Origin: Citrus sinensis
Lineage: Eukaryota; Streptophyta; Magnoliopsida; Sapindales; Rutaceae
Reading direction: 5' to 3'
Assembly (NCBI RefSeq): GCF_022201045.2
Contig: NC_068564.1
Span: 28,363,001-28,427,000 of the forward strand
Length of the DNA: 64,000 nucleotides
Shown here: positions 1 to 64,000 of the stretch, one piece after another
Layout of the letters: every line of letters starts with the position of its first letter
How positions within the stretch are numbered: the stretch's first letter is position 1
The notes under the pieces: generated by a model
The model's input: only the letters and a program-made list of their open reading frames with translations
What the model was told of the DNA's origin: nothing
Database searches by the model: none
Made by a program: the position numbers and the translations under genes

Positions 1-195
1 ATAATTTAGCATGTCTAATGTGTTCTTGAACGGGACACACAAATTTTTAATTTTAAAATTAAAAATAAAATTTATGAATTTGTGAATCCCATTTGACCGA
101 CACACCACCTCAATATGGCGAAACATATGTTGTCTCATTTACCATACACTAACTATGACATGGTCATGGTATACGAAGCAAAAAATAATGATGAT

Positions 196-222
196 GATAA
201 TAATAATAATAATAATAATAAT
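196..222. repeat. (ATA/TAA)n microsatellite
   Basis: A short run of TAA/ATA trinucleotides 3' of the first P450 relic. Simple sequence only. Confidence 0.8.
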
Positions 223-416
223 TAAAAAAAGCTTGCAAACTGAAACTACAATGATTTAATAAGCATGTGAAATGTTCAGTAATTAAGTTCCAGCTTTCAT
301 GCACACATCTACTGATATAGAAGGCATACAAACAAAGGGAACACTGAGACCTGTAGGACATCAAATGCAACACTTAATGAGATTCGCTACATGGCTGCAG
401 TTTTGCCCCTTGCCAC

Positions 417-2016
417 TTATTCAACAGTAGGCGCACAATGATAAGGAATGGGGATGATGTGTAGATCATCTTTTCTTCTACTAAATATTTCTCTCACCTC
501 AGCTTGTGCCTTTTGAATTATTGTAGGATTTTTCATCATTTCGCTCATTGCCCAATCTACAATTGTGGCAGATGCATCGCTGCCAGCAGTAAAAACGTCC
601 TGAAATGGGATTTATCATTTGTGTATATGCACGAGTGAATTAAACCATTATGCAGTACTATTTTGTTTCAAAGCACTATATATGCAACTTGCATTCAACT
701 AAGAATATAACGAAAAACAAACTATATAAATTATTTAGTTAAAAGCACGGTCCCCACGGTTTTTGTCACCAAGTAATATTTCGAGGATGAAGTATCGTAA
801 GGCCCAAAATAAATGATAAAGACTTTTTTTTTTTTTTGGCTCTTGTGTACTCAATGAAAAACCTAGGATCTGATCTTAATTAAGAAGCTACTCCAAGCTA
901 GACCTTGGATATTAATTGTATTTTCAAAAAAACTAATAACCGCTTTTTATTATTTTCATTAAATTTAGGCCTTTTTACGTTCACAAAAAATTAATTATTC
1001 TTATATTAAAAATATATCATTCGAAATATAATACCAAAAACGCCCTTAATAACTGAAATAAATTATCTCCTGCGTTCGGGTTTTTTCCAAAAAAGGGGAA
1101 AAAAAAAAGAACAAGCTTGTTGTAATTAATTACTTGCAGTTATAACTGCTTTGATGTTTTCAGTACTTAAGTGAAATTGATCGTGACCACCAAGTTCTTG
1201 AATTTTCAGAAGAATAACAACAAGATCTTAATCTTCTTCAGTCTTCGAAATCTGCAATGATGCCTTGCCCTTCCTATGATCATTGATAATGTTTTCAATA
1301 ATCCTGTCAACTTTTTGGTGCACCCTCTCCGCCCCTGACCTGATTCCACTCATCGATTCAAGTAATCCAATAGAAGGAAACAATATTAAGATTTCCTTCA
1401 CCCACTTCCACAAATAGTTCTTGATCTTTGCATTTGTTCCCAAAGGCAGCGCTTGAAGTGATACAATACATCAATGAGTTAACTTCATCACTTAAGTTAA
1501 TCACTGATCCTGCTCTTGAATCAATCAATTTAATGAGATTAGAAACTTCTTCTTCCCTTATTGATCAGAAAGATTGGACCCTTTTTATGCTTAAAAGCTC
1601 CGAAATGCAGATTTTTCTAAGTTGTCTCGAATAATCACCATATGGTGAAAAGATTATGTCACTATAATCATAAGACATGATTTTGGCTGCTACATCTTGA
1701 GGCCTTGATGCAAATATGACATCATGTGTTTCATCACTTCTTTTGCAAATTCCGGGGGAGATACAAGGATGGTACAAACTTCTCCGAGTTGAAGGTCCAT
1801 AATAGGTCCATATTTTTTTGCCAAGCCTCTTCAAGCTCGATGGGGTAGGGACCCAACAAGCTGGTGCATATTTCCGATGATAGGTCGTTTCCATGGTCCC
1901 AGGGGTAGATTGGGAATTTTGTTTTTGTTATTAGATTTCTTCCCAAATTTCAGGAAGCAATAAAAGAGAAGAAAGGCAAGAAGGATAGATAAGAAAAAGG
2001 AGAATCCAAGCGCCAT
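417..2016 (-). pseudogene. CYP71D-like cytochrome P450 pseudogene
   Basis: This is a two-exon CYP71D-type P450 copy that can no longer encode an active enzyme. Exon 1 (about 1138-2016) starts with an N-terminal anchor beginning [10 protein letters not shown] and a proline hinge reading PLGPW. It then shifts frame near 1835 and again near 1565 and 1440. Recognisable pieces include [11 protein letters not shown] and [11 protein letters not shown]. Exon 2 (417-599) opens normally with DVFTAGSDAS (I-helix) and continues to AQAEVREIF. It then jumps directly to the family C-terminus, DDLHIIPIPY, and stops. About 150 residues are missing, including the K-helix ExxR motif and the heme-binding FGAGRR.CPG loop. 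The intron donor reads GCAAGT instead of GTAAGT. It is the most downstream copy of the minus-strand P450 array and is certainly broken as a P450. Confidence 0.88.
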
Positions 2017-2549
2017 TTGAAAATTAGAGGATAAAGAGGATTAGGGGAATGTTATTAGTTAGTAGAAATGTTTTTCTTTGATATACAATTAAGTTCTTGA
2101 TCTCGGGGGTCTTTCATCATGAATATCGTGGGGAAATAAAATTAATAATAATTGCTTTCTTTTTTATTAAATCAAAGCATTGGTTGATCTCTATTTATAG
2201 TCGAGCCGGATTTGTTACGAGTTACTCCGTTAGTTTTAGGGCAGTGAGTGTAATTCTAGTACTGAGCTGTTCTAGGTTGTTTCAGAGGTGCAATATTTAT
2301 TTTTGCCAAAGCATGATTTGAGGATTTATCATGTCTCAAGGAAGTGTAATCAAGCTGCTGATGGGTATCTAAATTTGCTCTCTTAGCTGCTGTAATTTTC
2401 TTGTATAAGTGGAAAATTTTCCATAATATTTATGCTATCATCTTTGAAATTCTATTTCTTGAAATAAAGTTGTTTTTCGTTTTTATGAAATAAATTTCAC
2501 TTATTAAAAAAATATTTCTTGAAATTAAGAGTTCTAATTTAAAAAAACA

Positions 2550-2830
2550 AACGGCTAATTTTAAGGCAGTATTTTAATTTCCTAAAAAAAATAGTTTTTT
2601 AAATCCATTTGGCCAATTGGCCTTGTATGTATGTCATGGGGTCACATCGTGTTTTGGAGATTATACTTAATTTTAACCTATTCAAAGATATTTGTCTCTA
2701 TCCTATATTTGGAAAAACAAATAAAAAATAAAATGTGATGTTGCAAAAGATTGAGTCTTATATGGCTGCTCTGGGACCGGATTTCTGCTGTATCTTTCAT
2801 AATTAAAGAGAATTCGTAAAGTGCAAAGGC
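2550..2830. repeat. Duplicated P450 upstream flank, copy 1
   Basis: This stretch upstream of the first P450 pseudogene resembles 16,740-17,055, which lies upstream of the intact P450 at 14,690-16,389. Shared landmarks in the same order are a GGCTAATTTTAAGGCA block, a CATGGGGTC/CGTGGGGTC block, a TTGCAAAAGAT block and a GACCGGATTT block. The pseudogene and the intact gene therefore look like products of a segmental duplication that included promoter DNA. Similarity was judged by eye and is interrupted by small indels. Confidence 0.7.
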
Positions 2831-5307
2831 TATTTGAATTTTTTTTAAGAACAATAAAGTAAAAGAATAAAGAATATTTCCATGAAATAATTAAGTTTAT
2901 ACATTTTTAGAGCTTTCATGTATAAAAATAAAAAATAAAAAACTACAAGGTTAAGGTTCAATTTGAAATAAATGTGCCCAAGTGGAAGTAGCATAGGTAG
3001 GTGAGTCATCGTGAGTGCATGCTAAAAAGAATAAGAAGAAGAATTTATGAATTCATAAATAGTATCCATAAATTATAAAATCTCTTATTTTAAGTGACAA
3101 ATAATATCTTGATTGCGAAGGAAATACCTCAAAATATAAATTTAGGATCCAAACTTGATCCTCAGGCTGGCTGATGTTGAACGATACGTGTAAAAATAAA
3201 ATTGCCAAGCATTAAGCCAAATGCAATTAGTTTCATCATCATCACATTAATATTTTCAATGATGGTTACTTCTTAATTATCATCGTCGTGATCGCAATCA
3301 CTTAAAACGTGCCGGAAAAGTATCAAAAACATAGAAAATTAGATCAGTCAGGGAAAAAAAATTAAACAGTACAAAACAAGACAAGCAGAAAGAACAACTC
3401 TTTGATGAAACCCTTGACATGCCCTTAAATTAATCAATAAAACCTTTTGGTTTGCATTATTAAAATATTTTAGAAAATTGAATCAGTCGCGGGAGACCGC
3501 CGGTACCCTGTAGGGGGAAAAAAACCAATTCAAAATAAATAAGAAACGATAACTCTGGTTGAAACCTTTAACTTTTGGCCTTAAATTAATCAATAAAATT
3601 AATTTTTGGGTTTCATTATTAAATTATTTTGCTGTCCTACCGACCAGGATGTAAACATTTCCTGAAGTATCTGTAAGGTCAAAGTTGTGCGGGAAAACAA
3701 GAAAATACATTTTTTTAGTGGGAAAATAAATTTATCTAAGACGTGCGCAGATCTATTAGCAGCAGTACTCAGGGACGAAGTTAGGAACTTTTTTTCTAGG
3801 TTGGGCTAGATTAATTTTTTTCAAGTGAAAAAAAAAAAAAAAAAAACTTTAAGTAAAGCCGTTAAATCAAAGCATACCCTTAGAGCAACACTTTTTGGGT
3901 TTGAGAAATACCTTGTGAATTAAGTTTATTTAACAGTAAAAACTATCAACTTTTAAAATGTGACTATGGTAACTCATGGTCATGGATACTATACTCCCCG
4001 ACGCGACACTGTTAGATGATTTTAGTTTGTTGATTTTTAATTATACGATGCTCAAATTGTAGGGTACATTATTCTTAAAAAATCGCAGAGACTCCTATTT
4101 TAAAGAATTAAAAGTCAAATTAGTAATAAATATTTTACCATCACAAGCATATTTGAAACATAATAAAAAATTTTAAAACAAGATAGAGTGAGAAAGAAGA
4201 AGTTAGGAAAAATGTCAGTTGCCAATTGTTATGATATATTAAGCGATGAACACGAAAATAATATTGTGGCAATTGTGTAAATATAACATTGGCATTTTTG
4301 TTAATAACGTATGGTAATTTTGTGAAATTACAACACAAGTATTGTAGAAAAAAAAAATTTACCAAATTGTAGCTAGGATATGGCCCATCCCTATCGATGA
4401 GCAGCTTTGCCCTTGGCAGTACTTGTACTGAAATAAGCATGATTTCAATGCGTGTCAGTACAAACGAAGGAAAATAACAATAATAATAAATAAATAAATA
4501 AATAAAATTAAATGGGAAATAGAGGTGTGAGGATGAAAAATGCATGAGCCTCTATTTGTATTAATGAATATAGAGAAATTAAAGAGCTATAGTGGGATGA
4601 AGTTTCTTTGAATTAAAATTGAATAAATCGACTGTATTTATTATATTGCATTAAATATTAGTAGTAATATCATATATGTTACGATGTTAACTAAAACATT
4701 CACATAATTAATTTTATTTTTTTTCGTGTTACTTTTTCAAGTTTGTAGTTTATATGGTTATTTTCTCTTTTGTTTTAACCATCATCCTATATTTTTACTA
4801 TAGAAAAGGTAATGCCTTGAGTCATGTCCTCTAATGAAATTAGATAGAATTTAGATTAGATATATCATAAATGGGAATAGATTTTGATTCTACTAAAAGA
4901 TAAACAAAAAAAAAATGGAAGACATTTAACTTATTGAGAAGAGAGGGTTTTTAAAAATCTATTGAATATATAAGTGGTAAAAGTAATTATTTTACTGAGA
5001 CCAAAGTGTCATTCCTCAATAAAAGTATGGGAATATAACAATTCTTCGCTCCAAAGAAGAATTTATTGGTTTACACTCCAATTGTGCTTGCTTAGAATTT
5101 AGCCAAACACCTTACATGCAAAAGTGTCTAGCTTGACAGTTGTAGCTAGTAAATTTTCTATATTTCTGATAATAAGATATTTTATAGCTAGAAACACCTC
5201 TGAAATATTAAAACCCGTAAATTTTTCGATTTAATTTTCTATTTTTTTTATGGTGGGAGAAAATTTACAGTTGCCCAACTGAAGGATAAGCTAAAAGCAT
5301 ATCTGAA
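2831..5307. other. AT-rich intergenic DNA
   Basis: No gene is supported here. Around 3338-3633 there are two degenerate direct copies of a ~150-bp unit, each containing a CTTAAATTAATCAATAAAA block. A (TAAA)n run lies at about 4484-4506, and several poly(A) and poly(T) tracts are present. Open frames here are low-complexity and lack protein-like composition. Confidence 0.5.
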
Positions 5308-5650
5308 ATATTAAGTCTTCGTTTGGTACAACTTTTAAAGTAGAACTTATTTAAATAGAACTTTTATAAATAGAGTTTTTACTAAAAGAAAAGTTTAGTT
5401 GTTTTGTTATTAATAAGAATTTTTATTAAAATTTTATAAAATTACTTTAATAGACAACTTTTTTAAAGTTATATTATGAAAAGAATAAATAAGATTGTCA
5501 AATAAGTAGAGGATATTTTAGATATTTTGACATTTAAAAAAAACTTTTCAACCTCTACTTCTAAAAACCCAAAATTTGAGTTTTTACTAGTAAATGTAAA
5601 ATAGCTTATTTAAGCTTCAAAAACTCTATTAGAAAAACAATCAAACAACA
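5308..5650. mobile_element. hAT-like MITE (probable)
   Basis: An AT-rich segment whose left edge reads TTCGTTTGGTACAACTTTTA and whose right edge, read in reverse, begins with a similar GTTTGATTG motif. The interior repeats short AGAACTTAT/TAGAACTTTT blocks. The same GTTTGGTA-type edge recurs at 25.1-25.9 kb and 39.2-39.5 kb in this window. Non-autonomous hAT elements of plants often start this way. It abuts the truncated end of the P450 fragment at 5,735. No clean target duplication was found, so boundaries are approximate. Confidence 0.4.
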
Positions 5651-5734
5651 ACAAAAATTGTAATAAAAATTTATGAAATTAAATAAGCACTCATAGTCAT
5701 TAAATAAGTTATACCAAAAGGCACTAACCACTCT

Positions 5735-6357
5735 TATAGTTTCTTCCATAAATGAGAAACGCTTCTTGTTCTCTAGATTTCTTCTCCCAAAGGCTGCCCT
5801 TGAGGTGATACCATACATTAATGAGTAAACTTTTTCAATAAAGTTAATCGCAGATCCTCCCTTCGAAGAAATCCAATTAATGAGATTATTAACCTCCTCT
5901 TCTCTTTTTGATCGGAAAGATTGCACACGTTTGGTGCTTAACAGCTCGGACACACTGATTCTTCCTAGTTGTTTCCAAGATTCACGATTTGGTGAAAAGA
6001 TTATATCACCATAATTATAAGAAAGGATTTGTGGTGTTTGAACATGAAGTCTTGATGCAAAGAAAACATCATGGGTTCTCACTTCTTCTTTAGCAACTTG
6101 TTGGGAAGATACAACAATGGTGTGAACTTGTCCGAGTTGTAGGAGCATAAGAGGTCCATATTTCTTGGCCAAGTCTCTTAGCTCGAGGTGCGGTAGAGAG
6201 CCAACGACCTGGTGCAAATTTCCTAGGACAGGTAGTTTCCACGGCCCTGGTGGAGGTAGATTTGGAGTTCTGTGATTGGTTTTGAATTTCTGCACTAATT
6301 TCAGCAAAGTGTAGGCAAACAGAAAGAAGGGGCAAGAAGGGAGAATCCAAGTTCCAC
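5735..6357 (-). pseudogene. CYP71D-like P450 pseudogene, 5' exon fragment
   Basis: This is a remnant of P450 exon 1 only, about 200 residues. Visible parts are the hinge [63 protein letters not shown] and ITSRAAFGRR. The expected start codon appears as GTG at 6355-6357 (followed by Glu-Leu-Gly-Phe-Ser). The anchor region then shifts frame before the LKLVQKF segment. Homology ends near 5,735, and no I-helix, ExxR or heme-loop sequence follows. The break lies next to a MITE-like segment. It could only be a pseudogene or a gene fragment. Confidence 0.85.
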
Positions 6358-6929
6358 GTGTAAAGAAGAAGACATTGCGGGTAAGATTTTATGTTTAGCC
6401 AGTTAGTAGAATTGTATTTCTTATCGGCTTGTGTTATGTTATATATTTTTTTTTTTCTCGTAAAAAAATAAAAATCAGAATGTCCTTAAATAAAATCATT
6501 TATAGGAAATTAATATTTTAAAAAAAAAATAATGAAACTACTTTGCACAGCCTTCTATCCATGATTCATGAATTGATCATAATTCGAACTATCTTGTCGT
6601 TAATTTGCTTTTTTACCCTAATTCGTGTTTGTGGTTAGCCAACGTGACAGGCTGGCCATGAATGACACATATATCGACTTGCACGTCTCCAAACCTTTAA
6701 TGCTCACAATTTGCGTACAACAAGAGGATTTTCCTACTTATAGGCGAGTAACCAACTTTCTAGTTGCTAATTGCATTAAGTACATACATTCATAGATCAA
6801 CTTAGAATGGGGTTCATGAAACTGTTTTAAAATTATCGACAGTTTTCTAAATAAATGCACCTTCCGCATTTTAAACATTGATCATGGCACTTCTCTGTGT
6901 TTGGTCAGAAGAAATTAGAGGAGAGAAGA
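6358..6929. other. Intergenic DNA
   Basis: Upstream flank of the P450 fragment, up to the Mutator-like element. Nothing further recognised. Confidence 0.5.
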
Positions 6930-6945
6930 TAAATAGAAGAGTGCT

Positions 6946-7270
6946 GCTATTTGCCCCGAAATCGCGCCCCGAAATCGCACCTCGAAATTAAAACGCACCG
7001 TTTGTTCTGAGTTAATCACGTGTCTTGCTTTATAAAGGAAAAAGTTGGGGAAAGAAAAAGCAAAAGTTGTTTCTTCACGTTTCTTCAGTCAAACACGTGG
7101 GCCTAACTTGTTAAAAAGTTGGGGAAAGAAAAAGCAAAAACAACGTTTCTTTGTTATTTCCTTTGAAATTTTGTCTCCACACGTGTTGTCCAATTTTGTC
7201 TTCACTTTCCATTTCACTTCTCTAGTTAGCAGCACTCTGAGCTTTCACTTTCCTGTTGTCAAATTTTGTC
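6946..7270 (+). repeat. MULE terminal inverted repeat, left arm
   Basis: Left arm of the element, matching the reverse complement of 8917-9253 with only scattered substitutions and one 12-bp difference. It begins with three short CCCCGAAATCGC-like subrepeats. It then carries three CACGTG cores (near 7017, 7095 and 7180) and a TTTATAAAGG TATA-like box (about 7030-7039). The last ~70 bp (7186-7255) is repeated in tandem at 7256-7324. The TATA box points inward, so the arm could act as promoter for the cargo gene. Confidence 0.85.
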
Positions 7271-8340
7271 TTCACTTTCCATTTCACTTCTCTAGTTAGC
7301 AGCACTCTGAGCTTTCACTTTCCATTTCACTTTCCCGTAAAGCAAGGTAAACATTTTGCTTTCACTTTTCATTTCTCTTTCCAGTTAGCAGCACTCTTTT
7401 TCTTCAGGCAGATTCGTCACTTAAGTCATTCAGATCTGAACTCAACTCTTGTTCGATGGTTCGTTCTCTTGCTCTCGTTCAATTTTCATTATTGTGTTTG
7501 ATGCATGTATCATCATCTGATGGGTGGTTTTTATGCTGGCTTCTTGTGGTAGAGGTAGCTTTATTTATTTAATTATTTTTGGTTAATTGAATTAGTTATC
7601 GAGTCGGATACTGTGGGTGTGGTTGCTATAACATTTTGTAAATTACAAAAATTAAATTGGACAGATTTTACATATTTCGCTTGCTATCAAGTCGGATACT
7701 GGATTTGGATGTTTGGAATGATGAATATCGGTTGTGCTTTGCTGCTACTGTGCTTAGATCCTTAATTATCTGTGTTATGCTTGTTTTGGTCATTTCTTCT
7801 GGGGAGGTGGTGTTCTGTTTCTTCAGGGTTGAAACAGAGGGTTGCTTGGTGTTTGGTTATGAACATAGTGATTTTTTGTTTGACTTACTCTTGCTTCTTC
7901 TATTTTTTATTAATTTTTTATTATTTAAAAATGTTTAGATTGGTATGTTTTTGATGTATGCCTGAATTGATTGGCTTATTTGAGTTTGATTAAAATGCTA
8001 AATAAATGGTGGAAGCAAGGAATTGAAAATTTGATGATAGTTTGTTATTATTGTAGGAACTTGATGTAGTTATATTTTAATGGACGAATATTGCTTCAGT
8101 ACATGAATCATTATGGGCAACAGATACCATGCTTGTTTAGCAACATGAGCAACCAATCTCGAGAGAGCTTTTCTCATGTTTCTATTTTATTTTCCTTCAG
8201 CCCTAGGAATTGGACACTTTGACACCCTGGGAATTTAATTTCTGTTTTATTTGTGTGTAACTGGTGCTGTAATTGTTGTATGTTCTAATTTATTTTCGAT
8301 TTTTTTTCTGTTTCGTAGTTTCGAAAATCAATTAACCACA

Positions 8341-8688
8341 ATGTCAACTAGCACAAGTGAAATTCGAAACTCACAGCAGCTATGTAACGGATGCGGTAAT
8401 TACATGGAGTTATTAACGTCACGTACAACAAAGAATCCAAATCGTAAATTTTGGCTTTGTAAAAGATGTAATAATTTTCAATGGGCTGAAGATCGTAAAC
8501 CAAGCGAAGAGAAAATTGATTTGTTAGTGGAGGAGGTTAGAAAGTTAGCATTAGAGATTGAGTGTTTGTCCATTAAATTCCAATTATTATATGATAACGA
8601 ACTTCGAAGGAGACAGACACCAAAATATGATTACATTAAAATACTTGTAATTGTTGTGATATGTTATCTATTCAAGTGTTATTTTTAA
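8341..8688 (+). CDS. GRF-type zinc-finger protein with C-terminal membrane segment, MULE cargo
   Basis: Encodes about 115 aa. Residues 15-51 form a GRF-type zinc finger: Cys15, Cys18, Cys40 and Cys43, with TKNPNRKFWLC before the second pair and a closing WAED. A charged, heptad-like stretch follows (about 55-90, coiled-coil-like). The protein ends in a hydrophobic segment, IKILVIVVICYLF, a likely tail anchor. The chosen ATG lies 21 bp after a good splice acceptor (TTCTGTTTCGTAG, ending 8319), so a 5' UTR intron from a transcript starting in the left TIR is likely. The frame is also open upstream from 8251. GRF fingers bind nucleic acid in several known proteins; the role of these short plant versions is not known to me. 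The gene is enclosed in the transposon. Confidence 0.72.
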   Translation: MSTSTSEIRNSQQLCNGCGNYMELLTSRTTKNPNRKFWLCKRCNNFQWAEDRKPSEEKIDLLVEEVRKLALEIECLSIKFQLLYDNELRRRQTPKYDYIKILVIVVICYLFKCYF

Positions 8689-8916
8689 GTTTTATTATTT
8701 TGTACTATGTATTAATTTGCAATTGATTAATTGATTAGTTGATGTCAATTGTTTCTTTATCCCATGGCAATTTCTAGTTTTGTGAATTTCCAAGAAATTT
8801 CCTTCGTGTTTTCACTTGTTTATTTTGGAACTAGCTAAGAAATTTATTGACATAATGTACATGCGGAATTTGAACATAACGTTCTTGCATGGCAAAATCT
8901 TCATACTTGAAATCGT

Positions 8917-9253
8917 GACAAAATTTGACAACAGGAAAGTGAAATGGAAAGTGAAAGCTCAGAGTGCTGCTAACTAGAGAAGTGAAATGGAAAGTGAAGA
9001 CAAAATTGGACAACACGTGTGGAGACAAAATTTCAAAGGAAATAACAAAGAAACGTTGCTTTTGCTTTTTCTTTCCCCAACTTTTTAGCAAGTTAGGCCC
9101 ACGTGTTTGACTGAAGAAACGTGAAGAAACAGCTTTTGCTTTTTCTTTCCCCAACTTTTTCCTTTATAAAGCAAGACACGTGATTAACTCAGAGCAAACG
9201 GTGCGTTTTAATTTCGGGGTGCGATTTCGGGGCACGATTTCGGGGCAAATAGC
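8917..9253 (-). repeat. MULE terminal inverted repeat, right arm
   Basis: Mirror copy of the left arm. It has the same TATA-like CCTTTATAAAG box (on the minus strand) and the same CACGTG cores, so it could drive inward transcription in the opposite direction. Confidence 0.85.
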
Positions 9254-9269
9254 TTTTTCCTAAATAGAA

Positions 9270-9700
9270 AGGAGGGAGTCAGAGAAAAATAAGGAAAGTC
9301 AACAGGTCGTGCATCAGGAGTTACGGTATGTGTACAACACTCATCCATATAACGTAGCTATAGTACGGCATAGCACAATCACACTTCATCAAGGCACGAA
9401 GCATGTCACAGCACACATGCAGGCTGAGTTGGACTTAAATTCTTTTGCACGTGGGTTTTAAAGCACAGCATAATTTGAGATGAAAGCACAACATAATCTA
9501 AGATGAGTTAAAGTAATGTGTATGAAAAAAGTTCGTAAAAAGTACGGTTCAAGTTTTGTGACTAAATTTTATTTGAATTATATACTACTACATATTAATT
9601 AAATAAATAAAGAAATTTGAATTGAGCAACAATAAATCTAATAACATGTCATTCTATTTTAGTTTAAAAGAATTTTTATGATTAAATTTAATAATAATAA
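9270..9700. other. Intergenic DNA between MULE and solo LTR
   Basis: AT-rich sequence with no recognisable P450 exon 2 remnant and no gene. Confidence 0.45.
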
Positions 9701-10207
9701 TGCGAAAGTCAAGACAAGCATTTTGACAAAGACAAAGCTTTATGATAATTTGTCAAAAAGCTTGACAAATTGGCAAAACATGTTGACATATTGGCCAAAG
9801 TTTAGACACCGAATACAACACACACCAATCATCTTGACGATTTGCCAGAGGTAGGTGCAATAGTGCAATTTTGCACTCCTATAAATAGAGAACCAATCTT
9901 CACTTGTATGCATCCCAATATTTAAGAGAACAACAATTCAATTGTAAAATTGTTAAGAGAGTGAGCAATTGAAAAGCGTGTAATTGAGAGGTTTTTCCTT
10001 TCAAGTGTGTGAGAGTATTGTGTGTATTTAAGTTTTGGGAAGTGGGGTTTTCTTTACTCAAATATTGTACTCTAATAATTGTTAATGATACAATTATTTT
10101 TTTTTCTCCCATGGATGTAGACATATTGCCCAACCACGTTAAATTTTGTGTTTTTTATTTTTCTTATAATTATTTAGTGCACTTGATTGTGCCTTATGTG
10201 CACAACA
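9701..10207 (+). mobile_element. Solo LTR of a Ty1/copia-like retrotransposon
   Basis: A 507-bp segment beginning TGCGAAAG and ending GTGCACAACA. It is flanked by a 5-bp direct repeat AATAA (9696-9700 and 10208-10212), although this lies in an AT-rich context. It contains a TATA box (CTATAAATAGAG, about 9890) followed by a leader-like region. The 3' part, with CAACCACGTTAAATTTTGTG, resembles copia LTR ends I know from plants. No internal retrotransposon coding sequence is present, so it is a solo LTR. It sits just inside the intron side of the P450 pseudogene at 10,213-11,526. Confidence 0.72.
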
Positions 10208-10212
10208 AATAA

Positions 10213-11526
10213 TAATATCAAAAAGTAAACTCATCATGAGAACCGCTTTAATGTTATCAGTTGTTAAGGGACATTGAACGTCTACATGTTCCTCAATATC
10301 TAAAAGAACATTTACAAGAGCATGTGCTTCACCCATTGCCTTGCATGCTCTATGGTCATTGATGATGTTTGCAAATATCTTATCTGCTTTTTCATGCATC
10401 CTCTTAGTTTCAGACGTCATACCACTAAGCATCTCGAGCAATTTTACTGAAGGGAGCATATCGGCAAGACTGAAAACTCCTCCAAGCTCTATCATTTACT
10501 GAAAAACTTCTCCTCTGTCTGTGTCTGCCACCGAAGGCCGACCTTGCAGTAACGTCATTTGATAATGAAAATATCATTTTAGTAAAGCTGATCGGCAATC
10601 CTGCGCTTGAAGAAGAATTGATGGATCTAATGAGATTTGATGCCTCTTCTACTCTTATTGTGCGGTATAATTGCACACGTTTTAGATTGAGCATGTCTAA
10701 TGTCCAAATTTTTTGCAGTTATCTCAAGTACTCTTTATATTCTGCGCAAGCGATATTAAAAGTCCAATACTAATTTCATGATCCAATTCAATTACATCTC
10801 TCCAAGCCTAAGTTTAAAGCCCAATTTATGGAAGATTCAAAAATTGCGTAGAGAATGACAGATATTTCTAATTTAAAAATATTTAATGGAGATAAAAATA
10901 TAAGTTTAGAAATTTCTTGGAAATTTACAGATATTTGTAAAATGTAGTGTCAAATATTTTGCAATCTAATATTTGCATAATTTGCATTGGTTCTAAGTTA
11001 CTATAAATACCTCTAAGCTCTTTGTTATAGGCATCAAGTGAAAAATAAAGAATTAGAAGAGAAAATGAAGAGTGAGCCACCAGTGTTGTAATATTTCTCT
11101 TGTAAAATATCAATAAATTCCTTCGGTTTAGTAAAATTCTTCTGTTGTCTAACTATTTTTAGTTTTAAGCAGTTTAGTCCTCCTGGGCTTTCAACAAGCG
11201 ATGTTTGTAAAGTTGAAGTCAATGTCCTTGCCGCTGTTAGATGGGGCCTTTGAGCAAAATTGAGATCATGATTTTCCTTACCTTCTTTGGCAGCTTCCAC
11301 CGAAGAAGCAACAATACGTGATACTTCACCAAGTTTAAAGGTGCTTCAAGTAAGCAAGCAAGTGCATGTTTCCTAGGAGAGGTAGCTTCCATGGCCCTGG
11401 AGGTAGATTTAATATTGTTGAGTGATGATTGATTTTTGATTGCTTCCAGATTCTCAGGATCATGCAAATGAAAAGAAAGAAGCTCAGGAAAATTGGAAAG
11501 GGGTGAAATCGTATTCCATGTTGCAT
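10213..11526 (-). pseudogene. CYP71D-like P450 pseudogene interrupted by a solo LTR
   Basis: Only exon 1 survives. From 11,526 down, the N-terminus reads MQHGIRFHPFPIFLSFFLF, then [19 protein letters not shown], then shifts frame several times (EAAKEGKENHDLNFAQRPHL). A 443-bp solo LTR (10,754-11,196) cuts the exon. Homology resumes with YLR, an in-frame stop where Gln is expected, then KIWTLDMLNLKRVQ, LPISFTKMIFSL and, in another frame, the AFGGRH and GGVFSLADMLPSVKLLEML region. It ends at TTDNIKAVLM near 10,237, where the splice donor position appears lost. A second solo LTR (9,701-10,207) follows immediately, and no exon 2 is found. Confidence 0.85.
10754..11196 (+). mobile_element. Solo LTR inserted in P450 exon
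   Basis: A 443-bp insertion splits the P450 exon and is flanked by the 5-bp direct repeat AGCGA (10749-10753 and 11197-11201). Its ends form an imperfect inverted repeat: TATTAAAAGTCC at the left against TGTTGAAAGCC in reverse from the right. This is a TG...CA LTR whose first dinucleotide has mutated to TA. A TATA-like CTATAAATACC (about 11,002) and an AATAAA (about 11,110) mark promoter and polyadenylation regions in + orientation. Because CAAGCGAT flanks it too, an 8-bp duplication (hAT type) is an alternative reading, but the LTR signals favour retrotransposon origin. Confidence 0.68.
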
Positions 11527-12486
11527 ATGTAAGATTTATAGAGGCAGAGATAAAGCATGGCTTAACTGCGAATGCCTGAATTAAATCATCAAAATTTATG
11601 CAAGTTGATGGAGCCTTGCAACAAATCTTTTATCGAAATTTTAGAGTACCTTTATTGTATTACATTCAATTAATATATGTATGGCATGTTTGCAAGAATT
11701 AATATAACTACTAACTATATGATAATTTTTTAAAATAAATGTACACGTGTCATGTACACATGAAGTGAATGTAATATAACAGAAATACTCTAAAATCTCT
11801 CCACTTGAGATGCCTTCTATCAGATTTTGTCATCTAGATCGGCATTTGATATTGTTGCTCATTAACTGCTTGAATCAGAAAGATCTACTTTCAAACGTTT
11901 AGACAAGATCTGAAATAAATTTTTTTTTTTTTTTTGACAAAGGTTGTCTAGCTTTAAAGCTTTACATCCTTTCACACTAGTTGTTAAAAACTTTAATAAT
12001 ATCTAATTTTCAAAGAAAAGTTCCATGAAGATCTGAGCATTTACGAATTTCTAAAGTTCCTATGATACATGTCCATTATTGAGATTGAAATTTAGCTATT
12101 ATTATATCATTTATTATTAATTATCACTTACATAAATTTTACTCAGTAAAAAATACATATCACTTGCAACTCTCAATTTCTCTATATACAATTTAATTTT
12201 GAGTGATTTCTTTAGTTAAATATATAATAATTTCTCAACTTTATTCTTCGATTTTATTCTTCGACTAACTACACGTGTTGGATGCCTACCTGCGTAGCTC
12301 TTGAAAAGTACGTAGAAATTTGAGAGTATTGGGTAATAAAAATAATAGAAATTTAAATAAATAAATAAAATTGTAGTGCATGTAAATTATCTCAACTCAC
12401 TAGAAAACATAGTAGAAACTATTACTTGTATCAATTAACATAAATTGACATCTAAACTTTCATTGCACTTGCGGGGAACTTCAATT
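11527..12486. other. Intergenic DNA
   Basis: AT-rich spacer between P450 copies. No gene or clear repeat boundaries seen. Confidence 0.5.
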
Positions 12487-12913
12487 TTAAACTTTAGAAT
12501 GAGGATGATAAGGAATGGGAGCTAAAAGTAGATCATTCTTCCTTCGTATTGCAGCGCCAAAATCCTCGGTCATATCTAGATCATTGATCTCTGCCCCATT
12601 TAGGAGTTTCCAATTGAAATCATAGAGCAATTGAGAAAGTGGAAGGTCAACACTGGCAATACCAAAAGATATGCCAGGACACATCCTTCTTCCCCAAGTT
12701 GAAGATGCTTCAGTGGACTGTGGACCATATTTCTTGGCCAAATCTCTCAGGCAGTGATGGGGCAGAGAGCCAACAAGCTGATGCAAATTTCCTATGAGAG
12801 GTAACCTCCAAGGTCCTGGGTGTATATTTAAAGTTGAGTGACTATCTTTTGATTTCTTCCAAATCATGAAAATGATAAGCAGGAAGCTTAAAATGATTGG
12901 ACATGGTGTTCCA
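12487..12913 (-). pseudogene. CYP71D-like P450 pseudogene, ends joined by a large deletion
   Basis: The N-terminal hinge region ([39 protein letters not shown]) is joined directly to the heme loop and C-terminus of exon 2 ([20 protein letters not shown] through [12 protein letters not shown]). About 350 residues, the intron, the I-helix and the ExxR motif are lost. The junction lies where HLQLG-coding DNA meets FGAGRR-coding DNA. The original ATG (12,911-12,913, within a MEH-like start) is followed by a small deletion and an early stop. The closest relative in the window is the intact gene at 14,690-16,389, which shares [16 protein letters not shown]. Confidence 0.88.
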
Positions 12914-14689
12914 TGTTATAAGGGGAGAGAGTTCACTTACTAAGGATTAATTGTAAAAGCAGATTGGTCTGAAATCCAAATTAAATGGGTTCAGGTCGGC
13001 GAAGCCTCGAGCAGTTTTCTCTGTTTCACATTTTACGCGGCTCCGCTGAGTTTTGGTTTTGTCTTCTAGCTAGTAGCTAATTTACTGGGGATGGTATCTG
13101 CGTACATTTGCAATCTTAGTCTTATAACTCACCATAGAAACCAGTTTTTTTTTTCTACCACTAATATGTATGTTCTAATCAAAATTATAATACTATTTAA
13201 CCAATTAAGAACCTATTGGAACAGCTTAGTTCAAGTCTCTTATAGTACTACCAGATTTACACCTTTATAAATATTGAAGGAAATCTACTCTTAAGTGAAA
13301 AGATTACTACCCGTATCCAATTTTAAAACTAGGAGGGAAGAAGAATCATAGCATATGTTAGGACTCCAACTTATGCCTTCAAAAGTTTTTAAGGGTGTGG
13401 ATTTTTATGGGTTAGAAGCCTGCCTTAGTTACTACGACTAGAAATTTCTCAAGTTGTCCTTTGTGAGCATTCATAAGTGTGCTGCTGCATTGTTTATTTG
13501 TTTTTAAAATATTAAAAGCATAAACACGTTTTGAACTCCCCGGGAATAAATCCATGGCTACGTGGCTGGTGATATCATCGTCCATTCATGTAAGATACTC
13601 CTTAATTAGATATTGCAGATAGTTCTGTATTTATCATTAGAAATTCTTGAATACTAGAAATTATACATTTGTGTTAATAATATCAACTTTCCATGACATT
13701 TGAAATGGAAATGGAAATCCTTCGAGAAATGAACAGGAATGGGAGATCTTCAGACATTCCTCACCCCTGCTTGTACCCCAAACTTTAAGTTTATGCTAAT
13801 GTCTATTGCGATGGATCTCTTTTATTAAAATCCGGATCAGATATACCGCTCAAGTAAACCTCAACAAATAAGGGAAAACTTGAAAATTAGCTGTTGAAAT
13901 GTATATTTAAGAGAAAACTTGAAAAAAGAACAGCCACTGATAGAAAGCAAGTGCATGAGCCCTGGAAGAATGCCAAAGCCAAACCATAAGTATATTACCT
14001 GAGAGCATAACTTGACTCCCATGCAAGCCATGCATGACACATGCATGTGCAGTTTCACGTGTGGAAATTGTAAAGATGAGTACTGGAGCCGTGATTTTGG
14101 GATGACCTTAATTATCAAGTTGCTTTTGGGATAACCTTATCAAGTTGTTTTTTATTATCTTGTACGAAATATTAGTTAAGTCGTTATTTTAATATTTATT
14201 TTATTGATTTCAGCCGTGATTGTAGGTTGAAAATCAAGGTCTTGTGATTATAAATAAGCTCCAGAATATGAATAAAGGCATTGAGATTTTAAACTGCAAT
14301 TATTTGGTTATTTCTCACCACAAGCAGAAACAATATCACTAGCACTACTTGTAATCGTTAGCTGCATCTGACTGGGACCTAACAGCCACGTTCTCGGAAG
14401 ATTAGTATATATGATAATCCAGATTCGTCAATTTATTTTATGACACGTCTGGGTTACAATCACATGAAGCTTTCAAGAACTAATAATAATAATAATAGCT
14501 TTCCCGCGTTTTGTTTCGGTTTAGCCTTGTTTGGCTACCTTTTATATAAAAAATAATAAAAATAATAATAATAATATGTTAAACAAATAGAAGTCCACAC
14601 AGTTTAAACAGCACATACATATCAACAATAAGCAAAAGGAGGCAAGCCTGACAATGCATATCTAGAAACTAGGAACACACGCGAGACTA
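12914..14689. other. Intergenic DNA with possible LTR remnant and duplicated 3' flank
   Basis: Two short stretches here resemble DNA 3' of the other intact P450: 13,815-13,855 against 19,785-19,820 (GATCAGATATAC.GCTCAA) and 14,390-14,470 against 20,170-20,235 (GGAAGATTA...TCAATTTAT.TTATGAC). Between them, about 14,150-14,390 has an LTR-like layout: a TATA-like TTATAAATAAGCTCC, then AATAAAGGCATTGAG. Its ends could not be fixed. No gene is supported. Confidence 0.4.
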
Positions 14690-16389
14690 TTATTTCAATT
14701 CTTCAGAAGGTGGACGATATGGGGTAGGCACTAAAAAAAGATCATTCTTCCTTCGTACTGATCCGCCAAAATTCTCAGCCATGTCTAGATCATTGTTCTG
14801 TTCACCATTTGGGAGTTTCCAATTTAAATGGAATAGCAGTTGAGCGAGTGGAAGCTCAATATTAGCCATGCCAAAAAGCATTCCTGGACAAATCCTTCTT
14901 CCTGCACCAAATGGGATATACTCAAAATAATTCCCCTTGTAATCAATTGAACTATCCAGAAATCGCTCTGGATAGAAGCTCTCAGCATCGTTCCAGTACC
15001 AGGGATCCCTAGCAATCGCCCACGCATTAACAATCACCTTAGATCCTTTAGGTATATCATAACCTAAAATCTTACACCTCTCTCCACATTCTCTTGGCAG
15101 TAGCAAGGGAAGAGGGGTGTGCAATCTTAGAGTTTCTTTGACAACTAATTTTAAGTATTGTAACTCATGAAGGCCTATTTCATCAACATTTCCATTTTTC
15201 TCAAAGGCTTGCCTCACCTCAGCTTGTGCCTTTTCCATTACTCTTGGATTTTTCATCATTTCTGACATCGCCCATTCTATCACTGTGACTGATGAGTCAG
15301 TTCCAGCTATGAAAATATCCTGAAATAGGCAATTGTGCACCTTGGTGAACTAACCATACAGCTTAATTAATTCAATCTTACAATTAACAAAAAATAATAC
15401 AAAGAAGACTAGGTTTCTGAATCTATAATATAAGGTACCTTAATATTTCGGTAAATTTAAATCATGATAGATCTAGGCACGGGGAAAAGACTTACAGTGA
15501 TTGCAGCTTTAATGTTATCGGTTGTTAAGATGAAACCAAGTTCTCCATTTTCTTGACAATTCAACAGAACATGCACAAGATCATCTGCCTCACCTTCCAC
15601 AGTTTTTCCTAGTGCCTTGCCTTCTTTATGCTCGTTGATGATGTTTCCAAGAATTCTATCTAGTGCTTGATGCAGCCTTTCTAATTCAGGCTCAATCCCA
15701 GTGAGCTTCCCAAGCAATTTAATCGAAGGGAATACATCAGCAAGATTGAAACCTCCACCCAACTCGATAGCTTTGTGGAAAACTGTCATAAGTTCTTCTT
15801 GGTCCTGGCATCTCACACCAAAAGCTGCTCTTGTAGTGATGCCATTTATTAAGGAAAATACCATCTTTGAAAGGTTGACCGGCAATCCTGAGTTTGAAGA
15901 AATGGATGTAATGAGATTTGATACTTCTTCTTCCCTGATTGATCGGAAAGATTGCACACGTTTTGCACTAAACAGCTCCAATGTGCAAATTTTTCTCAGT
16001 TGTCTCCAATAATCTCCATGTGGTGCAAATGCAATGTTAGTAAAATTATAGGTGAAAAAACTAGCAGCTAGGAGAAAGGGCCTTGAGGCGAAACTCATGT
16101 CATGAGTTCTCATTACTTCTTTTGCAGCTTCTGGGGAGGAAATCACAATATGCGAAACCTGGCCAAGTTGCAAGTGCATCAGTGGACCATATTTCTTGGC
16201 CAAATCACTGAGGCAGTGATGGGGCAGAGAGCCAACAAGCTGATGCAAATTTCCTATGACAGGCAACCTCCAAGGACCCGGGGGTAGATTTAATAAAGTT
16301 GAATGATTGTTTTTTGATTTCTTCCAAATCATGAAAGCAAAAAGAAGGAAGCTTAAAATGATTGGAAAGGGGGGAAATTGGTGTTCCAT
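14690..16389 (-). CDS. Cytochrome P450, CYP71D-like (intact copy 1)
   Basis: Two exons, 15,496-16,389 and 14,690-15,319, join in frame to 507 aa, the usual CYP71 length. The intron is GTAAGT...TTTCAG and sits at the conserved position before [10 protein letters not shown]. Visible features are an N-terminal signal anchor (about 7-22), hinge LPPGPW (35-40), I-helix AGTDSS (303-308), K-helix ETLR (360-363), PERF (415-418) and heme loop [10 protein letters not shown] (435-444) with axial Cys442. CYP71D enzymes are ER-bound monooxygenases that use NADPH-P450 reductase and usually oxidise terpenoids or other specialised metabolites; the substrate cannot be read from sequence. I see no disabling change. 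The start [10 protein letters not shown] matches the decayed start of the neighbour at 12.9 kb. Confidence 0.93.
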
Positions 16390-16739
16390 GTGTAAGGGGA
16401 GAGGGTTCGCTTACTAAGGATTAGTTATGGAAAGCAGATCGATAGGCAATCCAATTTAAATAGGTGCAGGTTGGTGGAGCCTCCAGTAGTTTGTCTGCTT
16501 CCTATGGGTTTTCAATTGAAAAATAAAAAATAAAAAAAGAAATTGCTATTTCTTTAACAGATTATCCTCGATCACGATGTTCAGACACGTCATGGACGCT
16601 TTAGTTTTAAAATAATAATAATAATAAATACATCATCAGACACTGAATAATTCACAACCTCGTCCCATTAACTCACCATAGAAGAAACGTTTTTCTTTCA
16701 GTTATAATAATTACCCTTTTTTTCTTCCTTCAAAATCAA

Positions 16740-17055
16740 AGGCTAATTTTAAGGCAATATTTTATGTTCCTTCAAAAACCCCCCCAAAAAAAAAAGTAAT
16801 GTCTTCTTTAACTTGTTAGTTTAACAAAACAAAAGTCCATTTTCCTTGTACGAATATCATGAGATCGTGGGGTCTCTTTCTTGTGTATCTGGATTTGGCA
16901 TATTATATTTTAAACCTACTGAATGATATTTGGCTTTTGTCCTGTATTGGGAAAATAAATGAAGAATAAAATGCGACCTTTGCAATTGCAAAAGATCTAG
17001 TCATATATGGTGGCTATGAGACCGGATTTTTTGCCGTATATTTTGATAATTAAAG
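16740..17055. repeat. Duplicated P450 upstream flank, copy 2
   Basis: Upstream of the intact P450 and similar to 2,550-2,830 (landmarks listed there). Supports segmental duplication of gene plus promoter. Confidence 0.7.
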
Positions 17056-17104
17056 ATTCTTTTAATTTATATACTGAGAAAAATTCCATGAAATAAGGGT
17101 CTGG

Positions 17105-17975
17105 TCTGCTATGTACAATTTCGTTGAGCCCATTTTCTCTATATTATTTATAATTTATTCATAATTATTATAAAACTTTCACATTGTACAATTTCTTTGA
17201 GCCCCTTGTACTCTGTTTTATTCATCGAAACCCTTAGAGTACCAATTCGTCCCCTATAATTTTTAAATTTTCAAAATACCCTCCATTTAATAATTATTTT
17301 GTTGTAATTATAAATATAACTATAATTTTAAAATGGATTATTATTATTAATTAATTTTTATTAATTACAATAATACAAATGATGTTCAAAGCTTCCATTC
17401 TTTTTGGGTCAAAAGAAAAGGATTTTTTTTCCCAAGTTTTTGGTCATCCGTAGGGTGGTCCTTTATACTTAATTCTTTGACATAAATGAACAGATCATAC
17501 ATATAATATTCTGCCCAAAAACAATTTAAAAAAAAAAAACTCTTTTATTTGAATATATCATTTCGTTATGAATTTCTAACAATAAAAATTTTAATTATTG
17601 TGATTATTATTATTATAAAAAATAAATTAATAATAATAATTTAACTAAAAACTTATTATCAATTATTATTAATAGATTAATTAATTATAATACTTTTTAT
17701 TCTTGTTAATACTAATAATAATATAATATAACAAAATAATTATTATAATTATAATTATAATCCATTTAATAATTATTATATTTTTTAATTAAATGGAGGG
17801 TATTTTGGAAATTTAAAATTTATAGGGAGCGAATTGATACTCTAAGGGTTTCAATGATATAAAACAGAGTACAAGGGCTCAACAAAATTGTACAATTTAT
17901 AAAATTTTATTATACTTATGAATAAAGTGTAAATAATATAGAGTATAAGGGGCTCAAAGCAATTTTGTAAAGCAG
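17105..17975. mobile_element. Foldback / large MITE with ~220-bp inverted arms
   Basis: The two halves are inverted copies. The left arm (17,105-17,340) contains TTGAGCCCCTTGTACTCTG, ACCCTTAGAGTACCAATTCG, CCCCTATAATTTTTAAATTT and AAAATACCCTCCATTTAAT. The right arm (about 17,740-17,975) contains all of these in reverse complement and reverse order. The centre is almost pure A/T. There is no coding sequence, and target duplications were not resolved. Confidence 0.75.
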
Positions 17976-18004
17976 CTATAAGGTGCAGTTAAGGTAACTT
18001 ACAG

Positions 18005-18245
18005 CTGCTTTCGTCTTTTCTGCATTGTTACTATAAATATCTTTAAGCCCCTTGTACTTTATATTATTTACTATTTATTAATAAGTATTATGAAATTTTT
18101 TGCATTGCAAAATTGCATTAAGCCGCTTGCACTCTGTTTTATTTCATTACAACCCTTAGAGTATCAAATCTATCCCCTATAATTTTTAAATTTCCAAAAT
18201 ACCCTCCAGTTAAATAAAATATAATAATTATTAAATAGATTATAA
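18005..18245 (+). repeat. Extra single arm of the foldback element
   Basis: A third copy of the arm sequence (AAGCCCCTTGTACTTTATAT, ACCCTTAGAGTATCAAATC, CCCCTATAATTTTTAAATTT, AAATACCCTCCAGTTAAAT). It has the same orientation as the left arm of the neighbouring foldback and starts 30 bp after it. No opposite arm follows, so it looks like a truncated second element. Confidence 0.68.
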
Positions 18246-20384
18246 TTATAATTAAATTTAAGAAAACACTTTAAATAAGCTTTTAATCAAAATATTACTT
18301 ATTATCATAAATTTTAATAGTATAAAATAACTTCAAGACCATAAAATGCAAACAACGTTATTCTTTTTATAAATATTTACATATATTACTATAATAAACA
18401 TTATGCTTGAATTCACTTATTTCGATCCGAAACAACCAACAATAACCCCAATCATACGATCTTATCCTTGGCTTACAAATATGAAGATAAGATTCTCATC
18501 AATATCTTATTCAATTCTAACCTTGTCAGGAAACCCATAAATTCTTAAACCATTAACTCTAACTTAAGCACGTTAATTCATCAAACTTCTCTCGACCATC
18601 TTAGAGGAGCTAATTTCTAATAAGGTATAAATATGTCGTAAAAAATTATAAATATTACAAAGAGCTACTATAAGCATGTTTGCATTCAATAAAAGATTTC
18701 ACAAAATTAATTAGAGTTCGAAAACATCTCCGAAAACTAATTTTCCATAACAACATCAAAATTGTCCGATGATAATACAAACAGAGGACTGCTAATTCAA
18801 AAATTCATAACTTTAGTTACATATGATCAAAAATAGTCATTTTAGTTTTAACTATTAGAGTAACAATAAGGAATCAAAATTAAAATTTATAAGGCACTTA
18901 GTGATGAAAAAGTAATCTAAACTGGCTTTAATATCAACCATCACAATTGTGTAAAACAGTTTCTAGGATTGCGGCAGCCCAAATCTATGATTTTTAATTA
19001 TTCCTATACAAAGCTAAAAACTACGAATTTAGATATACAGAAACTAGACATACACATGTGCAACAATAAAAATTCCGAGAACTTTTAGAAGTCATTTGGG
19101 ATATGTAATAGATTATAGATTTAAGGATTGTTGCAGTTTTCCAATTTTGAAAAATCATTACAATTAATATACAATGAGTTTTTAAATATTTAATAAACGA
19201 TAAAGTTTCATGCATGGGGCTTAATGAAAATAGCAATTGTATAGTATTTAACCCACACTATTCACAGTTTTAGGATAACCCAATAACACCACTTCCACTC
19301 AATAATATCATAAATCAACACATGATCATGCTTTCACAATTTTTTTTCAATATAACACATGTAAAATCATTCAACCAATATACAAAGTCATAAATAAAAC
19401 CAGAAGTTCAAAGGATTATAAAATTTTACCTATCTTCAAACTAAATTAAAACTCAAGAACGTTTTTCAATGCAAAACGAAAACACAATCAAAATCTTTTT
19501 CTTCTTTTTATTCAAAAATATGAACTTACTCATGTGTTTCATACTGTATTCTTTTCTTTATTAGCCTCTACGCTTTAATGTAAGAGGAGATTTTTTATAA
19601 GTCAAGTTTTTTAATACTCTTATCCATTAATGAATCTATTTCTTTTTTTAATAAGGTATTTAATAAATTGGTAAAAAAATTGCATATAAAATACATATAA
19701 AAAATAATATTAATAATAAAACAAAGTACGGGTGTTATAGCTTGTGACCTAGCGAATGTTTATTTTATCGTGTTGGATTTTCTTTTATTTAAATCAGGAC
19801 CAGATATACAGCTCAAAAATGAAAACAGAATTAACTGCTGATACTGCAATGTATAAACACTTGAAATAAGAGGTTATGGTCCAATATCCAATATGGATTT
19901 AATATTATAACATAACTGGAAATCGAAGGCACCCCTCCCTCCGACATTCTTCCGAACCGGTGTCCATGGCAGCACCCCATAATCAATTGGGTGATGTCAT
20001 AATCCCAGACGGATACGGTACCTGCTCTGATACGAGATATAACAACCGATATGGGTAGAACACACCCTTAAAAACTGACTTCTAAAGGAAAGATTTCCCG
20101 TGAGCTCATGTTCCTTTATATTATTCTATACCTTGTTGCATATGAATTCTAACACATGATCAACCAAGTACTTGGAAGATTAACATGATCATGTTCCTCA
20201 ATTTATATTATGACTTGCTTTACATCTATTTGTTCCATGTCGATCGATCGTTTCTGGTTTCCAGCATTGTTGGCGTTAATTGCTTATTCTAGAGCTGTAA
20301 ACACGCCATGTTGAATGTGTCCTGGAACTGGATTATGATGAAGTCGATGGAAGCAGGTTAAGTTAACTGATTACACAAAGCCAG
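18246..20384. other. AT-rich intergenic DNA
   Basis: No gene recognised. At its right end (19,785-20,235) are the short stretches shared with the 3' flank of the other intact P450. Confidence 0.45.
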
Positions 20385-20520
20385 GTGAGTAAACAGCTTT
20401 GACGTTATCATTGTTTATCTTAAATTCAAGTTTGCTATTCTATTACCTGCAACTTTATGCTCTTTGATAAAGCTTCCAACCATCTGTCAATTTCAGGCCC
20501 TATTCACTGATGATATGAAA
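20385..20520 (-). pseudogene. P450 exon relic (3' end of an exon 1)
   Basis: On the minus strand a decayed frame reads EIDRWLEALSKSIKL and then, after stops, something close to NLNLRINNDNVKAVY. This is the segment before the intron in CYP71-clan genes. It is more diverged from the neighbouring CYP71D copies than they are from each other. Homology is short and broken, so the call is tentative. Confidence 0.4.
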
Positions 20521-20872
20521 CAACTATTATATTGCTCACTTACCTACTTTTTCAAAAATTAAAAAAAAAAAAAGAAAGTTTTGAAGCAACACATCAGCCA
20601 TACCGACAAAAACCACTGCCACCCACTACTGATAACTTTCCACCAGCTCCTCAAATGATTTTTCCCTTTACATTAATAACATATTTACTAGCGCTCAAAT
20701 CTTAAAGCCCCAGCCTACAGTAAAGCCATTTATTCTCCAGTACTGTTTTTCTTCACTAATTCTTGTCAGTCTCTCAATTAATTGCTAAATACCACTTTTA
20801 ATAGCGTTTAATTCAGTACAAAGAAGACTATTTCAAGGACTTGCTACCTCACGAGAACTCTTGGGTACTCCC

Positions 20873-20874
<2 letters not shown>

Positions 20875-20907
<33 letters not shown>
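20875..20907. repeat. (CA)n microsatellite
   Basis: A perfect CA dinucleotide run of about 33 bp downstream of the P450 at 21,327. Confidence 0.95.
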
Positions 20908-20909
<2 letters not shown>

Positions 20910-21326
20910 CCTCATCAATTGAATTCTCACTATGTGTAATATTTCTCATTCAATCACTAAGTATGAATTAGTAAATAAATGAGTAACAAAAATCCAACGG
21001 ACGAAAGTGTACTTTTAATCTAGTAATAAGTGTACAGCAGTATTATAGGCTGTGTGGTATGTAACTGATGGTGGTGCCTCACCTTAGACATTCTCTTTAA
21101 TCAATAATTACAATGAATTGTAAAGAAGCATTTGTTTCTGACTATTAACAAAGAGAATAGAACAGCTTACATATAACATTTTCACCCAAGCTTGAAACAA
21201 AAACATTATTCAGAAACACGAGTTATTCCCTCCCAACAATATTAGCGGTACTGGCATCACATAACATACCTACATGATGGGGAGAACAATTATTCAAAAT
21301 TATACTGTAGTTTTTTCTTCTAGAGC

Positions 21327-23016
21327 TTATGCAACAGCTGGAGGATTATAAGGGGTGGGAATCAGGCACAGATTTTGCTTTCTTTTGACGGTCACACCAA
21401 ATCCCTCTGTCATGTCTAAGTCCTCATTCTTCATTCCATTTGGTAGCTTCCAATCGAAATGGTACAAAAACATGGCAAGTGGAAGCTCAATGTTGGCATT
21501 GGCATATGTCATTCCAGGGCACATCCTCCTACCAGCACCAAATGGGAGAAATTCAAAATTAGCACCCTTAAAGTCTATAGGAGAATCAAGGAACCTCTCT
21601 GGAATAAAGCTCTCAGGTTCAGTCCAATATTTGGAATCTCTTGTCATCGCCCATACATTAACAAGTACTTGTGCTTTGGCTGGTATGTCGTATCCATTAA
21701 TATTACACGTCTCTGCACATTCTCTTGGAAATAACATTGGAGCAGAAGGATGTATTCTCAGAGTCTCTTTTATAGCTAGCTTCAAGTACTTCATTTCCTC
21801 AAGGCCCGCTTCATCGACTTTCCCCCTTCTATTAAAGACTTCCCTTACCTCATCTTGTGCCTTTTTCATTATTTTTGGATACTTCATCAGCAAGGACATA
21901 GCCCAATCTACAGTTGTTGCTGATGTCTCGGTGCCAGCACTAAAAACATCCTGAAAACGGATTTATGCATCCAACTTAAAAACATTATTCGAAGATGGAG
22001 TTTGACACATTAATATTATACAAGCCTTGCGACTGGCATCTCTATGTATATTTATATGAATTCAACTCCAAGGATCTACTAACAGAAGTTTAAACCAAAA
22101 AAAAAAAAAAGTTTAATAAAATACTAACCATGACAACAGCTTTGACATTTTTGGTATTTAGGGGAAATTCAAGATTACCATCCTCTTGAGCTTTCAACAG
22201 AACATCAACAAGATCTTCAACTTCTTCCTTCTTACCGCTCTTCGATCTCATCGCCCTGCGCTTCTTGTGATCCTCAACAATTTTTGAAAGAATTTTGTCT
22301 GTTTTGTTATGCATCCTCTGCATTTTAGCCTTGACTCCAGTGAGTGCTAGAAGAAACTTGATGGAAGGATACAGATCAGCAATACTTGAACCAGCAAACA
22401 TTTCGGTGGCTTCACTCACAACCGCTTGGAATGCTTCAATGTCTTCATTTTTCTTACCAAAAGCTGCCCTTGAAGTAATACTACACATCAACAAAAATAC
22501 TTTCTCCGTAAGATTAACAACTGATCCTGCCTTTGAACCAATCCAATCAACAAGATTTGTCACCTCTTCTTCCCTTATTGATCTGAATGATTGGACCCGC
22601 TTCACCCCTAAAAGCTCCGTGACACAAATTTTTTTCAATGTTCTCCAGTAAGGACCATATGGTGCAAAAGCAATATCAGAAAAATCATAAGACAGTATTT
22701 GGGCAGCAGGAACATGAGGCCTTGATGCAAAGACAAGATCATGAGTTGTCGTAATTTCTTTTGCGTAATCTGGAGAAGATACAACGATGGTGCAAACTTC
22801 TCCAAGTCGTAGGTGCATGAGAGGTCCGTATTGCTTAGCCAAGTCTGCTAATCCACGATGAGGCAACTCATAGCGAGCAAGCTGATGCAAGTTGCCAATG
22901 ATGGGTAATTTCCATGGCCCTGGTGGTAAATTTAGTTTCTCGTTTCTTCTGAATAGCTTCAGAATTATAAAAAGAGAGAGAACAGATATGATAAGGATTG
23001 AGAAAGAGAGCTCCAT
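21327..23016 (-). CDS. Cytochrome P450, CYP71D-like (intact copy 2)
   Basis: Exons 22,129-23,016 and 21,327-21,950 join in frame to 503 aa. The donor GTTAGT and acceptor TTTTCAG flank the intron, again just before the I-helix. The chosen start is MELSFSILII; an in-frame ATG 27 bp upstream would add a non-family extension. Features are an N-terminal anchor (3-21), hinge LPPGPW (30-35), I-helix AGTETS (301-306), ETLR (358-361), PERF (413-416) and heme loop FGAGRRMCPG (433-442) with axial Cys440. The I-helix Thr is conserved here (ETS), whereas copy 1 has DSS. It is the farthest-upstream copy in the array and differs clearly from copy 1, so the duplication is old and different substrates are plausible. 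No defects seen. Confidence 0.94.
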
Positions 23017-25077
23017 GACCCAAAAAATGGTAAAGAATCGCAATGAAGGTTAAGAGTGTAACTTGCCTGTCCTTGTATTTATATCAACTGCAATCAACTT
23101 GTTAGCACTAATTCTTGTTAAGTGTCCACTACTTTAAAGTATTTGTTTCTTTATTGTTGTATTTCATTGACCAACTGTTAATTAATTTTATTAGTATCTA
23201 AAAGTAGTGTCGAACTATTTGCTGGGATATATATATTTGTGGGAAATGACAAATGTAGGGAATTGCAATAATGATGATGGAATTTCATTATAATAAATTA
23301 ATGTGTGTACAATTCTATCGGTACCAAAAAAAAAATTAATATTAATGGATAAATTGTGAAAAAATAAAAAGGATTGTATTTAAAGACACGTTACAAAAGC
23401 TATTTTATTTAAGATGTTATTTAAATCACTAATTTAGTGATGTACATGCGTTAAGTAAAAATTCTCTTAGAATATAATAAAGTACTTATTTACTTGCTTA
23501 TACTACGTGTGCATGAAAATAAACTTGAACCCTCTTAAACGTTGAAAGCCTGCCAATAATCAATATATTATTTCTACAGTAAATAATATATCGGATATTT
23601 GATGCATAAAAAACTATATGTTATATGACGAAACTCATTTTAGGAAAAAGGGGTAAGAAAAAAGTGGTATAGGATCATTATTTTTTATGTTTAAATGGCA
23701 TATACTATTGGATCAAGATTTTATTTGAATCAATAATCCAAATTGAGCCATCATCACTTCGAATTAAATGCTACTATGAAATGATAGCATTCTTAAATAA
23801 AAAAGATACTTCTCTTATAAGATACAATTAATAAGACATGTCTTTATAATGAAGCTTCATTTTATTTTGAAATTATTCTAACACAATTATTGTTGCCTCC
23901 CCATGAAATCAAATCACTCTCCCTCATCCTCATTTGCTTGACGAAAAACAATAACCTCCCCCTTGAAAGCTTCCACCATCCTCTTCCACCCCCGCCCCCA
24001 ACCCCAATTCGAACGCTCGGATTTCGAATCAAAAGAGAAAATACAAACCAACTCAATTAAACAGTACTTAGCAAGCTTCCACCGTTTACTGTTTACCAGC
24101 ATATAATGATTTCATTTACAGTTTCTTAAATTAAAAAAAAAAAAAAGTAATTTTTTTCATTTTTAGTCATTTTCAATCAACCCCACAGGAATAAGGCTCA
24201 AGCTCTTCAAAGGAACATTTAGTATTAGTATCAAATTCTTTATAGCTGTGAAATTTTAAGGTAAGATAATTTTATCCGACAATTGTTTAATAAGAAACTT
24301 ATAATATATTTAGTAATTTGGACAAAAATATTGTAAAAACCATATTTATCAAATACAATTAACTTAATTATGTTTCACAACAACAACTTCTTCATATAAA
24401 AATTTAATATCAAACAGGCCCAAGTCATCAGATAGCAATATCCAGGTCCCTAAAATATGATTTCTATAATTCTACATAGAATCATTTATCTGCACCCAAC
24501 CGAAGATTAGGATTTGCCCGTTATTGTCGATGTCACCGAAATGGCTGTTGCATATATTTTATGTAACAAGAGCGCTCGAATGATCTTTTAACACCAAGGC
24601 ACACGTGATACTTTTTTCCTTTTGAAGAGGCACACAGCCCGCAGGTAAGACTTAAGACAGAATATATTTATGTAGTACATCATTGACCACCGAAAAGTGG
24701 GGATGGGCCTTGGGCATGGACCTCTCGGATTGTCCCCAGCCCATTGACAGGACCCTTCTGCTTCGCATGGCTGTTGCCGACCTCTTCTTCCTCTTACAAC
24801 TGTGTAGTAGGGGTATTTTTTTTTTTTTTTTTTTTGAAAGAGTGTAGTAGGGGTATTTTAAATTAAATTGCTCATATCTTACCCTCCACCCTTTCAATAC
24901 CTTGGGCAGTTGGGTTTATTCTTTTGTTAGTCATTGATTATTTTGATTTTTGGGAAGCTACTATTTTTTAGATTTATAGAGAAAGTTTAAAGAAAAAAAA
25001 AAGAGATATGAATGATTGTTTTAGTTTTGTAGCAAGAAAATGTTTTAAGGGCAGAAGAATAGAGATATCAAAATTGT
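23017..25077. other. Intergenic DNA
   Basis: Promoter side of the P450 and AT-rich spacer. No gene supported. A poly(T) tract lies at about 24,818-24,835, within a small duplication of GTGTAGTAGGGGTATTTT. Confidence 0.5.
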
Positions 25078-25856
25078 ATGTTTGGTTGGGCTTCTCTATT
25101 AGCCCAAAGAGTTTTTTAAACCCAAAAACTCTTTTGAAAAAATATTGAGTTGTTTGGCTACATTTGTAGTAGAGCTTCTGAGATTAAAAAATGCTCAAAA
25201 ATACCCTAGTAATTTTTCACTAATTTCAAAAAGAACTAATGCATAGACCTATACAACAAATATTTCTCCACTTGCCACCATTTTTTGCCAAGCAACAATA
25301 AGTATGGTTTTTCTTATACTTTCTTTATAGTCATTTTTGTCTCTCATGCTTTCTTTCATAAATGAATTGTTTATTCTTTTCAGTTTATAGCCACTTTTTA
25401 ACTGCTTTTTCACTTTATTAATTTATTTTATATTGTTTAATATATCCACGTGGTCATATGGTCCACACAAATCAGTATATGTATTATGTGAATTATTCAT
25501 TTTATTTGTTTGCTAGATATTCATTTAATTATATTTGTACTTGTTTAATATGTTCATATGCTGGATGTTCATCTTATTTATTTTATATTTGTATTTTTTA
25601 TTATAATAATATTTTTGTTATAATAATATCGTGGTTTGTCTAAATTTATGATTTAAAAGTAAGTTCTCTAAGTTATCTTTTTTGGTAATATGACTCCACA
25701 AAAACACTTTTAATATTGTGAAATCAAACAATCTAGTGGTTCAAAAGAGTTTTTTTAATTGACAACCAAACACCCAATAGTTTTTTATCAAAAGCTCTAC
25801 TTATAGAAACTCGACTTTTAAAAGCTCTACTCAAGAAGTTGTACCAAACAGACCCT
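25078..25856. mobile_element. hAT-like MITE or non-autonomous element
   Basis: The left edge reads TGTTTGGTTGGGCTTCTCTA. The right edge, read in reverse, is GTCTGTTTGGTACAACTTCT. Both arms contain matching AGAGCTTTT, AAACTCTTTTGA and TTGTTTGG/GTTTGGTTG blocks in opposite orientation. The interior is AT-rich and non-coding. The edge type matches plant hAT elements. A target duplication was not clear, and boundaries are approximate. Confidence 0.5.
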
Positions 25857-26163
25857 AAAAAAATTTGAGAAATTAAAAGATCTACAAATAAAAAGTCTGT
25901 TTGTTTATATACATATATATAGACGTACACACATACATATACATATTTGGTATTAAGTGGTGTATAATCGAATAAGGTATTTGCTGTCACATGTTTTGGC
26001 TGTATAATGTACCTTTCGAAAGCCTGATTGCATAAATTTGTGTTACATATGCATTTACTTGGAAGCATTGTGCTTCTGAATTTTCTGTATATGTTAGTAT
26101 TACCTTCTCATGTTAGTATTATTGAGCATGTTAGAAAGCAAAACATTAACAATAACCATCTGC

Positions 26164-26487
26164 AGAGGCCAATTGGGGCCATCTATTAAAGTTGAGAAAG
26201 TGGATGGGCAGAAGCTTCCAAATGGAAAAGAGGAACCGAAAGCCAAGAAGCATGAAGATGGCAACACTCAGGTCGCCAAGATAAATGGGTGCCAATGGCT
26301 TTTCATATTGGAAGGATGAAAGTTAGATGTTACGGGAGGAAAGAAACAGAAAGAAACCAAGGGTCTAGGGGGATTGTCATGCTGGCTAGGATCATTTGAG
26401 CGGTGGCATGTTCTTACAGCAGCTGCTGTAGTTGGAGCAGTGGCAACTATTGCAGTGGCTTATAGCAATTTTAGAAGGTCAGGCTGA
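26164..26487 (+). pseudogene. Unrecognised ORF with an in-frame stop
   Basis: One frame reads a charged stretch (VEKVDGQKLPNGKEEPKAKK), then CQWLFILEG and a TGA at 26,317. It then continues without interruption as KLDVTGGKKQKETKGLGGLS, CWLGSFERWHVLTAAAVVGA and a hydrophobic VATIAVAY segment before a TGA at 26,485-26,487. The composition looks like real protein with a C-terminal membrane anchor. A possible splice acceptor (ATCTGCAG) precedes 26,164, but no upstream exons were identified. It could be a decayed last exon, a retrocopy, or a gene with a TGG-to-TGA polymorphism. I do not recognise the family. Confidence 0.4.
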
Positions 26488-27538
26488 AATATAACTTGTG
26501 ATCAGGGAAACAGTTTGTTGACCATCCTTGTCTACGGGTAGATGCAAGAGTTTTGATGAAATAATTCTCCAAACAAAAATGCTATCAGCTGGGCATGAAT
26601 AGCATAATTTTAGCAAGTTAAGTCATGAAGCATGAACCCACCCATTTTTGTTGATTAATGTTATTTTAATGGATCTTTGGTCAATGGCTTATCTTAATAC
26701 TGAACTTGTTACTAAATTGCCCGGTACAAGCATTAACTAATATAGCAGCTGTATTGCTACTAGATTGCCTGGAGAAACCAATAACCGATATACAGTTTGC
26801 AATGGTATTGCTAGGGTTTTGTTAGTTAACTGTTGTCTATCCATCTCAATTTATTACTAACTCACAGAGCATTTTTGGTATGTTATCTGTTGGTTGATTG
26901 TGAAACGCAATACTAGTTATGAGTATCATATTGGGGCAAAGATGCTCTCCTTGCATAATCTTTTATCATGATAGCATCTGTAGTAGTTATTCGATGAGCT
27001 AGATAGTAGACTGTAGATCAGAGATCAAACTGGGGAGATTTGTGGGTGAACTTGTTGTCCTGCTGTTTTATTTTGCTTTTGTAATATCTGACCATCAAAG
27101 AATCATTGTATAAAGAGATCGATTGCCTGGTCAGGGACATTGTTAGCTTGAAGCCTATGCGTGTTAACTTTCTAAACAGGCTAATGAGTATAGTAGCTAC
27201 TAATTAGATGCCCATGAGGTTCAACTGTCTTCTCACTAGTTTTTACTGTCATTTTCTTTTGAAAAGTACTTGTCCTGACAATTAATTGGCACAAACGAAA
27301 AGTGGTATGCTTCATGGCATGCATATTTTGAAGGTTTATCCGAAATTCCGAACGAAAGATGCTCACGGTACTAGAATTGCCCGAATTTGGAGATTTCATT
27401 CACATAAAAACAAAAGATCGAACACCTGAATCAGCCAGAGCATAAACTATACCCAGATCTTCACTTACCCAAACCCAAATCCAAACACAAAGTCAAAGGT
27501 TGTTCCTCATGTTGTGATGATAATGAGTGATGGATTAC
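26488..27538. other. Intergenic DNA
   Basis: Possibly the 3' flank of the broken ORF to its left. Nothing else recognised. Confidence 0.4.
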
Positions 27539-28200
27539 CTCTCTTGACAGCAAGCACTAGAATTGTATTGCATATTTGAGTGCTGCCACACATTACAACT
27601 GAAAACACCACCATCATCCGTAGTTCCACAATCACAATCAATAAATCCATCGCTCATTATCATTCCCAATCCCGGCTTAGTAGCTCAATTTACAAATCGC
27701 ATTTCCGCTTAACCAAACGCAGTAAACATAAACTTTCGTATACGATTTGGAGATGATTGCTGCGTTCAAATTTTTCAAAATACATGCTATTCGTAGACGT
27801 CAATGCCGCCTCTACAGCTTTCTTGAGATCCAGCCAAATGTGTAGAAGTAGAACTACTCAATGGAAGTAGGACCAGCTCCCCAGATGTCGACTTGGCCTC
27901 CACCTCATAAACACACGGCAATTTCACTAAATGGCCGTTTCTTCACAGATTGCTTGCTGTCAAGAACCATCCGCATTACCTCTGCCACTGATTCAAATTT
28001 CCAGATAATTCAAAAGCACATTCTTGTGTAAACAAACCAACCAGGTCACTGCAAATGTCAGACTTGGAGTTGGTTGGCTTTGAGCATGTCAGTAGAGTAT
28101 CATTATAGCCACAAACTTGAGATTCAAGACCTTTTCCTTCAATATTCTGCCCTGATCCTGATCCTGATCCGTGTCACAAAAATCTTGAATAACCTTATCA
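27539..28200 (-). pseudogene. Weak minus-strand coding traces, unrecognised
   Basis: Two separated frames look coding. At about 28,170-27,977 the minus strand is open for some 66 codons (starting GSGSGSGQNIEGKG, then Cys-rich text including TCSKPTNSKSDICSDL) and ends at a donor-like AG|GTAATG. At 27,657-27,539 it reads MSDGFIDCDCGTTDDGGVFS then CNVWQHS, and ends at AG|GTAATC. The second is reminiscent of a plant PHD finger (CxCG...DDG...VWQHT) with residues missing. Other frames between contain stops. Probably relics; the function is unknown. Confidence 0.25.
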
Positions 28201-29037
28201 AGTGTTATATTTTCTTTGATATTCAATCACTTCCTCATATTCGGCCTTCTGGACATTGTAGCTTCCTTGAATTATTTTATATCCACAATTTACCAATCCA
28301 TGGGCGCCCGTGCCAATAGTATCACTCTTTCTCCAAAACATAACGAGGGAAGCGACGAGAACAGCGGTCGAATTGAAATGGGCTGCTGCTGGACTGGATT
28401 CATTCGATTTCACTTTTACACTTCCAATTTTGCGGCCCGTTTCTTTTTTCTTTTCTAATTTTAATTAAATTTAACAAATGAAAAATAAAATAAATAAATA
28501 AACTAATAAAGTAATTGGACTGAATCATTTTATCCCAATTAAAATATCCCTGCCAAGAGTCACTGGCTCGTTTGCCATTGGCTCGGTGCCCAATAAATAA
28601 TGAGGTTTTCAATTTTTTATGCCCCTCCCGCTACCGTTGCCTGATTGCCTGGTGCCACTGCCATGCTCATAAAACAGAGTCTTAAATTGCTTTCAATGCC
28701 AATTTCGGTGAAAATCCAACAAGTAGATTGAGAAAATCATTCCATTCTGATCGTCAAATCAAGTATGACATACTGGAAATATGAAACAGAGGATTATTAA
28801 ACTAACCCGGGGTTGATAACATAATATTTACTGCCAAAAGTAATAGACTTGGCAACATCTTATGACCACACACCGAAAAAGAAGATCAAAAACTACAACA
28901 TAACATCAACAATGTTGCGAATCTAGCAACATACAATAATCTTAATAAACGACCTGTTTGCTAATGAGGAGAACTTCAGTTCTCACTCACAACTCAAGCA
29001 AAATCCACACTAACGAAGATGGAAACAAATTAGCCCT
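28201..29037. other. Intergenic DNA, 3' side of the serine acetyltransferase
   Basis: No gene recognised. Includes the likely 3' UTR of the minus-strand serine acetyltransferase. Confidence 0.45.
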
Positions 29038-30237
29038 CTAGATAACATAATCAGACCATTCGTGTATATGTGATGTATGGTCCATTGTGAAGCTAGGGAT
29101 TTTATCAAGCATGAATGGATTTTCCTTTCCCCCAATCAGCCTAGCCGGGTTACCAACAGCAGTTGTTCTTGGTGGAACATCCTTTAAAACTACAGAACCA
29201 GCACCAATTTTAGCCCCATCACCGATCTTAATGTTCCCCAAAATGCAAGTGCCCGCACCAACCAACACCCCGTTCCCAATTTTCGGATGCCTATCACCAG
29301 ACATTTTCCCTGTGCCCCCTAATGTAACATTATGCAAAATTGACACATTATCTCCGATCACCGCCGTCTCTCCGACGACAACTCCGGTGGCGTGATCAAA
29401 CAGTAACCCACGTCCGATCTTGGCTCCAGGATGAATATCAACGGAGAAAACCTCGGACACCCTGTTTTGTATTAACAGAGCCAAAACTTTTCTCCCTTGT
29501 AACCACAGCCGATGTGCTATCCTATGTGCCTGGCAAGCTAAAAACCCTTTGAAATTTAAAAGACAATGCGCATAACTTATGCACGCAGGGTCTCTTTCTT
29601 TAATGGCTATCAAATCAGCCTTCACGGCTTTGATAATTTCTTGATCCTCTACAATCACCCCCATGAAAAGTTCAAACAACGTACCGCTTTGAAGGCTCAA
29701 ACTGCTTAATTTAATTGAAAGATGTTTTGCCAGAGCGCTTTCAAGGGACTTATGCGACAAGATTGAAGCGAAATAGTAGCTTGACAAGACAGGTTCTTCC
29801 TCAACGTCCGATCTTGCTTCGTCTTGCATTTTGAGCCATAGATCAACATCAGCATCATCGCCGTCATCAATATTTGAACGTGTGTGTATGGCTTGTTCCT
29901 GGTTTCTATTAAAGGGCACGCAAGAAACACGATCGGAAAAACTGGGCCGGCAGTGTTTTGCGTACCTGTATGCATGATCATCATTTTGAGACCTGCTTGG
30001 ATCCTGGGAAATTTGAGAAGTATCAATACAAGTAGCCATAACTGCTGTGGAAGTTTTTTCGCGATGGTGTTTGGATAGAGAGAAAATTGGTGATGTTCGT
30101 GAAGAAGCTTGTGAGGAGAGGAGATGTTTGTGGGGAGAAAAAAAAGGAGCATTATTAATATATAGGGAAGGAAAAAGAGGCCGAGCAACGACCAGAACTT
30201 TCATGGGAAAATATGACTTTCTCGGGCAAGCGTGCAT
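29038..30237 (-). CDS. Serine O-acetyltransferase, SERAT2-type
   Basis: Transfers acetyl from acetyl-CoA to serine, giving O-acetylserine, the carbon skeleton for cysteine. The single-exon frame encodes 399 aa from 30,237 or 333 aa from an ATG at 30,039 (MATCIDTSQ), which matches the start of Arabidopsis SERAT2;1 as I recall it. The N-terminal SAT helical domain (KERDPACISYAHC, CQAHRIAHRLW) is followed by the left-handed beta-helix hexapeptide domain (DIHPGAKIGRGLLFDHATGV, GETAVIGDN, SGDRHPKIGNGVLVGAG). It ends in the family C-terminus EWSDYVI, which binds the cysteine synthase partner OAS-TL. His of DHATG and the HPKIG loop are in place. The upstream 66 residues resemble an organelle transit extension but also overlap TATA-like DNA (see findings), so the start is uncertain. 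Intronless, as in the plant family. Confidence 0.93.
   Translation of the reverse strand: MHACPRKSYFPMKVLVVARPLFPSLYINNAPFFSPHKHLLSSQASSRTSPIFSLSKHHREKTSTAVMATCIDTSQISQDPSRSQNDDHAYRYAKHCRPSFSDRVSCVPFNRNQEQAIHTRSNIDDGDDADVDLWLKMQDEARSDVEEEPVLSSYYFASILSHKSLESALAKHLSIKLSSLSLQSGTLFELFMGVIVEDQEIIKAVKADLIAIKERDPACISYAHCLLNFKGFLACQAHRIAHRLWLQGRKVLALLIQNRVSEVFSVDIHPGAKIGRGLLFDHATGVVVGETAVIGDNVSILHNVTLGGTGKMSGDRHPKIGNGVLVGAGTCILGNIKIGDGAKIGAGSVVLKDVPPRTTAVGNPARLIGGKENPFMLDKIPSFTMDHTSHIHEWSDYVI
30150..30165 (-). promoter_or_regulatory. TATA-like box inside the long SAT frame
   Basis: On the minus strand CCCTATATATTAATA lies about 115 bp before the ATG at 30,039. A CT-rich leader-like stretch follows it. 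If used, the mRNA would encode the 333-aa form. Confidence 0.4.
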
Positions 30238-30714
30238 TTATTTTATTACAAATGGAAAGAGAAATAATAAGAAAATGGAGAGATTGTGTGGATATTCTTT
30301 TGAGATGCGTTAGTCTCAAGTAAGTTTTATGAATCAAACACATAATATTTAAAGAGTTCAAGTCAACTTTTTCCAAGTCTTTTGTGTAGCATCTCCCAGT
30401 TGATTATTATCACTACTTTTTTTTCTGATTTTTCAAGTAAGTAAATGACAAAAACGATCGTAGAAGTGGGTCCAATTACGAAACTTTAGGCAAAAATTAA
30501 TAAATTTATCATTTACACGGTGCATAAACGGTGGAGTATTTTACCCTTACGTTGTCGTTCTTCGCGAAATATAATTTTGGCCGACGTAGTTGAATTAGAG
30601 CCATGTCTCATATAAAAGGTGTCATATATCTTTAGGGAATGAAATAGGGCGATCAAAATAAAGGTGTTTGCTCATACATTATCGTACTTTCTTTAAAGTA
30701 AAAGTGAGCAAATA

Positions 30715-31480
30715 GTTGAGCAGATCACTTCGATCAGGATGTTGTTTGGTGACATCGAGCATATCACCTCGAGTAGATCATATCGACCATGATGTTATTG
30801 ATCACCTCGAGCAGATCGTCTCGACTAGAATGTTATTGGTCACCTTGACCGGAATAATATGTGGTGACCTCGAGCACATCACCTCGACCAAGATGTTATT
30901 GATCACCTCGGCCAGGAGGTTACCAGAAAGCACGACTCAGTCAAAATATTTTCTCTGAAATATTAGGGACCATATTCTTAGTGGGCTGAAAATTAGTAGT
31001 TTTCTTGAGAATTTTAGGCGAGAGGATAAAAACCGCAATAATTTCCTATAAAAACCCTGGGAAGATGAAGGAAATGGGATTCTATTCTTTTCTCTCTCTC
31101 TCTCTGGGTGACTGAACCCATTTGATCTTTTTCTCTCTCTATCACTGGGAAATTTTTCTTTCGCTTATGATTTCTTTAAGATTAATTATTTTCAATTATT
31201 TTCCTTTAAATTTATTTAAAAACTTTTTGTTTAAAGCAATCATAATTAAGCCACATGAATTATGCTATTGGTTTTTCCAAGTAAGACCCAAATCGCTGAC
31301 TTGAGCGTCAGAGGGTTTTCGCCGGAAAAACTTCTGGCACCTCCTGACTGTTGGCTGTGCTCACAAGCTCACAGGTTATTTGCTCATGAATTGTCTGTTC
31401 ATAGATTGTCTGCTCATAGATCGTTTGCTCATGGGTTGTCTGCTCATGGAACATCTGCTCATGGTGCTAACTAATCAGAG
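30715..31480 (+). mobile_element. Gypsy-like LTR fragment with internal tandem repeats
   Basis: The left part (30,720-30,935) repeats degenerate ~50-60-bp units built on GATCACCTCGAGCAGATC and GATGTTATTG. A promoter-like CTATAAAAACCCTGGG (about 31,046) and a CT microsatellite follow. Next is GCTGACTTGAGCGTCAGAGG with GTTTTCGCCGG (about 31,291-31,325), a signature I associate with plant gypsy LTRs. The right part (31,378-31,462) is a short ~17-bp tandem repeat (GTCTGCTCATAGATC-type). No gag-pol is present. Ends and target duplication were not fixed. Confidence 0.55.
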
Positions 31481-32233
31481 GCTTCCCACCAAACAAATTT
31501 AATGCTGATGCAGGGATATGAGATTTGACCAACTCATCCGAATTTCGACATCAACAATATATTCTCTATCAAACAGCAACACTGAGGATGCAATTTCTCA
31601 CATCACACCATGCACCGAAAGCATCTCCAATGGAACAACACCTTTGTTGCAATACGAAACAATAAGAAATCAAGGATAACCAAATAAATGGTTGTTTTAT
31701 TGGATAAGTAATTATATATTTATCTGTAATTTAGAAAGGTCGCTGTCACCATATAATCATTTAAAAGCACATAATAACACGTACATCTGAATTGTGATTG
31801 CATGATAATCTCAATGGTTTTTTTTTAGCAAGAATTTCTCTTAGTCGGCATTTTGCATGATGTTTTTTTTTTATTAAAGATGAGAATTGAAAGGTCTTTA
31901 AAAATATATATACATATGATGGAAGCTAAAGGCAAGTGGGATGGACAAGATAGCATATTTATTTTTGTGGTCCCTAAAGGTTTTCTCATGAAGCCAAAAA
32001 TTTTCTCGTCATGGGCCCTCAATTTTCCAAATTGGAGGTGAAATTCGTTCATATTATTGATTTCTTTTTTTTTTACATTTACCATATTATTGATTGATTT
32101 TAATTATGTTGAGCGATAAATATTTGTAGTGACTTGACTTCAATGCGGAGAGAGTAAACACCTTTATCCCGTGTTATAACACATATATAATTGTAATAGT
32201 TTGATCCAAAGCTATTTTGATTTGTTCAAGTTA
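31481..32233. other. Intergenic DNA
   Basis: No gene or bounded repeat seen. Confidence 0.45.
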
Positions 32234-32242
32234 TTGTTTTAA

Positions 32243-33027
32243 GAGAAATTATTAGCCATATATTCTTAAATGACATTCGTATCAAACGTATTATAACACT
32301 TTTCACGTATATCACTCGTCTACCCTAAGTTGACAAAACACTTCTGTTGTCCACAAATTTGTTAACTGTCATTAGAAAGTTAACATAATTGTGACAAATT
32401 GACTATTTCGCCCTTAAAACTCAAAATGAAGTAAAAAGATAAATTTACCCCAAAAATTAACATAAATTTTCAATACACACTTTTTTTTAATCTTGTTATT
32501 AACAATATATTTTTTATTAAACAAATATGAATTATTAATGGTACATATTATTAACAATTATCCATAAAAAATATTCATATTATACCATAAAAAATTATTA
32601 ACAACATATTATTTACAATTATACATATTATACCATAAAAAAATTCAGTTGGAGTTTGGAGGAGTAGATCTTCAAAAATTTAGGTTAAATTTTGAAGAAG
32701 TAGATTCGGTTGTAAAGTAGCTCTTTTTTTAGCAATTATTAATAATTATCCGATAAATAGGATGACATGTCATTTTTATCAATATATATCATATGACATG
32801 TCATGTTTTACTAGGTAAATGAGATGACATATTTTTTTAATCAAAATTTCTTCCATCTTAAAAGATTTTATTACCCTTATGATGTCAGCACTTGCAAACG
32901 GTAGTTAACAGATTGGTGGACAGCAGAAGTGTTTTGTCAACTTAGGATATACGAGTAATATACGTGAAAAGTGTCGTAGCATATTTGATACGGGTGTTAT
33001 TTAAGGATATATGACTGATAATTTTCC
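32243..33027. mobile_element. Mutator-like MITE
   Basis: A 785-bp element flanked by a 9-bp direct repeat TTGTTTTAA (32,234-32,242 and 33,028-33,036). Its ~130-bp inverted arms begin GAGAAATTATTAGCCATATA at the left and GGAAAATTATCAGTCATATA in reverse from the right. They share GACAAAACACTTCTG and CACTTTTCACGTATAT. The 9-bp duplication and long arms point to the Mutator superfamily. The interior is AT-rich and non-coding. Confidence 0.8.
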
Positions 33028-33036
33028 TTGTTTTAA

Positions 33037-35924
33037 TGATTGATGTAGGTCTGATATGATATCTATTTTTTAGTAATGCGATCGTATCATTATTAATCTC
33101 ATCAAAGATTCTGTAATAAAATTCTGTACTTGGGTGAAAGACTAATATCAATGATTGAAAAGTTATTATTTTATATAAGTTACAAGGCTAATGCTAAGTT
33201 ACATGCATGTAAATGAGGGGATCCAAATTACAATATTATAATTTTTAAGTATCCATAACTGTACCTTAAACAAATCCATAATTGATGCCGTTTTTTATTT
33301 GACTTACATAAATAAAACGCAAAATTTAAGTACTCTCCGGGGTTCACGTGAGGTTGAAGTAGGCTGACTATAATATCATTTCTATTAAATTATCATCAAA
33401 TCCTGCTGAAATTGAGGAAGAGTTTGAATTTAACTTGTTATGTTCAATTAATTTTATAAACCAATCATGCGATTGATATTATAAATAAATCATGTGACTT
33501 TTTATAACGTGCGGCTGGGTACAAAGTTACTAGTTGCGCCCTGCAAGTAACATTAACAGTGACAGCGCCTTGACGTCAGCCATGACGCGTCGCTACAGAA
33601 CCGCTCCATTGAATTTAGCCCTCACAATGGTTAGAAAGTTGACGGCGGCCTGTAGTAACCGTCACTTCAGCGTACCTGATTCCTTTTAGACCGTCTGATG
33701 TAAGTGATTACATCTTCCAATAGTTTCGGTCAAATTTTTGGCCGTTTATTTATTGAGGAAATTGTTAAATTTTTCTCTTACGATATGAAGCGAAGTTTAC
33801 CATGATTTTGAAATTTAAAAGTAATGTGATTAACGTATAGTTGGTTCAAATTGAACCTTAAGGATAAAAGAAAAAACTGTTTTTCTTTCTCCTCTTTCTT
33901 AAGTTCGATGAATATTGATCCATGAACCAATGCAGAAAAAAGTCTAAGAATTTTACATTATCTAATCCGAAATGGAGAATTAGGGTATAATAATAATAAT
34001 AATAATTGATAGTAGTTCAGGATAAACTCGTTAATGTGCAAATGTTTCATTAGTTCCAACACCATCATCTATTTTTACTTTTTAGGACACTCAAGGTTTT
34101 TTTTTTTTTATAAGAAAATATGGAAAATTGATCGGCTGGTATTGTTGTAATTCACACAAAGCTAGCTAGACCAATTTAATCATTAATGTGTGGACCCTCC
34201 AGTCATTGTCACTTGAAAGGGGTTGTGCTTCGACCAAGTGGGTGTCTCTTAAACAAGCTGAATGACACTTGCACGATAGCATCAAGATATTTGAACTTTA
34301 ATTAGAGGCCACTTAGGCCTTAGCTTCCGTTAAAAATTGCATCAAGCTGTTATGTATGTATGTGAATATCCGGGGAAAATATGGAATGAATGAAGTATCA
34401 TAAGAATAGGAAAATTTGTAACCTTAACTGTTAGATTTGTAATCTTCAGTGTTTAACGTTTCAAATTGATCAGTAAATAAACTCGGAAAGAGGTTAGGTT
34501 CAGTAGTTACAGCACGTTCCCTATTATTTTTTCATTGGGTATTTTGGGTTCGCTATAATTGAAAATTATTGGAAGGACCTATAAGGTGCGTTGTATGGTG
34601 TACCCAGATTATTGACAGAACCTTTTAGCTAGTCAAAAGCTAAACAAAGATCTTTCTAATCATGAAGCCGCCCTTATGATATGAAAGGAGAGGAAGCGAA
34701 GTCGCCTAATAAGAAAAATAGATTTTGAAGACGCCCACTACAATGTCAGGCAAGAACACGTTCCTTCATCTAATGATTCGAAGCATTTTATTTTGTGTAT
34801 GCTTTTTTATTGATTTCAAGCGCAGACTCATGAAGGAGAGTCACTTCATTGGATCACAAAATTTATCACTTTATCACCACTTTTTAATTGGAGCAACCTC
34901 TCTTCTTCCTCCACTTGTGCTTTGTTTTTTAATTTGGAAAAATATGACCATTGATAGTGGACACCAGTCACCAGCAGAGATAGCTCAAGCTATATGGACT
35001 ATGGTGACCCGCAGGCTTGTGAAGTTATGCATCGGCTGAAAAGTAAAAATGCTAATTCAATTCATTTGTGCTTTACGTGAAATTTCCCTCTGGGGCCGTG
35101 TTATCACAGGAGAAGAACCAGCTAAACATTTGCTTCCAAGGGAGATTTTTAGCTGGGTAAATTTCGGATTATCTTCTTAGGAATTAATTATTTTTAAATT
35201 ATTCCTTTATTTTTGAAAACTTTAAAATAGTCCCAAAATCTCTTAAATTTAATTGTTGGGTGACTAATTAAAATACAATAATATCCCTACTGATGAATAT
35301 GTTACCGTAGTTTGTTACATATATTATTAGAGACATATATCCTTATTTTTCCAGTGCAATATAAAGAAAAAAACAGCATATATCCTCCATTTTTTCTAAA
35401 CTAACAGATTGATAACTATGTTTAGGGATAACTTGAGATTTTAACAAATGTGGGAGTAATTTAAAGATAATCAATTCATGAAGAATATAATCTAAAATTT
35501 ACCCTTTTCAGATTAACTAGCAAGCAAGAATGCAGAATTTTTCTGTATATGGTATAGATGGAATTTACACCGAGTGAGTGGAAAAGATTTGCGGTCCTTT
35601 TATATGCAGCAGAATCAAGCAATAACAGAGTTCCTTCATCCTGAAATCTACATATCGTTCTGAAAGGGGATTCGAATTATGTCACATTTTGCTTAGTACA
35701 AGATAAATGGCTTATTCCACAAGGAAAAGTAGGCATAAAACAATGAATAAAAAAAGCTCCTCAGAACCATTTCAGTTGGTGGTCATAGCCCTGCCATGCA
35801 AATATGAACATTATCAATTGATTCAAAATAGTTTAAGATACTTCAGGTTTTCAACCTATATTTTGGTACACACCCAAAACAAAATTTGATCGAAACTTGA
35901 AGAAAATTGTAATAATGGTACAGA
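33037..35924. other. Intergenic DNA with a GC-rich patch
   Basis: Mostly AT-rich, with no supported gene. At 33,530-33,700 the base composition rises and the palindromes TGACGTCA (33,571-33,578) and GACGCGTC (33,584-33,591) occur 5 bp apart. Confidence 0.45.
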
Positions 35925-38037
35925 TCAAAGCTTGACCTCTACATCTACGCCGGCAGGAAGGTCCAGTTGCATCAAGGAATCTATTGTCTGGGCAGTCGGG
36001 TATAAAATGTCAATGAGACGTTGGTGAGTTCGGATCTCAAAATGGAACCTGGCATCCTTGTGCACATGTGGGGATTTGAGAACACAGTAGATCCGCTTCT
36101 TGGTCGGTAATGGCACAGGGCCCATGGTCTTTGCATTGGTAGTTCTTGCAGCATCCATTATCTGCTTGCAAGAGTCCTCGATCAAGGGCACCCAATACGA
36201 CCTAAGCTTGATTCTGATTTTCTGCTTTGGTGCCATCTGAAAACAGAAATATTTTGAGTAAGTATAAACATCTACAAAAACAATTTTAAAGAGAAGCATC
36301 TGCTTGGTTCTGGATAAGAATTAAGAAATGATATAATAACTTGATAAAATAAAAGCTTCGAATAGAATTATCCAGCCTCTAGGCTGTGCACTTGTATCAA
36401 TTTTAACATCCTCAAAAAGAAAATGCACAAGTAAAGGCAATTAAGAACTTTGGTCGACACCCAGTTACGAATTTTGCCACAGTAGGTGTCAGATGAGAGA
36501 ATTTATTCACACCTTCACCAAATCATCCTCCATTAAATTGTTAAAAGTTGAAAATATTTAGGCCTAATGAAACTCTGAGATCCATTCATTACTGAGAAGA
36601 TTCCATTCAGAATAAGTGATCAAGATTATTTGTTGACAGCAATCATGTTAGAACAGAGCTCAATCATAAACAAACTAGTGGCATCCTACATTCAACATTA
36701 GGAGAAAGAGGATACCCATTTGGATCATTGTTTTAATTTACAGACTTCATGGTCTCTCATTTTATGCCCATGGACAATATCCAGTCAAGCGAGCATCTTT
36801 AGATTTTCAAAGAAAATGTAAGGAAGTTGAGCTAACTACAAATATATTAGAAGCAGATTGCATGATCATAGACTAGTAACAGACAAATACAGACTTCAAG
36901 AAGCACATTTTCTACTGTATCACAACAGATCAAAATAAGTCGTTATGAAAGGATTAACCATACACAATCCTCAAACATGGATATTAAACAATGCATTCCA
37001 CTATTATGAAAATTCAATTAAGTTAAACAATCACAGTGGAGGGGAAAACCTAGCATGTGTATGGGGTTCATCAGAACAAATTCACTGAACTTTACCAATT
37101 CATCTCTCTGGTTTAGAATAACATGAGTATCAAACTTTTACCCATTTAGAAAATTTAGAAATATACCTGGTCTGCACCTGAGCTGACACTGAGAGTCTCG
37201 GGAACTTCAGCCTGTAGCACAAAAATTCAATGTTTTAGTTATCTCTCCATATGATTATCAATATAGTGTAAATGAAAAATTCAATTTCAAACCAGAGAAA
37301 CGATCAACCCAGTAAGCATAACAGACATATTGGACTCAACTGATGAGGAGACAATCTATCCATGATCTTTTGCCGCATTAGGTTAGCTATAAAGCAAAAG
37401 CATTACTGCAACCGTATAACTAATCTCTTTCAAACAGTGAGCATAATAAGTAACCAAATTAAAAGTGCTTCCCCCATTTTCTCTGTAACTAAAAATCGTA
37501 CTAACAAACCAGACTACAAAAAGTCAAAACTCAGTGAGACAAACAATTACATTAAGCCCAAAGGAAGGATTAAAAAAAGTCAAATATCTTTCATTTCTTA
37601 CATTTCCCGGCAACCAACTAAATATGACTAAAATGCACAAGAGGAAACTTAACCACTAAACCAAATGATTAAATTATCCTCAACAGCCAACAAAAGAACA
37701 AGAAATCAAAAATTTCTCACTTTCCCACATTTTCTCAGCAACCAAACGGACCAGTAACTAACATTACACCACTAACCCTCCCTAAAAAAAAAATAAATAA
37801 ATAAATAATAAGTAGCCAGAAAGGACAAACCTCAACAGCAGAACTTTCTGACCCAGCTAGGGTTTCAGGGGCGGAAAAAACCCTAGTATTTGTCGTTGAA
37901 AGAGGTTCGAGTTTTAGCGTATTACCGGCATAATTTTTCGAGGGAAAAGATACGGAAAAAACAGGGCATTTTGAATTTGAGGAGATGGGTACGGTTAAGG
38001 AAGGGGAAATTGCTGCAGATAATGAAAAAGTTGCCAT
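35925..38037 (-). CDS. RPS10: Plastid 30S ribosomal protein S10, nuclear-encoded
   Basis: Three exons, 37,831-38,037, 37,167-37,211 and 35,925-36,236, join in frame to 187 aa. Exon 1 encodes a Ser/Pro-rich transit peptide ([20 protein letters not shown] onwards). Exon 2 adds a 15-residue acidic linker ([15 protein letters not shown]). Exon 3 encodes the whole S10 domain, starting [15 protein letters not shown], with [20 protein letters not shown] and a C-terminus [12 protein letters not shown] typical of bacterial-type uS10. All splice sites are GT-AG and phase 0. The mature protein would join the head of the chloroplast small ribosomal subunit. The plastid rather than mitochondrial assignment rests on the transit-peptide style and remembered plant orthologues. 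Confidence 0.92.
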
Positions 38038-39248
38038 TTTTTTAGTTGGATATTTTTTCCTTCCCTTTCGTTGTGAAGACTGAAGAAGAGGAAGAAATTC
38101 GTACAATGTTCACTCTACTTGCTTTGCTCTCTGTACAGATTTGCAGAATTATCCAAGAATTTTTTTTTTTTTTTTTTTTCTCTTTTGTTATCCGTTATAA
38201 ATCGCCAACTGTTTTAGGCCAAAGTGAAAACCCCTTATCAAGATCTTCGCTTCGGCCCTTTAAAGATTTATTTGGGCTGGGCTTCTCCTTCCAAACTCCT
38301 TTCTGTATTAGCCAATTGGCCCACTTCCATAAATATATATTTTGTTAAATAATAATTCAATTCTTTCCTTTTCAGAAAAAAAAATTTATTAGTATTGATT
38401 AATAAATAAATCAGAAGAAGCTCTTTAGGGCCCGCAACTTAGCCTTACTTTGTGGAGACTAGCCTCCATCTATTAAAGTTGAAGTGCAGTCTAAAAAATT
38501 TGATCAAATAAAAAAAAAGGGGATTGTTAATTTCTCCCTATTAAAATCAATGTATACCATGAGCTCTATAATTTTCATAATAGCCAATAATTTATCTAAC
38601 AACATAATTTTATAGTGTTGCCCTTGTGTTTCAAATATACTTTTATTCATATTTATCCTAAATTAATCAATGAAAATTAAAATAATAATTTTAAGTACTA
38701 AGAATGAAAAAATATATTTTTCTATGTGAATAAGAAATTAATAATATGATATTTTTCTTATATGTTTCGTTATTTTAAATATTTTTCTTATAATAAATAT
38801 ATGTTTTATATTTCTAAGATAAATTATCAAATAAATGACCTATTTATCCTCTTTTCCTTAAAAATTTTTATACTAGGTAGATTTTTTTATATTATGAAAA
38901 CTATAGAGGATTAATGGTACATATTAATTTCAATAGAGGTGAATTTGACAATCTCCCTAAAAAAATAACATTCTCTCAAACACACATAGGAAACTCAAAT
39001 CTCAATCCTAACTCCTAAACAAAGATATTAAGAGACGTCCTCTGTTTATTTATACCTCTTTAAAATAAGTTGCACTCAAATTCAAATATACATCCAATTC
39101 TTTTCAATCGAAAATTTTTCATCTCAATTTTAGAAAATTGTAAAGACTAATTGATCTAATCTTCAGAGTACATTATAACCTCTATAAATTAATAACTTCT
39201 ATTATGTAATAATTTTTTTTGGGGTCCCAACTTGGGCTAATAGGTTAA
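38038..39248. other. Promoter side of RPS10 and AT-rich spacer
   Basis: 5' flank of the S10 gene with a poly(T) tract at about 38,160-38,180. Otherwise low-complexity, with no gene. Confidence 0.45.
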
Positions 39249-39515
39249 GGCCTCGTTTGGTATTGAGGTGTTGTCACTTTTAAATTACAATTGTTATGAA
39301 AAAAAAAGTTTTAATTACCAAATAAAAGTTAATAATATATCGTAAATATAATTTTTAAATGAAAATTTTAATAAAAATAGAAAAGATATATTAAGTTTTT
39401 CATTATATAATTATAAAATCAAATCAATATAAGCTCTAGTAGCTAATGTTTATCAAACACATTAATGCTGTAACTTTTAAGTTATAATTATTCAATCTCA
39501 ACCTCAAATAAAGCC
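39249..39515. mobile_element. hAT-like MITE
   Basis: A 267-bp element starting GGCCTCGTTTGGTATTGAGG and ending, in reverse, GGCTTTATTTGAGGTTGAGA. The flanks TAGGTTAA (39,241-39,248) and TAAATTAA (39,516-39,523) match at 6 of 8 bases, fitting the 8-bp duplication of hAT elements. Non-coding. Confidence 0.62.
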
Positions 39516-40934
39516 TAAATTAATAAGATAATACTCTTCCTGACAAAACCCTATATAACTCTATGATCCCACTCTTATTATAAATTACTATTTACTTAAA
39601 AAATCGTAACTATAATTATTATAATATTTTATTAAATAAATTATGACTTTATTGTTACTTATTTTTCCTTGAAATTTAAATATAGTTAGTTCTTATCTGG
39701 CATCTCTAATTTTATTTTTTATTGCTTCTACAAGTTTCTAGGGTTGAATTCTCAAATTGCAAGAATTTTAATTTTTTTTCTTAATTTACTATATAGTTAT
39801 GGGATTAATTCATTTTTAATTTATTAGATTAGTAAAATACAACAAATTTTTAGTTGATCAACTTAATATCAATTAAATGTTATATACACTCTAATAAATT
39901 TATAATTATTAATTTATCTATTAATTAATACTTTTTTAAATTAGTAAATTTATATGTTCCTGATATTATTAATTTATAGAAAATTTTACTTGTAATAGAA
40001 ACAAAAGATTTACTTCTTCCTTTGTCTATAAAGTTTTGTATAATATTTTGCTTATCTTAGTTATCACATTACACCACCCAAGTAGATATAATTTTAATTC
40101 AAAGGTTCTAATATTATGAGTTTGTTGAAAATATGAAATCAAACAAATTTTCATATTTTATTTGGAGTAATAATATGTTTACTTCCTTTTCAAAAAATAT
40201 ATAAATATACTATAAATCTAATTCATTGCCAATAATGAACCTTATCCAAGGACCTAACTTTGTTATTCTAATTACTTGATTAATTCTCTGTTTGATTAGC
40301 TAAACATTCATAGAAAGAGTGTTCAATTTATGTATTACACCAAATTCAAAACTCGAAGTGTTTTTGATACTTTTTTCAGTTTCATCAGCTAAAATAACAA
40401 GGAAGCATAACCGCCATTTTGCTTTAAAAGTGTTTATTTAATTAACAACTACTTGCGAACAAACCACCTTCATCTCCTCCATGATCAAAAACTCCCCATA
40501 ATTGTGTGACCCTCCTTTTCTTTTAAGCTTCATTTATTATTCTCATTTAAGCACAGAAGTTTCATGACTAATTAAACTCTTTCAATCCTTTTGAACCTTA
40601 AACTCTACATTATCTTAATTTCCTCAATCTTTGTACAAACCACTTCTTCTTGAACTAGTGTTACTAATTTGACACAATATCTATATATGCTTTCTTTTTC
40701 GCTCAAGCAAACGTTTTTAATAAATTAAACCAGGTCTCTTCTTCTTACATTACATTGCATGCGCTCCTCAATTTATTACACTCACCTCACTTTCACACTC
40801 TTTCATCTTCCATCAGAACTTCAAACTCTCAAAACCAAAAAAATCCCACGTACAAAACATGAAAAATCTAGCAGTTTGCTTGGCTTTTTAGGCCGGCAAA
40901 AGCACTTTTGGCACTCACAAGTTAAGGTTACATT
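39516..40934. other. AT-rich spacer and pectinesterase promoter
   Basis: No gene until the pectinesterase. A TATA-like CTATATATGC lies at about 40,681, some 250 bp before its ATG. Confidence 0.45.
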
Positions 40935-42484
40935 ATGGGCAGAAGTGCTTTTCTTGTAGCTTTTGCGGGTTTTCTCCTCATTGTTCAGGTGAGTTTATCA
41001 CAGCATGAAGCAGCTTACAGTTACAGAAGAAACTTTATAACTTGGGATGATCTGAAAGTGGATTGGCAAAAAGCTTGGCTTGATACAAGAGAGAGTGTCA
41101 ATAGGACAAGGCTTATAATTGTCGACAAGAATGGTGGTGGCCATTCAAGTACGGTTCAAGGAGCAGTGGATTTGGTTCCGGAATATAATTCTGAAAGAGT
41201 TAAAATCTACATTCTCCCTGGAGTCTACAGGTGTCTTTTGAATTTTAACATGACCTGAAAATTTGTCCTTTTTTTTTGGGTTAGTGGGAAATTAATAGCA
41301 ATGACATGGGTACTTGAGCGGTTACATCGGGGAATTGTAACTGGCTAAATTTGATCAGCTGATGTTGTAATGTTATTATTTGAAATTATGCAGGGAAAAA
41401 GTGACAGTGCCACAGAACAAACCTTATATCTCATTCATTGGACACGAGCAACGAGCCTCTGAAACAGTAATCTCTTGGCACAATAAAGCATCTGATAAAG
41501 ATAGCAATGGGATAGAACTTGGAACTTATAAATCAGCATCCGTTAGCGTATTTGCTGATTTCTTCTGTGCAACTGGGATTACTTTTGCGGTAGTTTCTTC
41601 AAAATGTCTTTATTAGCTTTATAATTCAAAACGTATTTTTTGTCAATGCATAATTGATACATAATTTGATGGGGGGACATAATTTGATGGGGGGAATGGT
41701 TACAGAATACAGTAGTTGCAGTACCTGGAGGAATTGGGATGCAAGCTGTAGCATTAAGGCTTGCCGGTGACAAAGCTATGTTATATAAGGTTAAAGTGTT
41801 GGGAACTCAGGACACACTCCTGGATGACACCGGATCACATTACTTTTATCAATGTCACATACAAGGAAGTATAGACTTCATATTTGGCAGAGCAAGATCA
41901 CTTTATCAGGTTTTTTCCTTTTCTTTTCTTTTTTTCTTTTTTCAATCCGTTTATGCCAAAAATTGGAAGCTTTGTTTACGATTTCTAGTACTTGGAAGTA
42001 ATTTGCATGTGAAACAGGATTGTGTGCTTCAGTCAATTGCTGAAAAATCAGGGGCAATAGCGGCTCACCACAGAGACATTCCAGATGACAGTTCCGGGTT
42101 TTCGTTTGTAAATTGTGTCATCAATGGAACTGGGAAAATTTATTTAGGGAGAGCCTGGGGAAATTATTCAAGAATAATATACTCATATTCTTATCTCGAG
42201 GATATCATATATCCCACAGGATGGAGCGACTGGAACATGCCTTACAGAGACAGGTATAAATTTCACTACAAAAGCTGATAGACAAATTTTCATTTTTTTT
42301 TAATACTAAACACAAATTTAAATCTTGTGTTTGCAGGACTGTGGTGTTTGGTGAATACCAGTGCAGTGGAAAAGGAGCTGATAGAAGCCATCGGTCACCA
42401 TGGTTGAAGAGTTTGAGCTATGAGGAAGTACAGCCATTTCTGAATGTGACATTCATTGATGGGAAGGAATGGCTTAGACTATAA
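40935..42484 (+). CDS. Pectinesterase (pectin methylesterase), no PMEI pro-region
   Basis: Five exons (40,935-41,230; 41,394-41,589; 41,706-41,909; 42,018-42,253; 42,337-42,484) join in frame to 359 aa. The start follows a good context and encodes a signal peptide (MGRSAFLVAFAGFLLIVQVS), so the product is secreted to the cell wall, where it removes methyl esters from homogalacturonan. The beta-helix carries the family motifs GVYREK, QAVAL (Gln177), QDTL (Gln199, Asp200), DFIFG (Asp221) and LGRAW (Arg277); all catalytic positions are present. There is no N-terminal inhibitor-like domain (type II layout). The AIAAHHRD and ECSG-like GEYQCSGKGAD segments recall QUARTET1 and similar plant esterases, but I did not separate orthologues. 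Confidence 0.93.
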
Positions 42485-43216
42485 TAGCTCTCCTGGCTGA
42501 AGCCCTCAATTTGTTAATTCTTTTTATATCTTCATTCTTTACTATACATATCCTCCTCAATGCAGGGGAGCTTGTTGGGGATACATCAGATCATAGGGCC
42601 AAACACAGACAACTTTGTGCAGTTTCTTTCTCTCAGCAGCACCCCTACCCATTTAATTATTCCTTCCCCTTTCTTTCATTTCTTTTTCTTGTTCGTAAAC
42701 AATCTGCACGGTGAGTGTTAGATGAAATGCAACAGTACATGTTATCGTCACTTTGATAGTGTTTTGACCTTGAGTAGATTGTTACATATGCACACTTGCT
42801 GCCTGAGATGAGAGGTCTTCCATGAAGAGCCGTACTTAACAAAGGACAGAGAAACGAGAAAACGTGAATTCTTCCATTATAAGAATACGAACTTGATGTT
42901 ACAAAGTACAAGTAAGAAGCATTTGTGCAAGTCACTGATGCACTTGTCACTCCAACAGAGCTTCTTAACAAAGAAAAATAAATGCCACCCCCAATTCTAA
43001 TACAATCAGCTAAAATATAAATCCTAAATATCTAGCCTCATTACTGTACACCTACCAAGGCCAACAAGTCAAAACAAAAACATAATGACTTTCAATATTG
43101 CCAGAGCCACTATTTACAAACACCATGACCACCGAGAACGAACCCCCACCAAATCAGACAAACAATACTACCACCTATCATCATCAACCAAGGCATTTCA
43201 AACTTCTGTAAAAGTT
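42485..43216. other. Convergent intergenic space
   Basis: 3' ends of the pectinesterase (+) and the BAH/agenet gene (-) face each other here. No further gene. Confidence 0.5.
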
Positions 43217-46200
43217 TCATGCAGTCACTTCCATGAAAACTTCTGTAGTTCTAGAGTCATTATGCCCAGAAGTTTCAAAAACTTCTGCATCTACCTTGCC
43301 ACCATTGTCATCATCATTACCTCGGGCATCATGTACTTCATGATCACTGGCATTGACATGATCAACACCTTGGCCACTACCTTGTTCTAATGATGGAGCT
43401 TTCTCCTCGTTGACACAGTCCAAGTCTTCTGGAAGCGTATCGGAACAGGTTAAAGAAGCTAAGTTCGGTTTTCCCTCTTCGACAGTATCAAGCTTTGTAG
43501 TAATAGGAACTTCAATACACGCATCTAAGCCATCAGACTTGACAGCATTGGCAATAGTTGAGGACAATGAAATTTTATTTTCCGGACTAATAGTATCAGA
43601 TATGACTGAGAGTATGTCAGGTTTGTCCTCAATATCAACCCATTGATCCCCAGCCCAATCTCTGGAAATTCTTAGATCATTTTTGTTTACATTCAAGAAT
43701 AGGCTTTCCCCTAGCACCAACAAGATGATCATGTTAGCAAAATGGGAAAGGTGGAACATAAAAATGAAAAGGAATAATTGAAAGAAAAGGGACAACAGAT
43801 TTCATGGTAGACTCTTAAAATAAGCATAAAAGTAGTGTAAGCATACCAGAAAGATAAACTTGCAGATTGTCAGTGCTAGAACTATCAACTCCAATTACAA
43901 CCCCTTCCCACCAGCCATCACTCCACCATGCATCAACTGCTGTCCCAATACCAAGGGAGAGATCTTCTCGATTGTCAGGAGGGGTTGGTCGTATTGTTGG
44001 GCGGTCAGAGCACCTCATGCCAAGTTTATCAGGTTTAGCCACTTTGTAGACTGGAATCCATTCCTACAAATTGAATAAATAAATTACTTTTTAGAAAAGA
44101 TTGTGAATTAAAAGGAGCAATAAAACATACGAAGGCACATAGGAATATACATGTTCATGTTAGAGCTAAATTTGTCACATTGCAATCTGTAGCCATTGAA
44201 CACAACAACTCTTCCACTAAAGATAGAAAAGGTAAAACCACTAAAGGGAAGAAGAGCGTGGGAATAGATTTCAAACTAACACAAAAGAAAAATATTTTAG
44301 CAAAATTGATCCCAATATTTGTAAATCTGTCTTGCAGCTCAAACATTTGCAAAATATGACCATGGGCTTAATTTCTATAAAGTGTAGAACGCCGTTTCCA
44401 ACCATGGATTGAAATCATTCGTTCTGCATTACATTTCCAATATACATCTGCCAGTACCTATTTTTCCATGAAAAGATCAACTTAGCCTATAGTCTGTTCT
44501 GAAATGCCAAAGCATACCTCAAGATTGCCATATCCATCTTCATCCTGCACATCATCATAACGGACTTTCATCTGCTTCCGAGACACCTGCAGGACTATAC
44601 ACCTGAACCAGCAGCCTCGGATTCCACTATCTTGGCAGAGCAACTCTATCTGTGCATTGACCTTATACATTGCACTATACCAAGGCAGGAACTCAATATG
44701 CTTGAGGGAAAGCAAGCTCATGCCTGACAAACCACATTTCAACTTCTTGTAAGAAGGTTTGTAAGTCATCAGCTGTGAACCTCTACCAATTCCAACTGTT
44801 GAATTATCTGTCAGAAACGTTTGACTCCCTTTAGCACGTCTAGTTCTCTTGATTCCCAGCTTTACATTCTCACCTGCTGTTGTTTCATCTCCAACCCCAG
44901 TTATAAGATGACCAGAAGAATTGGTCTCTTGTAAGGTATTGGAATTTAAGAGAGAGAGAATTGGTTGATCATGATAGCCATGTAGTTTACTCAAATCAAA
45001 GGGCTTCAATCTGTTGCTTCTAAACTGCCTAGTGCACAAATGTACTCTGGCTAATAAAGCATTTGGAAATGCGGCCAAACATTTTGAGAAATGTTCACGA
45101 GTTAAGACTGAGGCAGAACCATCTACACACTCTGCACTAATAACCTGTGAATGAGGTGTGATGAAAACCTCTTTTGGATGAGGATTACGTAGAGAGACAA
45201 CGCCCTTCACTTCCTGGTTGTGGTGGAACCACCTGACTTTGACCTTTTTCTGTCCCCTCTTATCCTCATACATATCTTCCAAATAGGCAACATAGTGATT
45301 CTCCCCCTTAGCCATGACAAAGACAAACGATTGAATCTGCACATCAGAAGAAGAAAGAATGTCAGGGTAATAAATGATAAACAATCAATATGTAACATCA
45401 GACAAGAAACTTGCTGCCATTATATGTTAAAATGCAAGTGAGATTTATAACATAAATGTAAAACTAAGCCAAATAGGGAAATAATTATTGGAAAATCTCC
45501 GCATCGAACCCTTCGGTTCATGTCACAAATGCAACAATTATGAAATCATCTCAAGTCTGCTAGGGATACCAAGTCAATATTCAAAAAACTGAAATTTTTT
45601 GAATTTCTATAAACATGGGATGAATTTTAAGAGAGGAGACCACATCTCACACTTTGTACTTATAAAGTTTCAAATAACTTCGCCTTCCCTTTTGATTCAT
45701 TTGCAGATACTTACTGATATTGTAGTCCCATTCCTGCAGAATGCAGGGAAATGTTTGAGCTGTTTACCACATGTCCATGCAACACCTGACCATACAATGT
45801 CCGAACTCTGTCCATTTATATTCCTGGAAAGATGACCCTGCTAAGAAGGTGTCAGCTAAAACTTCGAAGTATTAATTATCAATCAACCAAAGACCAGCAA
45901 AAGAGATATACCATCTCATCTGCTACTTGGACCTTCCGAGCACTGACTCCATTCATTGGACATTCCGGAGATCCTGAAGCTTGCGCTAAATCATGTTTGG
46001 GAGATTCTGAATAGCAAAGGTATCAAAGCATAAGATTCTAAATAAATATAGCAGCAATGGTCGCAAGAATATACAACACCATGAAGAAAATCCATTGATA
46101 TTAAATGATCATTAATAAGTTATTGCTGATACGGAGGACCAGCAAAGATGCCAAGTTAGAGCATCCAGCTCTGGTGATGCTGTCGAATTCAAAATGTGGC

Positions 46201-46691
46201 TCTTATTAGTAAAAAATTGACATAAAAAACAAACGATCAACATGAAAATGAGAAAAACATAGGGTATAATCTTTGGCCTTTACATATTATTCAAACTTCA
46301 GAGACAATCCTCGAATTGTTCGTTATTTAAAGACACAATGTGCAATGGAACAAATACGGAGGAATTCAAAAATCTGATAAAAGGGCTGATACATACTGGA
46401 CCAGTCTCCCTGATGATGCTGCTTAGATAGCATAGATGTTAACCAATCAACAACTTCTCTCCGTGACCTCCATTTATAACCGGCATGCATGGAATTTTCA
46501 GCACCATAAACTCGCACAAACTCCTCAGCTACAACATAGAACATGTGCCTAACGCTTCTCTCAGTGCCCACAACAGCCAATACGGATTCTCCAGCAGAAT
46601 CCTTCAAAAAGTAGTGAACTACACGATTGCCACGCTCCTGTGAAATAAATTCCTCTTTCCACTCTACAAAACAATGACCACTTCCAGACAT
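43217..46691 (-). CDS. BAH plus agenet (Tudor-like) domain protein
   Basis: Five coding exons (46,397-46,691; 45,912-46,006; 44,518-45,336; 43,847-44,063; 43,217-43,710) join in frame to 639 aa. The N-terminal ~130 residues ([30 protein letters not shown]) form a conserved head. A BAH domain follows (about 138-250; [43 protein letters not shown]). Paired agenet/Tudor-like modules follow (about 355-500; INAQIELL-like start, [39 protein letters not shown]). The tail is acidic and disordered. Such plant proteins are nuclear and probably read histone marks. I recall Arabidopsis At1g68580 as similar. The target mark and partners are unknown. A 5' UTR with an intron probably extends to about 47.1 kb. 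Confidence 0.9.
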
Positions 46692-49298
46692 TTTGATACC
46701 AAGAGAGGCCGCACACAGTACCTTTAATATAATTTTAATTACAAAGCTCCAGATATTCAAAGACCAAAATCTACAAAAGCCATAAACTTAAAATACCCAA
46801 AATACAATTAGAAACCCTAATTACATCCCATATAAGCCCTCCAATTAGCTACATATGCTCTAGAAAATCAAATACAACAAAAATAGTTAGCTCCAAAACC
46901 AACTCTCTATCACGAATAAAGAAAAACCTCACCATCTAATCGAAGGACAAAGAAAGAAAGAAAGAAAATTTTTAACCCTAGTTATTGATAAACCTTAAAA
47001 CCACCATGAATTAAGAAGTCAAACTTAAAGAAGCCTAACAAAGAGAAACTGTGAGGTAGAAATAACTGACCAGAAAGCAGAAAAATCTATGGTTTGAAGA
47101 TCTGAAAGCAGATCAGAAACCAAGTCAAGAAAACTAAGGTCCAAGTTTGAAAGCCTTGAGAAGCACCAGGTTAAGGCTTTGACTGAGTTAACTAAGAGAA
47201 TCATGAAGAATATTAAATGGGCATCTTATTTTTTGCCCAAAAACAAAACATTGAATGTCACAAAATGAATCTTTACAAGCACTTTCGACAGAACTAGAGT
47301 TGTTGGTGATGGGGTTGAAGGGTTTAAGAGAGTGGTAAAAGAAAGAACTTTTGCCTGTACGCTGAAGTGAAACATGAAAATGAAAAAGAGGCAGAGGAAA
47401 ATGAGCTGTGCGAGAAAGAAAGTAAGGAAAAAGTAGCCATTTCCGGTGAGAAATTTGAAGAGTTGCAGAGGTTTGGCATGGAAATGATGAATAAGAGAGA
47501 GAGGGAGAGAGAGGCTGAGAAAAAGGTTAGCAAGAATTTTATTGTTGTAATAATTATGATAAAGAGAATTAATTATATTTGTAAAATATAATAATCTAAT
47601 GCCCACCTACCTGGAAAAACCTTTTTGGGCCGAGCCCATTTCTGTCATTTGGGTTTAAGGATTTTGGGTTCATTTTGGGTCCTCACACTCAGCCACGAAG
47701 ACAACACTGAAGGGTGATGGTTGACTTTTTTATTAAAAAAAGAAAAAAAGAAATTGCATTAAATATTCATAATTTAATTACAGAAAAACTTATTAAATCT
47801 CCAGAATACTCTATTAATTTTATTTTTTAAATATTTATTTACTTATTTATGTGATAAAAATGAGAGTGAAAAAATATATTATTCTTCAAAAAAATCTTCA
47901 AATAAAAATAAGTTAATATTATTTTAATCAAATAAATATTTTTCAACGTAAAAATAAATGGTAATTAAAGCACTACTCTCTCTCCTCAATAAAAAGTAAT
48001 AAAATATAAATTAAAGAGGAAGAAAGCAATTCTAAGAAATTGAAGAGAGAGAATTATTTCTTATTTGAATAATCTTAATTGAAATATTTTTTAGAGTATT
48101 AAATGCTTATGTAACTTTTTAAATAAATAATAAAATCTTATTTAATTTTTTTTTTTTTTTGGAAATGCTCTTGCAATGCTTCATGACTTTGGCTGAATTG
48201 AATCAATTACGATCAAATTAGGTCAACGAAGTTTAAACAATTGAATTGAGATCTAAAAAAAAACTGGTGTTTTAGCCTTGGGAGGGAGAAGCATCTCGAT
48301 TCTGTAATCCTTCTTTTATTGCCATAATAATAATTATTTTTTCTCTCATTTGTCATGCGCCTACGGTTGAAGCAAAACTTTTGTTATAGTATGTATACTC
48401 ATGTTTTTGGGTTGAAGCAAATGTCTTCTTCCTTTTCCCAATACATGCATTTTCTGAGCCCCAAAGAAACACTTTTTATTCTGACGATTTAATTTCTTCA
48501 AATATCAGCCATCCGTTCAATGCTGCCTGTTGCCTCCTTTTTAAGTATCTGCCACCTATAATTCCCTTCAACCACTTGTTCTTAAGAAGCCACACGAACG
48601 GCAAGGTTTCTCATAAAATCTGATCATCCAACACATTACAATGTCCCACAAAATTAAAGTTGTGTGTGAAATAATGCATCTCAAAGCATGTGATCCGTTG
48701 GTCCCCATACTGCTGATAGAGCCACCGCTTGTGATTCCTCTACGGACAACTTATAATACTTTATTGTGCAAGTCTATATGCGTTCAAAATAAATCCCAAT
48801 GTGTCAACTTACAACTAAAAGAAAGCCCCTAGGGCTTCCTTTCCCAAATGCGTACCTTATTCTGCTACTGCAACAGCATCGACTTACCATAAGTTTGTCA
48901 ACAATGGTTTAAAATCCAGAAAAAAAAACAGCTATAATAAACAAAATGGATAAGTTTAGGTACCAAAATGTATCACAGAAAGTCAGCACAAAAGCCAATC
49001 CAGCAAAATCAGAATATTAATTCTCAGAATCATTGTTTCTTAAGATGTGGACAGAACGAAACCGGCACAGCCAGAAATTCCTAAGCAGTTAGAAATGTCA
49101 TGTAACTTTGAAGCAAATGAGTACATTGGCCATGTCGATTGCATCTCTCAAGAGCCAAACATAGGGTGCCGGAGTTGACATTGGATGGCCTAGTGAATAT
49201 CACCATTGCTATGCTATTTGCTCACACGAGAGCATTTATCCAACTTCACACAGTTTTCCAATGTCCAGAACTTACAGGTCCATACTCTGTCGTTGGCG
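46692..49298. other. 5' flank of the BAH gene and AT-rich spacer
   Basis: 46,692-47,200 is likely 5' UTR and promoter of the BAH/agenet gene. No gene was recognised from 47.2 to 49.3 kb. Confidence 0.45.
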
Positions 49299-51232
49299 CT
49301 AGCATCTCCTTGGTGTGGTACAGATCTCACAGGATGGAATTAATGACTGCAGATCAACATCATTGAACACTCATATGATGGCAGCAAGATTTAAAAAGAA
49401 AAAAGAAAAAGAGGAACAGCTAGGGAGGGACTTGTAAAGGATGCAGTTAAAAAATTAGAAATGTTTGAAATTCAATGAATTTTTACTTCACAAAGGATTA
49501 TGGAATAGATAGTCAATTCCATTGCGACAAAGACATTAGTTTCTACTGTCATGATTGCCAGCAAATTAGAAAGCAATCCAGGGGTTGATGTACCAGAGAG
49601 ATTCTCTATACAGGATATTATATGAAGCCTAAAAGCTAAACCCGCATCCCTTTCAGAGAGTTGTCAGAAGCGGAGCAGAGCACACGAAGCTAAAGTTTAA
49701 CTTTAAACATATGCATTATGTATCTGAATGCAGAAATAACAACAAAATATGTTTAATATACTATTATCATAATTCAACACACTTACATGATTCAAGAAAT
49801 TGCAAGCTTTACACTCCCACATTGCAGGTTTTTCTGGATTATGAGTTGCACCAGAATTACGCATGGATGCAGAAGATAAAGCACCGGATGACTCCACAGA
49901 ACCAGAACCTGTACGACGGTTAGATTGAGAAACTGGAGAGGGGGAGATGATTTACCGCTTTTATGAGTTCTGGCATTATGATTTAGCATTGGCTCAGATG
50001 TTGAAGTACCTGCTTCCAGATCAACAGAATTGGATTCCGAACTAATATTGGATTCACGATTTCTTTTTCGAGATATCGTATCTGATGCATTTGTAATTGG
50101 ACCACAAATAATCTTCGAGTGTCCTATATTTTGACACATGTCTACGAGGTCCTTCGAGGTATCAGAGCTACTTTCTCCAATCTCTGAAGTCTGAGAGGCA
50201 CACCGGAGATCATATTGTAGCCTCTTTTCTGCTGCCACTGCAGCAGCTTGTACTGGACTGAGATCATACATAACGAACCTGTCACCCCCAAGAAGCTTAG
50301 GTCCAGACGGTAGAAGAGAGTTTGAATGAGCTCTCTTTTCTGCAGCAGCTAGTGCAGTTTGGGGAAGAGATGACAGAGGGGGCTGAGGAGAAACCCCACC
50401 CAAAACCCTCCCAGGACGATCGAAACTCCCTACACCAGTTATTCCTTTGGATCGCAGCTCGTCACATTCCTACATGTACCCCAAAATTAGTAAGTTTGTG
50501 ACAGACAACTCTTCAAACCAAAACAATTCTTTAGCTTGATTGGTTATACTTACGTATCTAAATTCAAGGTAAACATCACATAAAATATAGGCAACTTTTC
50601 CAACTTAAAACTAAAATCTTGAGACAACACCAGCCGAAATAAAAAGATATATCTTGAGAACCTTTTTGAACTCTATAAATGTTGCTAAACATTTGATGAA
50701 AATTTTGAAACAAGCTACCGTTAATCAAGTAAATATGGAACCAAAGCACATAAAGAAGCAACGCCAAAACAACTAGGAACCAAAAAAAAAAAAAAACCTC
50801 TCTAAGTTCTTCCCAAAGCTTGTAGAACTTGGCATCGTGAGGAGCAATATCATTATGGCAAAGCTCGTGAAGCATTGTGCAAAGAACTTCATGAAATGGA
50901 AGGAATTCCCGGTCCCTATTTAGCTTCCGAAGCAGCAATTTTATATGTACCCCAGCTCCCAAATTCAAGCCCAGAGCATTTTTTGAACTGCAACAAGATC
51001 GTTAATTAACTACTTCACCAACCCCAATTAAATTGAAAAAAAAAATAGATAGAAAAGTAAAAAAAAAAAAAATTAACTGCATTTCGGAAAGGAGTTTAAC
51101 TTTCCACTTGTGATTACGCATAATGGGCTGCACTTGTTTGGCAATTCTGTCTAACATCCTCTTTGCTTCTCCTTCTCCCGATCTTCCTAACGCTTCTGTT
51201 TCCCATAGTCTGAAACTATCTCCTGTATTCAT
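49299..51232 (-). CDS. WLM-domain (Wss1-like) metalloprotease with apparent frameshift
   Basis: Four exons: 51,078-51,232; 50,798-50,987; 49,787-50,469; 49,299-49,346. The WLM domain starts in exon 1 (RMLDRIAKQVQPIMRNHKWK) and holds the zinc site HELCHNDIAPH (His92, Glu93, His96, His102). Exon 3 encodes a basic Ser-rich linker. The last part, in another frame, encodes a RanBP2-type zinc finger split by the last intron: WECKACNFLNH joined to SLIPSCEICTTPRRC. Exon 3 is 683 nt, not a multiple of three as its phases require. The frame breaks near 49,940 in a C-rich run (minus strand), and as written translation stops at 49,792 after about 340 aa, before the zinc finger. Wss1/SPRTN-type proteases cut proteins crosslinked to DNA. 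The shift may be a real mutation or an assembly error. Confidence 0.82.
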
Positions 51233-51405
51233 TTTTCTTTCTTTTCTTTTCGCTTTTCACAGTGAAAAAGAGAAGCCCTAATCAAAATATTTTATGATTT
51301 TTATAAGCGTTCGATTTGGTGGAGGATTTTGCAAGTTCGGGTTCTTTTATAGTAACTGAATCCTATCCGATTGCTTTCATTTTTTGGGTTAATCAAGTGC
51401 AAGAA

Positions 51406-51413
51406 TGGCGGGA
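51406..51413 (-). promoter_or_regulatory. E2F-like site upstream of the Wss1-like gene
   Basis: The minus strand reads TCCCGCCA about 175 bp before the ATG. It sits in a block kept in the duplicate copy at 52,211. Confidence 0.45.
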
Positions 51414-51439
51414 TTTTGAATGTCGCACGTGCGAAGCCC

Positions 51440-52062
51440 AATAGCAATGTGAAAACTAAATACAGGAGCGTCCGCAAAGCTTTCCAATGTACAGGTCGTT
51501 GCTGCTATCATCTCCTCGGGTGTCCGACAAACCTCACACATTGGAATTAACGGCTGCAGCAATCCAGCGCCATTAAACACTCGTTAAGTTTTGGCTCATA
51601 TGTGGGAGTACCTGAGTCTAGATCAATAAAATTGGATTCCAATTTGATGTTTGATTCATGACTTCTTTTTCGAGATACTGTATCTGAAGTGTTTACATTT
51701 ACACCACTATAAATCTTCGAGTTTCCTGCATTTCTTACGAGCGATTACTGGCATTATGGCAAAGCTAATGTGTTATCAAAGGCGAGAAACTCACCACGCC
51801 CATTTGTAGGCCAAAGCTGCAAAATCAGATGCAAGTGCAATGCGAATTTCTTTTTTTATTTTTTATTATTCAGTTGTTTCATCGTCAATGCAATTACAAT
51901 ACTAATTTACTGAATTTCGGATAATGGGTTGCACTTGTTTGGAAATCAAATCTTAAAAAAAATAATCTTTGCTCTCCTTCCTCCCTGTCTTTCCTGCGCT
52001 AGCTTCTATTTCCCATGCTTTGAACTTATCATCATCTTCTTCTGTGTTCGTTTTTCGCTTTT
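51440..52062 (-). pseudogene. Decayed tandem duplicate of the Wss1-like gene
   Basis: Pieces of all four exons of the neighbouring protease occur in the same order on the minus strand. Near 51,930-52,062 is an exon 1-like segment (ATTTCGGATAATGGGTTGCA, TTCTATTTCCCATG). About 51,740-51,830 holds exon 2 scraps (GCATTATGGCAAAGCT). At 51,600-51,735 is exon 3 linker sequence (GATTCATGACTTCTTTTTCG). About 51,480-51,560 is the last exon, with PLIPMCEVCRTPEE in place of SLIPSCEICTTPRR. The HExxH core is not intact and there are no long frames. The upstream promoter block is duplicated too (51,397-51,440 against 52,199-52,245). Confidence 0.75.
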
Positions 52063-52210
52063 CAAGGAGTAAAAAAAAAAAAAAACGAAACCCTAATTTA
52101 GATTTGATTTGATTGGATTAAGAAATAAGAATGAACCCCGGAAGGCCAGACGATACTGTTTTTTTTTTTTTTTTTGTGTTTTTGACTTTTTGATTTATCA
52201 AGTTCGAAAA

Positions 52211-52218
52211 TGGCGGGA
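52211..52218 (-). promoter_or_regulatory. E2F-like site, duplicate copy
   Basis: The same TCCCGCCA core (minus strand) upstream of the decayed copy, within a shared block containing AATGGCGGGATTTTGAA and GTGCGAAGCCCAATA. Confidence 0.4.
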
Positions 52219-53235
52219 TTTTGAACGGGACGCGTGCGAAGCCCAATACCAGTCACATTCCAAATGTAGATTTGGGCCTAAACTATTAAATCAAAGCTTC
52301 CCGTTGACGACGAATGGGCCTTTGGTTCAGTTAGAGAATTCTTACACTTACAATGTTGAGTGTAATGGTTCAAACTTTCATAAAAGTATTTATAGGGATT
52401 ATTTACAATTCTCCCTCAATTATTAAATAATTGAGTGAAGTCAGTCTATCCCTCACGAAATGTGAGTGGAATGAACATCCCTTGAATAAAGAATTTGGAC
52501 AGCACTTCAGAGGAGTACACGCCACAAAGAAGGTCTTAATTGTAGAATCTATTTATAAATATTAATTGTAATACTTGATGTAATATCAGTAAAATCCTAT
52601 ATAACAGCATTAAAAAAAAAGCTTCCCGTTGATGTGGTGGGTATGTAAATCTAACAAACGAAAAGAAATATGTTATTGGTTAGTGATGTGTGAGGGCTAG
52701 GACACATTTTGTCATTTTCAATATCATAAATAATCATAATTTTATGTTATGGTAAAGTGACATAAATTTTGCGTTTTTATTTTTGTGGCAAACGACTAGT
52801 TCCCTTTTAAATAAGTGTGGTCTTAAAAGCATTACATTCTATTGTTATGTGTACCGTCACATGGTCAATAGAAACTAATTCCCATCAACATAACATTCCT
52901 TTCCTAGTTTCCTTGAACACAACTTCTGCAAAACCAAACAAAGCCCTTAGGAAAGTTCAAGTAAACACCCAATCCAGGGCGGCCGTCTGTCCTTTGTAAG
53001 AGAGTTAAACTCGTACGTGAAATCAACAGTCACTCTTTTCTTCCTCTCTTTAATTGTTTATTAATAAACAATATTTCTCCAAAAAAAAACTTTTCTTCTT
53101 CTTTCACGAGAAATTAAAGGGAAAATAAAAAGGGTCAGTAGAAAATTTCAACTGGGTTGTGTTTATTTTATTTTCTTGAAACAAAGAAGAGAAAATCAAA
53201 TCTGGGTATCGGGTTTCTGTTAGTAGGGTATAAAG
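52219..53235. other. Intergenic DNA and promoter of the next gene
   Basis: No gene recognised. The right end is presumably promoter and 5' UTR of the + strand gene at 53,236. Confidence 0.45.
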
Positions 53236-55405
53236 ATGGCGGGAATAGCAATAATATTAGATCTATGGAGGAAAAATCCAAGCTTTTGTTCGCCGCATAC
53301 TGCTCTTCACTCTTCTGGGCTCCTCTCTGCCACCGCCGCCGCCGCATCTGCCGCTGCCGCTGCCCCTTTTGCCTCTAGGTTCTTGTTCGGGTACTCTATT
53401 CTCAATTGCTCGCTTGATGTATATATTGCAATTAAACAACGAATATGTTACGAGTATTTTTAGTATGTGTATTTATGTTTGAGTCTTTTTATTTTGACCG
53501 CTTTGCTTTGATTGATTATTAAAGTGCTGCTTTTTAGCTGTTAATATTATTTGTACATTTTGGCTCGTTTACATGTCAATAGTTCAGCCATTTTTGCTTG
53601 ATGACGGTATTTGGTTGGGAGATAGGTTTCAATGGCCAAATAAGCACAATCTTTGGATTCTAATTGTTATATGTTTAGCTAGCTGAAAGTCTAATGCTCT
53701 TGAAGCCACTAACCAGACTGTGGCTTGGTGCTTTGATGAGATGTTTGAAATATGCTATTTTTGCCTTTTATTTTACGATTATAATAGTATCTTTAAAAGT
53801 GAATCTGCCTTTGGCGTACTGTTCATATATATTGACTCTCTTCCTAATCATGCTACAGTTCTCCCAAGATTCCGGTTGCTTACAGTGATGCTGGTGCAGC
53901 AATAACTGAAGATTACATTCCAAATTTTGGGAAAGTACCTGGAAGTATTTTTCAGCATGATGCTATTAAATACACTACCAAAGAGTACAACATCGAATTA
54001 AAGCCTCTTTTTTCAGCTTTTGAGTTGAGAGCACTTGCTATGACCTCGTTGAGGTCATTTCTGATGTTCTATTTGCCTCTTCTGGAGCCTGATATGAGCA
54101 CAGAAGACGATGATGATGACTTCCCGCAGGACTCTCCAGAACAACGACGTTTAGATCTTGTTGTTCCCTTCAAAAAATCAGTGAAGCAAATTGTTCGTGA
54201 GGTAAATTTATTCAATTTTCGATATCTGTGGTCTAGCCAATTTGCATTTTTTCATAAATTCCCAGCAATTAGTCTGTTAACTCCATTATCTATTAACAGT
54301 ATCCCTTTAGAATTGGGGATTATAATTTTCATTTCTTATAACTCAAAAGCACTATGATAATTTTTCTTTTCTTCATTCAAGAAAAGACATTAGTTTATAC
54401 AGTTTGCAAAAATTAGCATATAGTGTCAATAAGCTTCAAATGAAGTTTTCAGACTGCTGAAACTTCAGTTCTTTTAGCAGTTGATAATGTTGCTTATTCA
54501 TCCTGAGATAGTTAATTAATTTTTTTCTACCATCTCAGACAACTGTTGTAACTACCAGACGGATACTGGAAAGACTTGCCGTCCATTATGTTTCGCAGCG
54601 GATGGCATGGAAACTTCTCAAAGGTACTCTCTATCGATAATGTTATATGCATGTCATTCAACTGCCATTAGGTGATTGACAGCAGATAGCAATGTGTATC
54701 AATACTAGAGAATAAAATTTAAATATTTTATTATTTTTTTTAAAAAATGATGAGTATTAATTTTGAATTACTTATCACACTGATGGACTTTATCAATGTG
54801 TGCAGATGTTCCCAAGTCAGCAACGCGGAAGGCTCAAAGAGGATTGCCAACTACGGTTTATTTCTTCAGAGTTAGCAGAACTACACTCAGAGGTCAAAAG
54901 CCTTTACATATACTTCCTCTGTGTCTGTTGTATTTGATTGCTCAAACCTTTGTCCTCATTATTCTCTAACTATCCTTGTATGCTAAGCCAGGGCACTTTC
55001 TAGGAGTTGCAGCATCATGGATTGTCCAAATTGGAATTGAGATTTACCGGTACTTCAATTGCATTATGAACTCTAAAGAAGAAGACAGTGATGGCGTCAA
55101 TAAAGCAAAAGAAGCTAAAGTTCTTGGGAAGAAGGTTACTGGTATTACTATCAGGTGTGGTGCTTCACTAGTTTTTGCATCGATTGGAGCAGGGATTGGT
55201 GCCACTACTGTTCGCCCTTCAATTGGTCAATGGATAGGTAAGCATATCATCAGTATTTCAATTATCAAGCTATCTTTTGTGGGAAATAAATCCAAATTTA
55301 TTGGCACTAACTTGTTTACTTTCTACAGGCTGTGCTGTTGGTGATCTGGCTGGGCCAATTGTCGTATCATTTTGCCTCGACAGAGCTCTTCATCTGGACC
55401 TTTAA
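53236..55405 (+). CDS. Unrecognised six-exon gene, putative organelle or membrane protein
   Basis: Exons 53,236-53,390; 53,859-54,201; 54,539-54,623; 54,806-54,892; 54,992-55,237; 55,329-55,405 join in frame to 330 aa with GT-AG splice sites. The N-terminus (MAGIAIILDLWRKNPSFCSP then an Ala-rich stretch) is rich in Ala and Ser with few acids, as in organelle targeting peptides. The middle has an acidic patch (STEDDDDDFPQDSPEQ) and a basic helical region (TTRRILERLAVHYVSQRMAW). The C-terminal half is weakly hydrophobic with Gly-rich helices (LGVAASWIVQIGIEIYRYF; SLVFASIGAGIGATTVRPS; CAVGDLAGPIVVSFCLDRAL), suggesting membrane association. I do not recognise the family, though the clean exon structure makes it a real gene. 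Confidence 0.85.
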
Positions 55406-55879
55406 AGCACTGATGATGAGTTGAAGTAGACACTCTTCCTCCTGCATCAAATTGAACTAGTGTATATGTAATTGGGGAATTTTAAGCAGGTGTTGGAGCA
55501 GAAGTTGTTCTGGGGAGGCCATTCATCAAAATTTTTGCTTTGGGTGGTCATTGCCATTTTCTCTGTTTTCTGATGAACTTCGGAAATAATCAACTTTAAT
55601 TTTTTCCCCCTTCTGTTTTCTTTTGTCATAAGCTGTGAACATGTGTTGTACCGGTAACTTCCACATGGCACTGTGATTGTGTGCTGCGATGAAAATGAAA
55701 GCATTGTCTTGGACTAAGATAATGTAACTTATGAAAAAGGGGCTCGGACCCCCTTCTTTTGTCATTATCCGGACCAGCCGTTAGATTATAATGACTTTAA
55801 GCCAACGGTTGGGATTTTAAAAGTACACAATGACGCAAAGCGAGCAATTATCCAAACCAGTTTCAGCACCAAATTACTC

Positions 55880-57195
55880 TCGTGGTGTGTTTACTTTCTG
55901 GATTGAGGAATGAAATTTAGAATTGAAATGATTGACGGTGTTTACTTCATAAATATGAAGTGGGAATCGGTTTATTTTTTGGATTAGGGAATGGAATCCG
56001 GAATCAAAATGATTGTGAAGTAAACGCTTTCCTTTGCAAAAACGATTGCGAAGTAAACACTTTACTTTGCAAAAATGATTGCGAAGTAAACGCTTTACTT
56101 TGCAAATATGGAGCGGGAATCGGTTTCTTTTTTGGATTGGGGAATAGAATCCGGAATCAAAATGATTGACGGCGTTTACTTCGCAAATATAGAGCGGGAA
56201 TCGAAATTGGAATGGTGGGGCTCATCAGTCACCACTATTTGGAAATTGGAAATGAGAGATTGATTCCCATAGGGAGGTGAGAATGAATCTCCCATTCCCA
56301 GGATTGATCATTTTATCCTCCCTAAAATTGAAAATGCACACTTTGTTCTCTTTTATAATTAATTAATATAATATTATAATTAATTAATTAATTATGATTA
56401 ATTAATATATAAATATATTATTAACTATAATTATTAAAAATTATAGTTCTTGAATAAATAATCACAATAATTAATAAATTATTATTATAGTTAATTAATT
56501 AATTATTACTATTAATTAATATATTAACATATTACTAATAATAATTAATAATTATTATTATTATTATTGAATAAATAATCACAATAATTAATTTATTATT
56601 CTTATTAATTTAATTAATTAATTAATCTACTATTATAATAATTATTAATAATTATAATTTTTGAATAAATAATCACAATAATTAATTTATTATTATTGTA
56701 ATTAATTAATATACTATTATAATAATTATTAATATAATTATGATAAATAATTCATATATTATTTTTAATTAATTAATATTATTAATTAAATAAATAATAT
56801 AATTATTACTACTAATTAATATATTATTAACAATAATTATTATTATTAATTTTTGAATAAATAATCACAATAATTAATATATTATTTTAATTAAGTAATT
56901 AATATTAATATTATTAGTTAATATATTATTATAATTAATTAATTTTTTTTTACAATTAATTAATATATTAGTTAATAATAATTATGATAATAATCCATGA
57001 AGTACTTTTTAGTAATTTGTTACAATCAAACTCATTCCGATTCCGATTCCAAGACAAATTAAACACATTAATGACAATCTAACTCATTTCGATTTCGATT
57101 CCTACCGTTTAAGTAAACAATTTATGCTCTCTTCCCATTTCAGCCTATTCCGATTCATACCTATTCCGATTCCAGTTAAGTAAACACAGTATAAG
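55880..57195. mobile_element. AT-rich inverted-repeat element with GTGTTTACTT ends
   Basis: Both ends read GTGTTTACTT in opposite orientation (55,879-55,888 and 57,186-57,195). Next to each are matching GGAAT/CGGAATC-type blocks (GGGAATCGG left; CCGATTCCGATTCC right). The left arm holds a ~33-bp tandem repeat (GATTGCGAAGTAAACGCTTT units, about 56,007-56,105). The core (56,336-56,998) is almost entirely A/T built from TTAATTAATTA and ATAATTATTA blocks. Non-coding. Superfamily not determined; probably a MITE-like element. Confidence 0.6.
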
Positions 57196-57906
57196 AATTT
57201 ATACTCGGATTCCTACTGATGTCAGTGAATTTTCTGAATTAGGAATATTTTCATAATTCTAGGTAACTGTAACTAGAGCCGTGATGCCGTATCGAACCTT
57301 TTGTAGTTTGTAGTATTGCTCCAGATTAGCGACAGCAGCAGTTCCACGGCTGACAGATGAACAAAGAGTGAACTTTTGTTTTTTGTTCTTTTTTTTTTCC
57401 CTCCTCCATTTATATTTGCTGCCCCATTTACTTCATTTATGATCACTCTCCAAAGCTAAATGGAAGCTTTTTTCATTTAGCCAAATAAGGTTATTGGTCG
57501 ATCAAGAAAGTGAACCCATGGATGCTGGGTATATGGCCGTTCCAGCGTTATTCAACCACCTAATTTCAAATATATGTATATTAATTCAACCCACGTCTAT
57601 GATCAAATGCGTAGAACAAATCATTAACGATTTTTCAGCTACCGTAAATTCAAAGAGATGTAGTTTGTATCCTTAAATTTTTCTTCCATTAAACTTACGG
57701 ATACAGTGTTTGTAATCCCATTGCTTGTTTTTTACGGCTACAGCAGTATACCGAAATTGTTGGCTTTGGCAACATAAACTTTTATGTAATGTACATCTTA
57801 TTGTTCCTTACAAATTAATTGCTGCTAAAACAGTTGTTTCAGCTAATACATTTATTGTTATAATAGATAAACATTTTCTTGTTCCTTAAAACAAATTCAC
57901 TGCAAC
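57196..57906. other. Intergenic DNA
   Basis: No supported gene. Includes short poly(T) tracts. Confidence 0.4.
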
Positions 57907-58035
57907 TCAAACAGTTCTGGCGTCATGATCTGCATCCCCGTTTGCCTCTGGGGCTAGTGCCCACTCAACAGCTGTACGATCTTGCTCCTTTTCATCAAAC
58001 GGCAACTTCGCGTGGGTACAGTGCCCATGGGGCAT
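57907..58035 (-). other. Short coding-like fragment, unrecognised
   Basis: A 42-codon minus-strand frame starting MPHGHCTHAKLPFDEKEQDR and continuing TAVEWALAPEANGDADHDAR to a TGA. The composition and lack of AT bias are unlike the surrounding DNA. It lies next to a poly(A) tract on the minus strand (58,057-58,070), but upstream of the frame rather than after it. It may be a detached C-terminal exon or a captured fragment. Family unknown. Confidence 0.3.
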
Positions 58036-58129
58036 TGTAGATGCAGCCAGTAAAAATTTTTTTTTTTTTGGGGTCTTGTTTTGTGTAAAATGTTTTGATG
58101 AAAGGATAAAAGTCTTATGCTTTAGGTCC

Positions 58130-58850
58130 TCTTTAGTAGTGATGTTCAGTAATTATAATTTTTAAATTAAAAGTTATATTATTATATTGTTTGATAAACA
58201 ATTATTATTGTATCTTCGAAGATAAGTGATGCAGAGCAAGAAATTGAAGAAATCCTAATTCTATTTAAATGTATAATATTTAGGAATATTTTAATTAATT
58301 TGTATTCTAGTTTAATTTGGTTTCCTATTTAGAGTCTTATTGTTTAGGTATTACTTATTTGGGTAATATTTCTAATTTAGGCATAAGTCTTATTAAAATA
58401 AGTTTTCTAATCATATTAGGATAAGTCTTACTTAGTATAAATAAGTGTCTTTTGTAGCTTTTACAAGTAGAGAATTTTGAGTTTAATAATATTTCAATTT
58501 TCAAATCTCTTTGTGAGTATTTGAACAGTTAATTCTTGGTATTATACGGAATCAACGAGTCTTAACCCCTAAATTCACGGTATTCTTTTGAATCAACGTG
58601 AATTTAGTTGTTCTTTTGTTCCGGTATTCTCTAGAATCAACGGAATATTTTGAACATTAAACTTCCGCTGCATCAATAAGATAATTTAATCTTTGTATTA
58701 GATGATAAAATTTTTTATAATATCTTCATTATTTTTATTTGAATTATTATTTAAAAATTATATTTTACTATATGTTATTTATTTTATAATTACCACCTTT
58801 TTAATAGTAATTATGATTTAAATGCTACATTACCTTAGTAACAAACATGG
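58130..58850. mobile_element. MITE-like element interrupted by a solo LTR
   Basis: The left edge (GGTCCTCTTTAGTAGTGATG, then AGTAATTATAATTTTTAAA) has a loosely inverted counterpart at the right edge (AGTAATTATGATTTAAATGC, ATTACCTTAGTAACAAACAT). The style matches the MITE at 39.2 kb. A solo LTR (58,227-58,675) sits inside. The outer boundaries are approximate and the pairing is imperfect. Confidence 0.45.
58227..58675 (+). mobile_element. Solo LTR with 5-bp target duplication
   Basis: A 449-bp segment starting TGATGCAGAG and ending CCGCTGCATCA, so the termini form the inverted repeat TGATGCAG/CTGCATCA. It is flanked on both sides by ATAAG (58,222-58,226 and 58,676-58,680). A TATA-like AGTATAAATAAGTG (about 58,433) precedes a leader-like region. 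There is no internal retroelement sequence. Confidence 0.88.
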
Positions 58851-59030
58851 CATTAACCTTTTGACACAAAATTGAAAATTTGCTTTCACACTGGTACATT
58901 TCTGTTCTTACTTGAAAGTCTATCCTAAGGAGCATCAACAATGTGGTAGTCTTGGTAATAATTTAGAGCTAAAAGCAAAGTGCGCCAGACAGAAGTAAAC
59001 AAGAACCCGACACGCACCCACTTCAGCATT

Positions 59031-60723
59031 TCAAGTGTCCCAAATCATCACAACGGCGATTACTCCAACACCCAGCACTACAGCTAAGAACTTATAGTTG
59101 GGTGTGTCCACTGAAACTGTCTTCTGGGGTGTGTAACCTTTAGATAGCAGATGGTTTATAGATACGTAAATGAACACGCCGCATGCTAAACCCATTGATA
59201 TGGCAAAAATCCAGTCCGCCACAGGACCTTGAGTTGTGGCATCAATTATAATACCTATGGCCACACCAACTGGACTAGAAATTGCAAATGCGAATGCATA
59301 GGCTACACATGATAAGAAGGGGCGATCTGGGATCATTCGAAGAAGAGCTATTCCCATTGCAATGGCTGCAAATATCTTGTGCAAACAAATTGTCCACAAA
59401 GCTTTCCACGCATCAGCTTGTGTTTCTGCCACTCCAATTGCAATGCCCTCAAAGACTGAATGGAAACACAAGGCGACAATTAATAAGATGCTATCCCCAA
59501 GCGAGCTGGCAGCTGTAAGCGAAAATTTTGAAGAATGCCCATCTGTACCATTTTGGCCCTGTGATGCATACAAAACCAACGGTCGGTCACAATGTCAGAA
59601 ACAGTAATTCACTCATTTAGAATGAAGATATCCTACCTGAGAAACTGACTGTGAAGTAGCAGAATGGTGACTGCTTTTCCCCCCCTCCAGACCCCCTGCG
59701 ATGAAGAAAAAAAGTGTTCAAAATTTTATAAGCTTGAATCTTTCCTGGCCTATTTGGAGGATAAACATGAGAACATACTTTGTTTTGTTCCTCTTCATGA
59801 CTTTTTCCAAGCAGATTCAATAGGATGCAATTCAATTGTCTCGAATTTAAAACAAAGCCAGATATACCCTCTGCGTGCGTGCGTGTCACCAACAAATAAA
59901 ATCAAAACTTCCAAGACAAATAACTGCCTTGCCTATGTAAGAAATTTTAGCATAACCCTTTTTCCACAAAACCAGCTAAGCCTGGCAAATATAATAAGCT
60001 TGGTTCTTTAGCCAATAATTCATCTTCTTCTGGCCTAAATCATTAAAATTTATCTCTGGTTTACTCTGCAGCTTATCAACAATCTATGGGTTTTCTAATT
60101 AATGAACAGAGCTACAAATCTCGTTCCAGCCAGAAACATAGTACATAGACAACCCCATATCAATTTCTTCTTTTCCATTTTCATTCTCCCACCAACCAAA
60201 CAATCACAACACAATACACAAGGATGGACTAAAAATCTTAAAAAAAAAGAAAAAAAAAGGAGTCACCTTGACGCTCAAGATCAGCATTAGAAGCATCCCT
60301 CTTCTTGTCAAGCACAAACGAAATCGCACAATCAGCCAACATAGTAAACAAATACCCAGCACAAGCCAACATAAAGGCAAAGGGATACTCTTTACTAGTC
60401 AAGTCCCCAAAAGTCTCATTAGCGTCACTTAGAAAATGCATCAAAGCAGTCCCCAGAAACACTCCCCCAGCAAACTGAGTCCCCAGCACAAGAAACCCCT
60501 CGTTCCACTTCAAAAAATAAGGTGACACCCCACCAACGAACGTGCCCACAAAGATTATCATCAAACACCATATCTTAACCAATATTAACGGCTTTGAACG
60601 GAGGTTGTGGGGCTCAGTTTCAGTATCGTTATCCTCGTCCCCCTCGTCGTCGTGGCCGCTGTGAGCGGTGGTCAGCAGAATCAGAGAGAGAAAGATGGCT
60701 AATGCTAATAGAAAACGAGACAT
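59031..60723 (-). CDS. ZIP-family metal (Zn/Fe) transporter
   Basis: Exons 60,267-60,723, 59,637-59,695 and 59,031-59,558 join in frame to 347 aa. A signal peptide ([20 protein letters not shown]) and a short acidic/His stretch precede eight membrane segments. TM I-III include [20 protein letters not shown] and [20 protein letters not shown]. The variable cytosolic loop is short, with one HH pair ([11 protein letters not shown]). TM IV and V contain the metal-site motifs [10 protein letters not shown] and [13 protein letters not shown]. The C-terminus is short (VVMIWDT). The sequence is close to Arabidopsis ZIP2/ZIP11 as I recall them. Likely imports Zn or Mn across the plasma membrane or tonoplast; specificity cannot be read here. 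The small second exon falls in the loop. Confidence 0.93.
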
Positions 60724-61355
60724 GGTTAATTTGGTTTCCGTTGGATTTCAGACAAATAATTATATTACATTAATACATGCATGTCTGTGAGCGTTATACA
60801 TATAAGGTTTGGTTGTTTGTTCTGTTTGTTTGCTTGCAGTACAAAAGATGAGAGGAAGTACTAAGATCAAGATTTTAAGAAGGGAGTTGTTAGTACAAGA
60901 AGAGAAAATGCAAATTATTGGCTAAGATTCAGCGAGTCAAAATTACATGGAAAAACTTGTTGCCGAAACAAGATTTTTCATGCTTGATAGTTAATAGGTT
61001 GTCCCAATCGAAACTACGTGTCAAGTGAGATATTTTATCCTCCACATGTTTTTGTTTTGTTTGATTCCATGGAAGATTCAACCTTTCACACCGGAATCTT
61101 CAATGGCAATTGCATCGCTAATCCTTACAAGCACCGACAGACATATCTTGTAGTTCTGCAGAGACTGACGGTCAGGATTAAAAGTAAATTATCAAATTAA
61201 CGACCTTTCGTAGTCTCAGGTCTACTTGGATGCGCATATGATAGCGACAGCATTCGTTAGAAAAAATTCCAACGTGGGATCCAGCGGCTGGAACTCGGAA
61301 TCTCGTCACCGTAGCAGCGAAGCTATGGCAGGCCAAAGCAGCGCACTTTCATAAC
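60724..61355. other. Intergenic DNA between ZIP and TIM50 genes
   Basis: 5' flank of the ZIP gene and 3' flank of the TIM50 gene. No other gene recognised. Confidence 0.45.
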
Positions 61356-63313
61356 TTATACTCCAAGTCGCCAAGGACTCGGAAAGCGATGGGCGGCCAA
61401 CCTTCTGCGGACCAGAAACAGAAACATCAAAACATAGAGGATTACAGCCGAACCCAATCACATGCATTGCCTGTCATCAAATTTTAGAAACCAAGGTCTG
61501 CCAAAATGGGGATGTACAGGAAGTTCTTGGTACTTAAAAAAACAACGGTGATCAACCCAAAATTCTGACTTACTCGAGGAAAAAGATGATGAAAAGGGTA
61601 GTACACGACATGAGCCGAAAGAATTACAGATTTTGATAAGGGTTTTAAATGAATGTGTGAAAAATGAATTCGTGAAAAATGAATTCCATTAATCCATATA
61701 GTTCAGTTTTGCAGAAGATGGCATTGGCTTGCAAGTACAAAAGGCCTCGACGAATTCCACAACAATGTCTTTCACGACAATCTGTTTCTCCTTCCAAAAA
61801 AAAACTATTTCAATCCCACAACTATCTGCTCCGCTTTTTCACATGCGTGCTCAACGTCTCCAGAAGCTTTTATTATGCTGCCTTTGCTCTTGCATTCGCC
61901 TGCATCATTGTTGAAGCAAATTAAAATTTCATACCTATAAACTTATTTTACTGGACTTAAAAGTCGTTTGTCTAAGTACGGTTGAACTGACAACTTTATC
62001 CCCAATATTGAGAGAGAGAGAGAGAGAGAGACCAAAAAATAAAACATCATTAGACAGTATCCAACCCCAAAATTTTAGATCCATGTCGACAATTGCTAAC
62101 AAAAGATACTCATGTGTTTGGTCCGGTATTTTAGAACTGTTGGGGTAACTTTGACAACTTATTGAAAAGCAAGGGTTTCAAAATGTCATTATTCCCATTT
62201 GAAATAAATACATATGGGAAGAATTGATCTTCATACCCTCTAGTGCGATTCAATCACCCACAAAATCAGGTACACACTTTACCTTTGATAGTCTTTAGAG
62301 CGCTCAAGGAACTCTTTTGCAATATCTTTTTTTTCATATGATGCTAGTACCGCTCTGATATCAGCTGGACTATTGCGGGCAACGTCTGCAAACCAGGAAT
62401 AACAAATGTACCAGCAGTTTTGACAATAGAAACAACCTGATAAAACATAACTATTGTTGAAATATTCTGAGCTACTTGATGAGCACAAGATACTTACATT
62501 CAAGGAATGGAATAAGATCCAGCAGTGCTGTATCATCAGGCTCAAGCTTATACGGCTTTATCGGAACACAGTTTTCCGGCTGAAGACTCGACTCAAATGC
62601 ATGGCCACTCACATATAAAATTTTAGCGGGGTCTCTATTCAACTTAGAAAGATCCTGCCAACCAGAACATGTTAACAGCATTGTCCATTACACAGAAGTA
62701 GTAGGTCTAAACATGGCATTTAGAACAATTGCACCAAAAGAAATTGGTGTTTGAAAGAACCCACACAAAAGCAGAAGTTGTATATCAGAAGGTGAAATGA
62801 TATGACGGAAGTAATGGATTGCATACCCTATAATGCTTGCCATCCTGATACTTGGTAGCGCCCCTTGATAGCCTGTACCGTATACAATGGTTCGTATCCA
62901 ACCGCTCACAAACAGGATCAACATACTGCACAAGGAAAAGAGTTAATGAGATACATAAAACAAATCATTTACAGGGAGCAACCATAAAGGTTAAAAATCA
63001 AATTACCATATTAAGCTGGTCAGAGTAAACAACAATTTCGTAGAACTTTGCCATATGCTCCAAGAAAGCATCAACTCCAGGTCGTTTGAATGTACGCCAG
63101 CCTCTATCACGCTATAAACACCAAAAAAGAAAACATGACAACCACAAAGCACTTACAAATCCTTCATGCACAGCAAGCATAAATAAATGAGAGTCTATTT
63201 ATGCAACATGGCCAGAGAGAGGCCAGCATACAACTTGAACTTTCAATTGACGAGTGAACCAATCAAGAAGATTTAGAACTAGTTTAGTTCAATTGCAGTT
63301 TTTTTTTTTGGTT

Positions 63314-63351
<38 letters not shown>

Positions 63352-64000
63352 AACTGACATCAGGTTACTGAACTAACCTATAAAGAATTTTGAAAACCTA
63401 TATATAATTTAACTATCAATGTGGAAGGCGCAAGCCAGTGCATCTACCATATGTTATGCATAAATGTATATCATGTTGGATTTGTTATCAATCCAAAAAG
63501 AGTATGAAATAACTCATAAAAAATCATGCCAAATAATATTATGCATTCTAGAATCTAGAGCCTCCAACATGAAAGCTTAAAAAGAGTGAAAAACAAAGCA
63601 ATTTTTTCAAATGTAATACTTACCTTCCAATCAGAGTAAAGCAATGTTTCGTTCAGATCTAGAACAAGTGTGAAAACATGTTGCTCTGCAGGATGCAAAT
63701 CTGGAAGAAGCTTATCAGAGGTTGGTTCAGTAAACCCCTATGACAAATCAAGAACTTTCAATCAAAATAATGACCATAAAACCAAAACAGAGGGAAATAC
63801 AGACAAATAAGATGATAACAGAGAAAACATAACACTCACTCTAACTTGTTCTTCAATAAGCCTCCTTAGATCCAAGTAAATTTCAACTGCTTTGGCAGGA
63901 ACTGAAATATCAAAGACAAACATCTATAAGAATCTTTTTGAAAATTTCAGTGGGGATGAGAATCCTCGCCCACTAAACACCAGCCCTTTGGTAAACATCA
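61356..64000 (-). CDS. TIM50: TIM50, mitochondrial presequence translocase subunit (5' part off the window)
   Basis: Receptor of the TIM23 complex in the inner mitochondrial membrane. Visible exons, 5' to 3': 63,840-63,901 ([20 protein letters not shown]), 63,624-63,737 ([18 protein letters not shown]), 63,007-63,111 ([16 protein letters not shown]), 62,827-62,925, 62,498-62,654 ([20 protein letters not shown]) and 62,283-62,385. A probable last exon, 61,356-61,404 ([15 protein letters not shown]), is reached by an 877-bp intron with a good acceptor and the right phase; it is the least certain part. All other junctions are in frame. The FCP1/NIF-like domain has DLNET where phosphatases have DxDxT, as expected for Tim50, so it should not be catalytic. 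Exons for the transit peptide and membrane segment lie beyond 64,000. Confidence 0.9.
62010..62030. repeat. (GA)n microsatellite
   Basis: A perfect GA run inside the last TIM50 intron. Confidence 0.95.
63316..63350 (+). repeat. 35-base poly(G) tract in a TIM50 intron
   Basis: An uninterrupted run of 35 G on the + strand (C on the transcribed sense of TIM50), preceded by a poly(T) stretch and TTGGTTGA. It lies in the intron between the exons at 63,624 and 63,111. Confidence 0.95.

Follow-up and report, generated by a model that had tools for sequence, protein, structure and literature searches.

A 2322-bp Mutator-like element (MULE) in the genome of Citrus sinensis probably derives, as a non-autonomous copy, from a MULE family with two genes, in which the GRF zinc-finger gene carried by the element is the family's own second gene. 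That the GRF gene is not a chance capture is well supported by the sequences compared. The element is located at positions 6939–9260 of the window, which is the whole 64,000-nucleotide stretch of contig NC_068564.1 that was analyzed. In longer members of the family, a FAR1-type transposase gene and the GRF gene are read inward from opposite ends and therefore converge. The window copy contains no transposase gene, but has the GRF gene and both ends, and is flanked by the two copies of a 9-bp duplication.

The original prediction of a Mutator-like element without a transposase holds exactly in its coordinates, and the claimed 9-bp duplication, TAAATAGAA, is real (Table 1). The two copies of the duplication agree in nine of nine bases, within the 8–11 bp characteristic of MULE target site duplications; the probability of an exact nine-base match at fixed places is about 7e-6 at the local base composition. 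The arms form the long terminal inverted repeats of a MULE, with 302 of 308 bases identical between positions 6946–7253 and 8946–9253, and a gapped alignment of 337 columns has 94.7% identity. Inverted arms of about 330 bp, as predicted, are thus present up to their tips, but the outermost heptamers, GAGTGCT and GGAAAAA, agree in the first G only. The same two end types are found in the relatives of the element. Three CACGTG cores and an inward TATA-like box had been claimed for each arm, and all were located in both; the single TATAAA of each arm reads inward and is positioned inside a near-palindrome. No transposase match was found in the window, and the MULE (DDE) transposase domain of the family is provided by the relatives described below.

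Table 1. Features of the window element, and positions of the RNase-H1-type gene copies in related loci
Feature	Position	Strand	Remark
Target site duplication, left copy TAAATAGAA	6930..6938	.	Identical to 9261-9269
Left arm	6939..7270	+	Tip GAGTGCT; CACGTG at 7017, 7094, 7180; TATAAA at 7031
Probable 3' splice site TTTCTGTTTCGTAG of 5' leader intron	8317..8318	+	22 nt before ATG; splicing predicted
GRF passenger gene, 115 aa	8341..8688	+	Open frame; PF06839; relatives genome-wide
GRF zinc ribbon, residues 14-51	8380..8493	+	Cysteines 15, 18, 40, 43 invariant in 8 aligned copies
Hydrophobic C-terminal tail, membrane-anchor-like	8629..8685	+	Hydropathy 1.77
Right arm	8917..9260	-	Tip GGAAAAA; CACGTG at 9014, 9100, 9177; TATAAA at 9165
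Target site duplication, right copy TAAATAGAA	9261..9269	.	Identical to 6930-6938
RNase-H1-type gene copies	L072:4058-4354; L075:4322-4720; L076:224-622

Of the frames in the element that reach 40 aa, the GRF frame is the one that could be named. Its protein product matches PF06839 with 27.1 bits, compared to a cut-off of 25.9, and the four cysteines invariant in eight copies agree with the zinc finger predicted for the cargo ORF. At E 0.01, PF06839 is detected in six and PF23549 in seven of the eight aligned copies, and a search of solved structures with the GRF protein gave no good match (best E 0.17, RPB9). The last 19 residues of the window protein are moderately hydrophobic, with a Kyte-Doolittle value of 1.77, and C-terminal hydropathy is 1.77–2.63 across all eight copies. 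The predicted tail anchor is therefore borne out as a hydrophobic C-terminus, whereas the anchoring itself is suggested by hydropathy only. In five of six copies compared by eye, a pyrimidine-rich tract with AG at its end precedes the start codon by about 25 nt, and its recurrence at a similar place suggests an intron in the 5' leader of the GRF gene. Stops in the ORF elsewhere in the genome had been listed as evidence against the original prediction; many GRF matches are indeed cut or contain stops, but open frames were found too.

Seven long loci were fetched around GRF genes, and all seven contain both genes in convergent orientation. The C2 locus was chosen by its arm and GRF gene, whereas L066–L071 were chosen by GRF match; in three of these six (L066, L068, and L071) a transposase piece had already been seen in the short flanks before the choice. 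The C2 relative (C2:5763106–5770493, 7388 bp) has the same two end types as the window element. Its GRF gene is 94% identical to that of the window and is positioned on the strand opposite to the transposase, which is in pieces in three frames (MULE 119 bits, SWIM 28.7, and FAR1 20.5, the last below the cut-off) and is broken where L066 has a single open frame. No 9-bp duplication was found at the flanks of this full-length copy. The L067 locus contains a 6-kb element with inverted ends that are 95% identical over 373 columns, and with convergent frames of 731 open transposase codons and a GRF protein of 121 aa; its flanks are runs of A, so that a duplication there cannot be judged. Convergent open frames of 729 codons for the transposase and 131 codons for GRF are present in L066, in which no inverted ends were found. 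Loci L068–L071 contain both genes, whole or partial, with GRF identities to the window protein down to 50% and transposase identities to the C2 copy down to about 45%.

The MULE domain (PF10551) is detected with 119–128 bits in L063, L066, L067, L069, and L071. The transposase of L066 also contains FAR1 (52.4 bits) and SWIM (37.4 bits) domains, that of L067 contains FAR1 (53.2 bits) with no SWIM match at E 0.001, and that of L071 contains SWIM with FAR1 absent. Based on this layout, with FAR1 at the N-terminus together with SWIM, the predicted transposase of the relatives is FAR1-type (Jittery-like), and the tree that was built holds the copies of this genome alone. The two genes of the C5 pair (30064006 and 30074950, locus L070) are 10.9 kb apart. 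Between the GRF gene and the probable transposase are frames that, by eye, resemble Gag/Pol of an LTR retrotransposon (L070:6193–9400), and the pair was therefore missed by the 8-kb limit used genome-wide.

For the genome-wide comparison, the best 150 of 200 GRF matches were merged to 98 loci, and 150 of 780 FAR1-type transposase candidates were scored and merged to 149 loci. A GRF gene within 8 kb of a transposase was counted as paired, and 1000 circular shifts of the positions served as the null. Among the matches listed, 59 of the 149 transposase loci and 59 of the 98 GRF loci have a partner, in every case in convergent orientation; because the paired loci are copies related by descent, they demonstrate joint travel of the two genes and not 59 independent associations, nor by themselves a need of the element for both. 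The shifted positions gave a mean of 0.74 pairs and a maximum of 6 in 1000. Pairing follows identity to the C2 transposase: among the matches listed, a GRF gene accompanies 23 of 31 transposases at 75% identity or more, 30 of 63 at 60–75%, 6 of 18 at 50–60%, and none of 37 below 50%, although a partner seemingly absent from these counts may be merely unlisted. Neither GRF nor the alternative second gene described below is within 8 kb of 34 of the 112 transposase loci with at least 50% identity, among the matches listed. In L074 (60% identity), inverted repeats frame about 4.4 kb with no second gene visible. The L073 locus has a transposase frame of 741 codons and no GRF gene nearby among the matches listed.

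Eight diverged GRF matches (those with E 9.5e-14, L069 included) have identical scores and no stops, and are distributed over four chromosomes. A transposase match is located 1.2–3.4 kb from each of them, with open frames of 737 codons in four cases and 398 codons in the other four. Judged from the scores, not from the sequences, the eight matches suggest a recently active and recently spread family.

The dN/dS comparison proposed along with the original prediction was performed with 12 full-length GRF frames from 30 fetched loci; the others are cut, contain stops, or are frameless. Of the 66 pairs, 43 have dS > 0.4, with dN/dS values of 0.18–0.42; in the 23 closer pairs, dN/dS ranges from 0 to 0.75. 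The window and C2 genes differ by seven nonsynonymous and three synonymous changes, and their dN/dS of 0.54 is based on these ten changes, so that constraint is evident across subfamilies and not for the window copy. Five transposase frames (three beside GRF, one beside an RNase-H1-type gene, and one with neither) give 0.19–0.25 in nine of ten pairs and 1.02 in one close pair. The GRF gene is constrained across subfamilies to much the same degree as the transposase. The transposase tree has 14 rows, all copies of this genome, with L012 left out because it is the same locus as L068. The GRF and transposase trees are concordant on close pairings, but their deep nodes are too poorly supported to establish co-descent.

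The exact 19-base end motif occurs in the genome only in the window element, but the left arm, used as a query, matches 34 stretches, including the window's own. Further copies, which the original prediction had proposed to find by their ends, are therefore recognizable by related arms and not by the exact terminus. Both ends could be placed in 14 related elements of 172 to 3764 bp. Each has one GAGTGCT-like and one GGAAAAA-like end; these ends were found by the two end motifs with at most three substitutions, and the pattern of end types is therefore partly a product of the search. The same does not apply to the duplications, which agree in 9/9 bases in 11 of the elements, 8/9 in two, and 7/9 in one. 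Outside the 14 are the C2 full-length copy, which was scored apart, the C4 copy in L005 and C6:9789634, each with one end seen, C1:10015508, whose other end is unclear, and C8 places at 4.18 and 4.20 Mb. At 172 bp, L051 (C3:6012819–6012990) is a miniature element with both ends of the family and with 9-bp duplications that agree perfectly.

Eleven arms were aligned over 322 bp; the rows share descent, and ten of them have the first CACGTG core. TATAAA is present in 10 of the 11 arms and absent from that of C2. All three CACGTG cores occur in the two window arms only; the remaining nine rows have one or two. A near-perfect symmetry of the arms is not a general trait, as the inverted ends of the 7.4-kb C2 relative match over just 61 bp. 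In an inverted-repeat search of 30 GRF loci with 1.5-kb flanks, long near-perfect arms were found in the window copy alone; the repeats of L008 and L010 are weaker, L031 and L032 each have a single weak one, and L028 and L029 gave repeat-rich noise. This search is misleading, because the two-gene elements are 6–7 kb long and their ends are mostly beyond such flanks. The near-perfect symmetry is probably derived in the window copy, though L067 too has long matching arms.

The left arm of the window element is nearest to that of the C8 element (97% over 225 bp), in which a transposase interrupted by stops and the beginning of GRF are still present. The tip on the GRF side is GGAAAAA in the C2 full-length copy, the C8 element, C2:26290522, C9:17193548, and the C4 copy in L005. 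In the window element it is GAGTGCT, opposite to these five other readable GRF-bearing copies. The reversed tips imply an inversion of the inner segment with respect to the terminal heptamers, and the inner part may have been turned round by recombination between the inverted arms.

A second, distantly related transposase class also has a GRF partner. A genome search with PF06839 gave 44 matches, 43 of them away from the FAR1-associated GRF loci. In locus L082, a GRF frame of 169 codons (L082:35–541), the single copy read, has a C-terminal hydrophobic stretch of 1.87 and faces a MuDR-type transposase frame (L082:1855–3999) of at least 715 codons, still open where the piece ends. The transposase contains DBD_Tnp_Mut, MULE, and SWIM domains with no FAR1 match, and its core is 22% identical to the FAR1-type transposase over 98 residues. 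Of 832 MuDR-type candidates, 150 were scored and merged to 145 loci. With the same 8-kb threshold, 27 of these have a GRF gene among the matches listed, and all 27 pairs, again related copies and not independent events, are convergent, compared to a mean of 0.36 and a maximum of 7 for shifted positions. Pairing among the matches listed again follows identity, here to L082: 18 of 22 loci at 60% or more, 9 of 75 at 45–60%, and none of 48 below 45%. In a two-sequence comparison, the MuDR-type and FAR1-associated GRF proteins are 23% identical (E 1e-5). The MuDR-type gene may have a common origin with that of the window or may be a separate acquisition. Seventeen of the 44 PF06839 matches are near no listed MuDR-type transposase. 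One of these (C8:20757396) is the FAR1-type copy in L071, and the other 16 may be host genes, orphan copies, or unlisted pairs.

Some FAR1-type transposases have an alternative second gene, first met in L072, that encodes a protein of about 124 aa containing a Ribonuclease H1 N-terminal domain (PF01693; positions in Table 1). The domain scores 64.6 and 58.9 bits in two full copies and 15.6 bits, below the cut-off, in the interrupted first copy. The C-terminal stretch is strongly hydrophobic, with 3.15 in all three copies scored. Genome-wide, 48 listed matches merge to 41 loci, 22 of which are farther than 8 kb from any listed transposase. Among the matches listed, the 112 transposase loci with at least 50% identity divide into 59 with GRF, 19 with the RNase-H1-type gene, and the 34 with neither, and none has both. 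The 19 pairs include 18 convergent ones and one tandem pair at 7.5 kb; the null from shifted positions had a mean of 0.37 and a maximum of 4. In the transposase tree, two RNase-H1-type carriers cluster with the GRF carriers L067, L068, and L014 (bootstrap 100), and the enclosing clade (bootstrap 98) excludes both L074, in which no second gene is visible, and a FAR1-like gene of the host. The simplest reading of the tree, with its two carriers, would be a single replacement of GRF by the RNase-H1-type gene. Among six copies, dN/dS is 0.50–0.63 against the most diverged copy and 0.42–2.48 over all 15 pairs; constraint on this gene is weaker, or less well measured, than that on GRF. The presence in one subclade of a different nucleic-acid-type head with a hydrophobic tail fits selection for a head plus tail and not for GRF itself.

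The function of the second gene can be approached from this architecture. The zinc ribbon, judging from its domain family, would bind nucleic acid of a transposition intermediate, and the hydrophobic tail, judging from hydropathy, would anchor the GRF protein to a membrane, which might be the nuclear envelope or that of the ER. The protein might then aid the reinsertion of cut-out elements, in the place held by mudrB in MuDR. This combination of nucleic-acid binding, membrane hold, and mudrB-like help in reinsertion is possible, though short of probable. More speculative, and rather doubtful, is the generalization that plant MULEs of at least two distantly related classes depend on a small, convergent, tail-anchored partner that binds nucleic acid with an exchangeable head (GRF zinc ribbon or RNase H1 N-terminal domain), and which would tether transposition intermediates or element RNA to a membrane such as the nuclear envelope. 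We know of no membrane step described before in DNA transposition. According to the accessible part of PMC6446971, mudrB of maize MuDR is apparently required for integration, and Jittery shows apparent excision without reinsertion. These two observations make a reinsertion helper the first choice for the function of the GRF protein, and an anti-silencing factor the second.

An anti-silencing second gene would shield its element against silencing by the host, the role of VANC in Arabidopsis Hiun. Known second genes of MULEs include one of this kind (PMC6446971, accessible text), GRF is kept by a copy without transposase, and the conserved blocks of the arms could serve as targets. However, a chromatin factor would not be expected to have a hydrophobic tail, and we consider this function somewhat unlikely. 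The tail, present in all eight GRF and all three RNase-H1-type copies scored, would suit a host-facing protein that acts on host membranes or on host repair or defense, with an indirect effect on transposition. Such a role is unlikely, as both alternative heads are nucleic-acid-type domains, which suggests that the target is probably nucleic acid.

The original prediction had offered two readings of the cargo, a captured host gene or a regular passenger with a role in the life of the element. Host-gene capture was dropped as the main reading, with 59 of 149 transposase loci paired and all pairs convergent. It would make the window element a Pack-MULE with the GRF ORF as a bystander, and in its favor are the absence of a transposase from the element, the 17 of 44 PF06839 matches near no listed MuDR-type transposase, and the 39 of 98 GRF loci near no listed FAR1-type transposase. 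Pack-MULEs with host gene fragments are, moreover, common in plants (PMC6446971, in the part available). A captured fragment would have a donor copy outside the elements; none was identified, although GRF matches near no listed transposase exist. Nevertheless, capture is highly improbable: genome-wide co-location and fixed orientation speak against it, GRF faces the transposase across transposases 50–100% identical to one copy, and its frames are open and constrained across subfamilies. The 59 convergent pairs and this constraint strongly favor the regular passenger. It is also improbable that the two genes were merely co-amplified and that the GRF ORF is a relic without a present role for the element. 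Many GRF copies are cut or contain stops, and close copies are little constrained (the 23 pairs at 0 to 0.75), as expected of a relic, but the constraint across subfamilies, the presence in two MULE classes, and the replacement by an analogue argue otherwise, and the eight stop-free, equal-score matches 1.2–3.4 kb from a transposase point to recent spread with the frame open.

The organization as a two-gene family resembles that of MuDR, which has convergent gene order, promoters in its ends, and 9-bp duplications. Here, the second gene is convergent in 59 of 59 and 27 of 27 GRF pairs among the matches listed. Whereas the mudrB protein is of unknown function, the second gene here encodes a hydrophobic-tailed protein with a GRF zinc ribbon or an RNase H1 N-terminal domain; to our knowledge the mudrB protein is unrelated to either kind. 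The accessory proteins and the transposase type of Hiun and VANDAL are likewise, as far as we know, unrelated to those found here. The likeness to Hiun and VANDAL is that of a MULE with accessory genes (vanB and vanC), one of them anti-silencing (PMC6446971, accessible text). In several MULE lineages, Jittery-like ones included, ULP1 is located downstream of the transposase, according to the available part of PMC2528002. These elements (KI-MULE, and the MuDR-like and Jittery-like ones of grape and melon) are alike in carrying a non-transposase gene, but ULP1, a protease domain, occurs in either orientation, whereas GRF is small, has a hydrophobic tail, and is convergent in 86 of 86 pairs among the matches listed.

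Second genes of MULEs are thus already known, namely mudrB, MutB, vanB/vanC, and ULP1 (PMC6446971 and PMC2528002, accessible parts). The term GRF is absent from the accessible text of both papers, and the open-licence literature, available partly at the level of titles and abstracts, gave no account of MULEs with a GRF or RNase H1 N-terminal second gene. The mutual dissimilarity of mudrB, vanB/vanC, and ULP1 is a puzzle. A single small architecture in two transposase classes, swapped for an analogue in a subclade, makes a common accessory function testable. The findings are also a warning for annotation, as many small plant genes labeled as GRF zinc fingers may be transposon genes. The window element is similar to a Pack-MULE in being a non-autonomous MULE with a gene and without a transposase, but differs in that its cargo is probably the family's own second gene and not a captured host fragment.

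Jittery belongs to group 36 of Dupeyron et al. 2019, with FAR1 at the N-terminus and SWIM towards the C-terminus (PMC6446971, accessible part), and the transposase of the relatives here likewise has FAR1 at the N-terminus together with SWIM. The plant subgroup of the Jittery group is described in the same text with one ORF and with duplications that are 8-bp or unstated, in contrast to the two genes and 9-bp duplications of the family presented here. The GRF gene is a concrete candidate for the reinsertion function that seems to be missing in Jittery.
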